From contig CAMYJU010000001.1 of assembly GCA_947258795.1 (NCBI GenBank), positions 124,001 through 188,000 on the forward strand: a stretch of DNA of 64,000 nt. The letters are read 5' to 3'. Numbering within the stretch: the stretch's first letter is position 1; every line of letters begins with the position of its first letter. The notes below the pieces were generated by a model. The model did not search any database. It saw only the letters and a program-made list of their open reading frames with translations, and had not been told where the DNA came from. Of the stretch, positions 1 through 64,000 are shown piece by piece. The position numbers were made by a program, and so were the translations under genes. The DNA is from an uncultured Gammaproteobacteria bacterium (GTDB lineage Bacteria; Pseudomonadota; Gammaproteobacteria; DRJJ01).

Positions 1-380
1 ACGAGAGCGATCCGGTAGTTCATATTGATTTTACCTGGCCTTACTGTGAGTTATTACGCAGACAACTGATCGATACCGCGGTGCGTATCAATCAGCCCTT
101 GATATCACAGGCAACCTATGCCGCAACCCAGGGGCCACGACTGGAGAGCGGTGCCGAGATCATTCGACTGGAACGTGATGGTTGTGACCTGGTTGGTATG
201 ACCGGTATGCCGGAAGCAGCCCTGGCTCGTGAACTGGAGCTTTGCTATGCCAGTTGCTGCGTGGTCGCAAACTGGGCTGCCGGTAAGGGTGAAGGTGAAA
301 TCAGCATGGAGCAAATTGAGGCAGTGCTGTCCGGAGCGATGGAAAAACTCAGGCCATTGTTGGCAGCACTGTTACAGTAG
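1..380 (+). CDS. S-methyl-5'-thioinosine / methylthioadenosine phosphorylase, C-terminal part
   Basis: The reading frame is open from base 3, so the gene begins before the window and only about the last 126 codons are seen. The peptide VVHIDFTWPY and the later VGMTGMPEAALARELEL match the MTAP/PNP family, whose members cleave purine nucleosides with phosphate in the cytosol; the MTGMPE...ARE stretch is the nucleoside-binding region. In gammaproteobacteria such proteins are often the methylthioinosine-specific form used in polyamine by-product salvage, but the specificity residues cannot be judged from this fragment. It ends at TAG 378-380, followed by about 130 AT-rich bases before the next gene. 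Confidence 0.8.
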   Translation, partial: ESDPVVHIDFTWPYCELLRRQLIDTAVRINQPLISQATYAATQGPRLESGAEIIRLERDGCDLVGMTGMPEAALARELELCYASCCVVANWAAGKGEGEISMEQIEAVLSGAMEKLRPLLAALLQ

Positions 381-512
381 TATTGTACGGTAACTCCCTG
401 AATATAAAAAATAATCGCCTCACCTCCGATGACTGTCCAGAAAAAAGTTTATAAGTAAATAAGAAAAGAGTAATATATAAAGACCGATTCCGGGTGTTGC
501 AGGAGATCAGTC

Positions 513-1349
513 ATGAAAAATTATCTCAAACAACTTGCTGCGGCCATGCTAATGTTAGTTGCAGTCCATCCGGCTCAGGCCGATGTCCTGTTGCTGGTCC
601 ATGGCTGGGCGGCAAATGCAAATACCTGGGCACAGAGCGGTGTGTTGCCGACACTGCAACAGGCAGACTGGCGCTATGCCGGTGTTCTGACCACAACGCA
701 TAACCAGGTCATGCTTGTTGCTCCGGTACAAACCACCAGTAGCAATAAGGTCTACCTGGCCCATCTGGTGGCTGAAGCGCCGCTTATGCTACAGGCCGGC
801 CAATTACTCGCAGAACTGGACTACGTTGCTCAACACCACCCGGGAGAGAAAATCATACTGGCAGGCCATAGTGCCGGCGGTGTGGTGGCGAGGCTGGCCC
901 TGATCCATCAAAACGCACCGGCTGTTAACACGCTGATTACGATTGCAACCCCGAATCTTGGTACACCGCGAGCACTGGACGGACTCGAAGTGGTTGATAG
1001 CAAGCCTTTCTTTTGTCCGGGTCCGGGCATCGACTTTATGAAGACGGTACTTGGCGGCAATAATTATGATTATCTGAAGGTCTCACGTGCAGCGCTGATT
1101 GACCTGGCGCCGGCCAGTACAGGCAGTCTGACCGCATGGCTGAACCATCAATCACATCCCGCCATCGAGTATCATGCAATTATCCACCTGGCACAGCAGC
1201 AGGGTGATGGCATCGTGCCGGCCTTCAGTCAGGATCTGAACCAGGTCGCGGCCTTGAGTGGCAAGGCACAACAACATGTGCTCGTATCAGGGCATGGCCT
1301 GACACCCGCTGATGGGCAGGTCCTGGTATCGATCCTGTCGGGCCGCTAA
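513..1349 (+). CDS. secreted alpha/beta-hydrolase, lipase-like
   Basis: The 278-residue protein starts with a typical Sec signal (MKNYLKQ..., cut near HPAQA-D at residue 23). It carries the oxyanion-hole motif LLVHGW (about 27-32) and the nucleophile elbow GHSAGG with Ser120. A C-terminal SGHG with His261 is the likely catalytic histidine. This is the arrangement of triacylglycerol lipase/PGAP1-like hydrolases, acting in the periplasm or outside the cell on an ester that cannot be named from sequence. The start is supported by AGGAG at 500-504, eight bases before ATG. It converges on the csiV-like gene with a 22-base gap. No chaperone (Lif-type) gene is beside it. Confidence 0.75.
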   Translation: MKNYLKQLAAAMLMLVAVHPAQADVLLLVHGWAANANTWAQSGVLPTLQQADWRYAGVLTTTHNQVMLVAPVQTTSSNKVYLAHLVAEAPLMLQAGQLLAELDYVAQHHPGEKIILAGHSAGGVVARLALIHQNAPAVNTLITIATPNLGTPRALDGLEVVDSKPFFCPGPGIDFMKTVLGGNNYDYLKVSRAALIDLAPASTGSLTAWLNHQSHPAIEYHAIIHLAQQQGDGIVPAFSQDLNQVAALSGKAQQHVLVSGHGLTPADGQVLVSILSGR

Positions 1350-1371
1350 AACACGTTTTTCCAGGGAACGC

Positions 1372-2316
1372 CTACTGCGCGGGAATCACATCGGTTGCTA
1401 TCGGTAGATCACTTTGTAGCACATCCACCGGTGTTACGGTCTGTGGGATTTTGTAACGGGTTATTTTCACCAGCATGCCCAGTTTTGGGTGGTCGATATA
1501 ATGCAGTTCATTACTGCGCATGCGCCTGTGCATTTCCACCCGATACGGGACCAGCACATATTCGCGGTAATCACGCTTTGTTTCGGGTGAGATGGCCACC
1601 GGCTCACGGTAGATAAAATCTAGCCAGACATGCAAATATCGGCCAATGCTGACCGTAAAACTGCCATCCAGTATGTTGGTATCAGGGCCTGGGATGTCTG
1701 CAGGGACAGCTCCAGTCCTGCCAGATCGTGCAGTTGTGTCAGATTTGAGTGCAGGTATATAGATCTGTGGTGCCTGTATCACTTCAGGCTCCTTCGCGGT
1801 GGTGATCGGCTGACCCATAGGCAATTGACCTTCAGTCGGTGGTGGAAGGGTGCCTGGGGTATCACCACGCTGAAAATCGCTTTGTTCGAAGTTGCCAAAA
1901 CCGGGTTCAGGTAGCGGGGTAAACAACTCATCACCAGTCAGGTGAACCGCACGGGCCTGTTGCCGATCAAAGGTTTTTTGCAACCAGGCTGTATGCAATA
2001 GCAGGCGGCGTCCTTTTGATCGGCTGATAGCATGGGCGTCGGGTTTCAGTTCCAGCTCACTGTCGGGCAGGCGCTGGAATTCTATCGGCCCGGCAGGACC
2101 AGACTGGTCTTTGGTGACCCTGGACAGTTTAACGGCATCAGACAGGTCCAGTGCCTGTATGTATCCCGGCCAACGTTCCTGCGCCATCCGGATCTGGGGC
2201 AGGTATGAAAAAGCGACTACCTCGACCTTGTACCAGCGCTGCTCGGGTTGCTCGGCCCAGGTGACCGGGAGACAGGCAAATAACAGTAAAAACAAGAGGT
2301 TTATATTCCTGATCAT
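1372..2316 (-). CDS. csiV: CsiV-like periplasmic peptidoglycan-binding protein
   Basis: This is an exported protein of about 314 residues. The signal peptide is hydrophobic (MIRNINLLFLLLFACLPVTWA). The mature start RWYKVEVVAFSYL and the C-terminal half (YLHVWLDFIYREPV..., LHYIDHPKLGMLVKITRY) match the CsiV family. In Vibrio CsiV binds peptidoglycan and activates the transpeptidase-partner LpoA/PBP1a system in response to D-amino acids. In many relatives csiV lies next to mfd; here mfd is 19 kb away, so that linkage is broken. The ORF can also begin at GTG 2322; ATG 2316 gives a cleaner signal peptide. Neither start has a strong ribosome-binding site. Confidence 0.65.
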   Translation of the reverse strand: MIRNINLLFLLLFACLPVTWAEQPEQRWYKVEVVAFSYLPQIRMAQERWPGYIQALDLSDAVKLSRVTKDQSGPAGPIEFQRLPDSELELKPDAHAISRSKGRRLLLHTAWLQKTFDRQQARAVHLTGDELFTPLPEPGFGNFEQSDFQRGDTPGTLPPPTEGQLPMGQPITTAKEPEVIQAPQIYIPALKSDTTARSGRTGAVPADIPGPDTNILDGSFTVSIGRYLHVWLDFIYREPVAISPETKRDYREYVLVPYRVEMHRRMRSNELHYIDHPKLGMLVKITRYKIPQTVTPVDVLQSDLPIATDVIPAQ

Positions 2317-2499
2317 CGGCACAGTTTACCTGTATCCAACTGGTTGATCCAGTGTCATTGTTCGTGAGTTTTAGGTGAAGTTAAAAGGACGAACGGCATC
2401 ACAAAATCTTGCGTAGTCGAGCCAAATGATGCTATTCAAGTCAATCAAACTGCCAGATTGAGTCTGATTTAAGTATGAAATTAGCACGAGGATGGTCAG

Positions 2500-3633
2500 G
2501 TGTTCGGGGGAGACAGGCAGGATATATACTGCCTGAATGACGGATATGCATATCAAGCCATGATCAAACTAGTACTAAGGCCAAGGTCCGAGGATATATA
2601 TGGTCAGGACTATAGGTCGTCACTGGCGATAGACAGACTGTGTTTAACGCCGTATCCACTGAATGGGGATGATAAAAACATAACTGTCGACAGTCAGGAC
2701 AGGAGACTCGTTATTACGTTTGATCCTGATAATGAGCTATGTAAAAACTATATTTTAAATTTACCGCCTGACACGACGGTTATTTCCCACTACCAGTACC
2801 AATGGGAATATCAATCACCTGAACAGAAAGTGAATTGCGAATTAGTATTTTCCCGCTCCAGCATTGTCGTAGTGCCTGCAGTATTCTTGAAAGATGAACT
2901 AACAAGCAGGTTCCCGGATTTGCAGATCACCCATATCAAAAATGGTGCAGATCCGCTTAGATTCAGGCCGTGTACCAAGGAGGAACGTAATGCATTCAAG
3001 CGTAAGCTCGGAATACCACTATCGTCTGTGCTGCTGATCCATGCTGGTCGACTCAGCCAGGAGAAGGGTATGCATGTGCTAATGAAAATCTGCAGGAAAT
3101 TACCGAAAAATCAGCATTTGCTTTTATTTTGTCGAAAAGGAAAAGTGTCAGAAGCTGTGGTATCAAATATTAAAAATCTCTTGCGGGACAGGCTCCATGT
3201 CATGTTTGATTTACACACCGTACCAAGGCAAGACCACCCAGTCCGGTTGTGTGACGTACTGATTTCTGCGTCATTGGGAGAGGTAGCGCCGATGGTTGTG
3301 CTTGAGGCGCTGCTATCCGGAGTGCCTGTTATTGCAACTGATTCTACTCCATTTTACAGAGAGCTGGTTGCCTGTAAGGGGTTTCCTTCAGAATCTTTGA
3401 CTACTACAGCACTTCCACAAAATCTTGTTAAAATGCCATCCTTTCAGAGGCGGCTTGATAACAACGAACTATTGTCAGTATCCGCTAACATGATCAGCAC
3501 CTTATCGACAATTACTATCAGAAATGATACGGAAAGAAAACTGCTGTCCAAAATGATTATTGATAGTGGTTATTCCGCTGATACTATGCTGAAGGAATAT
3601 AAAAAGCTGTATGCTATCTATGCAAGCAGCTAG
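2500..3633 (+). CDS. glycosyltransferase family 4 (GT-B) protein
   Basis: The C-terminal half is a clear GT4 domain. NGADPLRFRP is the usual linker motif, HAGRLSQEKGM binds the phosphates of the sugar nucleotide, and GEVAPMVVLEALLSGVPVIA holds the E-x7-E motif. It should transfer a sugar from a nucleotide donor in the cytosol, but acceptor and product are unknown. The start is unclear: GTG 2500 gives 377 residues and ATG 2560 (MIKLVLRPRSED) gives 357; neither has a good ribosome-binding site. The gene stands alone, with no polysaccharide operon around it. Its sequence is AT-richer than that of the genes to its left, which marks the start of an AT-rich stretch reaching about 14.5 kb. It may be a transferred gene. 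Confidence 0.75.
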   Translation: MFGGDRQDIYCLNDGYAYQAMIKLVLRPRSEDIYGQDYRSSLAIDRLCLTPYPLNGDDKNITVDSQDRRLVITFDPDNELCKNYILNLPPDTTVISHYQYQWEYQSPEQKVNCELVFSRSSIVVVPAVFLKDELTSRFPDLQITHIKNGADPLRFRPCTKEERNAFKRKLGIPLSSVLLIHAGRLSQEKGMHVLMKICRKLPKNQHLLLFCRKGKVSEAVVSNIKNLLRDRLHVMFDLHTVPRQDHPVRLCDVLISASLGEVAPMVVLEALLSGVPVIATDSTPFYRELVACKGFPSESLTTTALPQNLVKMPSFQRRLDNNELLSVSANMISTLSTITIRNDTERKLLSKMIIDSGYSADTMLKEYKKLYAIYASS

Positions 3634-3939
3634 TAAATATTATGGGTACTCGATTTAGAAATACAACGTACACACATCGTTCGATCGTTATTTACATATG
3701 ATGGACCAACCGGTCTGCTGAGATGCACATAAGTCTGGCATTGGTAATGAAATGTCAAGATTGTGTCAAATCTCCAGTATTCACTGTAATGAGCCTTTTT
3801 CATAACCTGCTAAGGATTTATAGTAGTCGATAGAGCAGGTCAGGTCGCCTATCAACCGAGATCTGATCTTTACTATTTTATTACATTTGTATTTATTTTA
3901 TACATTTTTGTGTTTTGAATATATTAAGGAAATATAATT
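3634..3939. other. intergenic region upstream of the OmpA-family gene
   Basis: Very AT-rich over its last 80 bases and without an ORF that I can support. It contains a site at 3704-3715 (GACCAACCGGTC) that resembles the duplicated TetR operator at 55 kb, and AAGGAA at 3926-3931 as the ribosome-binding site for the next gene. No convincing sigma-70 promoter pair could be fixed by eye. Confidence 0.5.
3702..3720 (+). promoter_or_regulatory. possible TetR-type operator (near match)
   Basis: TGGACCAACCGGTCTGCTG agrees at 15 of 19 positions with the reverse complement of the operator found twice around the TetR gene (54952-54970 and 55627-55645). The core GACCaACCGGTC differs from GACCgACCGGTC by one base. 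It lies about 220 bases before the OmpA-family gene. A chance match is possible. Confidence 0.3.
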
Positions 3940-4602
3940 ATGAAAACGATGCATCGTAGTCAGTTAGTAAAGTTAACAACAATGATCAGTGTAAGTGGCG
4001 CCTTGGTATTGTCCGCACAAGTCAGTTCGGCGGCGTCAAAAGGCTATTGTGGTTATGTAACATCCAGTACCGGTGAGCTGGTACGTGATAGTGATGGTCA
4101 TTGTGTACGTGGTGGATCATGGGAGCCTAAATTTGCTATTGAGGAATGTGATCCTCAATATATCAAGAAAGCAGAGCCTCAGCAGAAACCGGCGCCGAAA
4201 CCTGTCGCAAAAGTAATGCCAGAACCTGAACCGAAACCGGTTATAAAAACGATTGAACTGAAAGCAGGCGCTTTGTTTGATACCAATAGCGACAATATCA
4301 AGTCACTGGGATACCCTGAGCTGGACAAGCTTTCGGCTGAATTGAAGAAAAATACACAATATGAGAATTTTAAGGTTATCGGACATACGGATAGTCGTGG
4401 TAAAGATAATTACAATCTCGAATTGTCAAAAAAACGCGCATCTGCAGTACGTGACTATCTGGTAAGTAAAGGTATCAATGGGGACAGGATTACTGTAATT
4501 GGGATGGGTGAAAGACAACCAATTGCAGATAATCAGAGTGCAGAAGGACGAGCAAAGAATCGACGTGTAGAGATACAGGTTAAGGTGATCAAGGTAGAGT
4601 AG
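3940..4602 (+). CDS. OmpA-family peptidoglycan-binding protein
   Basis: This 220-residue exported protein has a signal peptide of about 31 residues (ending SSAAS). A short cysteine-containing segment follows (KGYCGYV...GHCVRGG), then a Pro/Lys/Glu-rich linker near residues 85-105 and an OmpA C-terminal domain (about 107-218). The domain shows the expected IGHTDSRG, LSKKRASAVRDYL, GMGERQPI and GRAKNRRVEI motifs, whose Asp and Arg bind diaminopimelate in the wall. There is no N-terminal beta barrel, so it may be a soluble or peripheral wall linker rather than a porin. The N-terminal piece resembles that seen in other short proteobacterial OmpA-like proteins. AAGGAA precedes the ATG. A 12-base inverted repeat lies downstream. 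Confidence 0.85.
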   Translation: MKTMHRSQLVKLTTMISVSGALVLSAQVSSAASKGYCGYVTSSTGELVRDSDGHCVRGGSWEPKFAIEECDPQYIKKAEPQQKPAPKPVAKVMPEPEPKPVIKTIELKAGALFDTNSDNIKSLGYPELDKLSAELKKNTQYENFKVIGHTDSRGKDNYNLELSKKRASAVRDYLVSKGINGDRITVIGMGERQPIADNQSAEGRAKNRRVEIQVKVIKVE

Positions 4603-4665
4603 GTCGGAAAAAGCATACAGCAATTAGCAATACTGTACTAATTGTCATGTATAAAATATTACTGG

Positions 4666-4703
4666 TGCCAGGCCACATAGGGCTAATGCTTTGTGGCCTG
4701 GCA
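4666..4703 (+). terminator. 12-bp perfect inverted repeat after the OmpA-family gene
   Basis: TGCCAGGCCACA (4666-4677) pairs exactly with TGTGGCCTGGCA (4692-4703) across a 14-base loop, 64 bases after the stop codon. No T-run follows directly; a run of six Ts appears only about 25 bases later. It could end the ompA-like transcript or protect its 3' end. Confidence 0.5.
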
Positions 4704-4816
4704 AAGTAGAGATGAATTTACTATTTCTGATTTTTTCTCTACTATTTAGACTCTAAACGGCAGTATTATTTTTAAAAGTGCATGATACTATCGTCAATCA
4801 GCATCCTGGTAGTCAA

Positions 4817-5218
4817 ATGAAAGGCATAATAGGGTATTTTTCAATTGTATTTTCAATATTAGCAATTTTCACTTTTGCGCTTTGGTTATTATTTGCGCTT
4901 GATGAAACTGTTACTAGTGGTGAAGCATATGGGTTGGCGATAGGAAAGACAAAAACTGAAACTTATAAATTTATCATTGAGAATGAAAAGCTCGGGTCTT
5001 TTAGTCATATATATACAGGAGAACGACATAATTATTTATCCTCTGTACCGGTTAATAAGCTTTCATTTTTCAGGCTTCGACACCATGATATTTGGCATAT
5101 AATTATCGGTCAAAAACTTTCTTCGTATAACATCTTAATTATCAAGTTTAGTAATGACAGGATAGTATCCTTACAGAGGCAAAGAAATATTAAATATCTT
5201 ATCCCGTTCGGTTGGTAG
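4817..5218 (+). CDS. small single-span membrane protein, unknown
   Basis: From ATG 4817 the product has 133 residues; an in-frame GTG at 4778 would add 13. Residues 5-30 form one strong membrane segment (IIGYFSIVFSILAIFTFALWLLFAL), followed by a polar domain of about 100 residues with scattered aromatic residues and histidines. I do not recognise the family. The codon use is very AT-rich, like its immediate surroundings. No clear ribosome-binding site marks either start, and no close neighbour suggests a role. It is long enough to be a real gene but could be a decaying one. Confidence 0.4.
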   Translation: MKGIIGYFSIVFSILAIFTFALWLLFALDETVTSGEAYGLAIGKTKTETYKFIIENEKLGSFSHIYTGERHNYLSSVPVNKLSFFRLRHHDIWHIIIGQKLSSYNILIIKFSNDRIVSLQRQRNIKYLIPFGW

Positions 5219-5794
5219 AGAATAGCAGTATTTATAATTTACAAGTTCACAAGAATATTCTTATTGTAGTTCAGTTAGCCATTCCCGCTTCTAGTAGTTT
5301 TTTCATATAAATAATTACCTGTTTTTGTCTGTAGTGAGCAGTCTCTGGCTCTAAATTATCCACTGTATTATATAAAGCAATGCAAGATATAGAGATGTTA
5401 AACGTGCAGGTAAATAGTAAATGCAAATTATCTGTTAAACGTTGTGTATGTGTATTGATTATGATTAATAAACACATAATATTGTGGATCATTGATAGTC
5501 TGAAACCATATTCAATTATCTGGATATAGTTTTTGAAAAAGTAACTATTCAATAATTAAGCAACCAGTTTAATAACAGGCTAGTGGGGAAAACTATTGCC
5601 ACTATTCAGTCAAGTAGAACAGGTGTCTAATGCTTATAAGTATATATGCTGGTAATGAGGCTGGTTTGTGTTGACTGGTTAATGTAAATGAGAAAAGTAA
5701 AAATCTTCATATCTAGTAAGAAACAATATTACTCTACGTGAACAGAACATGCGAAACATTTTGTGAAAACATAAAGAGAAGAGGGGCGAACCAA
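5219..5794. other. AT-rich intergenic region
   Basis: There is no supported gene in these 575 bases. A 93-codon minus-strand frame (5271-5552) exists, but it has no ribosome-binding site and its composition is that of AT-rich noncoding DNA. A good ribosome-binding site (GAGGGG at 5781-5786) appears only before the DUF4332 gene. Confidence 0.5.
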
Positions 5795-6196
5795 ATGAAA
5801 ATAGATGAAATAGAAGGTATCGGCGCATCTTATGCTGAAAAACTTAAATTGTCCGGCATCACGAGTGTAAAGAAAATGCTTGAAGCAGGTGCCAGTAAAA
5901 AGGGTAGAAAAGAATTGTCTAATAATTCCGGTATTAATGAAAAGCTAATCCTGAAATGGGTGAATCTTTGTGACCTATGCAGAATTAAAGGCGTTTCAAC
6001 ACAGTACTCAGAGCTACTTGAATCATCAGGCGTAGATACCGTGAATGAACTGAAAGGAAGAAACGCTAAAAACCTGTCAGAAAAGATGCTCGAGGTTAAT
6101 AAAGAGAAGAAACTCGTACGTGTTGTACCTGGATTCAAATCTATTGAAAAATGGGTTGAACAAGCCAAGACACTACCAGCTGTAATAACCTACTAG
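5795..6196 (+). CDS. DUF4332 helix-hairpin-helix protein
   Basis: The product has 133 residues from ATG 5795, which follows GAGGGG by eight bases; the open frame reaches back to 5738 but without a ribosome-binding site. IDEIEGIGASYAEKLKLSGI near the start is a helix-hairpin-helix type motif, and a second related unit follows (CRIKGVSTQYSELLESSGVDTVNELK, about residues 60-90). This duplicated pattern is that of DUF4332 proteins, whose function is not established; nucleic-acid or protein binding is inferred only from the fold. It lies 22 bases before the channel gene and probably shares its transcript. Confidence 0.7.
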   Translation: MKIDEIEGIGASYAEKLKLSGITSVKKMLEAGASKKGRKELSNNSGINEKLILKWVNLCDLCRIKGVSTQYSELLESSGVDTVNELKGRNAKNLSEKMLEVNKEKKLVRVVPGFKSIEKWVEQAKTLPAVITY

Positions 6197-6218
6197 TATA
6201 TTTATTCTGGAGAATCTC

Positions 6219-7676
6219 ATGGATTTATCATCGATTTTAAGTTCCCTACAGTCTTCTTTAGGAGACTTGTTACCGAAGGTATTAGCTGCAATCAGTATTC
6301 TTGTTGTTGGCTGGATTGTGGCAGTTATTGTTCGCGCTGTTATCAGAAAGTCTTTGGCATATTTTAATATCAATACTCGAATCAAAGAAAAAAGTGGCAG
6401 TGATATAAACCTCGAGTCTGGTGTAGCTAGTGGTGTTTTCTATATTATTATGCTATTGGTGCTGGTTGCATTTTTCAGCGCATTAGACTTGCAGGTTGTT
6501 TCTGAGCCTTTGCAAGACCTGACTACCCAGTTTTTTGATTATGTGCCAAAGCTCGTAGCAGGCGGAGCACTATTACTAGTGACCTGGATTATTGCGACTT
6601 TAATTAAGATGGTTTCGACAAAGGCATTATCAGCAACATCGCTGGATGAAAAAATCACATCTGAAGCCGGAATGAGACCTGTAAGTCAAAGCTTGGGAAA
6701 TATTTTATACTGGCTTGTATTCCTGATCTTCTTGCCTGCAATATTAAGTGCTTTTGAAATGCAAGGACTGCTAAAGCCGGTCGAGTCAATGGTTAATAAA
6801 ATACTGGATATGTTGCCGAATATATTTGGTGCTGCAATTATTGGTTTTGTCGGCTGGATGGTGGCAAAAATATTGCGAGACCTGGTATCAAACTTAATGA
6901 GTGCATTGGGAGCTGACCATATTGGGGAAAAGGCCGGATTGAGTGAATCACTTAGTCTCTCCAGATTGACAGGAGTTATAGTGTTTGTACTTATTTTCGT
7001 TCCTGTATTAATTTCAGCCCTTAATACTCTACAGATCGAGGCTATTTCGGGGCCTGCAACTGAAATGCTTGCAGCTGTAATGAAGGCAATCCCAAATATT
7101 TTTGCTGCTGTAGCTATTCTTGCAGTGTCATTTTTTGTTGCCCGTTTCATATCTGGAATTTTAGTTACATTACTGGATGGGACAGGCTATAACACTTTAC
7201 CTGAAAAATTGGGTTTCAGGAATGTAGACACGAATAGAAAGACACCGGCTGAAATGACAGGCAAGGTTATACTGTTCTTTATCATGCTTTTCGCAACAGT
7301 AGAAGCAGCAGGTAAACTCGAATTTCATCAGGTATCTTCGATTATCAGTACATTTATCCAGTTCGGTGGTCAGGTTCTATTGGGTGTTGTGATACTGGGT
7401 ATCGGTTTATGGCTTGCAAATCTCGTCAGATCAGCACTACTCGCAGTAAGTGGAGATAATGCATCGGCAATTGCTGGTATTACTCATATATCGATACTTG
7501 TCCTGGTTGCGGCAATGGGACTGAGAGCGATGGGTATAGCAGACGACATAGTGAATATTGCATTCAGTATGATGCTTGGAGCTATCGCTGTCGCAATCGC
7601 TTTGTCATTTGGTCTGGGAGGCCGTGAAGCAGCAGGATTACAGATGGAATACTGGTTGAAAAAATTACGTAAATAA
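6219..7676 (+). CDS. CmpX-like mechanosensitive channel family protein (TM_helix repeats)
   Basis: This is a very hydrophobic protein of 485 residues with about ten membrane spans arranged as repeated units. Each unit has a helix pair with the pattern PKLVAGGALLLVTWIIA or PNIFGAAIIGFVGWMVAKI, and units recur near residues 15, 108, 198, 290 and 385. The repeats match the 'conserved TM helix' family that includes Pseudomonas CmpX, usually annotated as mechanosensitive channels. A large soluble MscS C-terminal domain is missing. It probably sits in the inner membrane and responds to envelope tension, but transport has not been shown for most members. It is preceded by CTGGAG at 6208-6213. It groups with the DUF4332 gene before it and the lipoprotein after it. 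Confidence 0.8.
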   Translation: MDLSSILSSLQSSLGDLLPKVLAAISILVVGWIVAVIVRAVIRKSLAYFNINTRIKEKSGSDINLESGVASGVFYIIMLLVLVAFFSALDLQVVSEPLQDLTTQFFDYVPKLVAGGALLLVTWIIATLIKMVSTKALSATSLDEKITSEAGMRPVSQSLGNILYWLVFLIFLPAILSAFEMQGLLKPVESMVNKILDMLPNIFGAAIIGFVGWMVAKILRDLVSNLMSALGADHIGEKAGLSESLSLSRLTGVIVFVLIFVPVLISALNTLQIEAISGPATEMLAAVMKAIPNIFAAVAILAVSFFVARFISGILVTLLDGTGYNTLPEKLGFRNVDTNRKTPAEMTGKVILFFIMLFATVEAAGKLEFHQVSSIISTFIQFGGQVLLGVVILGIGLWLANLVRSALLAVSGDNASAIAGITHISILVLVAAMGLRAMGIADDIVNIAFSMMLGAIAVAIALSFGLGGREAAGLQMEYWLKKLRK

Positions 7677-7684
7677 ACTTATAT

Positions 7685-7713
7685 CAGCCTGCCCAGATAA
7701 TTAGGGCAGGCTG
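7685..7713 (+). terminator. 10-bp perfect inverted repeat after the channel gene
   Basis: CAGCCTGCCC (7685-7694) pairs exactly with GGGCAGGCTG (7704-7713) around a nine-base loop, starting eight bases after the stop codon. No U-tract follows, so it may be a partial terminator or an RNA-stabilising hairpin between the channel and lipoprotein genes. Confidence 0.5.
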
Positions 7714-7751
7714 CAAAATCGTCAAAATCATTATCAAAAAAGGAACTAATT

Positions 7752-8084
7752 ATGAAAAAGTCAATTGCAATAATGTTATTCGGTCTGGTTTTATCAGGAT
7801 GCTCACAGTCTGATGAACCTACATTGGAAGATCAAAAGAAAAAAGTAATATCAAATATAGAGGATAAAGCACAGGTAATACAGGACAAAAGTGATCCAAG
7901 TAGCACTAGCGCTGAAACAGAAACAAAAACAAAAACAAAAGAGATTATCGATAATGTTAAGGAAGATGCCAATGAGTTACTTGATAAAGGAGTTAAAAGT
8001 GAAACAGGAGAGAAAGTAATGGACAAGGCAAAGGAAATACAGGAATCAGCAGAATCCAAGGCGGCGGACTTAATGGGAAAGTAA
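7752..8084 (+). CDS. small lipoprotein, unknown
   Basis: The 110-residue product has a lipoprotein signal (MKKSIAIMLFGLVLSGC, lipobox LSGC with Cys17). The mature part is almost wholly helical and highly charged, with regularly spaced Lys, Glu and Asp (for example TETKTKTKEIIDNVKEDANELL), and low in aromatic residues. It resembles small envelope-stress or YtxH/late-embryogenesis-like helical proteins in composition only. AAGGAAC precedes the ATG by about seven bases. It lies between the channel and the ComEA-like gene, suggesting a shared envelope role, which is inference. Confidence 0.7.
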   Translation: MKKSIAIMLFGLVLSGCSQSDEPTLEDQKKKVISNIEDKAQVIQDKSDPSSTSAETETKTKTKEIIDNVKEDANELLDKGVKSETGEKVMDKAKEIQESAESKAADLMGK

Positions 8085-8113
8085 ATCAATATAATATAAG
8101 ATGAGGTTTGACT

Positions 8114-8668
8114 ATGTTTGTATATAAAAAAATATCACAGCTTATAGATATGAGCAATATACGGAAAGTGACTGTAGCGATATTTATCACTGTTTTACTC
8201 CAGTCTATTTCATATCCGGTATTAGCCGAACTTATCAATATAAATAAAGCAGATGTAGTAACACTCAGCAAGCATCTCAAGGGGGTGGGAGATGTTAAAG
8301 CACAATCTATTGTTGAATACCGAAGGCAATATGGTCCATTTAAAAACGTTAATGAACTTGTATATGTACCGGGAATCGGCGATGGTATCCTGAATGATAA
8401 TAGGTCAAATCTTTCTACTAAAAAGGGAATTTTTAGAGCTCAAGAGAGAAGCAGTAAACAATCAGCCTTGAACGACTCAAGCAAATCATCACCAATTCAA
8501 CATAAAGGAAGAAATTTTTCGGAAAAACGCAATACTGATTTCAAGTCTGATAAAACCGTCTCAAACGATACATCAAGAAAACAAAAAGGAAATAAACATT
8601 CGAAAAAGGACAAGAAGTCCGGAAAGGGCAAGGGTGTCAAGCAGTCGAAAAAGGACAAGAAGTCCTGA
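8114..8668 (+). CDS. ComEA-like helix-hairpin-helix protein with lysine-rich tail
   Basis: From ATG 8114 (GATGAGG ends eight bases before it) the product has 184 residues; TTG 8108 is an unlikely start. An N-terminal membrane or signal segment (VAIFITVLLQSISYPVLA) is followed by a ComEA helix-hairpin-helix (LININKADVVTLSKHLKGVGDVKAQSIVEYR..., about 40-90) with the two GVG/GIG hairpins. In ComEA proteins this domain binds incoming DNA in the periplasm. The unusual part is the last 90 residues: Ser/Lys-rich, ending in two copies of SKKDKKS separated by GKGKGVKQ. The encoding DNA carries the matching direct repeat (8599-8620 and 8645-8666). No other competence genes are nearby. Confidence 0.75.
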   Translation: MFVYKKISQLIDMSNIRKVTVAIFITVLLQSISYPVLAELININKADVVTLSKHLKGVGDVKAQSIVEYRRQYGPFKNVNELVYVPGIGDGILNDNRSNLSTKKGIFRAQERSSKQSALNDSSKSSPIQHKGRNFSEKRNTDFKSDKTVSNDTSRKQKGNKHSKKDKKSGKGKGVKQSKKDKKS

Positions 8669-9081
8669 ACGGCTAAAACAGACAAGCAATTGATTCACAT
8701 GGCTTTTACAACTTAAGCTATCAATTGACATATGAAATGTCCTATCAAATCGATAGGGCACTCTTATCGGGCATTGCGAAACAAATTATAGACGGAATCA
8801 ATTCAGATATTATAACTATTTGATTATACATGCATATATTATGTTGCCGTGGTTACGGGTATATATGCGAGTATTGATTACTTTTGAGAGTGAAACAATA
8901 AACAAGGTCGCGACAGTTCAGGGCTTTGTTGTGCAGCAACCATAAATAACTTGTCAATTCCAGAATATTTAAATGATAAGCATATGTTTTACAAATAAAA
9001 TTAGTCATTTCATGGGTGTAATTGAAGAAGTTTTTTATTATTATGTTCAAGACATCAATCGATACTGTCCGGAGACGGCTT
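8669..9081. other. intergenic region upstream of the response regulator
   Basis: AT-rich, with no supported gene. A hairpin-forming sequence (TGTCCTATC 8738-8746 with GATAGGGCA 8752-8760, one G-U pair) lies about 75 bases after the ComEA-like stop and could end that transcript. The end of the region carries the regulator's ribosome-binding site (GGAGACGG, 9071-9078). Confidence 0.45.
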
Positions 9082-9774
9082 ATGCGCGTAGCTTTACTTG
9101 AAGATGAACCAGCGCAAGCAGAAATGGTTTTAATGAGCCTGAAATCGGCTGGACATGAATGTGAGCATTTTTCTAGCGGGCGAAAGTTCATTGAGAACGT
9201 GATTGCCGATAATTTTGATTTATTGATTTTGGACTGGAATATACCTGATATGGACGGGACAGAAGCGCTTACGGCTATCAGAAATGAGCTGGATTGGAAT
9301 ATACCAGTACTGTTTACGACAAGTCGTACACGTGAAGAGGATATTGTATACGCATTGGATCATGGGGCAGATGACTATATGGTAAAGCCCCTGAAGAAAA
9401 ATGAGCTCGTAGCAAGAATCAATTCGCTACTACGTAGAGCACTTCCTCAAGATAATAATTCTGATAAATATGCATATCCGCCATATATCTTTTGCAAGGA
9501 AGACAGGTCTGTTAGAAAAAATGGCAAGGATATAGAATTAACGAATAAAGAATTTGATGTGGCACTACTACTGTTTCAAAACCGGGGTAAATTAGTATCC
9601 CGAAAATATTTATTAGAAAAAATATGGGGATATAAAACCAAGCTGAATACGCGCACAGTAGATACGCATATTAGTAATATCAGAAAAAAGCTTGGAATTA
9701 GCCCTGTAGACGGCTGGTTGTTAAGTTCTGTTTATCAGCATGGTTATCGGCTAAATGAATTAGACGAAACTTGA
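9082..9774 (+). CDS. OmpR/PhoB-family response regulator
   Basis: The product has 230 residues from ATG 9082, supported by GGAG at 9071-9074; an upstream TTG at 9022 would add 20 residues without a ribosome-binding site. The receiver domain (about 1-115) has the acidic pair at residues 8-9, the phospho-acceptor Asp51 in LLILDWNIPD, and Lys102 in YMVKPL. The C-terminal winged helix (about 135-228) has the usual ELTNKEFDVALLLF and TVDTHISNIRKKL segments. It should bind DNA when phosphorylated. The next two genes in the same direction are a LysM-FecR protein and a CHASE2 histidine kinase, which is its probable partner. Confidence 0.88.
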   Translation: MRVALLEDEPAQAEMVLMSLKSAGHECEHFSSGRKFIENVIADNFDLLILDWNIPDMDGTEALTAIRNELDWNIPVLFTTSRTREEDIVYALDHGADDYMVKPLKKNELVARINSLLRRALPQDNNSDKYAYPPYIFCKEDRSVRKNGKDIELTNKEFDVALLLFQNRGKLVSRKYLLEKIWGYKTKLNTRTVDTHISNIRKKLGISPVDGWLLSSVYQHGYRLNELDET

Positions 9775-9902
9775 AGCAAAGCAGTGCGTCATCTGGCCAG
9801 ATTTACAGATATAATCAAATATGTATCGGGAGATCCTTTAATTCATGTTATATTAAAAGCAAAACAAAACAATAAATTACAGACAGACTAGATCTTTATA
9901 CC

Positions 9903-11477
9903 ATGAAAATAAGACAGATCTATATATTAATTTTAATATTGATTCCGATAAATTGTCATGCCAGTGACTGGAGCTATACGTTCAGGCCAGGTGACAGCTT
10001 ATGGGATCTTAGCAATAAGTATTTGATTAGTACTGAATACTATACGGAACTTCAAGCGCTTAATAAAATATCGGATCCAACAAAGATTTTACCAGGAACC
10101 ATTATTAAGATCCCAATTAAATGGCTTAAAAAACAGCCTAGCTCCGCATTGATAACTGATACGTATGGAGCGGTAACCATTATACGATCTTCAGAAAACA
10201 AAATTATAATGAACAGTTTGCCTGATAATCGTATTTATGCAGGAGACCGGATAGTAACAGGTAAAGACAGCAGTGCAACACTGGTATTAGCTGATCAGTC
10301 GCGTTTAATAATTTACGCTGAGTCTGAAATTATAATGGATTCTATCAGTCAGTATGGAGATACAGGTATGGTAGATACCACACTTCGTCTGCCGGCGGGA
10401 CGTATAGATAACCATGTAAATCCAAACAAAAGCCCAGGATCAAGATACAAAATTAATACGCCTGCAGCTGTAGCGGCCGTCAGAGGTACAGAATTTCGCA
10501 TGAGTGCGGACTCGCAGAGAAATATTAGTCGAAGTGAGGTGCTGACTGGCTTAATTGGCGTACTAGCGCAGGATAATGAAACTGAGGTTCCTGAGGGTTA
10601 TGGGAATGTTACCAAAATTGGCGAACAACCTCAAAAGCCAAGAGAATTACTCAAGCCTCCTGTGACTACCTCCACACGTACGAACATTATTAAATTTCCT
10701 GCTGAACTGAATTGGTCAGTACTGGATGGTGCCAAGGTTTACCGCACACAAATACTACCTACCAATAAACAAGACCGTATTATATATGACAGATTAAATG
10801 ACAAAGCATCACTAAGATTAAACGAGTTGAAGGATGGGCGATATATTCTCAGAATAAGGGGTATCGATGATATTGGCTTGGAGGGTTACAACGCTAATCA
10901 CGAGTTTGTTGTACAGACAATACCTGTAATTACTGAATTAATGACTTCTGCCAGCGGTTCGGCTTTAAATAATGCGACACCTGAATTCAGGTGGAAAAAG
11001 GATGAGAGGGCAGATAGATATCACTTTCAGATAGCATATGACCAAAATTTTACAAAAATTATTGAAGAGAAAAAAGATTTAAAAACGAATTATCTGACAC
11101 CGGAGAATGTACTTCCGGATCAGGTGTTGTACTGGCGCGTTGCCGGAATAAATACTGAAAATGTCAGAGGTCGATTTTCACCGGTATCAAAAATTGTCAT
11201 CAAAACAAGGACGGAGCCGGTATTGGTATATCCAGCCTTTGTTGATTATTTTTATATCTACTATAGATGGCGGCCCATAACAAATGCAGCATCGTATGTA
11301 ATACAGGTATCCCCGGTACATCCTTCGAATAAAATATATTGGGAATACACTGTAAAACAACCTTTTATTAGAATGATGCGGCCAGCATCCGGTGTTTACT
11401 ACTACCGTGTTGGTGTGAGCAAGCGTAAGGAGACTTATAGCGAATGGAAACGCTTAAATATTCCATACTTGCACTAA
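9903..11477 (+). CDS. periplasmic LysM-FecR domain protein
   Basis: This 524-residue exported protein has a signal peptide ending CHASDW (about residue 21). A LysM domain (about 24-75, YTFRPGDSLWDLSNKYL... to GTIIKIP) suits peptidoglycan binding. A FecR domain follows (about 85-210), with the family marker INTPAAVAAVRGTEFR. The rest contains two or three fibronectin-like beta repeats, recognisable by ELNWSVLDGAKVYRTQI, PEFRWKKDERADRYHFQI and YYRWRPITNAASYVIQV. FecR domains normally relay signals across the periplasm. Here there is no TonB receptor or ECF sigma factor, and the gene lies 26 bases before a CHASE2 kinase, so it is probably a periplasmic partner of that kinase. This role is inference. 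Confidence 0.82.
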   Translation: MKIRQIYILILILIPINCHASDWSYTFRPGDSLWDLSNKYLISTEYYTELQALNKISDPTKILPGTIIKIPIKWLKKQPSSALITDTYGAVTIIRSSENKIIMNSLPDNRIYAGDRIVTGKDSSATLVLADQSRLIIYAESEIIMDSISQYGDTGMVDTTLRLPAGRIDNHVNPNKSPGSRYKINTPAAVAAVRGTEFRMSADSQRNISRSEVLTGLIGVLAQDNETEVPEGYGNVTKIGEQPQKPRELLKPPVTTSTRTNIIKFPAELNWSVLDGAKVYRTQILPTNKQDRIIYDRLNDKASLRLNELKDGRYILRIRGIDDIGLEGYNANHEFVVQTIPVITELMTSASGSALNNATPEFRWKKDERADRYHFQIAYDQNFTKIIEEKKDLKTNYLTPENVLPDQVLYWRVAGINTENVRGRFSPVSKIVIKTRTEPVLVYPAFVDYFYIYYRWRPITNAASYVIQVSPVHPSNKIYWEYTVKQPFIRMMRPASGVYYYRVGVSKRKETYSEWKRLNIPYLH

Positions 11478-11503
11478 ATACGGTGGTGTGATCCAGATTT
11501 GCC

Positions 11504-14143
11504 ATGAATAAAAAGATCAAATATCAGCAAATCAGCGGGAGACTGGAGCAAGTACTTTTTTGGGTGTTAATTATCTTTTTTACGCTTCTTTTGATTCATG
11601 GCGACTGGCTATCCAGATGGGACCTTCTTATATATGATGCTCAGATAAAGCTATGGCATGACCCACCACCATCTGAAATTATCATCATCGCAATCGATGA
11701 ATCAAGCATCAAAAAGCTGGGCCGATGGCCATGGCCGCGTAGTATTCATGCTCAGTTGTTAAATAAACTAACAACAGAGGAGGCTGGTGCGATTGGTATG
11801 GATATAATCCTTTCGGAGCCTTCGCGTAATAGCGTGCAGGATAATGAGTTGGCAGATGCAATTAAGAGGAATGGAAAAGTGGTCCTGCCCGTGCTCGCAG
11901 AGCAGACCAGGGTGCAAGGCCAGCTAGTAGAGACTTTGCCTTTATCGTTATTTGCGGAAGTAGCGGCTGCCATGGGCCATGTTCATGTTGAACTGGATAA
12001 AGATGGTATAGCACGAAGTGTCTTTCTCCTGGAAGGTCTTGGCACACCGCATTGGCCTAGTTTTGCCCTTTCAGTTTTGAATGTAGCAATGCCTGATTTA
12101 AGAATTGATTTGCCAGGTACGCAAAGCATAGTTAAGTCAGAACCAAGCCCATATGTATGGTCAAGAAATTATAAAATGTTAATACCCTTTGCAGGACCCC
12201 CGGGGCATTTTAATACATTGTCGTATGCCAATGCCTTGGGAGGTAATCACTTACCCGGATTATTTAAGAATAAAATCGTGCTCATAGGGGCAACTGCTAC
12301 CGGATTGGGCGATGCTTTGCCTACACCTGTATCAGCTGAAGCGCACTCTATGTCGGGTGTGGAAATTAATGCCAATATTTTAAACGCTCTGATAAAGAAT
12401 GTCGATATTCGTAAAATATCAGTTTCGGCACAAATGACTATTGCCAGCATTTTAATTCTCCTTATGGCTTTCTTTTTCACACAATTATCACCAAGGTGGA
12501 ATTTGATCATTACGCTGACGATGATTATTTTATCGTTGTTATTATCGGTGCTATTACTCAAATACTTTTATTTATGGTATGCGCCTTCTGCGATATTGCT
12601 GGCGATGATTGTTGCCTATCCATTATGGAGTTGGAGGAGGCTTGAAAATGCAATGAGGTTTCTGGATCAGGAGTTGGCCGTATTGCACACGGAGGAGCAA
12701 AGCGCACCAAAAAGCCAGGCGTTAGAACTGAGATCCGTAATGGAATATTTTAACAAACTGCTGCCTATATCTGGATGGGCGATTTTTGGCAAAAATGGAC
12801 AAATATGTTACTCCGATAAGGATTATCCAAGCCGGGTTCCGGATATAAAGGTACCGGACAGTCAATGGTTAAATTATAAAGACGATTATTGGCTAGATAT
12901 GTCCCATGATACTGGGCCGGGACTGGTTGCAATACGATGGACACATGACAAGGCGCCTACTCAACAGGAAAGAGCCTTGCTGGATGATCTACTTGAAAGA
13001 CACAAATCACATATCAATCAAACCAGGATGAATAGTGTGGACCTGGTTGAAAATCGTATTGCCCAGGTTAGGCTGGCTGCGGAGCGTATGCGCGCCCTGC
13101 GCAGGTTTATCTCGGAGGCAATATCGCAAATGGGAGATGGCGTGCTGGTGGTTGGGCCAATTGGCGATATTATTTTATCAAATGAAAATGCGGCATCCTA
13201 TCTTGGATATCAATCAGTTGACGAACTTAATCGTAATAGCCTCCTGCCTGTTTTAGACAGGCTTCACAAATATTCTACCGTTACGTGGGAATCAGTGCTT
13301 TATGATGTACTTTTAAAGCATCAAACAGTACAGTCGGAAGCAATTCATAACGGGTATGATTTACTTGTGCAATTTGCTCCGTTGGACCGACATAACAGAG
13401 AACTCGGCGGTATGATTGTAAATTTAACCGACATTACAGATCTGAAAACAAGTGAACGAAGACGGGGGGAGTTATTGGGTTTTTTATCTCACGATTTGAG
13501 AGCGCCACTTGTATCATTAATGGCTTTGCTTGAAATCAGCAGAACTGACACTTCTATCTCTTCCTTGGCCTCATTGCTTGATAGAATGGAGGCTTATGCT
13601 CAGAATACACTTAATCTTGCAGATCAGTTTCTTCAGCTTTCTCGTGCAGAGAGTGGTGAGAGTATTAATTTCCAGGAATGTGATCTGAATACTATCTCAT
13701 TAAATGCGTTAGAACAGGTCTGGGCGCAAGCAAGAAGAAAAAATATCGAATTGAAATATAAAGAATGCTCAGAAGAAGCATGGATATATGCTGATCCGGA
13801 TTTGATTGAACGTACTATTGTTAATTTGCTAACGAATGCGGTCAAATACAGTAATTCTGCAACAATTATTTCGATCACGATATATGACAGCAACAAGTGC
13901 TACAATTGCTGTGTTTGCGATCAGGGATCAGGAATCTCAGAAGAAGATGTACCGCATTTGTTCGATCGCTTTTATCGCGTTAAGCAAACAAGCAAAATGC
14001 AGGTAAAAGGAGCAGGTCTTGGACTTGCCTTTGTTAAAACTGTAATTGAGCGTCATGCCGGTAATGTAGATGTAAAGAGCAAGCCTGGTAAGGGGTCAAC
14101 ATTCTGTATATCACTTCCCAAAAAGGGGAACGGGCCAACATGA
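11504..14143 (+). CDS. CHASE2-PAS sensor histidine kinase
   Basis: This 879-residue inner-membrane kinase has one N-terminal span (about 15-35) and a periplasmic CHASE2 domain (about 35-300, with IIIIAIDESSIKKLGRWPWPR and the family's GHVHVELDKDGIAR). Three spans follow (about 308-378), then a PAS-like region (MGDGVLVVGPIGDIILSNENAASYLGY) and a HisKA domain (FLSHDLRAPL, His near 663). The HATPase has its N box (NLLTNAVKYS), G1 box (DQGSGI) and G2 box (GAGLGLAF). Catalytic residues look intact. CHASE2 senses an unknown periplasmic signal; the LysM-FecR gene just upstream and the regulator before that make a likely three-part pathway. A terminator is not evident after it. Confidence 0.87.
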   Translation: MNKKIKYQQISGRLEQVLFWVLIIFFTLLLIHGDWLSRWDLLIYDAQIKLWHDPPPSEIIIIAIDESSIKKLGRWPWPRSIHAQLLNKLTTEEAGAIGMDIILSEPSRNSVQDNELADAIKRNGKVVLPVLAEQTRVQGQLVETLPLSLFAEVAAAMGHVHVELDKDGIARSVFLLEGLGTPHWPSFALSVLNVAMPDLRIDLPGTQSIVKSEPSPYVWSRNYKMLIPFAGPPGHFNTLSYANALGGNHLPGLFKNKIVLIGATATGLGDALPTPVSAEAHSMSGVEINANILNALIKNVDIRKISVSAQMTIASILILLMAFFFTQLSPRWNLIITLTMIILSLLLSVLLLKYFYLWYAPSAILLAMIVAYPLWSWRRLENAMRFLDQELAVLHTEEQSAPKSQALELRSVMEYFNKLLPISGWAIFGKNGQICYSDKDYPSRVPDIKVPDSQWLNYKDDYWLDMSHDTGPGLVAIRWTHDKAPTQQERALLDDLLERHKSHINQTRMNSVDLVENRIAQVRLAAERMRALRRFISEAISQMGDGVLVVGPIGDIILSNENAASYLGYQSVDELNRNSLLPVLDRLHKYSTVTWESVLYDVLLKHQTVQSEAIHNGYDLLVQFAPLDRHNRELGGMIVNLTDITDLKTSERRRGELLGFLSHDLRAPLVSLMALLEISRTDTSISSLASLLDRMEAYAQNTLNLADQFLQLSRAESGESINFQECDLNTISLNALEQVWAQARRKNIELKYKECSEEAWIYADPDLIERTIVNLLTNAVKYSNSATIISITIYDSNKCYNCCVCDQGSGISEEDVPHLFDRFYRVKQTSKMQVKGAGLGLAFVKTVIERHAGNVDVKSKPGKGSTFCISLPKKGNGPT

Positions 14144-14456
14144 TCTCTTTATCCACAGCTTTACTTGATAATTTCTGACTGGTATAAATGCTATAAAGTA
14201 TCTGATTATTATATCATCGACAGGTATCTATTATTTCATACCAATAGTAGAGTTGAAAAGCAATAGACTATTCTAAAGACAGTGATCTGAGCAAGATTAT
14301 CTGCCATTTGTGAAAATTAACTCAGATATAATAAATATGGCAAATTTTCCTTCTACATTGAATGAAATGGCAGCACTGGCATATGCATTCTGACCATTAG
14401 GCTAATCTGAAATATACTCTTTCACGGCGATCGGCAATCACAGATCAAGAGCGGTT
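14144..14456. other. intergenic region, nothing recognised
   Basis: This AT-rich stretch after the kinase gene has no ORF I can support. It contains TATAAA/TATAAT-like words but no clear -35/-10 pair. The AT-rich accessory segment ends about here; composition returns to that of the flanking genes from roughly 14.45 kb. Confidence 0.4.
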
Positions 14457-14471
14457 ATGGAGAGACTGAAT

Positions 14472-14594
14472 ATGCTTAATACCGGCCAGAATTTTGAACA
14501 TCCGGCTGTCCCGGCAGGCTCAGCTCTGAGGGAGCATGTCCTGTACAGACTGAGCAGGAAACGCTGGGAGATGTTTCGGATCCAGGGGTCATGA
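14472..14594 (+). CDS. short ORF translationally coupled to the DUF442 gene
   Basis: The 40-codon ORF starts at ATG 14472 with GGAGAG (14459-14464) seven bases upstream, and its TGA (14592-14594) overlaps the ATG of the next gene (ATGA at 14591-14594). An in-frame ATG at 14457 would add five residues. The product is mildly basic near its end (LYRLSRKRWEMFR) and has no signal or membrane segment. I recognise no family. Placement, ribosome-binding site and stop-start overlap argue for real translation, either as a functional peptide or as a leader that couples translation. Confidence 0.45.
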   Translation: MLNTGQNFEHPAVPAGSALREHVLYRLSRKRWEMFRIQGS

Positions 14595-15037
14595 TCGAGG
14601 ATATCCTGAATTATGTACGAGTATCAGATCGTATTGCTACATCCGGTCAACCGACAGTAGATCAATTCAGGCGCATAGTCGGAGCCGGTTTTGAAGTAGT
14701 TGTCAACCTGGCTATGCCGGATTCGGTTAATGCGATTGCTGATGAGAAAGATATCGTTGAATCATGTAATATGGAGTATGTTCATATTCCGGTACCGTTC
14801 GATTCACCTGGTGTCGAACATCTAAAGATATTTTTTGAAGTAATGAGCGAATATTCCAAGCGGAGGCTATGGGTACATTGTGCGTTGAATTACCGGGTAT
14901 CTGCATTTATTTATCAGTACTATCGCCTGATAAAAGGGGAGGCCCCGGAGCAGGCGAGAAAACACATGTTTTCGCACTGGGAGCCGAACCCGGTATGGCG
15001 ACGGTTTATGGTAATATCGTTTAAGGAAATCGAATAA
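14591..15037 (+). CDS. DUF442-type protein tyrosine phosphatase-like protein
   Basis: The 148-residue product matches the beta-lactamase-hydrolase-like phosphatase group (DUF442): VRVSDRIATSGQPT at the start, GFEVVVNLAMPDS in the middle and WVHCALNYRVSAF as the active-site loop. Canonical tyrosine phosphatases have C-x5-R in this loop; here the spacing is Cys-Ala-Leu-Asn-Tyr-Arg, C-x4-R. This form is usual in this subgroup as far as I recall and may not be catalytic. Related domains are fused to sulfur-handling hydrolases in other bacteria. It overlaps the short ORF before it and precedes a SaoD/DsrE gene by 32 bases. Confidence 0.75.
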   Translation: MIEDILNYVRVSDRIATSGQPTVDQFRRIVGAGFEVVVNLAMPDSVNAIADEKDIVESCNMEYVHIPVPFDSPGVEHLKIFFEVMSEYSKRRLWVHCALNYRVSAFIYQYYRLIKGEAPEQARKHMFSHWEPNPVWRRFMVISFKEIE

Positions 15038-15069
15038 TCAATCACAACAATAGCAAGGAGAGATGGTTT

Positions 15070-15408
15070 ATGAAGGTCGCATATATATTTTCCAGCCAGG
15101 GGCACACTGTTTCATATAAGTTGGGAAAAATGATCCTGCCGCAACTGGAAGAGGATGCGCATGGCGTCGAGGTCGCAGGGATGTTTTTTTTCGAAGACAA
15201 TAACTACGTACTGGTTAAGGGTGACCCGCTCGGTGAGCGACTGGCAAAAGTTGCGAAGGAAAAAGGTATTCTGCTGATGGGTTGTGACCAGTGTTGTTAT
15301 GAACGGGAAATAGATGGCAAGCTGGTCGAGGGCGCGACGATTGGCTGTTTCCCGAATCTGTATAGCGCCTTGTCAGGCAATATGCCTGATCAGGTGATTA
15401 CTTTGTAG
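15070..15408 (+). CDS. SaoD-like DsrE-family protein
   Basis: This 112-residue cytosolic protein has MKVAYIFSS at the N-terminus, then GKMILPQLEE, VAGMFFFEDNNYVL and GDPLGERLAKVAKEKGILLMGCDQCC, matching the DsrE-related SaoD subgroup. The cysteine cluster C-D-Q-C-C and the later GCFPNLY are candidates for sulfur binding or transfer. The AAGGAG ribosome-binding site (15055-15060) lies ten bases before the ATG. It probably forms a transcript with the DUF442 gene. A persulfide-transfer role is a family-based inference; no partner reductase is visible in the window. Confidence 0.7.
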   Translation: MKVAYIFSSQGHTVSYKLGKMILPQLEEDAHGVEVAGMFFFEDNNYVLVKGDPLGERLAKVAKEKGILLMGCDQCCYEREIDGKLVEGATIGCFPNLYSALSGNMPDQVITL

Positions 15409-15417
15409 TTTATCCAA

Positions 15418-16302
15418 TCAGGTCTGCAGACCATGAGATGTTTCAGGATCGGTACCGATGCGTTCGTACTCGGCGATGACCTGTGCGCCCAGCAGCAGTA
15501 TGATCGCGGCGGCTTCCAGGCTGAGCAGGATAATAATAACCGTCGCAAACGCGCCGTAGACTACGTTAACCAGGGACAGGGTAGAGAAATACCAGACCAG
15601 GACATGTCGCGTGATTTCCCATAACAGCGTGGCGGTCATGCCGCCGATCAGCGCATGACGTATGGACAGACGGCCGACCGGCATTACCAGGTACAGCGAG
15701 GTCAGTAACAGGACTTCGCCAGCAATACCAAGAATATAAACGAGTATCTTGTCTAGTCCGCTGAGTGACCAGTGGTTGCCCATTATGTCCAGTGATCTGG
15801 CTTCCAGAGCATGCAGGCTACCACTGACAGTGCTGACCATAAACATGCCGGCAGCAAGTAACAGGATGTAGCAATACGGAATAATAGCCGAGATCAGAAA
15901 GTGACGACGGTGGATGGCGACCCGGTGAAAGAAGATTACCGACATTGCATTTTCCAGTGAAGTAAATGCGAACGAACTGAAAAACAGTAGAATCAGCAGT
16001 CCCAGTATGCCGACGACTTTCCAGTTTTGCATGAAGGTGCTGATCTGGTCAATCAGTGCATCGGCCTGGTTCGGGGTTATCAGGACCAGATACTCGCGCA
16101 TGGCCTGCAGCAGTCCCTGGGTATCCTGGATCTGGGACAGGGCAACCAGGATCAGCGCGAACATCGGCACAATAGACAACAGGGTGTAATAGGCAACCGC
16201 GCCTGCTAGCAGGAAGCCCTGATTGGCGCTGAAACCGGACATAACCAGCCTGGTAAACCGCCACGGGTTATCCAGGACATAACGAAGGCGTGGGCTGGCC
16301 AT
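15418..16302 (-). CDS. YihY/BrkB-family inner membrane protein
   Basis: This 294-residue protein has six membrane spans and the family signatures FLLAGAVAYYTLLSIVPMFALIL near residue 30, SSFAFTSLENAMSVIF near 108 and YGAFATVIIILLSLEAAAIILLLGAQVIAEYE near the C-terminus. BrkB/YihY proteins were once called RNase BN; their real function is unknown. The gene follows a small ORF on the same strand with a nine-base gap, so the two are likely cotranscribed. It converges with the SaoD-like gene. Confidence 0.85.
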   Translation of the reverse strand: MASPRLRYVLDNPWRFTRLVMSGFSANQGFLLAGAVAYYTLLSIVPMFALILVALSQIQDTQGLLQAMREYLVLITPNQADALIDQISTFMQNWKVVGILGLLILLFFSSFAFTSLENAMSVIFFHRVAIHRRHFLISAIIPYCYILLLAAGMFMVSTVSGSLHALEARSLDIMGNHWSLSGLDKILVYILGIAGEVLLLTSLYLVMPVGRLSIRHALIGGMTATLLWEITRHVLVWYFSTLSLVNVVYGAFATVIIILLSLEAAAIILLLGAQVIAEYERIGTDPETSHGLQT

Positions 16303-16311
16303 GATGTCTGC

Positions 16312-16662
16312 CTACAGGTCTACATTGATGGCCCTGAGAAATGCATCCGACAGCTCGCCGCGACCTGCCTTGTCGATCAGCTGTTCGGCAGTCTGGACGA
16401 TTTCTGACAACGGTCCGGTCAGGAATACCATGCCGAGTTCCAGCGTAACCCGCTTGTCCGCTACCGGATTCTGCGTATTGGGGTGTTCCGGTTGCAGAAA
16501 TACCATCTGGATTTCACTAACCTCGTCGGGAATACTTTCGCAGCCACCGTCAGGAGCAACAAATGCAAACAGTTCCTCCGGATTGTGCAGCGACACGCTT
16601 TCCTCGTTAAATGCCTGTTCCCCTGCCTTTGCGGAGAATTCAACAGTAATAATGGGTTTCAT
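16312..16662 (-). CDS. conserved hypothetical protein upstream of the BrkB-family gene
   Basis: The 116-residue product is acidic and soluble, with no signal peptide or membrane span. Its start is supported by AAAAGGTGA just upstream of the ATG on the minus strand. I do not recognise the family. Predicted secondary structure alternates strands (IITVEFSAKAG, VSEIQMVFLQP, RVTLELGMVFLTG) and ends in a helix (LSEIVQTAEQLIDKAG). It precedes the BrkB-family gene by nine bases, which makes cotranscription likely. A competing plus-strand frame over the same bases has no supporting ribosome-binding site. Confidence 0.6.
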   Translation of the reverse strand: MKPIITVEFSAKAGEQAFNEESVSLHNPEELFAFVAPDGGCESIPDEVSEIQMVFLQPEHPNTQNPVADKRVTLELGMVFLTGPLSEIVQTAEQLIDKAGRGELSDAFLRAINVDL

Positions 16663-16998
16663 GGCGTCACCTTTTTACTTGGGCTCTAATATCAATATTA
16701 TAAGAATGGTTATCGACCTTCTAGTTTCAGATCAGTCTGATAAATACTCGATACAAGTGAATAAAGTGGATTAAATGACCTTTGTTACAAGTTGTAAATT
16801 ATGCAGACATCTTGATCCGTATATTATTATAAAAGCATGATGGCTATCCGGGTATGTTAATATATCCATATGTGGAAGTATTAAGATATTGAGTAGTGTC
16901 TGAATCCATTATATATAGTATATATGACTGACTAGCTACCATGCCCGTAATACCATTCCATCCTTGTTAAATATCCCTGTATTACCAGGGGGTGCAGT
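16663..16998. other. intergenic region between divergent genes
   Basis: This 336-base AT-rich region must hold promoters for both the minus-strand hypothetical gene and the plus-strand peroxidase remnant. It has several TATATA-rich words around 16900-16930 but no promoter or operator that I can fix. AGGGGG at 16988-16992 serves the GTG start of the peroxidase fragment. Confidence 0.4.
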
Positions 16999-17643
16999 GT
17001 GGTTGAGAAGGCCCCGCGAGTTTTAAACCTCATTTTTATCCTGACTTTGGCCGGCTGTGGCGGAGGTGGCGGCAGTTCGCCATCAACCGTCGATATACAG
17101 AAACTTAAACAGGAGCTGGGCGCTAAAATTTTTGCAGATACAAATCTTTCAGAACCGGTGGGTCAGTCCTGTGCGAGCTGTCATGACGCACTAACCGGCT
17201 TTGCTGATCCGGATGTTGACAGTACCAACCCTGTGTCGGAAGGAGCTGTTACTGGCAGGTTTGGTAATCGAAATGCGCCAACGGCAGCCTATACATCATT
17301 GATTCCGGATTTTGGCACTAATAATGCGGGCGAGTTTGTCGGTGGACAGTTTGTCGATGGCCGGGCTACAAATCTGGTTGAGCAGGCCAAGCTCCCGTTT
17401 CTGAATCCACTGGAAATGGCGAATCTGGACAAGGCCAGCGTCATTAACAAGATTCGTAATGCGGCATATGCGGCGCAGTTCGAACAGGTCTATGGTGCAG
17501 GTAGTCTGGACAATACCGATACCGCCTTTGATCAGGTTGCCGATGCCATAGCAGCATTTGAGGGGACAGATGAATTTAGCCCATTCACCTCAAAATTTGA
17601 CTATTTTCTCGCAGTTTCACCTTGGCAGGCCAGCCAGACGTAA
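16999..17643 (+). pseudogene. di-haem cytochrome c peroxidase-like lipoprotein, truncated
   Basis: The frame starts at GTG 16999 and encodes a lipoprotein signal (LAGC, then a glycine run) and the N-terminal haem domain of a MauG/CcpA-type peroxidase. One haem-binding CASCH lies near residue 55, followed by GFADPD, RNAPTAAY and FLNPLEMA. Normal family members have about 350-400 residues and a second CxxCH; this one stops at 214. Similarity to the family ends at FTSKFDYFLA (about base 17613), and the last ten residues read into the end of the convergent kinase gene. The second haem and the rest of the enzyme are gone, so it is probably not an active peroxidase. Confidence 0.75.
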
Positions 17644-20082
17644 GCCATTGAGCAGACGTTCTTTATCTTCTGTTTTAGTGTAGGGTATGCGGTTGATGAC
17701 CCGCGATAATGTTATATCAGGGTTCCACATAAGCAATTCTTCAATTTTCCAGTTAGCCTCTTCAATGCGGTTATTGAGTGCATAGCTGGCTGCTAGCCAA
17801 AGACTCGAGCGTTGTGATGCGGGGTTGCGTATCAGGGCTTTTTCAAAGAAGCCTGCCGCTTCGGAAAAGTTGCCTTGCGTAAAATGACATGCACCTGAGT
17901 GAAATGGATAACTAGCCGGATATTGTGGATTGAGTCGTTCAGCACGTTGAATAAGTGCTATGGTATTGGCGGGTTTACCGTTGTAACAGAGGATCGAGGC
18001 CAGGGCGATGAAGGCATCGGCATAATTAGGATTAAGGGTAATGGCCTGCGTAGCAAAAGTCAGGGCCTCATCATGACGTTTCTGTTCACGACGTATCAAT
18101 GCCATAACAAAATGGACCTGCGCAATCTCACTATTGAGTTCAAGTGCCTGCTGTGCCAGACGCTCTGCCTGTTGCAGTGATTCGTCAGGCTTATCACTCC
18201 AGCCATTGATATATTCGGCCCGGTAGGTATTGGCGAGTGTGGCATAGGCACGTGCAAAATTCGGATCCAGATTAATGGCGGTGGAAAATTGATGTTGTGC
18301 GCGTTGGTTGGCTTCTTTGAAGCGTTGTCCATAAAAGGCCAAGCCTTGTAAAAAGGCCTGGTAGGCCGGCATACTATCAGTATGTCGCGGTACGGTTCCC
18401 CGACGACGCTGTTTTTCAGTTGGCAGCGGCAAGACATCGATGACCTGCTGGAGCACTTGGTCCTGTAAAGCAAATATATTGTCCAGCTTGCCATCTATGT
18501 GTCTGGTTAGTATGATTTTGAGAGTTCGGCCATCAACAACATTTATTTCAAAAATGAGTCGACCATCGATGAGCCGGGTTTTACCATGTACTAGATGACT
18601 GACATTGAGTTGCTGCGCAATCTGTGCTACATCAACGTTGCTTTGTTTATACGGCGATACAGATTGGTTTGCGATCACGGCCAGTCCCTTAACCTGGGAA
18701 AGGTGACTAATAAGATGATCAGTAATACCGGAGGCCAATAGTCTTGGTAGCGTGTCTTGCCTGCTACTTGAGAATGGCAAAACTGCAACTGATAACATTT
18801 TCTTCTGTATAGATGGTGCTGTCTGAGTTGCAATAATCTCTTCTAATAATGTTTTTTGACTGTAGTGCTTGTATATCAGTATTCCGGAAAGTAACACAAA
18901 GAATCCCAGTAGAATGCCGCTGGATACTGATGCTCGATGACGCTGTGTAAATTTTCTCAGACGATATACATAAGTTTGCTTATGAGCTAAAACCGGCTCA
19001 TGTTCCAGATATCGCTGGAGGTCTTCGGAAAATTCCCCGGCTGTTGCATATCGCTTTTCAGGATCTCTATGAATGGACTTATTCAATATATCATCAAGAT
19101 CATCACCTAAGGCGCTATTGGTGTTTCGTTTCCATTCAGTGTAACGGTATGTTTGTGCGAAACTGCCAGACTCGGATGCTTGTTTATCGCAAAGTAGTGT
19201 TCTTAACGCCTGTAGATTTTCAGTCTGTATATGATAAGGTTGCTGACCAGTTAAAAGTTCATACAGTAATACACCTAATGTGTAGACATCACTGGCCGGT
19301 GTTATAGTATCGTTGCAGATCTGTTCAGGGCTGGCGTATTCGGGGGTTAAATGCAATAAAGTGACAGGATCCGATATTGGTATATGGCTCGTAAGCCTGG
19401 CGATTCCAAAATCCAGCAACTTCGGTATTCCGTCACGTGTGACAAGAATGTTGGCCGGTTTGATATCATAATGTATCACGTTATGATGATGTGAAAATGC
19501 GACCGCGTGGCATACCGACAGAAATAATTGCAGACGTTGTTTTAAATTCAGTGATCGTTTCCTGCAATACAGGTCGATCGGGACACCGTCGATATATTCC
19601 ATAACCAGATATGGCGATCCATCCTCACATGTCCCACCATCGATTAACTGTGCGATATTGGGATGGTTCAAATCGGCCAGGATCTGACGTTCACTGAGAA
19701 ATAGTTGGTGCGCATTTTCATCAGCCAGGGCATGACGTAGTACTTTAATCGCAACTTGTTGTTGGTAGCTGCCATCTGCTCGTTCTGCAAGATAGACTAT
19801 ACCCATACCTCCATGCTGTATCTCATCAGTCAGCTGGTAGGCGCCCAGTGTCTGTCCGCTCTCGAGTGAGTTGTCAAGCAGGTCATCGGCAGCTGCGCCA
19901 ATGGTCTGGTGTAGGCGGGCCGAGGAGTGTGGATCGGCAGCAACCAGGCGTTCGACCTGTTGACGCAGTTCATGGTTATTGCTGCAGTGTCTATCCAGAT
20001 AGAGCGCTCGTGCATTGGAATCCAGGTCAACAGTGGCATGAAACAAGGTTTCCAGTTGTTGCCACAGCTCAATCGACATCAT
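17617..20082 (-). CDS. membrane serine/threonine protein kinase with TolB-like and TPR domains
   Basis: From ATG 20082 (or 20079) the product has 821 residues; the open frame reaches 20271 but that part lies inside the sigma-factor gene. The kinase domain (about 81-360) has GGMGIVYLAE, Lys112 in VAIKVL, Asp205 in the catalytic loop IHYDIKPANI and Asp223 in DFG. The loop has Tyr where most kinases have Arg (non-RD). A membrane span at about 386-405 is followed by an external part with a TolB-like region (VAVLPFSSS..., about 430-550) and several TPR units. Its start overlaps the sigma-factor stop by 14 bases. The pair is a known type of ECF sigma/kinase module. Confidence 0.85.
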   Translation of the reverse strand: MMSIELWQQLETLFHATVDLDSNARALYLDRHCSNNHELRQQVERLVAADPHSSARLHQTIGAAADDLLDNSLESGQTLGAYQLTDEIQHGGMGIVYLAERADGSYQQQVAIKVLRHALADENAHQLFLSERQILADLNHPNIAQLIDGGTCEDGSPYLVMEYIDGVPIDLYCRKRSLNLKQRLQLFLSVCHAVAFSHHHNVIHYDIKPANILVTRDGIPKLLDFGIARLTSHIPISDPVTLLHLTPEYASPEQICNDTITPASDVYTLGVLLYELLTGQQPYHIQTENLQALRTLLCDKQASESGSFAQTYRYTEWKRNTNSALGDDLDDILNKSIHRDPEKRYATAGEFSEDLQRYLEHEPVLAHKQTYVYRLRKFTQRHRASVSSGILLGFFVLLSGILIYKHYSQKTLLEEIIATQTAPSIQKKMLSVAVLPFSSSRQDTLPRLLASGITDHLISHLSQVKGLAVIANQSVSPYKQSNVDVAQIAQQLNVSHLVHGKTRLIDGRLIFEINVVDGRTLKIILTRHIDGKLDNIFALQDQVLQQVIDVLPLPTEKQRRRGTVPRHTDSMPAYQAFLQGLAFYGQRFKEANQRAQHQFSTAINLDPNFARAYATLANTYRAEYINGWSDKPDESLQQAERLAQQALELNSEIAQVHFVMALIRREQKRHDEALTFATQAITLNPNYADAFIALASILCYNGKPANTIALIQRAERLNPQYPASYPFHSGACHFTQGNFSEAAGFFEKALIRNPASQRSSLWLAASYALNNRIEEANWKIEELLMWNPDITLSRVINRIPYTKTEDKERLLNGLRLAGLPR

Positions 20083-20656
20083 GGTGTGGTTCGAGCGCAT
20101 TATATAGCCAGGCCTCTGCCAGTCGTAATTCCCGTTGTACGGTCTTGCTGGAGATATCCAGAACTGCTGCTGTTTCCTCCATAGACAAGCCGGCAAAATA
20201 ATGCAGTTCAACAATGTCATGTTTACGTTGGTCGAACATGGCCAGTTTGGACAGGGAATCGTCCAGCTCAATCAGGTCTGATGGATCGTTTTTTGCAGAG
20301 ACTCTGGATTCATCCAGAGTAAGGGGCCGTTGTCCCTGGCCACGCTTTTTACGCTGACGAGAGCGTGCGTGGTCAACCAGTATACGACGCATTTGTCGTG
20401 CGGCCACGGTATAAAAGTGGCTTCTGTCCTGCCAGCAGACTTTGCTGCCGAGCAGCTTCAGGAGTGCCTCATTCACCAACGCAGTGGGTTGTAGAGTATG
20501 ATCGGGCCGCTCCCCACGCATGGCATATGATGCCAGTCGGTGTAACTCCTGATAAACAAGGGGAGATAACTTTTCAAGTGCATTATGATCTCCCTGTTGC
20601 CAGAGCTTGAGCAACTGTGTAATAGGGTTATCTGTGGGATGCTGGTCAGTTGGCAT
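20069..20656 (-). CDS. ECF-type sigma factor (kinase-associated)
   Basis: The product has 195 residues from ATG 20656 (MPTDQHPTDN); the frame stays open to 20776 but the extra N-terminus overlaps the next gene's end and looks noncoding. Region 2 is seen in SPLVYQELHRLASYAMRGE, TALVNEALLKL and HFYTVAARQMRRILVDHAR, and region 4 in HYFAGLSMEETAAVLDISSKTVQRELRLA. This matches the ECF group (TIGR02999-like) that sits beside Ser/Thr kinase genes. No anti-sigma gene is present. Phosphorylation by the kinase may control it, as proposed for related pairs. The kinase start overlaps its stop, so the two are made together. Confidence 0.85.
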   Translation of the reverse strand: MPTDQHPTDNPITQLLKLWQQGDHNALEKLSPLVYQELHRLASYAMRGERPDHTLQPTALVNEALLKLLGSKVCWQDRSHFYTVAARQMRRILVDHARSRQRKKRGQGQRPLTLDESRVSAKNDPSDLIELDDSLSKLAMFDQRKHDIVELHYFAGLSMEETAAVLDISSKTVQRELRLAEAWLYNALEPHHDVD

Positions 20657-20765
20657 GGGTGCAACAGAGTTGGCTTTTGTAAAAGCATACCACAGAGAAC
20701 AGCCATTACGAAAAAACGCGGCAGTGACTGTGTGCACTGCCGCAGATGATAAATCAAGGCTTTGC

Positions 20766-21419
20766 TCAGTCACCATACTGACCGTGGCTCATGGTAACCT
20801 GTCCGTCGGCTTGTTTAAGCACTGTCCAGATGTTGTTGAACTGTTTTTTAGGAAAGCATTTTTTGCTTCTGCATGGCAGACAATCATCCTGATTGTTTTT
20901 ACAGGTTTCTTTTATCTTTACCCCCAGCCCGGCCATGATGGCGTAAAGATTACCGCTGTTGGCTGAAACAAGCACAGCACTGCCATTTGGGACGGCCTGC
21001 AAGGCCTTGATCATGGGTTTGATTGCAAATTTGCCCTTGGTACGGTTGTTTACCACCTCTCCCTTGATACTAGATCCCGGTGCCGGGAATTGTTCGATAC
21101 GCAGATTGCGTGCTTTTGCCAGTGCTTTGGCGGTGTCACGGGTACGGTCGGTATGGGTGGCGTAGATGTGTGTCAGGCGTGTGCCCTGCATATATCTGAC
21201 CAGTACCTGCGCCCTGGCTTTTCCCTTTGTATTTAAAGGCTTGTTGGGGTCCTTTTTGACGATCTCGGCATGTCGAATCAGGTAGTATCTTGTCGTATCG
21301 ACCGCTTGAGTACCTGTAGTAGCGCAGGCGACCAGGAATAGCGATAGTGACAGGCTCACTACCAGATAAACCATACCGGCTAGCATGCGATTGAATGTAA
21401 ATTGTCTGATATTGGTCAT
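20766..21419 (-). CDS. histidine phosphatase-family lipoprotein
   Basis: This is a 217-residue exported protein with a long hydrophobic N-terminus ending in the lipobox LVAC (about residue 32). The phosphatase motif YLIRHAE has the phospho-acceptor His, and the distal part ALQAVPNGSAVLVSANSGN replaces the usual second GHxG with SANSG, so the second catalytic histidine appears to be lost. Four cysteines cluster near the C-terminus (CKNNQDDCLPCRSKKC). AGGAG lies seven bases before its ATG. It lies upstream of the sigma/kinase pair on the same strand, 109 bases before the sigma start, and may share its transcript. Activity is doubtful because of the missing histidine. Confidence 0.72.
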   Translation of the reverse strand: MTNIRQFTFNRMLAGMVYLVVSLSLSLFLVACATTGTQAVDTTRYYLIRHAEIVKKDPNKPLNTKGKARAQVLVRYMQGTRLTHIYATHTDRTRDTAKALAKARNLRIEQFPAPGSSIKGEVVNNRTKGKFAIKPMIKALQAVPNGSAVLVSANSGNLYAIMAGLGVKIKETCKNNQDDCLPCRSKKCFPKKQFNNIWTVLKQADGQVTMSHGQYGD

Positions 21420-21563
21420 GACGGCTCCTCTCTTTGATGCATTTAATATAGATTCATGGTGTTGAATCTGGTTGGCTTATTATTAAAAGCGACAAACAGA
21501 GAAAAAACCGGACAAGGTATTTTCGACTTCGTATCCAGACAGTGCGTAGATCCGATCGTGATT

Positions 21564-24500
21564 TCAGGGTGTGAGCGACTCCAGTAACTGGCGTACTGAC
21601 TCCTGGCGTTGCTGCGGATCATCGAGCTCCTGCTTGATACGCAGGATTTCCATGCCATCCAGTTTGTATATATCCGGTTGTTGCTGGATGTAATTGATAA
21701 TCTGTTCGGTATTGACATTGGGCTCCTTGCCGAACTGGATACGACCGCCGGCGGGACCAATCTCGATTTTACGTATACCCATCGGCAATGCGATCAGTTT
21801 GAGTTCGGTGACCTGGACCAGGTTCTTTAACGGTTCGGGCATCAGGCCAAAGCGATCGATCATCTCGACCTGCAGTGACCTTAATGACTGTTCATCGGTT
21901 GCACTGGACAGGCGCTTGTACAGGATCAGACGGGTATGCACATCAGGCAAGTAGTCTTCCGGTATCAGGGCAGGTACATGCAGGTCGACCTCCGGCCCAT
22001 GCTCCAGTGGTGCATCCAACTCCGGTTGTTGTCCTGACTTCAGTGCCTGCACCGCCCGTTCCAGTAACTCGGTATACAAGGTAAAGCCGATTTCGTGGAT
22101 TTGACCGCTCTGGTCTTCACCCAGTAGTTCGCCGGCGCCCCTGATTTCCAGGTCGTGGGTGGCCAGCATGAAACCGGCGCCCAGGTCTTCCATGGATTCG
22201 ATTGCCTGTAATCGCTTGATCGCGTCCTTGCTGATCGCGCGTTGGTCCGGTATCAGCAGATAGGCATAGGCGCGATGATGGGAACGACCGACCCGGCCGC
22301 GTATCTGGTGCAGCTGTGCGAGGCCCAGTTTGTCGGCACGGTCGATGATAATGGTATTGGCCGTCGGGATATCGATGCCACTTTCGATGATCGTGGTACA
22401 GACCAGGATGTTGTAACGTTGATGATAGAAATCCAGCATGATCTGTTCGAGCTGGCGTTCGCTCATCTGGCCATGTGCTACCGCAACGCGCGCCTCCGGG
22501 ATTAATTGCTGAATCTGGTGTGCGGTCTTTTCTATGGTCGCCACGCTGTTGTGCAGGAAATAGATCTGGCCGCCGCGGTTCAGCTCACGCGTAAAGGCCT
22601 CCTGCATCAGCACCTCGTCCCACTCGGTGACAAAGGTCTTGATCGCTACCCGCTCGGTCGGAGGTGTCGCAATGATGGACAGATCGCGCAGCCCGGACAG
22701 GGACATATTCAGTGTCCGCGGAATAGGTGTCGCCGTCAGTGTGAGGATGTCGACCTCAGAGCGCAGCTTTTTCAGTTGTTCCTTGTGGCGGACACCGAAG
22801 CGGTGCTCTTCATCGATGATGATCAGGCCCAGATCCTTGAAGCGGATATCCTTCTGGATCAGCTTGTGGGTACCGATGACCAGGTCGACCTTGCCATTGG
22901 CCATGTCCTGTAGCACGTCTTCGGTTTCCTTTTTACTGCGGAAGCGTGACAATACCTCGATCCGGAATGGCCAGTCGGCAAAGCGGTCGAGAAAATTCTG
23001 ATAGTGCTGCTGGGCGAGCAAGGTGGTTGGCACCAGTACGGCGACCTGTTTGTTGTTCTGCGCCGCAACAAAGGCCGCACGCATGGCTACCTCGGTCTTG
23101 CCAAAACCGACATCACCACAGACTACGCGATCCATTGGTTGCGGGTTGCGCATGTCCGCAACGACGGCTTCGATCGCGGCCTGCTGATCAACGGTTTCTT
23201 CAAACGGGAAACTGGCGGTAAAGCTTTCATAATCCTGATCGTCCAGCTGATATTGAAATCCGCTACGCGCAGCGCGCTTGGCATAGATGTCCAGCAGTTC
23301 CACTGCCACATCCCGGACCTTTTGTGCTGCCTTGCGTTTCAGTTTTTGCCAGTGATCACCGCCCAGCTTGTGCAACGGCGCTGATTCCGGTGAGGCGCCG
23401 CTGTATCGTGAAATCAGGTGTAGTGAGGCGACCGGTACATACAGTTTGTTTTCAGCGGCGTATTCCAGTAACAAGAATTCACGCTCTTGGTTGCCCACGG
23501 TCAGGTGAGTCAGTCCACGATAGCGGCCGATACCGTGTTCCTCATGCACAACCGGGTCCCCCGGATGCAGGTCGCTGAGACTGCGGATGATCTGATCGGC
23601 CTCGGTAACGGCCTTGCGTCGTCTCCGGGTCTGTTGCGCACGCTCTCCAAATAACTGGGTCTCGGTGATCAGCGCAACGGCCGGGTCTTCGATCACTACC
23701 CCCTGTTCCAGTGGTGCTACGGTAATACCAAAAGCGTGTTGTTCAGCAAGAAAATGGTCGAGGCTGTCAAATTGCTGGGGTAACAGGTGATAGCGTCTGA
23801 ACATTTCCAGTAACACTTCACGTCTGCCCGCGGATTCGGCCAGTATCAGTACCTGGCCCCTGAAGGAATCCAGGTATTGCAGCAACGCGGCAACCGGCTG
23901 ATCGCTGCGCGTCTGGATTAATAATAACGGTGCGGCGCTGGTAGAGAAGTTGATCACGGATTCATCTTTCGATCCTGAAATCTGCTCGAACGGATGGACC
24001 TGGATACGCGGGAAGCTGTCCAGTAGCGCGGCTAGTTGTCCTGGCTGCAGATAGAGCTCGTCCGGTGACAGTACCGGGCGCTCGATATCGTGACGGCGTT
24101 GCTCATAGCGCTCATGGACCTGTTTCTGGATGGTATCCGATACACTGTCATGATCATGGGTGCGTATCACCAGTGCGTTTTTCGGCAGGTACTCGAACAG
24201 GCTGCTGGTCTGCTCAAAGAACAGGGGTAAATAGTACTCTATACCATTGGGTATACGGTGTTGGCCGATATCGTTATAGATGACGTTGCTTTTCAGGTTG
24301 CCTTCGAAACGATTGCGGAAACTGCGCCTGAAGTATTTGATGGAGTCACTATTGAGCGGGAATTCGCGTGCTGGCAGCAAGCGGATATTATCAACCTGGC
24401 CGCTGGAACGTTGGGTTTCCGGGTCAAACTGCCTGATGCTCTCGACTTCGTTATCGAACAGGTCGATACGATATGGTTGCTCGCTACCCATCGGGAACAG

Positions 24501-25055
24501 GTCGATCAGCGAGCCACGTATTGCGAATTCACCATGTTCCATGACCTGGGACACGCAGCAGTAACCGGCCTGCTCCAGGCGTGCCCGGAATGCGTCCAGG
24601 TCGATGTGTTCACCCTTGTCCAGTACCAGGCTGTGGGTAGCGAGATAGGAGGGAGGTGCGAGGCGTTGCATCAGTGTACCCATGGGTACGATCAGCACAC
24701 CATGTCTGGTTTCCGGTAGCTGATACAGGGTTTCGATACGACGCGAGATAATGTCCGGATGTGGGGAATACAGGTCATAAGGCAGGGTTTCCCAGTCAGG
24801 AAACAGCATCACCGGCATGTCGTGGTCGGCATTAAAAAATCGCACCGATTCCAGCAGCCTGTTGGCAAACAGCATGTCATCCGTGACCACCAGTACCAGG
24901 CCGTCGTGTTGACGGGCGGCTCTGCTGATCGCCAGTCCCAGTCCGTTACCGGCCAGCCTGCCCCAATGCAGTTCCGCCGGGCCCTGCGGGACCGGTGGCT
25001 GTAACGGACTGGCCAGAACCGGCGCGTTAGTATCTGCTGGATGGGTGTCGCTCAT
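21564..25055 (-). CDS. mfd: transcription-repair coupling factor Mfd
   Basis: The full-length 1163-residue product carries the UvrB-like N-terminal region, the RNA-polymerase interaction domain (PGDPVVHEEHGIGRYRGL, about 500-560) and the RecG-like motor with Walker A GDVGFGKTEV and Walker B IIDEEHRFG. It also has the helicase motif TATPIPRTLNMSLSG and the C-terminal TRCF domain. Mfd removes RNA polymerase stalled at DNA lesions and recruits UvrA. All motor motifs are intact. It is the last gene of a minus-strand run beginning with roxA; the gap to the secretin-like gene is 117 bases, enough for its own promoter. Codon use is GC-rich and typical of the host. Confidence 0.97.
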   Translation of the reverse strand: MSDTHPADTNAPVLASPLQPPVPQGPAELHWGRLAGNGLGLAISRAARQHDGLVLVVTDDMLFANRLLESVRFFNADHDMPVMLFPDWETLPYDLYSPHPDIISRRIETLYQLPETRHGVLIVPMGTLMQRLAPPSYLATHSLVLDKGEHIDLDAFRARLEQAGYCCVSQVMEHGEFAIRGSLIDLFPMGSEQPYRIDLFDNEVESIRQFDPETQRSSGQVDNIRLLPAREFPLNSDSIKYFRRSFRNRFEGNLKSNVIYNDIGQHRIPNGIEYYLPLFFEQTSSLFEYLPKNALVIRTHDHDSVSDTIQKQVHERYEQRRHDIERPVLSPDELYLQPGQLAALLDSFPRIQVHPFEQISGSKDESVINFSTSAAPLLLIQTRSDQPVAALLQYLDSFRGQVLILAESAGRREVLLEMFRRYHLLPQQFDSLDHFLAEQHAFGITVAPLEQGVVIEDPAVALITETQLFGERAQQTRRRRKAVTEADQIIRSLSDLHPGDPVVHEEHGIGRYRGLTHLTVGNQEREFLLLEYAAENKLYVPVASLHLISRYSGASPESAPLHKLGGDHWQKLKRKAAQKVRDVAVELLDIYAKRAARSGFQYQLDDQDYESFTASFPFEETVDQQAAIEAVVADMRNPQPMDRVVCGDVGFGKTEVAMRAAFVAAQNNKQVAVLVPTTLLAQQHYQNFLDRFADWPFRIEVLSRFRSKKETEDVLQDMANGKVDLVIGTHKLIQKDIRFKDLGLIIIDEEHRFGVRHKEQLKKLRSEVDILTLTATPIPRTLNMSLSGLRDLSIIATPPTERVAIKTFVTEWDEVLMQEAFTRELNRGGQIYFLHNSVATIEKTAHQIQQLIPEARVAVAHGQMSERQLEQIMLDFYHQRYNILVCTTIIESGIDIPTANTIIIDRADKLGLAQLHQIRGRVGRSHHRAYAYLLIPDQRAISKDAIKRLQAIESMEDLGAGFMLATHDLEIRGAGELLGEDQSGQIHEIGFTLYTELLERAVQALKSGQQPELDAPLEHGPEVDLHVPALIPEDYLPDVHTRLILYKRLSSATDEQSLRSLQVEMIDRFGLMPEPLKNLVQVTELKLIALPMGIRKIEIGPAGGRIQFGKEPNVNTEQIINYIQQQPDIYKLDGMEILRIKQELDDPQQRQESVRQLLESLTP

Positions 25056-25172
25056 GGGTGGTCACGGTGTGGATATGTAAAACAGCTATTGTCCCATAAT
25101 TAACATAAGCGGACCATGTTGACATCCCGCGGGACAACTGACAGGTCAGTCTCGCACTTCTGGGATCAGGGT

Positions 25173-26003
25173 TTATTCAACGGTTACGCGTATGCGGATA
25201 TTGCCAAACCGCTGATCACGACTACGGGTACTGTAGGTGATGGCGTTACTGTCCGATGCCCCGGTATGAGATACGCCGCCAAGCAGGATCCATTCGCCCA
25301 GTTTGCCGCGTACTACCGTTTCGGCAGCCTGACGGGTGAATATCTTGCGATATTTAACCTGGTCGCCACGTTCGGCCCTGACAAACAGGGTGATCTGGTC
25401 GCCCTGTTTGTGTGGCAGGACATGGATGCCGGTGATCACATCACGATACTGAATCCCGCTTTCGCCGCCATAGTGGCGGCCATCCGGATAGCTACGGGTG
25501 CGACCGACCGGTACCGAGCGGCCCGACTGGATAAAGGCCGGCTTGCCGTCCAGTGTGATGATGTTCTGTACCTGGGACGAATTATCCCGGCTGCGGGTGC
25601 CATAGCTCCTGACCGTGACATCGCTGCCGCGGTTGCTGATCTGTCCACTGGCGGAAACCCCCTGATCGGCGGCATACTTACCGCCACTGAAATCAGCGGT
25701 GATACGCAGGCGTTGCAGCGCAGTGTCCAGTTGCTCCAACATATCTTTAAGGCTTTGCAGCTCGTCCTGGCTGCCGCGGGCAATCAGTTGGTAGGCACGG
25801 CCGGACAGTCTGAGCCCGGGTATATGCGGTTTGATCAGCGGAATCAATTCCTCCGCGGTGCGGTTTTTCAGGTCGATCACGATGGTTTCCGGTCCTGCCG
25901 CATAGTTACTGGCAGGTATCAGTGTCAGCACCAGTGACAGGATCAGACAGCTGGCCGATAGCGTGTGCCAGGAGAACGGTGGTCGGCCTTGTGCAGTGTT
26001 CAT
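25173..26003 (-). CDS. exported protein with a secretin N-domain-like fold
   Basis: This 276-residue protein has a signal peptide (ILSLVLTLIPASNYAAG). The segment after it, IVIDLKNRTAEELIPLIKPHIPG...YQLIARGSQDELQSLKDMLEQLD (about 40-95), has the beta-alpha-beta pattern of secretin N1/NolW domains. The rest is Ser/Arg/Gly-rich and strand-forming and ends with GNIRIRVTVE. The secretin pore domain is absent. It may act as a periplasmic adaptor or be an orphan of that fold; no secretion genes are near. An overlapping plus-strand frame (25116-25937) is a shadow, since it lacks a signal peptide and a ribosome-binding site. Confidence 0.7.
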   Translation of the reverse strand: MNTAQGRPPFSWHTLSASCLILSLVLTLIPASNYAAGPETIVIDLKNRTAEELIPLIKPHIPGLRLSGRAYQLIARGSQDELQSLKDMLEQLDTALQRLRITADFSGGKYAADQGVSASGQISNRGSDVTVRSYGTRSRDNSSQVQNIITLDGKPAFIQSGRSVPVGRTRSYPDGRHYGGESGIQYRDVITGIHVLPHKQGDQITLFVRAERGDQVKYRKIFTRQAAETVVRGKLGEWILLGGVSHTGASDSNAITYSTRSRDQRFGNIRIRVTVE

Positions 26004-26019
26004 GCTCTATCGTATCGCT

Positions 26020-26535
26020 TCAGATATGCAAGCGTCTCATTTCCGGGTCTGGCGAACTGACATCCCACATCTGGGTGAACTGTTTCTGCCACTCACGGGT
26101 TTGTCCCGGGTTGTTAAAACAGGCCTCGCCATGATAATAATCGCTATGCTTCTTGTGGAGATAGGCCTTCTGGTCGATCAGCAGCAGTTCCATAATATGC
26201 TGGCAGTCCTCAATCGACGGTTTATGAATGTGTATCGAGGAGGTCAGACGTCGTGACAGTTCAATCAGGCGGTGACCTTTCTTGATCAGTACCGAGCTGT
26301 CGCGTAGCAGTATCTGAATCCGGGTTTTAGGACTCTTGATGGCCAGATCGGATACAGCCTCGATGAACGGTAGCTGGTCATACAGGCTGTTATCGAGTGA
26401 GCCTGTGAACAGCTGAATACTCTGCTCAGCCTGCTGTACCATATCGGCGACCAGTTCGCGATTGAGCTCACGGGTTGTGAACTCGATCAGATCAATAGCG
26501 CTTTTATTGATATTGGATCCCGTTGATTCCATCAT
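26020..26535 (-). CDS. PLD-like domain protein, cotranscribed with GNAT
   Basis: The 171-residue cytosolic protein resembles the phospholipase-D fold region found in some proteins near or fused to GNAT acetyltransferases: ELVADMVQQAEQSIQLFTGSLDNSLYDQLPFIEAVSDLAI, then IQILLRDSSVLIKKGHRLIELSRRL. The catalytic HxK(x4)D motif of true PLD enzymes is missing, so it is probably not a phosphodiesterase. Its start overlaps the GNAT stop by four bases (26532-26535), which points to tight coupling and perhaps a physical complex. Confidence 0.6.
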   Translation of the reverse strand: MMESTGSNINKSAIDLIEFTTRELNRELVADMVQQAEQSIQLFTGSLDNSLYDQLPFIEAVSDLAIKSPKTRIQILLRDSSVLIKKGHRLIELSRRLTSSIHIHKPSIEDCQHIMELLLIDQKAYLHKKHSDYYHGEACFNNPGQTREWQKQFTQMWDVSSPDPEMRRLHI

Positions 26536-26978
26536 AATGAATGATTACCTGCCCAGACCATATGCCGGTGCGGAATGCCCGCATCTATAAAGGCTTCACC
26601 TTGTTCCTCGTAACCATGCTTACGGTAAAACCCGACGGCCTGAATTTGCGCATCCAGCCAGGGCTTGCAGCCCAGGCGTTCCAGCGAATATTGACCTAGT
26701 AATTCAAGTATAGTGCTGCCGACGCCTTTATGCCTCCACTCGGGAAGCACCGCCATCCGGCCGATATGGCCATCGGCCAGTAAACGACCGGTAGCAATCG
26801 CATGACCGTCCGGATCATAGGCTATCGCATGGATCGCGTCTTCATCCAGGCCATCCCATTCCAGATCTTCCGGTACCTGTTGTTCCTGTATGAATACGTG
26901 TTCCCTGAGCATGCAACATGCAGCTTCCAGGTGCTGCCAGCTGTCTACACATACTTTGAACCCATCAGTATTCATCAA
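26532..26978 (-). CDS. GNAT-family N-acetyltransferase
   Basis: The 148-residue product has the acetyl-CoA binding motif IGRMAVLPEWRHKGVGSTIL (about 91-110) and the family's LREHVFIQEQQVPEDLEWDGLDE and VGFYRKHGYEEQGE segments. This fits the ElaA/YjcF-like group; the substrate is unknown. Its first four bases overlap the end of roxA and its last four overlap the PLD-like gene. Such overlaps on both sides show that all three are made from one transcript. Confidence 0.82.
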   Translation of the reverse strand: MMNTDGFKVCVDSWQHLEAACCMLREHVFIQEQQVPEDLEWDGLDEDAIHAIAYDPDGHAIATGRLLADGHIGRMAVLPEWRHKGVGSTILELLGQYSLERLGCKPWLDAQIQAVGFYRKHGYEEQGEAFIDAGIPHRHMVWAGNHSL

Positions 26979-28120
26979 CAGAAATAATAATAGCCGCTGC
27001 GATACAATTCAAACATCAGGGCAAGTAATTCCGGTGGGTTGTCCGGGTCCCAAGGCAGGCTGTTTGTTTCACAGATTTCAGGCAGCCGCCCGGCTATTGT
27101 GTCAGCTATTTCGACGTGCTCTCCATGTACAAACAGATGCCAGCTGCCACTGATATTGGCATATAGCATACGGCAGGCCGGATTGCGGAGGAGCCCGCCA
27201 GACTGTCGCCAGGTATCCAGAAAGTCGTCGACTGTTTCGATGTTGCCAGGTTCCTGTAGTGCGAAATTCTCCTTTGGAGTACTCAGGCCGCGGCCCAACC
27301 AGATATCGATGGCGTTGTCGTCTTCCAGCAGGGCGTTCTTCAGACGCTGGCGTAAATCAGCCAGGTCCTGATCCGGTATGCGCGATGCATGATCTGCCGG
27401 CTGACGATCTGCATCGGTAAAGCGGCTGCCGTCGCTGTGACAGTCCAGTAACCAGTCGGTATAACTGCCCAACAGTTCATAGTCTGATGGCGCCCGGAAT
27501 CCGACCGAACAGGTCATGCAGGGCTCCAGTGCCACGCCGTAGTGGGCGACACCCGGTGGCAGGTAGAGTACGTCCCCGGGTTCAACCACCCATTCCTGTT
27601 CGGCATGGAAGTGTTTCAGTATCTGCAGGTCACAATCCGTCAGCAGGTCCGGATAAAACCGGCAGGCGATCTGCCAGCGTCTTCGTCCCATGGTCTGGAT
27701 CAAGAAGACATCATAGGCATCGGTGTGTGGTCCGACATTGCCATTCGGTGCCGCGTAGGAGATCATCAGATCATCAATACGCCAGTCCGGAATAAACCGG
27801 AACGGGTCGACCAGGCGGCGTAGTTCGGGTATATGCTTTTCGACATCCTGAACCAGCAGGGTGTAGTCGGTGTCCGGTAGCGAGGTAAAATCCTGTTCAC
27901 TGAAGGGTCCGTGGCGGACATGCCAGCCGGGAGTGGCCTGGTCTGTACTTACCAGCCGGGATTCGACAACATCCTCACAGGCCAGTCCGGCCAGTTCCTC
28001 CGGGGAAATCATGTCTGGCAGCTCCGGCAAGGCCTGGCGCAACAAGACCGGTGCCTGCTGCCAGTATTCCCGCAGAAATTGGTCTATGGTTAAATGACCG
28101 ATATAATTTAATCTAGACAT
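26975..28120 (-). CDS. roxA: ribosomal protein uL16 arginine hydroxylase RoxA (YcfD)
   Basis: This 381-residue JmjC/cupin oxygenase matches YcfD: the N-terminal FLREYWQQAPVLLRQALP, the iron-binding HTD (VGPHTDAYDVFLIQ, about 133-146) with a distal His in GVAHYGVALEP, and a C-terminal winged-helix part. YcfD hydroxylates an arginine of ribosomal protein uL16 using 2-oxoglutarate, iron and oxygen. It is the first gene of the run roxA-GNAT-PLD-like-secretin-N-like-mfd. The 81-base gap to the divergent DUF4197 gene must hold both promoters. Confidence 0.93.
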   Translation of the reverse strand: MSRLNYIGHLTIDQFLREYWQQAPVLLRQALPELPDMISPEELAGLACEDVVESRLVSTDQATPGWHVRHGPFSEQDFTSLPDTDYTLLVQDVEKHIPELRRLVDPFRFIPDWRIDDLMISYAAPNGNVGPHTDAYDVFLIQTMGRRRWQIACRFYPDLLTDCDLQILKHFHAEQEWVVEPGDVLYLPPGVAHYGVALEPCMTCSVGFRAPSDYELLGSYTDWLLDCHSDGSRFTDADRQPADHASRIPDQDLADLRQRLKNALLEDDNAIDIWLGRGLSTPKENFALQEPGNIETVDDFLDTWRQSGGLLRNPACRMLYANISGSWHLFVHGEHVEIADTIAGRLPEICETNSLPWDPDNPPELLALMFELYRSGYYYFC

Positions 28121-28201
28121 AAACGAACAGTTTTGTGTGTCTGACTATTTTGATACCAGCAGGCCGGAATCGCAAAAGTCCGGACAAGCAAGGAGAATAA
28201 G

Positions 28202-28972
28202 ATGAATTTTACCAGATTATCAGTTGTATTGGTTTTGATGAGTCTCGTTACCGTACCCATCTCCACCCAGGCAGGCTGGCAGGACTTACTGAACGACTTT
28301 CTGGGTGATGATAAGTCGTCTGAAACCACTCAATCAGGCACAACGACCACTTCGGCACCTTCTGATTCCGATATGACCAGGGCAGTGCTGGATGCCCTCT
28401 CAGTAGGCATAAAAAAGGCTATCAAACTGCTCGGACAGCAGGGTGGCTATCTGAACGATGCCCAGGTCAAAATCCCGCTACCCGAGCAATTGCAGTACGT
28501 CGAATCCCTGTTGCGCAAAGTCGGGCAGGATAAATATGCCGACCAGTTTGTCGAACGCATGAATGTAGCGGCGGAACAGTCGGTCACCAAAACGACGGAT
28601 ATCTTTCTCGACACCATCAAGAAAATGAGTGTCAAGGATGCGAAATCTATCGTCACCGGGCCTGACGATGCCGCGACCAGCTATTTCAAGGACAAGACCA
28701 CTGGTCAGCTACGTGAAGTGATCAGGCCTATCGTCAGCAAAACTATGGATGAATACGGTGTGGCTTCCGCTTACAAGAAGCTGATCAGCAAGTCCAAGTA
28801 TGTCGGCCAGTTCCTGAGCGAAGACGCGGTCGACCTGGATGGTTATGTGACCAACAAGACCCTGGACGGCCTGTTCCTGAAGCTGGCGGAAGAGGAAAAA
28901 CTGATACGCAAGGACCCGATAGCGCGTACCACGGACATCATGCAGTCGGTGTTTGGTTACTTTGCGAAGTAG
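28202..28972 (+). CDS. DUF4197 exported protein
   Basis: This 256-residue protein has a signal peptide ending STQAGWQ (about residue 23) and a Ser/Thr-rich linker (about 40-58). The DUF4197 domain is all-helical (about 60-255), with ALSVGIKKAIKLLGQQGGYLND, VQIPLPEQLQ-like and YGVASAYKKLISK segments. Function is unknown in all members; it is common in gammaproteobacteria and Bacteroidetes. AAGGAG at 28190-28195 precedes the ATG. It faces away from roxA. Confidence 0.85.
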   Translation: MNFTRLSVVLVLMSLVTVPISTQAGWQDLLNDFLGDDKSSETTQSGTTTTSAPSDSDMTRAVLDALSVGIKKAIKLLGQQGGYLNDAQVKIPLPEQLQYVESLLRKVGQDKYADQFVERMNVAAEQSVTKTTDIFLDTIKKMSVKDAKSIVTGPDDAATSYFKDKTTGQLREVIRPIVSKTMDEYGVASAYKKLISKSKYVGQFLSEDAVDLDGYVTNKTLDGLFLKLAEEEKLIRKDPIARTTDIMQSVFGYFAK

Positions 28973-29260
28973 CTGGTGTGCTTGTTACGATAACCTGATT
29001 TTATGAAAGTCGTCGATTGCATTGAAGAACCTGTGGTGAAGTGCAAAGCACTTCGTGGGGCAGGCTCTCAAGAAACACTCACTTACCTGAGAGAAATGGC
29101 CGTATCCGAGGGTCCCGTCCAGTTCCCCCAGAGGCGGGTGCTGCCAGTTAGCATGCAAGCGGGCCTGTTAAACTGACGCCTAGAAGTCAATGATTCTAAT
29201 CCCGTTGCTGCTTACGTAGCCGCAGCACGGATTCGCCATGCCCCTCAGTACGTTAAAGCA
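28973..29260. other. intergenic region with several hairpins, possible RNA element
   Basis: This 288-base stretch has no long ORF but is GC-rich and full of complementary segments. GAAGTGC/GCACTTC (29039-29045 and 29049-29055) encloses a three-base loop. TCTCA/TGAGA (29066-29070 and 29088-29092) is a second pair. CCGTTGCTGC with GCAGCACGG (about 29201-29230) forms a bulged stem. This looks unlike the AT-rich spacers elsewhere in the window. It could be a small RNA or a remnant of a structured mobile element such as part of a group II intron; no reverse-transcriptase gene is present. Confidence 0.3.
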
Positions 29261-29584
29261 TTAGAATAAAGTCTTGATCTTGCCAAGCATGCCACCTACG
29301 CCACTACCACCAAGCTGACCAAGAATGGAGGGCAAAATGAATTTCATCCCCTGGTCGACAAGATTGCTGTCGATACCGAGCTTCGAGGCGATGGCAGAAA
29401 GGTCGATATTGCCAAGGATTGAATCGGCATCAGCATTATCACCGCTTTCCTTGAATGCCGAAACGATACTGCTGCCTGCTTCAGGCAGGAAATTCTCTGC
29501 CTGTTCCTGACTGAAACCCTGGCCAACCAGACCTGATACCAGCTCTCCTGCCTTGTCACCAATAATTGACTGTAAAATATCCAT
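29261..29584 (-). CDS. small DUF937/DUF2780-like protein
   Basis: The product has 107 residues from ATG 29584, chosen because AGGAGAGC lies just upstream; the open frame reaches 29701 without a second ribosome-binding site. The sequence MDILQSIIGDKAGELVSGLVGQGFSQEQAENFLPEAGSSI is helical with no signal. A glycine-rich end (ILGQLGGSGVGGMLGKIKTLF) follows. It resembles the small helical DUF937/DUF2780 group of unknown function, but I am not sure which. It stands alone. Confidence 0.55.
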   Translation of the reverse strand: MDILQSIIGDKAGELVSGLVGQGFSQEQAENFLPEAGSSIVSAFKESGDNADADSILGNIDLSAIASKLGIDSNLVDQGMKFILPSILGQLGGSGVGGMLGKIKTLF

Positions 29585-30033
29585 GCTTCGCTCTCCTGTT
29601 GGTCTCTGAAGCCCGTCATGGTCAGCCGGGCTGCTGTTGATCTGAGGTGTATTGTATGCCTGCTGCGCTTGGAAACAATGCACTTTACAAACATTTAACA
29701 AAGATTTTATAGCTTTTTAATATTTGTTATATGTTGAGTAGTCATTGCGTATGGCTGAAATACATAATTTACAATAACAACCCCGCTTCAGTGTATGCCA
29801 TGGACACCCGTTCCAAGTGTGATGAATATATTCGCTATGGCGATAGGGTGAATATACGGAGTGAGTATAAACCCAAACAGTATTTATGTAATGACAGCAA
29901 TCGCAGCACTAATTTTCTAACTACAAAAAAAAGCCAAGTGTACCTGGAAAATCCTGAAGCCTTGAAGCCGGAATTGCTCTAGCCTGAGAAAAAACCGTAA
30001 TAACAAGTTCAGATAACAAGCCGAACAGCAAAA
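29585..30033. other. intergenic region with a doubtful ORF
   Basis: An 83-codon plus-strand frame (29731-29982) is present, but it lacks a ribosome-binding site, has no recognisable motif, and its composition is like that of the surrounding spacer. I do not call it a gene. No promoter or terminator is evident; the region lies upstream of the small DUF937-like gene and must hold its promoter. Confidence 0.4.
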
Positions 30034-30441
30034 TCAAGCAGCTGTAAAACCGCAGGTTTTATGATGGCCGTCGCAAAAGGGTTTGTTGTCTGAATGACCG
30101 CAACGGCACAATGCGGCCTTATTGCGAGTGGTCTGAAAACTATCTTCCTCGTTCTGTATCGACATGGGTCCGCTGGCGATTAACATCGCGTTTTCGCGTA
30201 TCGTAATACACAGCGGGTCATTACCACTGGCCGGCTCGGACTTGTCGTCCTGTATGTGTGCCGCGTCGGTAAACCCGTGTTCCTTGTGTGCACCATCGCA
30301 GAAGGGCTTGTTGGCTGAATGGCCGCAGCGGCACAGATAGACCTCGTCATCTTCGGTGATGGTATTGCCGTCCTTGTCTTCCACCCGGATCTTGCCCAGG
30401 GCAACCAGTGGACCATTGGCTTTGATAATGATTTTATTCAT
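30034..30441 (-). CDS. CDGSH iron-sulfur protein with two motifs
   Basis: The product has 135 residues from ATG 30441 (AAGGAT upstream); the open frame continues to 30792 but that part overlaps the next gene. It has two copies of the CDGSH signature: CRCGHSANKPFCDGAH (about 48-63) and CRCGHSDNKPFCDGHH (about 112-127). Each binds a 2Fe-2S cluster with three Cys and one His. Between them lies a divalent-anion-like ITIRENAMLIASGP segment. Double-CDGSH proteins are thought to be redox or cluster-transfer proteins. The gene lies downstream of a hypothetical ORF with a 31-base gap. Confidence 0.88.
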   Translation of the reverse strand: MNKIIIKANGPLVALGKIRVEDKDGNTITEDDEVYLCRCGHSANKPFCDGAHKEHGFTDAAHIQDDKSEPASGNDPLCITIRENAMLIASGPMSIQNEEDSFQTTRNKAALCRCGHSDNKPFCDGHHKTCGFTAA

Positions 30442-30472
30442 CTCATGATATCCTTTTACATGGTGTGGTATC

Positions 30473-30847
30473 CTAGTGGATAAACTGTACCGGGACCTGG
30501 CTACCATGTTCCTCGTCAAACACCAGGTTGATACTGATCTCGTCACCTTGTTCTTCGATCTTGACTTGTTTGAGTTCGGGCAAACGATTGGCCAGCCAGG
30601 TGCACATGGCAGCGGCCATGGCCTCCTGATCATTCTTGATCGCGTGAGCCAGATTGGCCGCGACGAATTGTGCACGCTGGTTGAGGTCAGGGTTGTCGAT
30701 GGTCGTGTCACCCACCAGGATGCCTTCCTGTTCCATTTTCTCGTCCATTTTATCGAGATGCAGGGCCTGGTGGTCCGGCAGTGGCCGGTCACGGTAATAC
30801 TCCAGTTGTGTAATCCTGTTCAACAGGACGGTCATTTTGTTGCTCAT
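30473..30847 (-). CDS. conserved hypothetical protein upstream of the CDGSH gene
   Basis: The 124-residue acidic, soluble protein has no signal or membrane segment. It starts with a helical NRITQLEYYRDRPLPDH, has a middle helix AQFVAANLAHAIKNDQEAMAAAMCTWLANRLPEL and ends with beta-forming VKIEEQGDEISINLVFDEEH. I do not recognise a named family. The same strand and 31-base spacing suggest an operon with the CDGSH protein. Confidence 0.6.
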   Translation of the reverse strand: MSNKMTVLLNRITQLEYYRDRPLPDHQALHLDKMDEKMEQEGILVGDTTIDNPDLNQRAQFVAANLAHAIKNDQEAMAAAMCTWLANRLPELKQVKIEEQGDEISINLVFDEEHGSQVPVQFIH

Positions 30848-31077
30848 GTCAATTCCGGGTCAAATCGCTGGTAATATCAAACAATGGATAGTGTGGCCGC
30901 CTATTTTACCCGGTTTGCGGCACGATAAGAAATTTATAATTCAATGAAAAACAACTAGTTGTCTGATTTTATTACTGGGCGGGCAAGCGTGGATATCATA
31001 TTGCAATGGATACTGAACTCTTTCAGCTCGTCAGACTCATAGTGATGGTATACCTCATTATACTAAGGAAATAATCA

Positions 31078-31734
31078 ATGAGCTGTTGTTGTCCTCATTC
31101 CAGGTCCGCCGGGAGACTGTTTTCGTTTTTTGCACGCCGTTATCGTAGACGCTTCGAACGCAGGGGATTCGAGCCTTCGCAAAGACTGTTGCTGCAGGGT
31201 CTGGAGCAGGCCGGGTACCAGGGTGCCAGTCTGCTCGAGATTGGTAGTGGGGTCGGACATTTGCACCAGACCCTGCTTGAACAGGGGGCGTCACAGGCCA
31301 TTGGTATCGACCTGGCGCCGAGAATGATAGAAGAGGCCGAGAGGTGGGCGAGCGATCGGGGTCTGGCTGAGCGGACCCGCTACATCGAAGGGGATTTCAT
31401 GACCATGGACCTTTCGGTTGATCAGGTTGATGTGACCCTGCTGGACAAGGTCATTTGTTGCTACCCGGATGTCGACGGTATGGTCCACGAGACGCTGGCC
31501 AAGACACGCAAGGTTTACGCGCTGATCTATCCGCGCGACCGCTGGTATACCCGGGCGGGGGTCAGGATGGGCAGCTTGATGATGAGGCTGATTGGTTCGG
31601 AATTCAGGCCATACGTGCACGACCCGGTACAGGTGGATGGCTGGATCAAGGAGGCCGGCTTTCGGCGTATCTATGCGGCCAATACCTTTATCTGGCAGGC
31701 CCATGTCTATGTAAAGGATGAAACAGAGACATGA
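31078..31734 (+). CDS. class I SAM-dependent methyltransferase
   Basis: This 218-residue product has motif I LLEIGSGVGHLHQTL (about 53-67), motif II IGIDLAPRMIEEAE and a motif IV-like VDVTLLDKVICCYPD. The short N-terminus has CCCPH (residues 3-7), which could bind a metal. The core resembles the Mg-protoporphyrin methyltransferase group of class I enzymes, but without bacteriochlorophyll genes the substrate cannot be named. AAGGAA precedes the ATG. Its last four bases overlap the start of the rof-like gene, so the three genes 31078-32491 form one operon. Confidence 0.8.
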   Translation: MSCCCPHSRSAGRLFSFFARRYRRRFERRGFEPSQRLLLQGLEQAGYQGASLLEIGSGVGHLHQTLLEQGASQAIGIDLAPRMIEEAERWASDRGLAERTRYIEGDFMTMDLSVDQVDVTLLDKVICCYPDVDGMVHETLAKTRKVYALIYPRDRWYTRAGVRMGSLMMRLIGSEFRPYVHDPVQVDGWIKEAGFRRIYAANTFIWQAHVYVKDETET

Positions 31735-31976
31735 GCAGGCATTCAGGTCATGATTACACGCCGATCTCTTGCGCAGTGCACAGCGAATACGAGTTGGCCA
31801 TTCTGCATAAACAGCAACTGCACCTGACATGGCTGGATGCTGATAACCAGCAGCAAACGGCATATGTAATACCGGTGGACATCAGAACGCGCGAACACCA
31901 GGAATTTCTGGTTGCTGATCTGCCAGACAAGACCAGGCTGGAAATTCGTCTGGACAGAATCAGCGCAAAAACGTAA
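31731..31976 (+). CDS. rof: Rof-family Rho-binding antiterminator
   Basis: The 81-residue product has the family core DYTPISCAVHSEYELAILHKQQLHLTW and RTREHQEFLVADL. In Escherichia coli Rof (YaeO) binds Rho and blocks transcription termination. Residues of the Rho-binding surface cannot be judged by eye. It overlaps the methyltransferase by four bases and the DsrE-like gene by one (TAATG). Confidence 0.8.
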   Translation: MSRHSGHDYTPISCAVHSEYELAILHKQQLHLTWLDADNQQQTAYVIPVDIRTREHQEFLVADLPDKTRLEIRLDRISAKT

Positions 31977-32491
31977 TGAACTTTATGATGAGCATGGTAA
32001 TGAAAAACACGATTATATATTCCATAACTGTTTTGCTGTTTGGTCTTTTGGGTGTTTCCAACACCGTTGCCGGTTACAAGCAAACAGTCGAGCAGATATT
32101 GGCGGGTAACGAGGCGCCAGTCGGCATCGTTATCGAGGTTGTCAGTGGCGATGAAAACTTTCTGAACCAGGCATTACCGGAAGTTTCACGTCTGTCGAAG
32201 CAACTGCGTACACGTTTTCCGGGGCTGGATGTGGTACTGGTATCGCATGGGCTTGAGATGTTTGCACTGACAACAAGCAGCCTTGAACAAAAACCGAAGA
32301 CGAAAAAACAGATCAAGTCGCTGCTGGCCGATGATATGACGGTACACGTTTGCGGTACCTTTGCTTCCTGGCAGGGGGTAGAGGAGTCAGAGTTTCCGGA
32401 CAGTATTAATGTATCACCGGCCGCTCCGGCACAAATCAATGACTATGTCAGTCTCGGCTATACGCAGATCAAGATATCCCGTATCAAATAG
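31976..32491 (+). CDS. exported DsrE-family protein
   Basis: The 171-residue product has an N-terminal signal (IIYSITVLLFGLLGVSNTVAGY). The DsrE/F-like domain follows, seen in IVIEVVSGDENFLNQALPEVSRLSKQL, LDVVLVSHGLEMFAL and TVHVCGTFASWQG. One cysteine (VHVCGTF) sits where active DsrE and TusD proteins carry the sulfur-binding Cys. Exported DsrE-like proteins are found in sulfur oxidisers and elsewhere. The start overlaps the rof stop by one base. It is probably a periplasmic sulfur-binding protein; the precise role is inference. Confidence 0.75.
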   Translation: MNFMMSMVMKNTIIYSITVLLFGLLGVSNTVAGYKQTVEQILAGNEAPVGIVIEVVSGDENFLNQALPEVSRLSKQLRTRFPGLDVVLVSHGLEMFALTTSSLEQKPKTKKQIKSLLADDMTVHVCGTFASWQGVEESEFPDSINVSPAAPAQINDYVSLGYTQIKISRIK

Positions 32492-32500
32492 GACTCGGGA

Positions 32501-33265
32501 TCAGTTGCGATGCACGATGATCCAGTCGACCGCAGCGACAAAGTCTTTGACCACAGGGATGTCATCAGTTACCAGCCGGTTGCGGTCACCCTCGCGGTAT
32601 TTACCGGTCTGTACCAGTATCCCGGTCAGGCCCGCTTGAACTGCGCCGTTGACATCGGTATCGACATCGTCGCCGACCATCACCACGGCTTCCGGTGAGC
32701 AATGAATTGCCTCGACGGCTGCAGCATAAAATTCAGCAGCCGGCTTGCCGGTAATCACCGCCTCGACGCCGGTAGCGTATTCCAGCGCGCTGACAAAGGT
32801 GCCTGAGTCCAGGCTGAGTCCGTCCTGTTCCATGAAGTATCGGTTCTTACCCATCGCAATCAACGGTGCGCCATCAATCAGTATCCGGAACGCCTCGTTC
32901 AGATGCTCATAGCTAAAGTCGGAGGCTGCGTCACCGATCAATACCGCGTTTGGTCGGGTGTCGACCAGATCGACAAAGTCCGGTTTGAGTGCGGGGTGGA
33001 CCAGTAGGTAGGGATGCAGATCATGTGCTTTGAGCCAGGCATATGCCGCCATCGGTGCGGTAAATATATCCCGCTCCTCGACCGGAAACCGCATATCCTG
33101 CAACTGCTGCCAGATCTGATGACGTGGCTGGCGTGTGGTGTTGGTTACATACAGGACAGGCAGGCCTGTGGCCCGCAGGCGCTGTAGGGCCTCGGTCGAG
33201 CCTGCTATCGCTTCCTTGTCCTGGTAAAGCACACCACTTAAATCCAGGAGTACGCCGTTAATCAT
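32501..33265 (-). CDS. LHPP-like HAD-family phosphatase
   Basis: The product has 254 residues from ATG 33265 (MINGVLLDLSGVLYQ); the frame extends to 33313 but the extra part is not family-like. HAD motif I is LLDLSGVLY with the second Asp replaced by Ser, as in LHPP and its relatives. Motif II is VLYVTNTT, motif III includes ITGKPAAEF and motif IV is MVGDDVDTDVNGA. LHPP-type enzymes act on pyrophosphate or phosphohistidine/phospholysine; the bacterial substrate is not fixed. It converges with the DsrE-like gene and lies divergent from yajD. Confidence 0.85.
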   Translation of the reverse strand: MINGVLLDLSGVLYQDKEAIAGSTEALQRLRATGLPVLYVTNTTRQPRHQIWQQLQDMRFPVEERDIFTAPMAAYAWLKAHDLHPYLLVHPALKPDFVDLVDTRPNAVLIGDAASDFSYEHLNEAFRILIDGAPLIAMGKNRYFMEQDGLSLDSGTFVSALEYATGVEAVITGKPAAEFYAAAVEAIHCSPEAVVMVGDDVDTDVNGAVQAGLTGILVQTGKYREGDRNRLVTDDIPVVKDFVAAVDWIIVHRN

Positions 33266-33360
33266 AGGGAGTACCGGTTGCACCCAACATAAATATAGTA
33301 GTGCTAAAACCAATAATTTGGTATATGTTCAGGTAAGTTACGACTTATTCGGACCCGCGT

Positions 33361-33744
33361 ATGTCAGACAAAAGTAAAACGATAGACACGGACAAACTGG
33401 ACAAGGTGGTTGCCGATGCGATACGCAATCGCGATCAGCGTGAGGCCGGTTACCGGGAGCAGGCACTAAAGCTCTACCCATGGGTGTGTGGGCGTTGTGG
33501 ACGGGAGTTTAGCCGTGAGAACCTGCGTGAGCTGACCGTGCATCACCGTGATCATGATCATGACAATAATCCGGCGGACGGCAGTAACTGGGAGTTGTTA
33601 TGCCTGTACTGTCATGACAATGAACATCAGCGTCTGCTTGAGGGGGCGACAACAACCGGGCAGACCAGTTCAGGCGTGCAGCCGTCAACGGCTACCTACA
33701 ACCCGTTTGCCGGGTTGAAGAACATGCTGAAAGAGGATGATTGA
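33361..33744 (+). CDS. yajD: YajD-family HNH nuclease-like protein
   Basis: The 127-residue product has a zinc-binding CGRCGREF (about 43-50), the HNH core LTVHHRDHDHDNNPADGSNWELL (about 58-80) and CLYCHDNEHQ after it, with two CxxC pairs. This is the gammaproteobacterial YajD form. A nuclease function is expected from the fold but not shown. The C-terminal part (VQPSTATYNPFAGLKNML) is conserved in the family. Confidence 0.85.
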   Translation: MSDKSKTIDTDKLDKVVADAIRNRDQREAGYREQALKLYPWVCGRCGREFSRENLRELTVHHRDHDHDNNPADGSNWELLCLYCHDNEHQRLLEGATTTGQTSSGVQPSTATYNPFAGLKNMLKEDD

Positions 33745-33784
33745 TCCGTGCCGGTTTGCCTGGTGACTGGCGGCCGTTTGCGCG

Positions 33785-34492
33785 TCAGATCAACGCGTCC
33801 TGCAAGCCCCTGAGGCGTGCGGTCATGCGATCCACTTCGCTCTGTACAAAAGGCATCAGGCCGCCGAGCACCATGTATTTATCGCCATGCCCGACCTGCT
33901 CACCGCGCTCGGTCAGGTCGAATTCCAGATGGGTCGAGCCTTTCTTGCCTTCAGCTGTCAGTGTGGTCTGGCTGGATTCCAGGGCGGGCTCGTGCAGATC
34001 CAGACGATCGAGCGACAGGGTCATGCTTTTATAGATTGCAATCGGGCGATCCGGATTCAGCATCACGTTTTTCTCGGCCAGCAATGGCACCATGATGTCC
34101 GGATAGGTGTGACCGGAAAATTCGACATACTGGCAAATGAGCCTGCGGATCAGGTCCTCATCGGTACTGACATCACCTTCGCGGTGAATTTTCAGGTATT
34201 CCTTGCCGTTTTCATCCTGAATCGCAGAGTCGTTTTCGCCACTATGCACGATCTTTAGCGGCACACCGTCGCTGACCATACCGGCAAAATCGAAGTGCAT
34301 ACGCTGGCTGATCCCGCCCTTGATGAGTACCACCGAAAACAGCAGATCTCCAGGCACACAGAAACGTGAGGCGTCGACATTGTGCAAGGGATTGTGGTCG
34401 CCAGCGACTTTCTTCGCAAAATCACTGGCCTGCTGACGGGTAAAGGAAAAGCTGTTGCCAGCATCGGTAAAATACTTCTGTAGGAAGGTCAT
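33785..34492 (-). CDS. DUF3581 protein
   Basis: This 235-residue cytosolic protein matches DUF3581 through FSFTRQQASDFAKKVAGDHNPLHNVDASRFCVPGDLLFS. The stretch DHNPLH is the hot-dog-fold dehydratase/thioesterase-like motif of MaoC-type domains. The family is nearly limited to gammaproteobacteria and has no known function. It lies 40 bases after the convergent yajD gene. Confidence 0.85.
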   Translation of the reverse strand: MTFLQKYFTDAGNSFSFTRQQASDFAKKVAGDHNPLHNVDASRFCVPGDLLFSVVLIKGGISQRMHFDFAGMVSDGVPLKIVHSGENDSAIQDENGKEYLKIHREGDVSTDEDLIRRLICQYVEFSGHTYPDIMVPLLAEKNVMLNPDRPIAIYKSMTLSLDRLDLHEPALESSQTTLTAEGKKGSTHLEFDLTERGEQVGHGDKYMVLGGLMPFVQSEVDRMTARLRGLQDALI

Positions 34493-34558
34493 GGTGTACT
34501 AATAGTCTGGTTAAAACAGTCGCGTATAGTACCACACCGTGACCCAATATTAACGCAT

Positions 34559-35320
34559 TTAGTTTGCTAAACCCCTGAGTTCTGAGGGTATATAGCCGCC
34601 GACGGCCTGTATCGGGGTTGGGTCACCCGGTTTACTGAGCCAGGCAACCAGTGCCAGCTTGTCATCGTCATCAGCCCGATAGGCAGGCCAGCCTGTTTTC
34701 CAGTTGCCGGTATTTGACGGGGTGTGCTTATGGGCCAGCACGACAAATTCGTGCCGGGACAGCCGACCGCGGTTTTCACCTGCACGGATTTTCGTACTTA
34801 TATCCATGCCCAGGATGGCAATATTCAGTTCCAGCCGGTCTGCTACATCCTGTACCGGTTCGAACGTGGCACTGATCTGGTTGCCAGCCAAAATGACCTC
34901 CAGTTTACCGACCGGGCTGGTTTTTTTATCCGGCTGCCTGCCGCGGAACAGCCCCGGACGCCAGTTCTGGCCGTTGACAAAAAAGGCCGGTGTAAACACC
35001 GTGCTGGCCCGGTGCAGGCGCGCATAGCGGCGCTGGCGGGCACTGTATTGTGATTTCGAGAAACGGTCTTTCCAGCCCAGGTAATCCCAGTAGTCGACGT
35101 GAAAGGCCATCGGGATGTAGGATTTCCATAAATCGGGATGGCGGGTGTAGTCGTTCAGATGTTCTTCGGCCGGTGGACAACTGCTACAACCCTCGGAGGT
35201 ATACAGCTCGATTACCACAGCCTGATTGACCGGGCTGCTGAACCGGATTTCGTCAGACAGGCAGAGCTGGCTGGTTGATATCAGGAAAATCAGCAGGATA
35301 GCCTGTTTTAGAGTGCTCAT
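34559..35320 (-). CDS. DUF1223 thioredoxin-fold exported protein
   Basis: The 253-residue product has a signal peptide (ILLIFLISTSQLCLSDE). The DUF1223 domain has VVIELYTSEGCSSCPPAEEHL with a CxxC redox pair (about residues 45-48), FHVDYWDYLGWKDRF and VFTPAFFVNGQNWR. The cis-Pro of the thioredoxin fold is likely in TPAFF. It is probably a periplasmic thiol-redox protein whose substrate is unknown. It lies 66 bases upstream of, and is oriented with, the DUF3581 gene. Confidence 0.87.
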   Translation of the reverse strand: MSTLKQAILLIFLISTSQLCLSDEIRFSSPVNQAVVIELYTSEGCSSCPPAEEHLNDYTRHPDLWKSYIPMAFHVDYWDYLGWKDRFSKSQYSARQRRYARLHRASTVFTPAFFVNGQNWRPGLFRGRQPDKKTSPVGKLEVILAGNQISATFEPVQDVADRLELNIAILGMDISTKIRAGENRGRLSRHEFVVLAHKHTPSNTGNWKTGWPAYRADDDDKLALVAWLSKPGDPTPIQAVGGYIPSELRGLAN

Positions 35321-35423
35321 TTTTCCATCCCGTGTAAAATCATTGAACTGAGTATACAGGCAGGTTCTGGGCTATTTTTCACAGAAGATTAACATCGGTA
35401 GCTGGATCTGGATGTTGTAAACT

Positions 35424-36038
35424 ATGATTATGTACAAATCCTTACTTATCTTGTGTTTGTCGACCCTGGTACTGGCTGCCTGCTCCAGTGATCCGCCGCG
35501 AAATGTCAACGACAGTTGTGCGATATTCGATGACAAGGACGACTGGTATGAATATGCCACCGACAGTTTCGAGAAGTGGGGTGTGCCGGTGCATGTACAA
35601 CTGGCGATTATTCACCAGGAGTCGCGGTTCGTGGATGACGCCAAGGCACCACGGGATTTCCTGTTATGGGTAATCCCATGGGGGCGCAAATCATCCGCCT
35701 ACGGCTTCGGTCAGGTCAAGGATAGTACCTGGGAATGGTATCAGAAGGAAACCGGCAATGGCTGGGCAGACCGGGACGATTTCGAGGATGTCACCGATTT
35801 CATCGGCTGGTACGGCAACGTTTCCCATCGCAAGCTCGGTATCTCGAAATGGGACGCGAGGAAACAATACCTGGCCTACCACGAGGGGCATGGCGGTTAC
35901 CGCCGGGGCAGCTACCGTAACAAAGCCTGGTTGCAGAAGGTCGCTAACAAGGTAGGACGGCAGGCCGGCAGATATCGCGCACAGCTGAAAAAATGTGCGC
36001 ACAAACTCGACCGGGGCTGGTCATTGTGGCCGTTCTGA
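35424..36038 (+). CDS. SLT-type lytic transglycosylase-like lipoprotein
   Basis: The 204-residue product has a lipobox (LVLAAC, about residues 16-20). The transglycosylase-like core has IIHQESRFVDDAKAPR with the catalytic Glu in QES, then SSAYGFGQVKDSTWEWY and DVTDFIGWY. This fits the short SLT family often annotated as a transglycosylase lipoprotein. It would cut glycan strands of peptidoglycan from the outer membrane side. It ends 15 bases before the convergent rluA stop. Confidence 0.82.
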   Translation: MIMYKSLLILCLSTLVLAACSSDPPRNVNDSCAIFDDKDDWYEYATDSFEKWGVPVHVQLAIIHQESRFVDDAKAPRDFLLWVIPWGRKSSAYGFGQVKDSTWEWYQKETGNGWADRDDFEDVTDFIGWYGNVSHRKLGISKWDARKQYLAYHEGHGGYRRGSYRNKAWLQKVANKVGRQAGRYRAQLKKCAHKLDRGWSLWPF

Positions 36039-36053
36039 GCAGTGTTGTAGTGG

Positions 36054-36740
36054 CTAGAATGGTGCGTCGAGGGTAAAACGCAGCGGTTCCTGACTGACCG
36101 GATGCTGGAACACCAGTTCGCCGGCATGCAGTAACAGGCGCTCGGCCTTGTCTTGCGCCGTACTATTTCCATACAAACGGTCACCGAGTATCGCATGACC
36201 CAGTGCCAGCATATGCACTCGAAGCTGGTGGCTGCGACCGGTCACCGGTTGCAACTCGACCCGGGTAGTGTGTAGCTCCCGCTCCTGTGACAGTACCCGG
36301 TAGCGGGTTTGTGCCGGTTTGCCATGATTATGGTCGATCTTCTGCCGCGGGCGGTTGGGCCAGTCGGTGATTAACGGCAGATCGATATTGCCTTCCGGCT
36401 GCCCAATCAAGCCGTCCACAATGGCCACGTAGCGCTTGTTCACCTTGCGCTGTTCGAAAATTTGGCTCATCTGTCGATGTACCTCTGCGTTTCTGGCCAT
36501 CACGATCAGGCCGGAGGTCTCCATATCCAGCCGGTGCACGGTCAGCGCCTCCGGGTACTGCTGCTGCACCCGCCAGGCCAGGCTGTCCTGTTTGTCCGCT
36601 CCGCGGCCGGGTACCGACAGCAGTCCCGAAGGTTTGTTCAGCACCAGCAGATACGGGTCCTGAAACAGGATATCCAGGCCGGTATCCGGCGGCGGCAGGT
36701 AGTCGATGGATGGTAACTGGCCGGTCATGCCGGGCATCAT
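36054..36740 (-). CDS. rluA: RluA-family pseudouridine synthase
   Basis: From ATG 36740 the product has 228 residues, normal for RluA; the open frame extends to 36932 but that part overlaps the divergent efpL gene. Motif II is VHRLDMETSGLIVMA with the catalytic Asp; VLNKPSGLLSVPGR and GRSHQLRVHM are also typical. RluA makes pseudouridine at 23S rRNA position 746 and tRNA position 32. There is no S4 domain, as expected. It is divergent from efpL with a 58-base gap. Confidence 0.9.
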   Translation of the reverse strand: MMPGMTGQLPSIDYLPPPDTGLDILFQDPYLLVLNKPSGLLSVPGRGADKQDSLAWRVQQQYPEALTVHRLDMETSGLIVMARNAEVHRQMSQIFEQRKVNKRYVAIVDGLIGQPEGNIDLPLITDWPNRPRQKIDHNHGKPAQTRYRVLSQERELHTTRVELQPVTGRSHQLRVHMLALGHAILGDRLYGNSTAQDKAERLLLHAGELVFQHPVSQEPLRFTLDAPF

Positions 36741-36798
36741 ACACTGTTCCGGGGAATATGGGATAATAGCCTGATCAGAATATAAACAGGAGCCCGTC

Positions 36799-37365
36799 GT
36801 GCCGAAAGCCAGTGATCTGAAACGCGGAATGATCGTCGACATCAAGGATATGCCCCACGTGGTCAAGGTGGTTGATTGCAAGAGCCCCAGTTCACGCGGT
36901 GCGGCGACTTTGTACAAGATTCGTTTCACCAATCTGCAAACCGGCCAGAAGCTGGATGAGTCCTACAAGGGTGACGATTTTCTGAAAGAGGCCGATTGCG
37001 TTCGAGTGAAGGTGCAGTATTCCTACCAGGACGGCGACCAGTACACCTTCATGAATATGGAAGACTATTCGCAGTACACCCTGGGCCGTGATGACCTGGA
37101 AGGGCAGACCGACTACTTGTTCGAGGGCCTCGAAGGCATTACCTGCCTGTTACTGGACGGCGTTGCGATTGCGATCGAACTGCCACAGTCGGTGAACATG
37201 GAGATCGTCGAGACCGCGCCGGGTATCAAGGGTGCTTCAGCAGCCAGTCGGACCAAGCCGGCCCGGCTTAGCACCGGTCTGGAAGTACAGGTGCCTGAAT
37301 ACCTGGCTGAGGGCGAGATCATCAGGGTCAACACCGTTAACGGCAAGTACATGTCCAGGGCCTGA
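36799..37365 (+). CDS. yeiP: elongation factor P-like protein EfpL (YeiP)
   Basis: The 188-residue product starts at GTG 36799 with AGGAG at 36788-36792. It has the three EF-P beta-barrel domains. The loop SPSSRGAATLYK at about 29-40 has the extended form with an Arg tip that marks EfpL (YeiP) rather than EF-P. The C-terminal signature is ASRTKPARLSTGLEVQVPEYL. EfpL helps ribosomes through proline-rich and other difficult stretches without needing a lysine modification. It is followed by the ABC-F gene yheS, 40 bases away. Confidence 0.93.
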   Translation: MPKASDLKRGMIVDIKDMPHVVKVVDCKSPSSRGAATLYKIRFTNLQTGQKLDESYKGDDFLKEADCVRVKVQYSYQDGDQYTFMNMEDYSQYTLGRDDLEGQTDYLFEGLEGITCLLLDGVAIAIELPQSVNMEIVETAPGIKGASAASRTKPARLSTGLEVQVPEYLAEGEIIRVNTVNGKYMSRA

Positions 37366-37405
37366 TACGGTTTCCTGAACACATTACGATGTCTGGCAAC
37401 AGATC

Positions 37406-39295
37406 ATGTTGAAGTTCGATAAGCTGTCTGTGCGTCGCGGTGTGCGCGAGTTGTTCAGCGATGTGAGCTTTATTATCCACGAGCGGCAAAAGGTCGGTAT
37501 CACCGGTGCCAATGGTGTCGGCAAGTCCAGCCTGTTCGCGCTGATCCGTCAGCAGTTATCTGCCGATGCCGGTGATTTCACCATGCCGGCCAGGGCCGTG
37601 ATTGCGCACGTCGCCCAGGAAACCCCGGCAGTTCAGAAACCTGCGCTGGAATATGTGATCGACGGTGACCAGGAGCTGCGTGAGATCCAGCAGAAAATTG
37701 TGCAGGCAGAACAGGCCAACAAGGGTGAATTACTGGCCACCCTATACCATGATCTTGAGGTCGCACAGGGCTATACCGCGGCCAGTCGGGCAGGTCGGTT
37801 GATGCACGGGCTGGGGTTTAGCGCAGAGCAGGAACAACTGCCGGTGGCCACGTTTTCCGGTGGTTGGCGTATGCGTCTGAACCTGGCACAGGCGCTGATG
37901 TGCCGTTCTGACCTGCTGTTACTGGATGAGCCTACCAATCACCTCGACCTGGAGGCGGTGATCTGGCTGGAAGACTGGTTGAAGACCTATCCGGGCACCC
38001 TGTTGCTGATCTCGCATGACCGCGATTTCCTTGACCGCGTGACTACCCATATCGCGCATATCGAGCAGCAGGCGATCACCCTGTATACCGGTAACTACTC
38101 GGCGTTTGAAAAAATGCGTAGCGAACGTCTGGCAGCGCAACAGGCCGCTTATGATAAGCAGCAGCGTGAGGTCAAGCATATGCAATCTTTTGTCGATCGC
38201 TTCCGCGCCAAGGCCACCAAGGCACGACAGGCGCAAAGCCGCATCAAGGCACTGGAACGCATGACCCTGATCAGTCAGGCGCATGTCGATTCACCATTTG
38301 ATTTTCATTTTGGCCAGGCAGCGTCCATGCCCAGTCCGTTACTATCAATCGATCATGTCTCGGTCGGCTACGATGATAAAACAATACTGGATAGGCTCAG
38401 AATGACCATTGCTCCCGGCGATCGTATCGGACTACTGGGCCATAATGGCGCCGGAAAATCCACGCTGATAAAGTTGCTGGCCGGTGAGATTGCACCGATG
38501 TCCGGCGAGCGGGTAGAGGCCAAGGAACTGAATATCGGCTATTTTGCGCAGCATCAGCTGGAGCAACTCGATCTCGAGGCCAGCCCTTTACTGCACCTGC
38601 AACGACTCGATCCAAACGCAACCGAATCCGGTCTCAGAAAATACCTCGGTGGTTTCGCGTTCAGTGGCGACATGGCCCTGTCACCGGTGGCGCCATTCTC
38701 CGGCGGCGAGAAGGCGCGACTGGTGCTGGCCATGACCGTGTACCAGAAACCCAACCTGCTGTTACTGGACGAGCCGACCAATCACCTCGATATCGAATTG
38801 CGCCTGGCACTCAGCGTGGCCCTGCAGGAGTTCGAAGGAGCAATGATCATGGTTTCACATGACAGGCACATGTTACGTACCGTTAGCGACAAGCTGTTAC
38901 TGGTACATGATGGCCAGGTCGATGAGTTCAAGGGAGACCTGGATGACTACCAGGCCTGGGTCAAGGAGACTGCAAAAAATGCTGAAACAGCAAGTAAGCC
39001 GAACAAGATCAATTCAAAAAAGCAACAGCGTCAACAGTCCGCCGCACAGCGTAAACAGCAAAAAGATGTAACCAGCAGGATCAGGACGCTCGAGAAAAAA
39101 ATCGAAAAGTACAATCTCGAGATCGAGGCTATCCATGACCAACTGGCCGACAGCACGATTTACGAGTCAGAAAATAAAACAAGGCTCGATCAGTTGCTGG
39201 AACAACAAAAAACGGTAAATGCCGGTCTCGAAGATACAGAGGAGCAGTGGTTGTTGGCTAATGGGGAGTTGGAGTCGCTCACAGGTTCGGAGTAA
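37406..39295 (+). CDS. yheS: ABC-F ATPase YheS
   Basis: The 629-residue product has two ABC domains with no membrane part: Walker A GANGVGKSS and GHNGAGKST, signatures FSGGWRMRLNLAQAL and FSGGEKARLVLAMTV, and two DEPTNHLD Walker B motifs. The linker between them contains the P-site tRNA-interaction motif. A C-terminal coiled coil (about 545-625, rich in Lys, Glu, Gln) is typical of the YheS/Uup type. ABC-F proteins enter the ribosomal E site and relieve stalling. With efpL it forms a pair of stall-relief factors. Confidence 0.92.
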   Translation: MLKFDKLSVRRGVRELFSDVSFIIHERQKVGITGANGVGKSSLFALIRQQLSADAGDFTMPARAVIAHVAQETPAVQKPALEYVIDGDQELREIQQKIVQAEQANKGELLATLYHDLEVAQGYTAASRAGRLMHGLGFSAEQEQLPVATFSGGWRMRLNLAQALMCRSDLLLLDEPTNHLDLEAVIWLEDWLKTYPGTLLLISHDRDFLDRVTTHIAHIEQQAITLYTGNYSAFEKMRSERLAAQQAAYDKQQREVKHMQSFVDRFRAKATKARQAQSRIKALERMTLISQAHVDSPFDFHFGQAASMPSPLLSIDHVSVGYDDKTILDRLRMTIAPGDRIGLLGHNGAGKSTLIKLLAGEIAPMSGERVEAKELNIGYFAQHQLEQLDLEASPLLHLQRLDPNATESGLRKYLGGFAFSGDMALSPVAPFSGGEKARLVLAMTVYQKPNLLLLDEPTNHLDIELRLALSVALQEFEGAMIMVSHDRHMLRTVSDKLLLVHDGQVDEFKGDLDDYQAWVKETAKNAETASKPNKINSKKQQRQQSAAQRKQQKDVTSRIRTLEKKIEKYNLEIEAIHDQLADSTIYESENKTRLDQLLEQQKTVNAGLEDTEEQWLLANGELESLTGSE

Positions 39296-39305
39296 CTAGC
39301 ATTAC

Positions 39306-39473
39306 ATGTATAGGTTCAGACTCGATCTGACAAATTGTGTCAAATGCAATGGCGGTGCAATACGAAAGCGGTCTTTCTCCTTATCTTCAAAGAAAGCATA
39401 GGCCTTCTCGGTTTTGAAGCTGAAATGCTTATGGCAACAGAATGTTTTGGCCTGTCAAAAATGCGGGTTTTAG
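39306..39473 (+). pseudogene. possible zinc-ribbon mini-gene interrupted by a stop codon
   Basis: The frame starting at ATG 39306 encodes 31 residues with a CVKC pair, reaches TAG at 39399-39401, and continues in the same frame for 23 codons to a second CQKC pair and TAG at 39471. If read through, it would give a C-x2-C ... C-x2-C zinc ribbon of 54-55 residues, a size typical of small bacterial zinc-ribbon proteins. There is no ribosome-binding site of note. This may be a decaying gene or a coincidence. Confidence 0.25.
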
Positions 39474-39621
39474 AATGATAAAGAGTCCATACTTCACTAA
39501 CATTTTGATAAATATAATAAATAATTGTTTCAATTGAATTCAACCAAAACTTGATTACGAGACCCTGGGGCCTACGCTATTATACAGTTATTCTCATTAA
39601 CACGATTGTTTGAACTACAAA

Positions 39622-40836
39622 ATGAAATCAGCGGACATACCGGAAAACGAGCAAGAGAGAATTCGTTTGTTAAATGAACTTGGTATCCTCGATACACTTG
39701 AGGAACAGGCTTATGACGATCTGACATATTTAGCAGCACAAATATGTAATACGCCAATCGCCCTGGTAAGCCTGGTAGATAGTCATCGGCAATGGTTCAA
39801 ATCACACTATGGCCTGAACGCGCGAGAAACACCTCGTGATGTCGCTTTCTGTTCACATGCTATTCTCGGCGATAACATTTTTGTTGTAGAGGATTCTAGT
39901 AAGGATGAGAGATTTCACGATAACCCATTAGCTATTGACAACCCAAATGTTATATTTTATGCGGGTGCGCCTTTGGTGATGAGTGACAAGCTCAGACTTG
40001 GAACATTATGCGTCATAGGGCATGAACCGAGAACGATTTCGAATAATCAAAAGAAAGCTCTTGAAGCCCTGGCTCGTCAAGCCGTAAATCAATTGGAGCT
40101 CCGTCTTAAAATTAAAGAGCTACAGAGTCTTGATAATGCCAAGGACGAATTTATTTCCATGGTGAGTCACGAGCTGAGAACGCCACTCACATCTATTTGT
40201 GGCTCCCTGTCATTGCTCTCGAGTAATAAATTGGGTCAATTAGACGACAAGCAACATAATATGGTGGAGATTGCATCTCGTAATAGTAGCCGACTTCTTT
40301 GTATTGTTAATGACATTCTTGATAATGCCCGGCTGGAGGCTGGTAAACTTGATATTATACTAAAACCACATCGCATCATTGCAATTCTCGAAAAAGCTAT
40401 AGAGCTTAATAAACCTTATTGTGATAAATGCAACTGCGACATTGTTTTGAAATATAACAAGCTTGATAGCAGCAAGATGATCGAGTGTGATGAGAATCGT
40501 CTTATACAGGTGCTGACCAATCTTATTTCTAATGCCGCAAAAGTTTCTCGCGATGAAGATATTGTTGAAGTATCTCTTGTTATTGATGACAAGAATGCGC
40601 GAATCGAAGTTCTAGATCATGGGGCTGGTATACCTGATGATCAACAGAAATTCATATTCCAAAAATTCAAGCAAGTTGAGACATCGGGTAACATGAAAAT
40701 GCCTGGAACAGGTTTGGGTCTGAGGATTAGTAAACAGATCATAGAGCTTCACGGAGGAACAATAGGCTTTGAATCATTACCCAATAAATACACCAAATTC
40801 TATTTCACAATAGGACTGATCAATAACCCTGGTTAA
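39622..40836 (+). CDS. GAF-domain sensor histidine kinase
   Basis: From ATG 39622 the product has 404 residues; TTG 39610 would add four. The N-terminal part (about 10-160) is a GAF domain with ILDTLEEQAYDDLTYLAAQICNTPIALVSLVD and FYAGAPLVM. The HisKA motif is MVSHELRTPLTS (His near 180). The HATPase has NLISNAAKVS, DHGAGIPDD and GTGLGLRIS. It has no membrane span, so it is a cytosolic sensor. No response regulator is adjacent, so its partner is elsewhere. It is AT-richer than its neighbours and may be a later arrival. Confidence 0.87.
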   Translation: MKSADIPENEQERIRLLNELGILDTLEEQAYDDLTYLAAQICNTPIALVSLVDSHRQWFKSHYGLNARETPRDVAFCSHAILGDNIFVVEDSSKDERFHDNPLAIDNPNVIFYAGAPLVMSDKLRLGTLCVIGHEPRTISNNQKKALEALARQAVNQLELRLKIKELQSLDNAKDEFISMVSHELRTPLTSICGSLSLLSSNKLGQLDDKQHNMVEIASRNSSRLLCIVNDILDNARLEAGKLDIILKPHRIIAILEKAIELNKPYCDKCNCDIVLKYNKLDSSKMIECDENRLIQVLTNLISNAAKVSRDEDIVEVSLVIDDKNARIEVLDHGAGIPDDQQKFIFQKFKQVETSGNMKMPGTGLGLRISKQIIELHGGTIGFESLPNKYTKFYFTIGLINNPG

Positions 40837-41017
40837 TGGACAGTGGGTATGATGGTATTTCATATGATACGCACAATACGACATTCAACCAGGCTAATGA
40901 TAAAAGTTGTAGTGTTCACACCAGCCATTGATGATCTATCTGGCATCGTTCAAATCCACAAACCAGTGCTGTTTTTAGACAATTATCCCTGAGCTTGCTA
41001 TTGAAGCTTTTGTAGTG

Positions 41018-41518
41018 CTACGTATCATCATATCTGATATCAATAACAGCATATTTGACGATGCCGGCTGGTGTTTGCACCTGTACCTCATCATTCAATG
41101 ACTTCGACAACAGTGCCCTGGCCATCGGTGAGTCCATACTGATCCAGCCTTTGGCGGGGTCGAACTCATCCGGACCGACAATGCGGTATTTGACAGTGTC
41201 ACCGTGTTCGTCCTCGAGAGTGACCCAGGCGCCAAAGAACACCTGCTTGGGATTCGAAGGAGGTTCAGAGACGACTTTCAGTTCGGGCAGGCGTTTTTGC
41301 AGGTAGCGAATACGCCGGTCTATCTCACGCAACTCCTTTTTGCGATAAATATACTCGGCATTTTCCGAGCGGTCTCCTTCTGCGGCCGCGGCAGAAAGGG
41401 CTTTGGTGGTTTCCGCGCGGCGTTTCCATAAGGCCTTTTGCTCTTGCTCTAAAGTGATGTACCCGGGTTTGGTTATATACGGGGAAGACATCGGAGCTGG
41501 TGGTCGATAGCGTCCCAT
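41018..41518 (-). CDS. greB: transcription elongation factor GreB
   Basis: The 166-residue product has the N-terminal coiled coil with EGDRSENAEYIYRKKELREIDRRIRYLQKRL, in which the two acidic tip residues sit near DRSENAEY, and the C-terminal FKBP-like domain (VKYRIVGPDEFDPAKGWISMDSPMARAL). GreB stimulates RNA cleavage by backtracked RNA polymerase. It lies 17 bases downstream of rapA on the same strand, forming an operon of polymerase-recovery factors. Confidence 0.93.
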   Translation of the reverse strand: MGRYRPPAPMSSPYITKPGYITLEQEQKALWKRRAETTKALSAAAAEGDRSENAEYIYRKKELREIDRRIRYLQKRLPELKVVSEPPSNPKQVFFGAWVTLEDEHGDTVKYRIVGPDEFDPAKGWISMDSPMARALLSKSLNDEVQVQTPAGIVKYAVIDIRYDDT

Positions 41519-41535
41519 CGGTTCTTGTCTTATCC

Positions 41536-44445
41536 TCAGGTTGCAACCAGTATTCTCAGCGCATCCAGTCGTGGTCGGGCCTCATTCAGGATTTTAATTA
41601 CAGATTCCAGTTGTTGCTGATAATACAGGATTTCTTCGTCGCGGATATTCGGGTTAATCTGCTTCAGGGCCTGTAAGCGGTTGATTTCCCCGTTTAGCAC
41701 TTGTCCTGCATGTTGCAATGCATGTTTCCTGATGTCGGGTGAGCGCTGTTCAGCCAGGTTGTTGGCGTTTTTCAGCATCTCACGCAGTTTATCAGCATAG
41801 GCCTGTATGATCTTGATTGCCGTTTCACGTGCAACCGGCTCTGATGACTGGTTGATAGTCTTGTGTGTTAATTGCCGATCGTGATCCTGGTTGTTGGCAT
41901 CAATGACGATGCGAATGATTGTGGGCGGCAGGTAGCGGCTGGAGTGTATCTGCCTGCTAGATGCCGATTCCAGTATATAGACACATTCTATCAGCAGGTT
42001 GCCGGGCTTCACGCCTTGATGCCTTATCGCAGACATGGCCGTGTTGCCCCGTTCATGACTGGTAATCGTATCCATCGCGCCGCTCACCAACGGATGTTCC
42101 CAGGTAATGAACTGGATATCGTCATTGGCCAGCGCAATCTTCCGGTCACAGGTGTAGGTCATACCATCCTCGTTCAGCCCCGGGATATCGCCTGGCTGTA
42201 ACTGTTCCCCAGGCCGGATTACATGGCAGCCTTCACTATGTGGTTCTTTTTCGATGTCGAAGCAGTCAAACAGCTTTTCAAGATATGAGGGTAAAGTGGA
42301 ATCCTGGTCCGTTTGATCTGCACGTGCTGCCAGTTCAGTAGCGATACCGGGACGACAGGAATTGTATTCCAGTAATTTGTCGCGGCCCCTATGCAGTGCT
42401 TCATTAAGTTCGTTGTTTAAATGAGCCGTATTCTGGATCAGGGAAGACAGTTTGTCTTTACCCGGGTTTAAAATGACATCGACCAGATCCTGCTCAAGCC
42501 GTTCAAATACACTGTGTCCGGCGGGACAGATGTGCTCAAATGCCGACAGGCCATCGCGGTACCAGCGGAAAAGGATTTCCTGTGGGCTGTGTTCCAGGTA
42601 AGGAACATGAAGTTTTATAGTCTCGGATTGTCCGATCCGGTCCAGTCTACCGATGCGCTGTTCCAGTAAATCCGGGTTTAACGGCAAGTCAAACAATACC
42701 AGGTGATGCGCAAACTGGAAGTTTCTGCCTTCACTGCCGATTTCGGAGCAGATCAGTACCTGGCTGCCATAGTTCAGGTCCGCGAAAAAGGCAGCCGCGC
42801 GATCGCGCTCGATCAGGGTCATACGTTCGTGAAAGATAGCTGCATGGATACCGGATCGGGAGCGCAAGGTCTCGGCAAGATCCATTGCGCTTTCTGCACT
42901 CGCCGTGATCACCAGGACCTTTTCTGATTTTAACTGTTTGAGTAGTTTGCCCAGCCAGGCGACCCTGGGGTCGAATGATGTCCAGGGTTTCTCGTTGTTG
43001 TCATTCTGTAGTTGATATAACAGTTCCGGGAACAGTAATCTCTTCGGGGTCAATGGTTCACTAGCCGCTGCCTGCTGTGATGTTATGTACTCTTCAGGCA
43101 GGGGGAGCGGGTATTGCAGTAGCTGGCGGTCAGGAAAGCCTTTGATTGCGGCCCGGGTGTTTCTGAACAGTACGCGACCAGTACCATGGCGGTCTAGCAG
43201 ATGCTCAATCAGTTCACTGCGGGCGTGTATGTGTTCGTCCGTATCTTGTTGACTGGTATTAAACTGTTCGAGCAGCACTTTATTGTCATCTTCCCTGATG
43301 ATTTCTGCCAGGGTCTGTTGCGACAGCTCGCTGATAGTCTCGTTGTTGATCAGTTCTTCAATTGCCTGTGCAACAGGTTCATAGTTGTTTTCCTCTTCGA
43401 TAAAGCTGTCGAAGTCCGGGAATCGGTCATGATCCAGTAATCGTAGGCGCGCAAAATGGCTTTCCTTGCCAAGTTGTTCCGGTGTGGCGGTCAGCAGCAG
43501 TACACCATTGATTGACCTGGATAAACGCTCGATGCGCTGATATTCGTCACTTGGCATATCCTCAGACCATTGCAGGTGGTGGGCTTCATCGACGATTAAC
43601 ATGTCCCATTCTGCCTGCACGGCCTGTTCGAAACGATGGTCTGACTCGACCAGGAATTCCAGTGTGCAAATCACCAGTTGTTCTGTTTCGAACGGATTGA
43701 TATGTTCCGGTTCAATCCCGGCGTCTTCCGTATCGCTTGCCTGGCAACGCTGTTCATCAAACACGCTGAAATACAGATTGAATCGCCTGAGCATCTCAAC
43801 CAGCCACTGGTGTAGCAGGCTTTCGGGTACAACAATCAAGGTGCGCCTGGCCAGCCCCGTGACCAGCTGGTGATGCAGTATCATGCCGGCCTCTATGGTC
43901 TTGCCCAGGCCTACTTCGTCGGCAAGCAGGACGCGAGGTGCATGGCGATTGGCCACTTCATGTGCGATATAAAGCTGGTGTGACAGAAGAAAGGTTCGGC
44001 CGCCGGTGATACCACTCAGGTCTGAGCTTTGGTAACGGTTATTTTCAGTGAGCGTCAGGTAACGTAATTCAAACCAGTTGTTTCGATCTATCTGTCCGGT
44101 AAACAATCTGTCCGCCGGTCGGTTCAGCTGGATGAAATTATCCAGCTGTCCCTCGTCTATCTGTACTGATTTACCATCCGGTGCGGTGCCGTTATAAAAC
44201 AGTATACCGTCCTGTTCACTGACCGACTCGATCGTGACCATCACACCCTCATGCGTTTGAACCGCGTCACCCGTTGAGAACATGACGCGGGTCAGCGGAG
44301 CGGTCTGCCGTGCATAAACACGCGTCTCGCCGGTTGCCAGAAACAGGACTGACACGGTGCGTTGATCGACAGCGAGTACTGTGCCCAGCCCCATATCCAG
44401 TTCGGCATCACTTATCCAGCGTTGTCCGGGTATATAGTCGTTCAC
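41536..44445 (-). CDS. rapA: RNA polymerase-associated ATPase RapA
   Basis: The full-length 969-residue product has N-terminal Tudor-like domains (PGQRWISDAELDMGLGTVLAVDQRTVSVLF). The Swi2/Snf2 motor has Walker A LADEVGLGKTIEAG (about 172-185), DEAH in LIVDEAHHLQW, and TATPEQLGKESHFARL. RapA reactivates stalled RNA polymerase and aids its recycling. The start is GTG 44445, directly after the stop of arfB with no gap. The C-terminal region is the usual RapA-specific part. Confidence 0.95.
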   Translation of the reverse strand: MNDYIPGQRWISDAELDMGLGTVLAVDQRTVSVLFLATGETRVYARQTAPLTRVMFSTGDAVQTHEGVMVTIESVSEQDGILFYNGTAPDGKSVQIDEGQLDNFIQLNRPADRLFTGQIDRNNWFELRYLTLTENNRYQSSDLSGITGGRTFLLSHQLYIAHEVANRHAPRVLLADEVGLGKTIEAGMILHHQLVTGLARRTLIVVPESLLHQWLVEMLRRFNLYFSVFDEQRCQASDTEDAGIEPEHINPFETEQLVICTLEFLVESDHRFEQAVQAEWDMLIVDEAHHLQWSEDMPSDEYQRIERLSRSINGVLLLTATPEQLGKESHFARLRLLDHDRFPDFDSFIEEENNYEPVAQAIEELINNETISELSQQTLAEIIREDDNKVLLEQFNTSQQDTDEHIHARSELIEHLLDRHGTGRVLFRNTRAAIKGFPDRQLLQYPLPLPEEYITSQQAAASEPLTPKRLLFPELLYQLQNDNNEKPWTSFDPRVAWLGKLLKQLKSEKVLVITASAESAMDLAETLRSRSGIHAAIFHERMTLIERDRAAAFFADLNYGSQVLICSEIGSEGRNFQFAHHLVLFDLPLNPDLLEQRIGRLDRIGQSETIKLHVPYLEHSPQEILFRWYRDGLSAFEHICPAGHSVFERLEQDLVDVILNPGKDKLSSLIQNTAHLNNELNEALHRGRDKLLEYNSCRPGIATELAARADQTDQDSTLPSYLEKLFDCFDIEKEPHSEGCHVIRPGEQLQPGDIPGLNEDGMTYTCDRKIALANDDIQFITWEHPLVSGAMDTITSHERGNTAMSAIRHQGVKPGNLLIECVYILESASSRQIHSSRYLPPTIIRIVIDANNQDHDRQLTHKTINQSSEPVARETAIKIIQAYADKLREMLKNANNLAEQRSPDIRKHALQHAGQVLNGEINRLQALKQINPNIRDEEILYYQQQLESVIKILNEARPRLDALRILVAT

Positions 44446-44865
44446 TCAGGTGTCACCATTTATTTTTCGCCGCAATTCCTTTTTTTTCCCGTGCCTGGTC
44501 TTGCTGTCCAGCCGCTTTTTCCTGGATCCGGCCGTCGGTTTGGTCGCCTTGCGCGGTTTTTGAGTTGTTGAAACGCTGCGTATCAGGGATGCAAGGCGTT
44601 CCAGGGCCTCGGTGCGGTTCTTCTCCTGACTGCGATATCTTTGTGCCTTGATAATAATGACCAGGTCCTTGTTGATACGTCGGTCGCGTAATTTGCCCAG
44701 ACGTTGCTTGTAATACTCCGGCAGGGAAGAGGCATTAATATCAAAGCGCAGATGTACCGCGGAAGAAACCTTGTTGACGTTCTGACCACCGGCGCCTTGC
44801 GCACGTATGGCGCTGATTTCGATTTCGTTGTCAGGGATGCTGACATTCCTGGAGATATTCAACAC
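44446..44865 (-). CDS. arfB: alternative ribosome-rescue factor ArfB (YaeJ)
   Basis: The 139-residue product has GAGGQNVNKVSSAVHLRF, with the GGQ that hydrolyses peptidyl-tRNA, and a long basic C-terminal tail (KKRLDSKTRHGKKKELRRK) that enters the mRNA channel of stalled ribosomes. The start is GTG 44865. It abuts rapA. ArfB rescues ribosomes on mRNAs without stop codons when trans-translation fails. Confidence 0.92.
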   Translation of the reverse strand: MLNISRNVSIPDNEIEISAIRAQGAGGQNVNKVSSAVHLRFDINASSLPEYYKQRLGKLRDRRINKDLVIIIKAQRYRSQEKNRTEALERLASLIRSVSTTQKPRKATKPTAGSRKKRLDSKTRHGKKKELRRKINGDT

Positions 44866-44890
44866 AACAACACCATCACAGATCAGGTGG

Positions 44891-45172
44891 TCAGCCGTAC
44901 AGGCACAGGTAGGCGGTTTCGGTCTCTACCTTGACGTTAAAAGAACTGTTCCCGGGTACATTGAAATGGCCACCTTCTGAATAGGTTGTATATCTGTCCT
45001 CGTCTGCTAACTGGATAGATAGTGCGCCACTGATCACGGTGACTGTTTCCTTGTCATTGGTATTGAACACATATTTACCTGGCGCCATCACGCCAATGGT
45101 GGCGGGCAGGGTTTCAGTCTGGAAACTGATGGATTTTACATGACCGTCAAAATATTCATTTATATTGAACAT
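44891..45172 (-). CDS. ppnP: pyrimidine/purine nucleoside phosphorylase PpnP
   Basis: The product has 93 residues from ATG 45172 (MFNINEYFDGHVKSISF). It is a small cupin with VMAPGKYVFNTNDKETVTVISG and SFNVKVETETAYLCLYG, matching PpnP (YaiE), which cleaves several nucleosides with phosphate. The frame stays open to 45208 but the family begins at MFN. It lies 25 bases before arfB on the same strand. Confidence 0.9.
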   Translation of the reverse strand: MFNINEYFDGHVKSISFQTETLPATIGVMAPGKYVFNTNDKETVTVISGALSIQLADEDRYTTYSEGGHFNVPGNSSFNVKVETETAYLCLYG

Positions 45173-45328
45173 GGTGATATTCCTGGTTTTGAAACTACTG
45201 AAATACAAACTACAAAGCAGTGTACAATGTAGTCATTATGGTATATGTCTGAGCGCGCTATTTTAACTTAACTATATGAATTATCAATATAAAATATCTG
45301 ATTTCCAGATGGTGTCGAATACCGGATC

Positions 45329-45673
45329 ATGACCTTGTGGGAAATCATGATTATCCTGGCCTTTATAGGCGGGATCTGGTTCTGGTTTGATACCATCCAT
45401 ATCAAGGACCTGGCGGTCAGGGCGGGCAAACAACGTTGCACTGAGGAAGGTGTTATCTTCCTGGATGATACGGTCGAGATCACTGGTGTCAGTCTCAGAC
45501 GTGATACCCGGGGCAGGCTTCGGTTTTGCCGTAAATACAGGTTTGAGTTCAGTAGTGATGGCAGTCAACGCTACCGGGGCAGAATGACGGTATATGGGAA
45601 ATGGGTAGAACAGGTGGTGCTGGAGCCTCATCGTGTAATACCGGATGACGTAAAAAAGTTTAAGATCTTTTAA
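45329..45673 (+). CDS. DUF3301 membrane-anchored protein
   Basis: The 114-residue product has an N-terminal membrane span (WEIMIILAFIGGIWFWF) followed by the DUF3301 domain (DLAVRAGKQRCTEEGVIFLDDTVEITG...). Function is unknown; it is a gammaproteobacterial family. It precedes slyX by one base and forms an operon with slyX and sprT. Confidence 0.85.
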   Translation: MTLWEIMIILAFIGGIWFWFDTIHIKDLAVRAGKQRCTEEGVIFLDDTVEITGVSLRRDTRGRLRFCRKYRFEFSSDGSQRYRGRMTVYGKWVEQVVLEPHRVIPDDVKKFKIF

Positions 45674-45674
45674 T

Positions 45675-45887
45675 ATGAATATTATGAATGAGCGACTGGA
45701 AGACCTGGAAAGCCGGCTGGCCTTCCAGGAAAACTCGATACAGGAATTGAGCGATATCATTGCCGGCCAGCAGAAGCAGATCGAACAGCTGCAGTTAATG
45801 GTTTCGGCCTTGCGTGACCAGGTCCGCAATCTCACACCATCCCTGATTGCCAGCGAGGCGGAGGAAACGCCGCCTCCTCACTACTAG
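45675..45887 (+). CDS. slyX: SlyX-family small coiled-coil protein
   Basis: The 70-residue product is almost wholly coiled coil (ERLEDLESRLAFQENSIQELSDIIAGQQKQIEQLQLMVS) and ends in PPPHY, the conserved SlyX terminus. An internal ATG at 45684 (MNERLEDLE) is the usual family start. Function is unknown. It follows the DUF3301 gene by one base. Confidence 0.9.
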   Translation: MNIMNERLEDLESRLAFQENSIQELSDIIAGQQKQIEQLQLMVSALRDQVRNLTPSLIASEAEETPPPHY

Positions 45888-45894
45888 TACTGAA

Positions 45895-46416
45895 ATGATC
45901 ATCACTCCGATAGATCGTGAACAGGAAAAGCTGGTTATTCAGGCAACAGAGGCATGCCTGCAACGAGCCCGAAAAATATTCAGGAATAATTTCAATGCTA
46001 TAGAAGTGAAATTTGACCTGAAGGGCAGGGCGGCGGGTATGTACAGGGTGCAGCGTTATCGGCGAGTCATTCGCTACAATCCATACCTGTTTGCGAAGTA
46101 TTTTGATCACAACATGGATACCACCATTCCGCATGAAATTGCACATTATGTAACCGATATGTTGTTTGGTCTCATGCATATCCGGCCGCATGGTAAGGAG
46201 TGGCAGGCGGTCATGCGATCACTCGATGCAAAGCCGGACGTGCGTGGGCATTATGACCTGACCGGGATACCGGTCAGACGACAGCGACGCTTCAGGTATC
46301 AGTGTGCATGCAGCGAACACGAGATTACTACGGTACGACATCACCGGATGATGTGTGGCGAGATCACTTATTTATGCCGTTCCTGTCAAACGGAATTGAG
46401 TTATTTTCCTTTATAA
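45895..46416 (+). CDS. sprT: SprT-family zinc-dependent metalloprotease-like protein
   Basis: The product has 173 residues from ATG 45895 (MIITPIDREQEKLVIQAT); the frame starts earlier inside slyX, but that start is unlikely. It has the HExxH zinc motif in PHEIAHYV and a distal His (HGKEWQAVM), followed by a C-terminal zinc ribbon with CAC and CRSC. This is the SprT architecture. The protein may act on proteins bound to DNA like its SPRTN relatives, but this is not established in bacteria. Confidence 0.85.
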   Translation: MIITPIDREQEKLVIQATEACLQRARKIFRNNFNAIEVKFDLKGRAAGMYRVQRYRRVIRYNPYLFAKYFDHNMDTTIPHEIAHYVTDMLFGLMHIRPHGKEWQAVMRSLDAKPDVRGHYDLTGIPVRRQRRFRYQCACSEHEITTVRHHRMMCGEITYLCRSCQTELSYFPL

Positions 46417-46597
46417 AACAGGAAAATAGTCGTTATCCAGGGGTCTGACCGCCTGCCAGGTGTCTGGGCAGATCTTACTCAGAATACGCGCACCGTTCCT
46501 GGTGCTATCGTCTATACTGTATCTACATTAAAACCTAACATAAGAATTTTATTGAATTTTACAGATTTCCTTTGTTCGCGTGGATCGATAATGGATT

Positions 46598-49481
46598 ATG
46601 ATACGAATGATGTTGCGGGTTGCGAAGAATAACAATAAGACAAGTCCGCCAGAAGGTCCCAAACCTTCTCTCATCGATAACGCTACGGGTGTTTTTCATG
46701 CAGGTTCCTGCCAGTCCAGGTCCTGTTTTCTTCAATGGCTGTTGATCTGGTTTCTCCTGTTCCTGGTGTTTTCAGGCTTACCTGTATCGGTGTATGCAGA
46801 ACGGACGGTTTTTCTGGAAATCAAGGAACACGAATGGCTGGATGAGCACCCTGTCATACGTATCGGGATGGATGCCGATTATGCACCCTACAGCTTCAGG
46901 GCGGCAGACGGGAGCTACCAGGGTGTAGCCCCGGATCTGGTCAAACGCATTGGCAAGATGCTGGGGGTGCATTTCGAGATTGGCCCGGACCAGGACTGGC
47001 CCGGGATACTGAAAGCCGCACAGGAACGCTCTGTGGATACTATTGCGACAGCGGTCAGAACCCCCGAGCGTGAGTCATATCTGAACTTTACCAGGATCTA
47101 TATTCCTACCCCGCTGGTCATCATGGCCAGGAAGGATGACCAGCGTGTCAGTTCACCTGCTGATCTGAGCGGTATGAAGGTTGCCCTGGTCAAGGATTAC
47201 TCGTCGACGAAAAAGGTGTTGAGTGAGTACCCGTCAATACAACAATATCAGGCTGAAAACAGCCTGGAAGGCTTGCGTGCGGTCGCAACCGGGAAAGCGG
47301 ATGCCTTCGTAGGTGTACTGGGTGTCAGCACCTTTTTGGCCAGCAAGCATGGTATTCTGAATCTCAAGGTCGCGGCGCCATACGAGATGGCACTCAATGG
47401 CCAGCGCATTGCGGTACGCAAGGACTGGCCCGAACTGGTCACAATACTGGACAAGTCCATTCAGGCAATTCCTGACGACGAAAAAATCCGGATCCTGAAC
47501 AAATGGATACCGATTGATTCGGAATATGCAAAAATTCCAAAGCTGAGACTGACTGATCAGGAAAAATCATGGCTATCGCAGCACCGGGAGCTACGCCTGG
47601 CTATTGATCCTGATTTTGCACCGGTAGAGTTTGTCGACGAGCAGGGTATGCACGCCGGGATTTCGGCTGATTATGTGAATGTGCTAAGCAAGAAGCTGGG
47701 TATCAAAATGAAAGTCGTACACGGTATCAGCTGGAGCTTTTACCCGCAGCGATTCTCATATCATCTCCGGTCTGAACAGTATGACACAGATGAAAATTGC
47801 GGTGGTAAAGGACTACTTTGTTCATGAGACAGTCAGGCAGAAGCATCCTGAACTGAACATCGTACCGGAGGACAGTACTTATGCAGGATTGACTGCGGTA
47901 TCAACCGGTAAGGCGGACGCCTTTCTGGGAGATATCGCAACCGCTTCCTATGTAATCAGAAAATACAACCTGACCAATCTGAAAATTGCGGCACCGACGG
48001 ATATAGACAGTACAGGCCATGCATTTGGAATACGCAAGGACTGGCCCGTACTGGCCAGCTTGATCGACAAGGCTATGGCTACTATCACGCCTGAAGAACA
48101 TATAGCGATAAGCAGGAAATGGATTGAAATTGAAGTCGAGGAGTTTCCGCGTTACTGGATCTGGATTGCAGTCACCGCAGCGGTCCTGATGGTTATATTT
48201 GTAGTAGCGAGCAGCACCCTGAGGACCCAGGTCCGGGCCAGAACAGCTGAGCTGGACAGAAAAAACCTGATGTTGCTGAAAGAAAATGCCGAACGCAAAC
48301 GTGCAGATGAGGCATTGTCTGAAAGTGAAAGGAGGATGCACCAGTTCTTTCATGCAACGCTTGAAATGGTGTTTTTTCATGAAGGTGGGAATATCCTGGA
48401 TGTCAACCCGGCAACCATGAAGATGACCGGGTACAAGCCGGATGAACTTATTGGCAGGAATCTCCTGGAATTTGTGGCAGAGCATTCCCGCGCAATTGTC
48501 AAAGAAAGAATGGCCTCAGGTTCTGAGGAGCCGTATGAGGCAAATATTGTAACCAGTTCCGGTTCTGTCATGCCTGTAGAAGTAAATGCCGAAAATATCA
48601 ACATCAAGGGAAAATTGGCCAGAGTCGTTAGTCTGCGGGATATCTCCGAACGTAAAAGAAGCGAGAGGGCAATATGGCAGGCCTACGAAATGCTCGAGTC
48701 CAAGGTACAGGAAAGAACAGCGGAACTGCGTCAGGCAAATGCAAAGCTGCTTGAACTGGACAAGCTTAAATCGATGTTTATTGCCTCGGTTTCTCATGAA
48801 CTACGTACCCCACTGAATTCCATCATCGGTTTTTCCGGTATGATGAAGCAGGGGGTTTACGGAGAGCTTGGAGGGAAGTACCTCGACTATATCACACGCA
48901 TCAACCAGTCTGGTCAGCATTTACTTTCCCTGATTACAGATATTATCGATATTTCGAAAATTGAATCAGGTTATATCGATATTGAGGTAACAGAATTTCA
49001 GCTGCATGAAATTGTAAAAGAGGGTGTTAATAATATTCGTCAACAGGCCGAAAACAAGGGTATGGAGCTCAATGTCGATATTCCGCAGGGAGTTTTTTTA
49101 TTCACTGACAAAAGAAGACTGTACCAGTGTTTGCTCAATTATCTGAGTAATGCGGTGAAATACTCTGAACAGGGTAAAATCTCTGTATTTATGAAGCAGG
49201 AAGGCAGATATGTAGTAGTCTTTGTCAGGGATACGGGGATTGGTATTGGAGAGGAAGATATGTCCAGGTTGTTCGATGCATTCGAACGTATCGATTCACA
49301 TTTACGGGTCAAGGCGGGTGGCACGGGTCTGGGTCTTTATCTGACTAAAAAAATCGCATCAGATTTACTGAATGGTGATGTTGGTGCAGAAAGTGAGCCG
49401 GGCAAGGGCAGTACGTTCTGGGTCAGGTTTGACAGTGACTTGAGGGCGCTACAGCAACGTTCCGGAAAAACAGGAAGTTGA
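46598..49481 (+). pseudogene. double-SBP, PAS-containing sensor histidine kinase, broken by internal deletion
   Basis: Two open frames, 46598-47827 and 47781-49481, are pieces of one kinase. The first holds a signal or membrane segment (about 45-65), a complete SBP_bac_3 sensor (about 80-320) and the start of a second one up to VVHGISWS. The second resumes in another frame with FTRSDSHIISGLNSM (47739-47783), then the rest of sensor 2, a membrane span, PAS, HisKA (VSHELRTPLNS) and HATPase. By comparison with sensor 1, about 41 residues are missing. The break falls near base 47738. Unless the reading is an assembly error, no full-length kinase can be made, though frame 2 alone still encodes a membrane-bound kinase. 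Confidence 0.8.
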
Positions 49482-49482
49482 T

Positions 49483-49848
49483 ATGGAGACGGCGCTGATA
49501 ATCGAAGATAACCCGGATAACATGACACTGATTTGCGATATCCTGGAGTTGAATGGCTATGCAACCCTGAAGGCAATGACTGGTATGCAGGGTTACGAGA
49601 TGGCAAAAGCGAACCTCCCCAAGTTTATTGTACTGGATATACAGTTACCGGATATAGATGGTTACACTGTATTGGACAAGATTCGTGCCGACAGTATCAC
49701 CAGGGATATACCTGTCATAGCGATGACATCCTATGCGATGGCAGGTGACAGGGAAAGGCTGCTGGGTGAAGGTTGTGACGCCTATGTGGAGAAGCCAATT
49801 GATCCGGGGTTAGTAATGATACAAATTCAGAAGGCGATAGGTAAGTGA
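49483..49848 (+). CDS. single-domain CheY-like response regulator
   Basis: The 121-residue product is a bare receiver with acidic residues at 8-9, Asp52 in FIVLDIQLPD, Thr in AMTSYAM and Lys near 105 in YVEKPI. It starts one base after the stop of the kinase and its stop region overlaps the possible GTG start of the next gene. It has no output domain, so it probably relays phosphate or controls a protein partner, as DivK-like proteins do. Confidence 0.88.
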   Translation: METALIIEDNPDNMTLICDILELNGYATLKAMTGMQGYEMAKANLPKFIVLDIQLPDIDGYTVLDKIRADSITRDIPVIAMTSYAMAGDRERLLGEGCDAYVEKPIDPGLVMIQIQKAIGK

Positions 49849-49850
49849 TC

Positions 49851-52019
49851 ATGAAGGTACTCGTTGTTGAAGATACCGAAGATTCGAGAATAATTCTTGA
49901 AGATTTGCTAAGACTTCATGAAAAAGAGGTCGAGTCGGCAGTAAATGGGCTTGAGGCCCTGGAAAAGGCAAGGCAGAATCCACCAGACCTGATCGTTTCG
50001 GACATCCTGATGCCGGAAATGGATGGTTTTGAGTTCTGTCGACAGGTCAAGCGGGATAATGATCTCAAGAAAATTCCGTTTATCTTTTATACAGCGACCT
50101 ATACCGATGAGCGTGACAAAGAACTGGCCTTGTTGCTTGGGGCATCGAAATTTGTCCTGAAGCCTCAGGACCCGGCAAAGCTGATAGAAATTATTGAACA
50201 GGTCTGGGCTGATTACATCAACGGCAATATTTCAGTGGCAGGGCCGGATGAAGAAGACAGAACAGTTGAGCTACTGCATTCGGATTCACTTAACCGTAAA
50301 TTGAATGAAAAACTGCTGGAGCTGGAAAAGCAGGAGGAAGACCTGAAACAGGCATCGCTGGTATACCAGAGCAGTAGTGAGGGTATGATGGTCACGGATG
50401 CCGACAATCTGATTATTGATGTGAATCCCGCTTTTACCAGTATTACCGGTTATAGCCTGGACGAGGTTAAAGGTCAGAGCCCGAGGATTCTTAAATCAGG
50501 ACGACATGACCCGGATTTTTATAATGCTCTGTGGCAAGACCTGTTAAATGAAGGTATGTGGCAGGGCGAGATATGGGACATGCGCAAGAACGGCGAAATC
50601 TATCCGAAGTGGTTGACAGTCAATACGATCAAGTCGATAAACGGGGATATCCATCGTTATGTGGCTATATTCTCCGATATCACCGAGAAAAAGCAGAACG
50701 AAGAACTGATCTGGCGTCAGGCCAATTTCGACATGTTAACTGGTTTGCCTAACCGCAACATGTTTCGTAGCAGTCTTGATCAGGAATTGAAGAAATCCAG
50801 GCGTGATGATGTCCAACTGGCATTGCTGCTGATAGATCTCGACTTGTTTAAAGAGGTGAATGATACACTTGGTCATGATGTTGGTGACAAGCTGCTGCAG
50901 GAAACAGCACATCGTATCAGCGAGTGCGTCCGGCAAACTGACCTGGTTTCGCGTCTTGGTGGTGATGAGTTTGCAGTGGTACTGACAGAACTGAAAGATA
51001 TGTCCCATGTTGATGACATTGTTCATAAAATAACAAAACACCTGACTGAACCATATTATATCGGTGATGAGGTGGTTTATATATCAGGCAGCACTGGCAT
51101 AACCCTGTATCCGAACGATGCTAGCGATCTGGAAGCCCTGTTCAAGAATGCTGACCAGGCCATGTATGTCTCCAAGAGAAAGGGTAGAAATTGTTATAAC
51201 TACTTTACCCAGTCGTTACAGGATGCTGCGCAAGCCCGTCTGCGTCTAACCAATGATCTGCGAGGTGCCCTGCAAAACAAACAGTTCAAGGTCTATTTTC
51301 AACCTATCGTGGACCTGAAGACGGGAATGATACGCAAGGCTGAGGCGCTTCTAAGGTGGCATCATCCTGAGCGGGGTATGGTGGAGCCCAGGGAGTTTAT
51401 TCCGCTGGCCGAGGATACCGGGCTGATCAACAGAATCGGTGACTGGGTATTTATCGAGTCTGTAAAATGGGCCAAACACTGGCATGATGAACTGCAGTAT
51501 GATGGACAGGTCAGCGTCAATATGTCGCCTGTACAATTCAGGACTGAAGAGCAGTTATTTGTGTCTGAATGGCTGGATTATCTACGCAAGTTGGACCTGT
51601 CAGAAAAGAGTGTAACGATAGAAATTACGGAAGGGCTGTTGTTAAATGCAGAACCAGGGGTAATAGACAAGTTACTTGCGTTACGTGATGCCGGTATCCA
51701 GGTTGCGATAGATGATTTTGGAACGGGTTATTCGTCGCTTTCCTACTTGCGTAAATTTGATATTGACTATCTGAAAATCGATCGATCATTCATACGAAAT
51801 CTGGAATCAGACAAGAACGATGTGGCCCTGTCAGAGGCGATTATCGTTATGGCCCATAAGCTGGGTTTACAAGTCATTGCAGAGGGTGTAGAGGCGGAGG
51901 GGCAAGCAAGAATCCTGGCAGACGGTGGTTGCGATTATGCACAGGGGTTACTTTATGCGAAACCGGTAGAGGCCGAAAAATTCGGTGAGATGCTGAAACA
52001 GGAAAAGTCGAAAAGCTAG
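49851..52019 (+). CDS. REC-PAS-GGDEF-EAL cyclic-di-GMP protein
   Basis: The product has 722 residues from ATG 49851 (the frame opens at GTG 49845). Domains in order: receiver (about 1-120, Asp51), coiled-coil linker (about 145-170), PAS (about 170-285, ITGYSLDEVKGQSPRILKSGRHD), GGDEF (about 300-455) and EAL (about 470-715). The cyclase motif GGDEF is intact, with an intact inhibitory site RQTD five residues upstream. The phosphodiesterase has EALLRW and DDFGTGYSSL. Both activities may therefore be present. It follows the receiver gene and broken kinase in one operon. Confidence 0.9.
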   Translation: MKVLVVEDTEDSRIILEDLLRLHEKEVESAVNGLEALEKARQNPPDLIVSDILMPEMDGFEFCRQVKRDNDLKKIPFIFYTATYTDERDKELALLLGASKFVLKPQDPAKLIEIIEQVWADYINGNISVAGPDEEDRTVELLHSDSLNRKLNEKLLELEKQEEDLKQASLVYQSSSEGMMVTDADNLIIDVNPAFTSITGYSLDEVKGQSPRILKSGRHDPDFYNALWQDLLNEGMWQGEIWDMRKNGEIYPKWLTVNTIKSINGDIHRYVAIFSDITEKKQNEELIWRQANFDMLTGLPNRNMFRSSLDQELKKSRRDDVQLALLLIDLDLFKEVNDTLGHDVGDKLLQETAHRISECVRQTDLVSRLGGDEFAVVLTELKDMSHVDDIVHKITKHLTEPYYIGDEVVYISGSTGITLYPNDASDLEALFKNADQAMYVSKRKGRNCYNYFTQSLQDAAQARLRLTNDLRGALQNKQFKVYFQPIVDLKTGMIRKAEALLRWHHPERGMVEPREFIPLAEDTGLINRIGDWVFIESVKWAKHWHDELQYDGQVSVNMSPVQFRTEEQLFVSEWLDYLRKLDLSEKSVTIEITEGLLLNAEPGVIDKLLALRDAGIQVAIDDFGTGYSSLSYLRKFDIDYLKIDRSFIRNLESDKNDVALSEAIIVMAHKLGLQVIAEGVEAEGQARILADGGCDYAQGLLYAKPVEAEKFGEMLKQEKSKS

Positions 52020-52023
52020 CCGA

Positions 52024-54141
52024 CTAGACCGAACGCTTACGCCTGGACTTCGATTGCCTGTTTATTCGACGAGTGGTCGATGTTTTCCTGGTCCCGGCTG
52101 CTTTGCGTGGGTCGCCTGTTCCGGCCGGTTGCCACGCCGGTATCAGTTGTTTCTTGCCGTTGCCAACCAGGTCTGCACGGCCCATTTTTTTTAGTGCTTC
52201 TCTCAGCAATGGCCAGTTTTCCGGGTCGTGATATCGCAGAAAGGCCTTGTGTAATTTTCTCTGCCTGGCCTTTTTTACCGTTTCAACGGTTTCTGATTCG
52301 TGCGTAACCTTTTTAAGCGGGTTCTTCCCGCTATGGTACATGGCGGTGGCCAGTGCCATGGGTGTCGGCAGGAAGGCCTGTACCTGATCGGGTTTGAAAT
52401 TATTCCGCTTCAGCCACAATGCCAGATTTAGCATATCCTCGTCAGTCGTTCCGGGGTGTGCAGAGATAAAGTAGGGGATCAGGTACTGCTCCTTACCGGC
52501 CTCGGCAGAAAATTTGTCAAACAATTTCTTGAACCGGTCGTAAGTGCCTATGCCCGGCTTCATCATTTTATTAAGTGGCCCCTGCTCGGTGTGTTCCGGC
52601 GCAATCTTCAGGTAACCGCCTACATGGTGGGTAACCAGTTCCCTGACATACTCAGGCGAACCGACGGCAAGATCGTAACGTAGACCGGATGCTATAAACA
52701 CCTTTTTGATGCCAGGTAATTTCCTGGCCCGCCGGTACAGGTTGATTAATGGTTTATGATCGGTGTTCAGGTTTGAACATATACCCGGGAATACGCAGGA
52801 CAAGCGCCGGCATGCCGATTCGATTTTCTCACTTTTACACTGCAGCCGGTACATGTTGGCTGTGGGTCCGCCCAGATCTGATATATGGCCGGTAAAGCCA
52901 GGAACATGGTCACGCACAGCTTCAATTTCTCGTATGATCGAATCTTCAGAGCGGCTCTGTATTATCCTGCCTTCATGTTCTGTTATCGAACAGAAGGTGC
53001 AGCCACCAAAACATCCGCGCATAATACTGATAGAATGTCTGATCATTTCCCATGCAGGTATTCTGGCATCCTGGTAGGAGGGGTGCGGCTTTCTGGTATA
53101 GGAAAGCTCAAAGACCCTGTCCAGTTCATTCGTAGTCAATGGTATCGGCGGTGGATTCAGCCATACCAGCCGTTTTCCATGCTGCTGTACCAGTGCGCGT
53201 GCATTACCCGGGTTGGTTTCCAGGTGAAAAACGCGTGAAGCATGCGCATAAAGCGCCTTGTCTTCTATCACCTGGTCATAAGCTGGTAGACGTAATACGG
53301 TTTTACCCCGGTCCAGGTGCAAACGACCTGGTTTTAACTGAACAACTATACCTGGACTATCAACAGACTTCTTATCACAGGGTGGTTCGTGCTGGTAAGG
53401 ATCGATAGCTTGTTCAATGCGACCGGGCTGATCAACATCTGTCGAGTCGATAACACTCCAGCTATCCGGAATAGATCCGGTCATATAGGCAGTGCCACGT
53501 ACATCATGGATGTTGTCTATCCTGTCACCTTTCGCCAGTCTGTGAGCGATTTCGACGATGGCACGCTCAGCATTGCCATATACCAGTAAATCAGCCTTTG
53601 AGTCAGGCAGAATAGAGCGGCGTACCTTTTCTGACCAGTAATCAAAATGGGCGATACGTCTGAGGCTGGCCTCGATGCCACCGATAATGACCGGTACCCC
53701 CTTGTATGCCTCCCGCGCTCGTTGTGCATAAACAATGACAGATCTGTCAGGACGCATACCACCCTCACCATCTGGTGTATAGGCGTCATTGCTGCGTATT
53801 CGCCGATCTGAGGTATAACGATTAACCATGGAGTCCATGTTGCCCGCGGTTATACCAAAGAACAGATTCGGTTTGCCCAGTGCCATAAACGCAGATTTAT
53901 CACGCCAGTCCGGTTGTGAGATAATCCCGACCCGGAATCCCTGAGTTTCCAGTAGTCGTCCAATCAGTGCCATACCGAAGCTGGGATGATCGACGTACGC
54001 ATCCCCCGTGACCAGGATGACATCACAGCTATCCCAGCCCAGTTCATCCATTTCGGCACGGGACATCGGCAAAACCGGGGCAACGCCAAAGCGTTTGGCC
54101 CAGTACTGTCGATAGGTGAAAATGTTTGGGGCTGTCTGCAT
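52024..54141 (-). CDS. ygiQ: YgiQ-family radical SAM protein
   Basis: The 705-residue product has the radical SAM cluster motif CFGGCTFC (Cys-x3-Cys-x2-Cys, about 390-397), a B12-binding-like N-terminal domain ([23 protein letters not shown]) and the C-terminal YgiQ extension ([41 protein letters not shown]). YgiQ function is unknown. The last 50 residues are Lys/Arg-rich. It converges on the GGDEF-EAL gene with a four-base gap. Confidence 0.92.
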
Positions 54142-54349
54142 GATTGATCTTTAAGGATACGCCTGATATGGAAAGCTGGAATCCGGACCGGGTCAACCGG
54201 ATTAGACCCTTATTATATATTATTTCAGTCAGGTATTCGCTATATCCCGTTATCAGTTAACATAGAATAAAGACTGGTTTTCGATAACGCAGGCGGGTAG
54301 CGTCCTTGGCGCCGCTACCCACCTGACAGTAATGCGATAAGCTCGTCAA

Positions 54350-54916
54350 TCAGGCAAAAGCCCCTTGTGCCTCAATATTGAAGGTTTTCAGTACATTGGT
54401 AAAGGCACGGTTATTGGCCGCCTGAACGGTTGCATCAAATATGTCACGATCCGACCAGCCATACCGGCGAACTGCCTGTAGATCTGCCTGCCTGATATTT
54501 TCCGGTTCATCCAGCGTTCGGAGTGCAAACAGCAACAGGACCTTGTCTTTTTCATCCAGCGGAGCAGCATCCGGGTTGCCACGTGCTGCTCTCAAAGCAT
54601 TCAGATCAAAACCCATATTCATCAGAAACCCTTCATTCATAGTGATACAGAAGGTACATTCTGCCTGCCAGGATGCCAGGTATCGAATCATCGCGGTCAG
54701 GGCGGGCGAGATATGCGCACCACCGTTAAAATACGAAATATTACCAACAAATGCCTCCAGTAAGGGTGGGCTGAAGCTGTACAGGCGCAGTCCATCAGGT
54801 ACGAAACCGATATGTTCCTCAATTGCGGCCAGGATGCCTGAGACACGCTGTTCATCTCCTTCTGGCACCACTGGATTTATCAGGGGCTTTTCAAATTTGA
54901 TCGCTTCGTTATTCAT
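54350..54916 (-). CDS. carboxymuconolactone decarboxylase/AhpD-like protein
   Basis: The product has 188 residues from ATG 54916, preceded by GGAG; TTG 54922 is a poor alternative. The fold is recognised from ALTAMIRYLASWQAECTFCITMNEGFL, where CTFC is the redox-active CxxC of the AhpD-like superfamily (about 86-89). A peroxide- or thiol-redox function is inferred. An operator for the upstream TetR regulator lies 36 bases before the start, so it is probably the regulated target. Confidence 0.75.
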   Translation of the reverse strand: MNNEAIKFEKPLINPVVPEGDEQRVSGILAAIEEHIGFVPDGLRLYSFSPPLLEAFVGNISYFNGGAHISPALTAMIRYLASWQAECTFCITMNEGFLMNMGFDLNALRAARGNPDAAPLDEKDKVLLLFALRTLDEPENIRQADLQAVRRYGWSDRDIFDATVQAANNRAFTNVLKTFNIEAQGAFA

Positions 54917-54951
54917 AGTCAAATCTCCATTTATTAACAGTAATCAACAAT

Positions 54952-54970
54952 TAGTAGACCGGTCGGTCAA
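54952..54970 (-). promoter_or_regulatory. TetR operator before the CMD/AhpD-like gene
   Basis: TAGTAGACCGGTCGGTCAA is identical, 19 of 19 bases, to the site before the TetR gene (55627-55645). The inner part has TAGACC, a four-base spacer and GGTC, resembling NemR-type operators. Confidence 0.75.
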
Positions 54971-55021
54971 TAATCAGCTTAAAATAATCTTAGAGTTTTT
55001 TACTATCCTCCTGGTGGTTAG

Positions 55022-55615
55022 TTAACGAATACGAATGTCAGCCACTGCAGGTAGCAGCTGATGTATGATTTCAGGGTCATTGTGGGTTTTGGACAGCAGC
55101 ATGATGCCTTCAAAGTAGGCCAGCATGGCTTCAGCAGTCGCTGCTGTGTTGATCGGATCTAATTCGCCTTGTTGCTGCGCCTGATCGAGGACTTGCTTGA
55201 TACCCTGTTCCAGTCTTGAAAAGATGTGCGCTACCTTCAGACGTATAGGCTCATCCTGGGTGGACATCTCGGTTGCAATATTACCGAATGGGCAACCAAG
55301 AACGTGGCCGGTTTGATGTTGCAAATCCTTTTGAAATTCATATGCCAATTCGGCCATATAAATCAGCCGTTGCATCGGTGGATTATCACTATTCAGAGCC
55401 TTGTCGACCAGTTGCTGCTTCATATCGATATAGTAGGAATCCAGCACGGCGAGTGTAAGTTCCTGTTTACTATGGTAAAAATGGTAAAAACTTCCTTTTT
55501 TAACACCTGCGCGGTCACATATCGTGGCAACACCCACATCGGCATAACTGCGTGAGTGAATCAACGCACGAGCCGTCTGTAAGATACGTTCCTGTGTCTG
55601 GCTTGATGGTGACAT
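55022..55615 (-). CDS. TetR/AcrR-family transcriptional regulator
   Basis: The product has 197 residues from ATG 55615 (MSPSSQTQERIL); the frame opens at TTG 55645 but the upstream codons overlap the operator. The helix-turn-helix is SYADVGVATICDRAGVKKGSFYHFYHSKQELTLAVLDSY (about 23-60). The C-terminal ligand domain contains a Cys (GHVLGCPFGNIATEM) that is conserved in a subgroup including NemR-like electrophile sensors. It lies upstream of the CMD/AhpD gene and has the same operator before its own start. Confidence 0.88.
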   Translation of the reverse strand: MSPSSQTQERILQTARALIHSRSYADVGVATICDRAGVKKGSFYHFYHSKQELTLAVLDSYYIDMKQQLVDKALNSDNPPMQRLIYMAELAYEFQKDLQHQTGHVLGCPFGNIATEMSTQDEPIRLKVAHIFSRLEQGIKQVLDQAQQQGELDPINTAATAEAMLAYFEGIMLLSKTHNDPEIIHQLLPAVADIRIR

Positions 55616-55626
55616 GGGGTAAATTA

Positions 55627-55645
55627 TAGTAGACCGGTCGGTCAA
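55627..55645 (-). promoter_or_regulatory. TetR operator before its own gene
   Basis: TAGTAGACCGGTCGGTCAA, identical to the site at 54952-54970, lies 12 bases before the TetR start codon, which suggests autoregulation. Its core is the imperfect palindrome GACCGGTC/GGTC. Confidence 0.75.
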
Positions 55646-56386
55646 GTCAAGCCCGATTCAGTGTTATTTCCGTGACAGGTATTTCGATAGTTCATAAGTG
55701 AAAATTACAGTGATTGTGGCTTGAGTGGATCAGTCCCTCTTAGCCTGGTTAATTCGCCCCGTGATCAGTTGATGGAACAGGTTCGTGCTATCCGGATCCG
55801 GGCCATGAAGCATACGAATGATGATTTTAATCATTAAACAATAGCAGGTGTGTAGCATTATAAGTATTTACGCATAGGGAATCTGACTGTGCAATTAACG
55901 GATCACGTCATATTGATACTTGATCAGTACTAATGAAAAAGCAGTACGAATAATTTAAAACGGATGTGTAAAGAGTCTGTAAGAAAACAGATTTAATCGT
56001 GGTCTTATTTACTAAGCGACTTTAAGACTATTTGTGATGAAATTTAATAGCACTTAATGAGCGGATAATCCTCAGGTACTGAGTAAGAAAACTTCCAAGT
56101 TTCTTTTTGATTTGATATGTGAACGTTATCAATAGTTTTTTGTCATATACGTTAAGAAGGTCATGAATACTTGCGTACATATTTTGCAGTTATAGTTGCC
56201 TGGTTTGAATGACCTTATGTGAATATTATCCAGGAAATTAAGTAGCAGTACGAATGTAATTTAAAACAAACCATACTCGGCTAACCAGGTCAATAAGGTG
56301 TATTGAGGTTTATTATCCTGGTCACATGGAGATGGCTGGTAACAGGGATTGTGGGTTTCCATACAAGAGAGCAGAGGTGTACGATC
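55646..56386. other. long AT-rich intergenic region before a small secreted protein gene
   Basis: This 740-base stretch holds no ORF that I can support beyond very short frames. It separates the divergent TetR gene from the secreted-protein gene. It is AT-rich with many TAA/TTA words and a few complementary segments (for example ATGATTTTAATCAT, 55820-55833). A long leader or a small RNA is possible but not shown. Confidence 0.4.
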
Positions 56387-56656
56387 ATGAAAGGTGCAAT
56401 CAAACGTAATCTGGTGGCAGCAATAGTACCACTTTCATTCTTCATATCAGCCCCGGCGATTTCCGCGGAGCAATCCGTTGTTGAAGAGGATTTGTTCCTT
56501 GAGAATACATATGAGGATTATACATTGGCCAGTGGTGTTTTCTGGGCAGACAAACAGGATAAAAGTGAGTTTGCTGCTATGGAGCGCGGTGAGGCTGTCG
56601 GTGACCTGGATGTCTTCCATGAAAGAGACTATGAAGACTATACCCTGGGAATCTGA
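56387..56656 (+). CDS. small secreted protein with repeated YEDYTL motif
   Basis: The product has 89 residues from ATG 56387 (the frame opens at 56303 without a ribosome-binding site; AGAGGT precedes 56387). A signal peptide of about 27 residues ends at PAISA. The mature part of about 62 residues is strongly acidic. It contains two copies of YEDYTL (in ENTYEDYTLASG and ERDYEDYTLGI) about 40 residues apart, and no cysteine. I do not recognise a family. A 14-base perfect inverted repeat follows 45 bases after the stop codon. Confidence 0.55.
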   Translation: MKGAIKRNLVAAIVPLSFFISAPAISAEQSVVEEDLFLENTYEDYTLASGVFWADKQDKSEFAAMERGEAVGDLDVFHERDYEDYTLGI

Positions 56657-56700
56657 GCCGACCCGAATCATTTCATATTGAAAACATAGTGTACTTTTTA

Positions 56701-56748
56701 TTAACCGGAAGCCCAAAGCCCATGGCGTCTATTCGGGCTTCCGGTTAA
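56701..56748 (+). terminator. 14-bp perfect inverted repeat
   Basis: TTAACCGGAAGCCC (56701-56714) pairs exactly with GGGCTTCCGGTTAA (56735-56748) around a 20-base loop, just after the small secreted protein gene. No U-tract follows. It would make a very stable hairpin and may end or protect that transcript. Confidence 0.55.
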
Positions 56749-56922
56749 CAGTTTCCAGGTTTTATGGTTATTCGAGTTAACCAGTATTTTTCTAAAATCT
56801 GGAAATTTGAATAACTACCAGGCAGTCCCTCCATTAGCGAGACCCCTGTCTCTTCAAGCCTTCATTCGGGGTCGGCATATCAGGGCTGTAAAATATTCTG
56901 AGAAACTTGTTTTATTGAATGC

Positions 56923-57480
56923 TTACGCGTGTTCCGTGGCACCATGTGCATCAATGATATTCTTGGTCATCAGCCGATCTGTGAACGCCATTGTGATAGC
57001 TGAAAACAGGAAGGTAATATGAATGATAACCTGCCACATGATGGTATTGAAATCCATCTGGCTCGCGTTAATAAATGTTTTCAGGAGATGGATGGATGAT
57101 ATACCAATCAGCGCCATGGAGAGCTTGATTTTCATGGTGGCCGCATTGACATGTGACAGCCATTCCGGTTGGTCCGGATGCTCCCTGATATTCAGGCGTG
57201 AAACGAATGTCTCATAACCCCCGATAATCACCATAATCAGCAGATTGGCAATCATGACTACATCGATCAGGCCCAGCACGATGAGCATGATTTCAGTTTC
57301 ACCAATTTTGCTTGCACTATGTACCAGGTGCCACAGTTCTACCATGAAGTGATAGACGTATACCCCCTGGGCAACGATCAGGCCAAGATAAAGCGGCGCC
57401 TGCATCCAGCGGCTCCAGAAAATCATCTGGCCAAGGGTGGAGATTGATGTATCACGGGATGAAAGTTGTTTGTCGCTCAC
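56923..57480 (-). CDS. TIGR00645/YqhA-family membrane protein (UPF0114)
   Basis: The 185-residue product starts at GTG 57480. It has four membrane spans (about 28-50, 65-87, 117-135 and 148-167) with the family segments FWSRWMQAPLYLGLIVAQGVYVYHF and NLLIMVIIGGYETFVSRL. Function is unknown. A long AT-rich stretch separates it from the next gene. Confidence 0.88.
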   Translation of the reverse strand: MSDKQLSSRDTSISTLGQMIFWSRWMQAPLYLGLIVAQGVYVYHFMVELWHLVHSASKIGETEIMLIVLGLIDVVMIANLLIMVIIGGYETFVSRLNIREHPDQPEWLSHVNAATMKIKLSMALIGISSIHLLKTFINASQMDFNTIMWQVIIHITFLFSAITMAFTDRLMTKNIIDAHGATEHA

Positions 57481-57748
57481 AATAAATCCTACATCTAAAA
57501 AACGTTATGAGGTCAGGCTGGCGATCTGTATCGACAGCGTCCACGTAGTGCTACCACTTCGCGATCCGCAGAGAGTATAGAGGAAACTAGCTCCAAATAC
57601 ATTCAATATTTTTAATTGTAATCATAAATAAAAGCTTATAGGATTATTCCATATATATGATCCATATGAGAGCGGCATGGTAGCCATCAATTGTCACCCA
57701 CTGCACAGGCGTAAAATATCTTTTAAAGACGGAGACATATACGTATCC

Positions 57749-58648
57749 ATGTATGTCCGCCTGGCTGTGGTATTTGGTATTGTGCTATTGGCTGCTTGCC
57801 AGTCTGCGCCTGTTAAACAGAAATTGCCACCAATAGCTGATGTACACCTGCATTTCAACTGGAACCAGGAAGAGATCATCTCGGCGGAGGAGGTCATCGC
57901 GATCCTGCGCAAACAGAATGTGCAGTTAGCCGTGGTATTCAGTCGTCCCTCTGCGATGGCGATGAAGATGCGTCGGGCAGGTGGTGACTGGGTGATCCCG
58001 TTCTGGAGTCCGTATTTCAAACCCGGTATCAAGCTGAACTGGTTCCGTAACCCTGATGTTGTGACCGAGGCCCGTCAGGCGTTGGCATCAGGCCAATATT
58101 ACGGCATTGGTGAGATGCACCTGGTGGCCGGGGTCGGGCCAAGACGTGATAACCCGGTCGTGCAGGGGCTGATCAGCCTGGCCCGGGAGTTCAAGGTGCC
58201 AATGAATGTTCATACCGATGCCTCCCGGCATGAATTCTTCCTGCCTGTCTGCAAGGACAATCCGGATGTACGTTTTCTGTGGGCACATGCAGGCGGGGTG
58301 TTGCAGCCTGATGAAATAGGCCCATTAATGGACAAGTGCCCGAATGTCTGGGTGGAACTGTCCGCCCGTGACCCATGGCACTACGGTGGCTTTGCTGATG
58401 ATGACAAACTCACTGGTGACTGGATCAATTTGTTCGAACGCTTCCCGGACCGCTTTATGGTCGGTGTGGATCCGGTCTGGAACGCGTTTCAGACCTATCG
58501 CTGGTATGAAGCGGATGAAGGCTGGTCGCACTATACGAAAATCAACCAGTTCCACCGTAACTGGATGAGTCAGCTCGATCCGGCACTCGAAAAAAAGATC
58601 AGAATCGATAATGCCAGGACATTTTTCGCCTATGCTTTAAAGAAGTAA
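57749..58648 (+). CDS. amidohydrolase-family lipoprotein
   Basis: From ATG 57749 the product has 299 residues with lipobox LLAAC (about 13-17). The metal site HLHF (IADVHLHFNWN, about 33) starts the amidohydrolase-2 fold. VHTDASRHEF and FLWAHAGGVL supply later ligands and DPVW the last Asp. It is an exported metal-dependent hydrolase of unknown substrate. The frame opens at 57677, but the lipobox requires the later start. It is followed by the DUF2784 gene with a 51-base gap. Confidence 0.78.
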   Translation: MYVRLAVVFGIVLLAACQSAPVKQKLPPIADVHLHFNWNQEEIISAEEVIAILRKQNVQLAVVFSRPSAMAMKMRRAGGDWVIPFWSPYFKPGIKLNWFRNPDVVTEARQALASGQYYGIGEMHLVAGVGPRRDNPVVQGLISLAREFKVPMNVHTDASRHEFFLPVCKDNPDVRFLWAHAGGVLQPDEIGPLMDKCPNVWVELSARDPWHYGGFADDDKLTGDWINLFERFPDRFMVGVDPVWNAFQTYRWYEADEGWSHYTKINQFHRNWMSQLDPALEKKIRIDNARTFFAYALKK

Positions 58649-58699
58649 ACAAGCCGGACGTGTGACGACAGGCAAAACCATAATCTGACAGGTGCATTC

Positions 58700-59089
58700 T
58701 TGTATAATTTTCTCGCAGACGTGGTAGCAGTGGTGCATGCATCCTATATCCTGTTTGTCGTCGGAGGGCAGATCCTGATTCTATCCGGTTGGGTTGCGGG
58801 CTGGGTGTGGACGCGCCATATGGTGTTCAGAACCCTGCACCTGGCTGCGATCGGATTTGTCGTGATTGAGGCCTGGGCGGGTGTGTTATGCCCGTTAACG
58901 GCGATCGAAAACCGCTTGCGGCAGACTGCAGGCAACAACCCGTATGAGTCCAGCTTTATCGGGTACTGGATCGACAGGCTGATCTACTATTCGGCGCCCG
59001 AATGGGTATTTATCCTTGTTTACTCGATTTTTGCGCTGGTTGTGTTGGCCACCTTTATTTTTTATCCGCCCATACGCACGAAACATTGA
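58700..59089 (+). CDS. DUF2784 membrane protein
   Basis: The 129-residue product starts at TTG 58700. It has three or four membrane spans (VVAVVHASYILFVVGGQILIL, TLHLAAIGFVVIEAWAGVLCPLTAIE and VFILVYSIFALVVLATFIFYPP). AWAGVLCPLTAIEN is the family signature. Function is unknown. Confidence 0.85.
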   Translation: MYNFLADVVAVVHASYILFVVGGQILILSGWVAGWVWTRHMVFRTLHLAAIGFVVIEAWAGVLCPLTAIENRLRQTAGNNPYESSFIGYWIDRLIYYSAPEWVFILVYSIFALVVLATFIFYPPIRTKH

Positions 59090-59130
59090 TTCCAGACTGA
59101 GATACGATTCATGTTTATGGTGGTGATGAT

Positions 59131-59883
59131 TTATTCATTCTGGCTCTGAATGATGTTCAATAGCTGCAGGGCATTGTTTGGAGCTGCCCCTTCGGCATCG
59201 TTGTCAAAATAGATATGTACATCACAACCCCCACGCTGCCAGGCGATGATTTTACCTGCCCATTTATTCAGGTTTACCTGGCTGTATGATGATGCATAGG
59301 TCCTGGTATGGCCATGCAGACGTAGATAAACCAGGTTTGTGGTCACTGCATCCCATAATTTCCAGTCAGCGGCATCAGACTGACAGTTTGCAATGTTATG
59401 CTGTTGCAGACACGCAGCAGTCTCCCGGTTGAACCAGCTATTATGTCTGAACTCTATGCAGTGCCGGATTTCCGGCCATTGTTTCAACGCGCGGCCAAAT
59501 GTTTCCAGTCTGTCCATGTTCTGTTTGAAATTGCCAGGCAGTTGCCAAAGTACGACTGCCAGTTTGTTGCCAAGTGCGTGCGCATGTTCACGTTCACGTT
59601 GAATGGGCTCATCTGGGTCAATCAGTCTTTTGGTGTGTGTCAGATAACGATTGGCCTTCAGGGAGAAGCGAAATTTCGCAGGCGTCTGCTCATACCAGTG
59701 GGTTAAGGTGTCCTGTGTCTGTAGTTTATAAAACGAGGCATTGATCTCGATAGCTGTAAACTGACTGGCACAAAAGTGTAACCAGTTTTCACGATGTATA
59801 CCTGTGTAAAAGCCATCCTTCCATACCGGATAACTCCAGCCACTGGTACCAATATATAAGCGGGGTGACGCCTTCCGGTGCAT
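59131..59883 (-). CDS. DUF72 TIM-barrel protein
   Basis: The 250-residue product has YIGTSGWSYPVWKDGFYTG at the N-terminus and EINASFYKLQ, RFSLKANRYLTHTKRL and CIEFRHNSW, the usual DUF72 (YecE) motifs. Function is not known. It lies 37 bases downstream of the flavoprotein gene, on the same strand. Confidence 0.88.
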   Translation of the reverse strand: MHRKASPRLYIGTSGWSYPVWKDGFYTGIHRENWLHFCASQFTAIEINASFYKLQTQDTLTHWYEQTPAKFRFSLKANRYLTHTKRLIDPDEPIQREREHAHALGNKLAVVLWQLPGNFKQNMDRLETFGRALKQWPEIRHCIEFRHNSWFNRETAACLQQHNIANCQSDAADWKLWDAVTTNLVYLRLHGHTRTYASSYSQVNLNKWAGKIIAWQRGGCDVHIYFDNDAEGAAPNNALQLLNIIQSQNE

Positions 59884-59920
59884 TTCGTTCTATCAATCAG
59901 CTATTTATAGTGGTAGTCCT

Positions 59921-61300
59921 TCAGTTCTGGGATCCTTGCCAGAAAATGGAATCGTATTCATGACCTTGAGCCATTTTCTGGACCTGATTAACCAGTTCTG
60001 TTGCGCTCTTTTCCCAGATGTGAGACATGATACTGAATGGGTTTATATTCAGTCCGCCAAAGGTGGAGCCGCTGATACGGGCAAAGCGGTCATCCTGCTG
60101 GGCGAATTCGCAACCACGGGTTATGGCCTTGAGCCAGGGGGCACAGAATGAGGTATTGCGCATCATCGAAGCGCACAGATCGACATAATTCCAGGCTGGG
60201 TCGAAATAGGCGCGAAATGACTTTTCATAGGACGAAAGAAAGCTGGCATCGAATCTGCCTTGTTGCAGGGCATCAGTCAGTACGGATGCTCCAATTAACG
60301 CCGATTCCATTGCCGGAGAAATCCCTTCGCCTGTCATCGGGTCTACGAAACTGCCTGCATCGCCGATCAGGATGCCACCATCAAAATAATTCGGTCCGGC
60401 CCCGCCATAGGTTTTAACAATGCCGCCAACAGGTCGTTTTGATATTTGTATTTCCGAGTAATCATCATGAGATACTCTAAGTTTTTCCACAAAGTCATCG
60501 AACAGCCGCGGCACATTGACCTGATAGCGATCACGCGTTTCGGACAGTATGCCGACGCCGATGTTTGCTGTACCGCCGGACATCGGGAACATCCAGCCAT
60601 AGCCAGGAAACAGGTCCTGGTCGAAGAAAAAGGCTGCTTCACCTGCCTTGCCCTTAATGCGATTAATATAACCGCGTTGTGAAACGGCTATATATCGTGG
60701 GTCATGGGACAGCAGGCCGGCACTCCGGGCAACAATCGAGTTCACGCCATCAGCGCCAACTACCAGATTGGCACGATAGGTTTGAAGGCCGGTTTTATGT
60801 TTGACAGTAACGGCTACACCGTTTTTTGCAGACAGGACAGTCTTGACCTTCGAGTCCTGCATTACTGTCGCGCCGGCCTTTATCGCACATTGCAGGACAT
60901 TGTCATCGAGTATATCTCTCGGAATAATATAACCGTGAGGCGGTAGACCGGACTCACATCCATAGAAGGGGATTTTTCCGCGGTATGCACAATTTGATTG
61001 CAGGAACATGGCGACATGGGTAATCGGCAAGGGACTTGCCTTCTCCAGGGTGGAAAGGCAACCCAGATGTTTCAGTATTCTCAATCCCCGGGGTTCGATG
61101 AAATCACCACATACCTTTTCCCTTGGGAAGTGGGCGCGTTCCAGTACCAGAACACGGATTCCTGTTCGTGCCAGAGACCAGGCCATGACGCTGCCGGCCG
61201 GCCCGCCACCGACAACAATGACATCATAGTCTGCTCCCGTTTTTATTCCATGTCTCCTGATGGAAGCAGCATTTGTCGAATTTTCCGGCTTTTTGTTCAT
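59921..61300 (-). CDS. geranylgeranyl-reductase-family FAD oxidoreductase
   Basis: This 459-residue flavoprotein has the Rossmann motif VVGGGPAGSVMA (about 29-40), an E at the end of strand 2 (VLERAHFPREKVCGD), GADGVNSIVA and the second FAD motif GDAGSFVDPMTGEGIS. This is the geranylgeranyl-reductase family, which reduces double bonds of polyprenyl groups in chlorophyll, tocopherol, quinone or archaeal lipid synthesis; other members use unrelated substrates. The polyprenyl synthetase gene lies 97 bases upstream, which supports a prenyl substrate. Confidence 0.75.
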   Translation of the reverse strand: MNKKPENSTNAASIRRHGIKTGADYDVIVVGGGPAGSVMAWSLARTGIRVLVLERAHFPREKVCGDFIEPRGLRILKHLGCLSTLEKASPLPITHVAMFLQSNCAYRGKIPFYGCESGLPPHGYIIPRDILDDNVLQCAIKAGATVMQDSKVKTVLSAKNGVAVTVKHKTGLQTYRANLVVGADGVNSIVARSAGLLSHDPRYIAVSQRGYINRIKGKAGEAAFFFDQDLFPGYGWMFPMSGGTANIGVGILSETRDRYQVNVPRLFDDFVEKLRVSHDDYSEIQISKRPVGGIVKTYGGAGPNYFDGGILIGDAGSFVDPMTGEGISPAMESALIGASVLTDALQQGRFDASFLSSYEKSFRAYFDPAWNYVDLCASMMRNTSFCAPWLKAITRGCEFAQQDDRFARISGSTFGGLNINPFSIMSHIWEKSATELVNQVQKMAQGHEYDSIFWQGSQN

Positions 61301-61397
61301 GCTTACTCCCCGTTATTATTGGTCATATGCTGATATTGCAATATAAAACCCGGAAGCCGATGTGTCTATGGATCCAGCATTGCCGTCAACAAGTCTG

Positions 61398-62342
61398 TTA
61401 CAGCCTGGATAGTCGTCTGGTATGTTCTATTAAATGTAATAAAGGCTCAGGATTCCCTGCGTTTCGCTTTGCTTCATTTTCCGCTTCCTGTGCTATTCTG
61501 TCCAGATACTGTTCGGCTTCTGGTAAAGCCTGCTTTAACTTATTCATTAAAAAGTCAAAGCCATTGGCGGTCGGTTCGCGAAACTCTGCTGCTACTTCTG
61601 GCTCCCGAATCGCTATAGCAGCAGGAAGGGTCAGTATCCCGTCACGAACGTCTTCCTCACCGCCACCACCGAGCGCAACGGCACCCCGTACATCGCCCAC
61701 ATCATCACAACCGTGATACAGGGTGCCAAGCAGCCGGCCATAATGACGCAGGACCTCGCTGCGTGTACCAAGGCAGGCGCAGGTTTCGAACATCGAGCCG
61801 GTATCCTCGCCGGCGATCCCGCGCCAGTCTTCGACGCCGAGTGGTTGCCTGCGCAGCCTCCACTGCACACACTCTGCCACACCCAGTCTTTTTATCAGGT
61901 CTGCAATCAATTCAATACCAAATGCATCATCGCTCAGGATCTCGAACGCGGCTGAGGTGATATACCCTGATGTCATCAGTGCCGGAAGTGAACCGAACCG
62001 ACAATGCAGGGTCAGTTTGCTTCTCCTGAATCGTGAGCGGTCCAGGATGTCATCAATAATCAGGGATACATTGTGTACGATCTCTAGTGCGGCAGAAGAC
62101 CGGATAATTTCCTCCGTTACCGGTTCGTCGTGAACGGCCTCATAGCATGCAAATATGGTAACTGGTCTGAAATATTTGGAATCACCGAGAAATTGCCAAT
62201 GCAGAAGCTCCTGTACTTCCGCGTCACATTGCGCTATCCAGTCAGACAGGAACGCCTTTAACAGGACAATTTCTTCCTCATATCCCAGCCCCTGAATCAA
62301 TCGATTGGCTGTATCAGCAGCACTGATTGTTTCAGCAGTCAT
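61398..62342 (-). CDS. trans-polyprenyl diphosphate synthase
   Basis: The 314-residue product has the first Asp-rich motif LIIDDILD (residues 95-101, DDxxD) followed by RSRFRRSKLTLHCRFG, and the second motif GCDDVGD (211-217, DDxxD). Both sites needed for magnesium and diphosphate binding are intact. The start of the FLGDSKYFRPVTIFACYEA region shows the chain-length area partly changed from the usual GGKRLRP, so chain length cannot be told. It lies upstream of the reductase. A polyprenyl chain for a quinone, lipid or terpene is expected. Confidence 0.8.
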   Translation of the reverse strand: MTAETISAADTANRLIQGLGYEEEIVLLKAFLSDWIAQCDAEVQELLHWQFLGDSKYFRPVTIFACYEAVHDEPVTEEIIRSSAALEIVHNVSLIIDDILDRSRFRRSKLTLHCRFGSLPALMTSGYITSAAFEILSDDAFGIELIADLIKRLGVAECVQWRLRRQPLGVEDWRGIAGEDTGSMFETCACLGTRSEVLRHYGRLLGTLYHGCDDVGDVRGAVALGGGGEEDVRDGILTLPAAIAIREPEVAAEFREPTANGFDFLMNKLKQALPEAEQYLDRIAQEAENEAKRNAGNPEPLLHLIEHTRRLSRL

Positions 62343-62580
62343 TCGGAATTACTCTTGAAGTCAGGTATGCGAGATATGCGCACAATTACTACAATCATCT
62401 TAGTTTATCGTTCTATTTATATGGTACTACCATCTTGAGTTGGTTATACCCTCTAGGTGTATTGAACAAAAAAAATATACAGTCTGTTAAGTACTTCGAG
62501 TCAATGCCTTACATGAGATTATATCTGCCCGGTGGCTGAAGATTGATGTTATATATCCTCTATCCTACTCAATTGCCTGT

Positions 62581-62985
62581 TCAGGGTTTTATCCGTGCAG
62601 ACCGTTTGGCTTTGGGTTTTGCCTTGGTCTTTGCTTTGGTCCTGGTCTTGGGCTTAGCGCTAGTTTTTTTTACCGGCTTCCTTGCTTTCTCAAATGCATC
62701 CAGTTCCCTGATGAATGACTCGGCAGCATGCCTGGGCAGATTGGTCATGGACCTCAGACTATCCCGGCTCAGGTCCGTTAACTCGAGCAGGATGCGGCTG
62801 TTTTCCTTGGAGTCAGACTGGAGTTCACCCAGGCGCCGGATAGACTCCTCACTGAATTTGGTAGCCTGTTCCACCCATTCGCTCCAGAAGTTGATACTCG
62901 CCTTGAACGCTGCCAGCTGGACCTCGACAGCCTCCATCAAAAGCGCCTGAATCTCTGTGTCTCTTGAACTCTTTTTTTCGGTCAC
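62581..62985 (-). CDS. phasin-like helical protein with basic tail
   Basis: The 134-residue product is wholly helical up to about residue 100, with amphipathic segments (IQALLMEAVEVQLAAFKASINFWSEWVEQATKF) like phasins of storage granules. The last 30 residues repeat lysine-rich TKAKTKAKPKAK units, resembling histone H1-like tails. The gene is next to the other helical gene (27 bases) and lies on the same strand as the prenyl genes. Function is unknown; binding to a hydrophobic surface is inferred. Confidence 0.5.
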   Translation of the reverse strand: MTEKKSSRDTEIQALLMEAVEVQLAAFKASINFWSEWVEQATKFSEESIRRLGELQSDSKENSRILLELTDLSRDSLRSMTNLPRHAAESFIRELDAFEKARKPVKKTSAKPKTRTKAKTKAKPKAKRSARIKP

Positions 62986-63012
62986 GGTTTTATCCTGTTT
63001 TATATTTGTATG

Positions 63013-63615
63013 TTAAGCCTGTTTTTTCCTGGCCCTGGTTGATTTTTTAACGCCAGTCGATCTCTTGCGCTGTCCGGTTTTTGCTGGTTCTGAAGCGATG
63101 GCCATATCGGTATCTTCTTCTTCGCCGCGTCTACGTACAACGACTGGTGCCGGTGTATCGGCCAGACCGGGTATGCTGATACTGCCCTGATAGGCGACAC
63201 CCGGATCGAGGGAGTAACTGATCTCGGTAGCCACCTGAACGAGCATCTTTTCGCCTGGTTCAAGTGTCAGTTCGGAAGGCTCGAAAGTCAGCTCCTGCTC
63301 GACCTGTTCACCATTGGCATCGACAACAGGGGAGGCGATTACTCTGGCTGGTACCTTACGTGACAGTTTGTTGTCGACCAGAAAAAAGGCTTGCGCGGTT
63401 TCTCCTGCCTCTGCTTCCAGTACAAGCGCGTTTGTGCCGGTTTCCGGCTGAACGGGTTGTTCTGTATCGGTTCCCGCTTTTACGGGTACCTCACTGAAGA
63501 TAGTGCTCAGGTTTTTCAGGTAGTTGGCGGAAAGATCGACAAGACCGGCATAGAACCCGATATTGGTTTCCATGGTGCGTCTGAAAATTTCACTGATATC
63601 GGGACGTTCAGCCAT
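63013..63615 (-). CDS. helical/beta protein with basic tail, second phasin-like gene
   Basis: The product has 200 residues from ATG 63615 (MAERPDISEIF); the frame opens at 63657 but the family-like part starts here. Residues 1-40 are a helix (FRRTMETNIGFYAGLVDLSANYLKNLSTIFSE), as in phasins or PhaE-type proteins. The middle (about 55-165) is beta-rich with Ig-like features (LTFEPSELTLEPGEKMLVQVATEI), and the end (GQRKRSTGVKKSTRARKKQA) is strongly basic. It overlaps the end of the next upstream gene by eight bases, so they are one operon. Confidence 0.5.
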   Translation of the reverse strand: MAERPDISEIFRRTMETNIGFYAGLVDLSANYLKNLSTIFSEVPVKAGTDTEQPVQPETGTNALVLEAEAGETAQAFFLVDNKLSRKVPARVIASPVVDANGEQVEQELTFEPSELTLEPGEKMLVQVATEISYSLDPGVAYQGSISIPGLADTPAPVVVRRRGEEEDTDMAIASEPAKTGQRKRSTGVKKSTRARKKQA

Positions 63616-64000
63616 TAGTTGCTCCTGGCTTCTTGTCAAAAAAGCATGGACGTGCACAATAGAAATGATCGTACCAGTGATGTATCAGGTCTGGACAGTC
63701 CTCGATGTCTACCTCATGACAGCATTCCGTTGCGGGTGCTCCGGCGACCACGCGCCATCGTAGATAATGTTCCTTGCAACCCTTAACCCAGATAACAACC
63801 TCGTACGCCTGGTTGTCTTTGGCGTCATCCGGTATTTTCAGTTTTGCCAGCACCTGACGGCGTTCTTTAGGCCCAACGGAAAGAGAGGTCGGGTTCAGGT
63901 CTACCATTCCCGCATCGACACCGGCTACTGTGACGGTGTAGTTATGGGGTATACGGTCACAATTGCTGATCATCAGACGTATAACCACGGTCGCACCCTG
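63608..64000 (-). CDS. Ig-like protein, N-terminus outside the window
   Basis: The minus-strand frame is open to the window edge (the visible part starts with QGATVVIRL), so the start is not seen. The visible 130 residues are beta-rich, with RIPHNYTVTVAGVDAGMVDLNPTSLSVGPKERRQVLAKLKIPDDAK resembling NEW3/COG1470-like Ig domains. A Cys/His-rich end follows (ECCHEVDIEDCPDLIHHWYDHFYCARPC), which could bind metal. The frame overlaps the downstream helical gene by eight bases. It opens the operon that leads to the prenyl genes. Confidence 0.55.
   Translation of the reverse strand, partial: QGATVVIRLMISNCDRIPHNYTVTVAGVDAGMVDLNPTSLSVGPKERRQVLAKLKIPDDAKDNQAYEVVIWVKGCKEHYLRWRVVAGAPATECCHEVDIEDCPDLIHHWYDHFYCARPCFFDKKPGATNG

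Follow-up and report, generated by a model that had tools for sequence, protein, structure and literature searches.

Three genes on the + strand fill positions 9082 to 14143 of the window, the whole 64,000-nucleotide stretch that was analysed. They encode an OmpR/PhoB-type response regulator, a secreted LysM-FecR-fibronectin-III (FnIII) protein and a CHASE2-PAS histidine kinase (Table 1). The ORF list and Pfam matches confirmed that these genes are real and stand in the order described in the original prediction. The gaps measure 128 bp (regulator/LysM-FecR) and 26 bp (LysM-FecR/kinase). A sequence scan, which is weak evidence here, detected neither terminator-like sites nor + strand promoter-like sites within either gap. 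Rfam gave no match in the window or in L185.

The absence of an ECF sigma factor and of a TonB receptor, which had been pointed out beforehand, holds for the eight proteins scanned with Pfam around the locus. Only one STN match was found genome-wide, on a different contig from the trio. A link between the trio and the OmpA-family, DUF4332 and mechanosensitive-channel-type neighbours is only suggested by neighbour profiles, which were seeded from kinase-type loci, so that the seeds match by construction, and compared with control loci from other lineages, some of them much shorter.

Table 1. Positions of the trio, its domains and nearby genes in the window
Feature	Position	Strand	Length or residues	Evidence and remarks
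OmpA-family protein	3940..4602	+		Pfam OmpA, E 7e-26; also recurs near the trio in relatives
DUF4332 protein	5738..6196	+		Pfam, E 1e-39; also recurs near the trio in relatives
Mechanosensitive-channel-type membrane protein	6219..7676	+		NCBIfam NF033912, 342 bits (cut-off 100); Pfam PF05552
OmpR/PhoB-type response regulator	9082..9774	+	230 aa	ORF, Pfam
Secreted LysM-FecR-FnIII protein	9903..11477	+	524 aa	ORF, Pfam
Signal peptide	9903..9962	+		Read by eye; probable cleavage after ...NCHA
LysM domain	9975..10115	+	aa 25-71	Pfam PF01476, E 2.9e-11
FecR domain	10245..10553	+	aa 115-217	Pfam PF04773, E 1.5e-15
Three fibronectin-III-like repeats	10689..11462	+	~aa 263-520	Model, Foldseek
CHASE2-PAS histidine kinase	11504..14143	+	879 aa	ORF, Pfam
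CHASE2 domain	11570..12463	+	aa 23-320	Pfam PF05226, E 6.7e-58
PAS-like domain	13091..13423	+	~aa 530-640	Model secondary structure; 4i5s alignment
HisKA dimerisation domain	13463..13657	+		Pfam, E 1.3e-7; contains H663 (codon 13490-13492)
HATPase_c domain	13793..14125	+		Pfam, E 1.3e-25
PTP-NADK-like gene, next after the kinase	14591-15037			Pfam

Domains of the three proteins

The regulator's ATG at 9082 lies inside a longer ORF that begins with a TTG at 9022. Scanned from 9022, the product matched Response_reg (E 1.9e-23) and Trans_reg_C (E 4.1e-21) of Pfam. Its best NCBIfam rows, MtrA, PhoB and CreB, were all far under their cut-offs. The phosphate acceptor, as read by eye, is probably D51. 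In the kinase, hydropathy peaks at aa 14-32, 307-325 and 334-352. The predicted structure of this protein (mean pLDDT 82.9, pTM 0.54) contains PAS-like stretches, and its residues 364-874 align to the VicK-like kinase 4i5s with a Z score of 22.5. Thus, of the CHASE2-PAS assignment made from the sequence, the CHASE2 half was recovered by Pfam whereas the PAS half was seen in the model and in the 4i5s alignment but not by Pfam at E 1e-3. H663 is unchanged in 38/38 aligned kinases. A phospho-accepting histidine, an ATP-binding core and a receiver with wHTH were all found, as in a histidine kinase/OmpR-type two-component system.

Mean column entropy over the 38 kinases was 1.73 in both the periplasmic CHASE2 part and DHp, compared to 2.38 and 2.90 in the PAS regions. 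CHASE2 is therefore as conserved as DHp and more so than PAS, the pattern expected of a domain with a single fixed partner. A sequence search with E values up to 1e-3 returned no solved relatives of the CHASE2 part, and the matches in a structure comparison of the kinase model were taken up by kinase cores.

The LysM-FecR protein was modelled with AlphaFold2 at a mean pLDDT of 92.8 and a pTM of 0.80. Residues 112-279 of the model resemble the periplasmic signalling domain of PupR (6ovk_R, Z 16.7, with 129 residues superposed at rmsd 2.1), and residues 249-524 match FnIII arrays with Z scores of 10-12. The anticipated fibronectin part is thus visible in the predicted structure, though Pfam called no fibronectin repeats at E 1e-3. 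In the window protein, a LysM domain ahead of FecR and FnIII repeats after it stand in place of the last part of PupR. A hydrophobic, membrane-like C-terminal segment was present in 6/60 LysM-FecR proteins and would place those C-termini at the inner membrane.

Relatives of the trio and their outputs

Related loci were found via two short patterns and the best 80 of 90 confirmed relatives were kept, a choice that favours close kin; the domain profiles were built from seeds of the trio's own family. Some of the 80 loci lie on contigs that also belong to the class sample described below (the L066 protein is that of L106; the contigs of L069/L126 and of L073/L086 are equal in length). LysM and FecR were present in 71 of these 80 loci, and the trio occurs in many records labelled Gammaproteobacteria. 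Where at least 150 bp were available downstream of the LysM-FecR gene, a CHASE2 gene came next on the same strand in 64 of 66 loci of this set, the CHASE2 match beginning a median of 53.5 bp beyond the FecR stop. The two exceptions, L154 and L155, are labelled Spirochaetota and Turneriella. The original prediction had asked whether the trio is conserved or whether the LysM-FecR protein occurs alone or with unrelated partners; these counts show that, within the LysM-FecR family, the link is strong.

The output could be read in 60 loci and consisted of a histidine kinase in 38 and of a GGDEF(/EAL) protein in 22. An upstream regulator accompanied 37/38 kinase-type loci and 0/22 GGDEF(/EAL)-type loci; the only kinase-type locus without one, L108, begins 166 bp from a contig end. 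Single cases of PAS-GGDEF-EAL (L068), PAS-GGDEF-EAL-receiver (L072) and hybrid kinase-receiver (L067) outputs were identified with Pfam. Gene order is conserved and CHASE2 is retained through the change of output. Because the output is swapped while CHASE2 stays, the constant partner of the LysM-FecR protein is CHASE2, not the kinase. The periplasmic protein would accordingly be tied to the CHASE2 domain and not to a kinase as such. The proposal that the LysM-FecR protein feeds a histidine kinase is therefore sound as regards its fixed CHASE2 partner but too narrow, since 22 of the 60 loci encode GGDEF or GGDEF-EAL proteins without a regulator. The envelope-sensor idea is, at its core, supported and sharpened by these tests, the interpretation as a whole only partly so.

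Distance correlations over 39 kinase-type loci were 0.73 for FecR and CHASE2 and 0.78 for FecR and the kinase core, falling to 0.52 and 0.58 given the regulator. The mirror-tree correlation was discarded as proof of a FecR-CHASE2 contact, as CHASE2 is not singled out over the kinase core. No single protein carrying both FecR and CHASE2 was seen among the loci examined; a 1422-aa ORF in L132 was rejected as a candidate because FecR lies in a different frame.

A shared operator was also searched for. EM on 32 dereplicated regulator promoters gave a direct repeat near TTACAATNNNTTAACAAT with a score of 47.6, as compared to 25.6-36.1 for five shuffled sets. However, the pattern matched 32 times in the genomes of nine relatives against 34 times for the reversed control, and 13 neighbour promoters contained two suggestive sites at best. 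No such repeat was found in the promoter of the window regulator, and the single match in the window, at 3964 with two mismatches, is at chance level. With matches no commoner than the control and none in the window regulator promoter, the operator was rejected, and no regulon is claimed.

FecR and CHASE2 matches were counted in a class sample of 114 genomes, the counts including fragments of one gene. FecR matches lay at most 10 kb from CHASE2 in 40/95 cases, as compared to 1.6 expected for random placement uncorrected for contig ends; the remaining 55 had no nearby CHASE2. Both domains occurred in 43 genomes, CHASE2 only in 22, FecR only in 5 and neither in 44 (Fisher P 9e-10). All three FecR matches of the window genome are within 10 kb of its two CHASE2 matches, and in two Spirochaetota-labelled genomes 20/20 FecR matches were without CHASE2. 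Taken together, the evidence for linkage is all of the guilt-by-association kind.

Known systems that combine FecR and CHASE2

Voronina et al. (2016, PMC5192318) described the arrangement of the trio in Burkholderiales as the BiofilmReg operon. A single promoter with one transcript and a requirement in biofilm formation are further marks of that operon. In Burkholderia contaminans and other Burkholderiales the order of OmpR-type regulator, LysM-FecR protein and CHASE2-PAS histidine kinase is identical, and that paper already reports a LysM-FecR gene lodged between regulator and kinase, with a periplasmic product. The features of the middle protein were present in the window, LysM and FecR by Pfam and the signal peptide by eye. 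DUF4136, the fourth BiofilmReg gene in Burkholderia only, is missing from the window locus; this does not exclude membership because the published version with three genes is without it as well. The Burkholderia LysM-FecR gene is reported to start inside the regulator gene, in contrast to the gap in the window. The paper reports exact orthologues in Burkholderiales only, and the parts of it that were covered describe no GGDEF(/EAL) protein as the output side of a LysM-FecR pair. The trio is of a known, already published type; the comparison suggests CHASE2-centred partnering as a sharpened reading of it. A PA4035-like gene with a kinase in Pseudomonas is also among the closest known systems.

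The other CHASE2 protein of the window genome is an adenylate cyclase (locus L006) adjoining a protein with FecR, TPR and a TonB-type barrel; the statement that no TonB receptor is present is true at the trio locus, yet the second CHASE2 gene has such a neighbour. This layout matches NsrA-CyaK of Sinorhizobium meliloti with the gene order reversed, the cyclase coming first at L006. Pfam identified FecR (E 2e-15) and TPRs in NsrA; in CyaK it recovered a cyclase domain besides CHASE2 (E 2e-37). The two genes overlap. They are reported as a receptor and transducer pair, in which NsrA is necessary to perceive signal 1 and CyaK is the cognate cyclase (PMC7529298). As in the trio, a FecR-bearing envelope protein is paired with a CHASE2 inner-membrane enzyme encoded next to it. 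Unlike in the trio, the enzyme is a cyclase, and NsrA lacks LysM, being a TPR-barrel receptor of the outer membrane. The window LysM-FecR protein has LysM and FnIII in place of TPR and barrel, so that it would work like NsrA, yet is no NsrA. Another S. meliloti FecR gene, smc02177, is reported to be activated by the cAMP pathway, dispensable for ex planta signal perception and required for infection control; a CyaD1 variant without CHASE2 produces cAMP constitutively (PMC5498481). The gene number of smc02177 adjoins that of cyaD1 (SMc02176).

Clusters of Campylobacterota comprise a CHASE2 adenylate cyclase, a FecR outer-membrane protein, a TPR protein and a phosphodiesterase (PMC9239204). FecR and CHASE2 genes are grouped as in the trio, but the output is a cyclase and the FecR protein resides in the outer membrane.

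Envelope-sensing model and its alternatives

Overall, the three genes probably make up a two-component system of the BiofilmReg type that senses the envelope, the LysM-FecR protein contacting and switching the CHASE2 kinase. In favour of this reading are the adjacency in 64/66 loci, the retention of CHASE2 through the output swap, the excess of FecR-CHASE2 neighbours in the class sample, the NsrA-CyaK parallel, the conservation of CHASE2, the PupR-like fold and the membrane-like C-termini of some LysM-FecR proteins; weighing against it are the distance correlations, the dispensability of smc02177 for perception and the many CHASE2 and FecR matches that lie apart from each other. The LysM-FecR protein would be exported and anchored on peptidoglycan via LysM, the one feature from which a reading of the cell wall is surmised. 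Its FecR domain and fibronectin repeats would reach the periplasmic CHASE2 domain of the inner-membrane kinase. An altered wall or envelope state would then change the FecR-CHASE2 contact and switch the kinase, which would hand phosphate to the OmpR-type regulator. We infer the physical contact, its direction and the phosphorylation of the adjoining regulator. Strain on the wall or osmotic strain is our guess for the signal, and the recurrence of MscS, OmpA and DUF481 genes nearby is a hint of stress of either kind.

The LysM-FecR protein might instead be an output or house-keeping part, either a co-transcribed envelope protein under control of the sensor or a mere placer or stabiliser of CHASE2. 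The behaviour of smc02177 agrees with such a role, as does the observation that FecR distances follow the kinase protein in its entirety and not CHASE2 in particular. We nevertheless regard it as unlikely: the LysM-FecR gene stays with CHASE2 across the change from phosphorelay to c-di-GMP enzyme, when the target genes should differ, and NsrA, the FecR protein beside CyaK, is reported necessary for perception.

It is still harder to credit that CHASE2 alone senses, by binding a small periplasmic ligand, while the FecR protein merely tunes. In the class sample, 84/128 CHASE2 matches had no FecR inside 10 kb. Twenty such regions were re-examined for ORFs of at least 150 aa; L226 proved paired, its FecR being recovered, and the other 19, including L217 with its CHASE2-GGDEF-EAL protein, contained no FecR-like ORF of that size. 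CHASE2 therefore needs no FecR in general, and the constitutive CyaD1 variant also fits sensing by CHASE2. Adjacency in 64/66 loci and the unusual conservation of the CHASE2 part argue against this explanation for the trio. A further alternative, the FecR protein as a classical anti-sigma regulator of cell-surface signalling that is here by chance, has a negligible probability: its FecR domain has a PupR-like fold, but the trio has no anti-sigma part, DUF4880 (FecR N-terminal anti-sigma) has no match across the whole genome, the N-terminus is a signal peptide with LysM and not cytoplasmic, and the scanned neighbours include neither a sigma factor nor a TonB receptor.

The envelope-sensing reading of the trio may extend further. 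We propose tentatively, with somewhat more doubt than confidence, that FecR envelope proteins of many phyla, LysM-anchored or TPR-barrel, are dedicated CHASE2-switching partners whatever the output, and that CHASE2 is, in a large subset, a FecR dock and not a small-molecule sensor. According to the passages covered of PMC5192318 and PMC10581220, it is not known what CHASE2 domains sense; with a FecR protein as partner, this question would become testable. The outputs under FecR-CHASE2 docking would be phosphorelay, c-di-GMP enzymes and cAMP, and anti-sigma control would be the other kind of FecR signalling. BiofilmReg, NsrA-CyaK and the Campylobacterota cyclase clusters, described separately, would then be variants of a single module whose anchors and outputs can be exchanged.

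The trio in the window and its published counterpart

ORF calls and Pfam searches confirmed the three genes of the original prediction, at exactly the coordinates it had given.

Coordinates of the regulator, LysM-FecR and kinase genes in the window
Feature	Position	Strand	Evidence
OmpR/PhoB-type response regulator	9082-9774	+	ORF call, Pfam
LysM-FecR protein	9903-11477	+	ORF call, Pfam
CHASE2 histidine kinase	11504-14143	+	ORF call, Pfam

The LysM-FecR protein carries a probable signal peptide at its N-terminus. Its structural model (mean pLDDT 92.8, pTM 0.80, from 60 sequences) contains, in this order, a LysM domain, a FecR domain and three fibronectin-III-like repeats. For the FecR domain (model residues 112-279), structure comparison gave the periplasmic signalling domain of PupR, an anti-sigma regulator (6ovk_R; Z 16.7, rmsd 2.1 over 129 residues); for residues 249-524 it gave fibronectin arrays (Z about 10-12). 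The DUF4880 anti-sigma domain had no match anywhere in the genome of the window organism. Leptospiral Lsa33 and LipL45 NCBIfam models matched the FecR part weakly, far below the cut-off. In the window kinase, CHASE2 is flanked on both sides by hydropathy peaks, PAS-like stretches are present in the model and the kinase core holds the invariant H663.

The same gene order was described in Burkholderia contaminans under the name BiofilmReg (Voronina et al. 2016, PMC5192318, partial text). Therefore, the window trio belongs to a known kind: it is an already published gene arrangement, here from a lineage other than Burkholderiales. The available part of that paper reports that a plasposon in the regulator abolished biofilm formation, that three-gene forms occur in Achromobacter, Bordetella and Ralstonia, and that exact orthologues were found in Burkholderiales only (PMC5192318). 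The closest named relatives of the window trio are labelled uncultured Gammaproteobacteria.

Conservation of the LysM-FecR/CHASE2 pair and change of output

Relatives of the LysM-FecR protein were sought in 84,980 species genomes; 90 were confirmed, and in the loci of the best 80 of these, LysM, FecR and CHASE2 were called with profiles built from this family. LysM and FecR were both present in 71 of these best 80 loci. In 64 of the 66 having at least 150 bp past the FecR stop, a CHASE2 gene came next on the same strand. Measured against the refuting condition of the original prediction (LysM-FecR alone or with unrelated partners), the link is thus strong in this family. L154 (labelled Spirochaetota) and L155 (Turneriella) are the exceptions: FecR matches number 8 in the genome of the first and 12 in that of the second, CHASE2 matches 0 and 1, and none lie near each other. 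Spirochaetes apparently employ FecR domains independently of CHASE2. Nine of the 80 loci had no LysM; CHASE2 was on the locus in three, and in two of these the CHASE2 ORF also encodes a cyclase domain. Three contigs carrying the trio or LysM-FecR lie in bins labelled Halobacteria archaeon (L098), Polarisedimenticolaceae (Acidobacteriota; L092) and Manganitrophaceae (Nitrospirota; L097). L098 and L092 may be misbinned, because both resemble gammaproteobacterial copies.

Of the 64 CHASE2 loci, 60 had a readable output, which was a histidine kinase in 38 and a GGDEF or GGDEF-EAL protein in 22. In 37 of the 38 kinase-type loci the regulator was upstream, the remaining one starting 166 bp from a contig end; none of the 22 GGDEF-type loci had it there. 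Using Pfam, the CHASE2 partner was identified as PAS-GGDEF-EAL in L068, PAS-GGDEF-EAL-receiver in L072 and a hybrid kinase in L067. GGDEF-type loci are mostly labelled as Rhodocyclales or Comamonadaceae relatives. The GGDEF label required three changes on the FecR tree as compared to one on the CHASE2-domain tree (66 loci, quick method, deep branches weak). Since the output varies while the pair persists, these gene arrangements suggest that the partner of LysM-FecR is CHASE2 rather than the kinase, and that the regulator belongs with the kinase. The idea of a wall-sensing accessory to a histidine kinase was right in kind but too narrow, 22 of 60 outputs being GGDEF(/EAL).

FecR and CHASE2 beyond the LysM protein

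Among 114 genomes of the class, CHASE2 occurred in 65, FecR in 48 and both in 43 (Fisher P 9e-10). FecR matches lay within 10 kb of CHASE2 in 40 of 95 cases (1.6 expected under random placement) and within 2 kb in 26 (0.4 expected). In the window organism's genome, all three FecR and two CHASE2 matches fall within two clusters. The second cluster (contig C32, L006) encodes a CHASE2 adenylate cyclase, then a FecR-TPR-TonB-type-barrel protein; a further FecR ORF lies toward the contig end. The cyclase-barrel layout recurs in eight further class-sample loci (L075-L081, L085), with the barrel gene as two ORFs in L075 and L085. In L082, the FecR-TPR-barrel protein adjoins a CHASE2 histidine kinase. 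In nine genomes picked for holding an unusual relative, so that counts illustrate and give no rate, a FecR match lay no more than 5 kb from 11 of 18 CHASE2 matches, and CHASE2 was close to 12 of 39 FecR matches (labels include Armatimonadetes, Elusimicrobia, Dehalococcoidales, Chloroflexi, Geminicoccaceae, Spirochaetota).

When searched against plasmids with tblastn, the window organism's FecR-TPR-barrel protein matched Sinorhizobium pSymB at the gene annotated nsrA, which overlaps cyaK. In NsrA, a FecR domain (E 2e-15) is accompanied by TPRs; CyaK combines CHASE2 (E 2e-37) with a cyclase domain. Signal 1 requires the outer-membrane receptor NsrA and its cognate cyclase CyaK, according to the available part of PMC7529298. 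Therefore, one FecR-CHASE2 pair is, as far as that partial source goes, genetically a receptor and its transducer. What this analysis adds is the finding that LysM-FecR accompanies CHASE2 irrespective of output, together with its link to NsrA-CyaK. Evidence against a simple rule comes from smc02177, a FecR gene whose number adjoins that of cyaD1 (SMc02176): in the available text it is dispensable for plant-signal perception outside the plant and required for infection control (PMC5498481). Other partial sources describe Campylobacterota clusters of a CHASE2 cyclase, a FecR outer-membrane protein and a TPR protein (PMC9239204), a Myxococcus operon of a FecR lipoprotein, a LysM-FnIII protein and the phosphodiesterase PmxA (PMC8844925), and a CHASE2 cyclase after MtxA (PMC4439547).

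In the 114 genomes, 84 of 128 CHASE2 matches had no FecR within 10 kb. Re-examination of 20 CHASE2 regions (19 unpaired) revealed lone CHASE2 cyclases and also pairs of CHASE2 genes, in which a cyclase and a Ser/Thr kinase, both with CHASE2, are separated by a few kb and the kinase stands beside PP2C and FHA genes. Such pairs occupy seven loci (L210-L216), where the CHASE2 cyclase is followed up or preceded at a few kb by another CHASE2 protein, with PP2C-like and FHA-like genes between and no FecR; Pfam confirmed the Ser/Thr kinase in L210, L212 and L214, and PP2C and FHA in L212. FecR is therefore the partner of a CHASE2 subset. In FecR-paired kinases, conservation of the CHASE2 part equals that of the DHp domain and exceeds that of the PAS regions, a pattern consistent with a fixed protein partner. 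FecR evolutionary distances correlated no better with CHASE2 (0.73) than with the kinase core (0.78).

Neighbouring genes and a promoter repeat

The LysM domain suggests the wall as the thing sensed; the published phenotype, in the available part of PMC5192318, is biofilm. Upstream of the window trio and on its strand, 3940-8668 encodes OmpA-family, DUF4332 and mechanosensitive-channel-type proteins; a small lipoprotein-like protein and a ComEA-like HHH protein are also encoded there. OmpA and DUF4332 genes recur next to the trio in other loci, and DUF481 and MscS genes adjoin it, in two arrangements, in L088, L101, L108, L119, L139, L141, L142 and others. With profiles seeded from kinase-type loci, which their seeds match by construction, neighbours of 46 kinase-type loci were OmpA-family (12), DUF481 (10), MscS (8) and DUF4332 (6). 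At least one of these or the window channel-type protein was found in 21 of the 46. None of the 22 GGDEF-type loci and none of the 12 other loci pairing FecR with CHASE2 had any, and among 58 short loci with CHASE2 or FecR there was one that did, the controls being from other lineages and some much shorter. Judged from gene content, these recurrent neighbours hint at osmotic or envelope stress, and the trio-linked DUF481/MscS genes could possibly form an osmotic-stress regulon.

Upstream of the regulator in eight loci (L098, L090, L103, L112, L124, L125, L133, L156) lies a direct repeat close to TTACAATNNNTTAACAAT, in many cases some 105-140 bp ahead of the gene. It resembles an OmpR-family operator. 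The repeat was absent from the window and had no genome-wide enrichment in the relatives' genomes. A second, perfect copy lies directly past the kinase gene of L092, on the other strand (11312-11327). Rfam gave no match in a long inter-ORF gap of L185, where two overlapping copies (three half-sites) occupy 1491-1516; by eye, the surrounding ORFs resemble the end of polA, a methyltransferase and engB.
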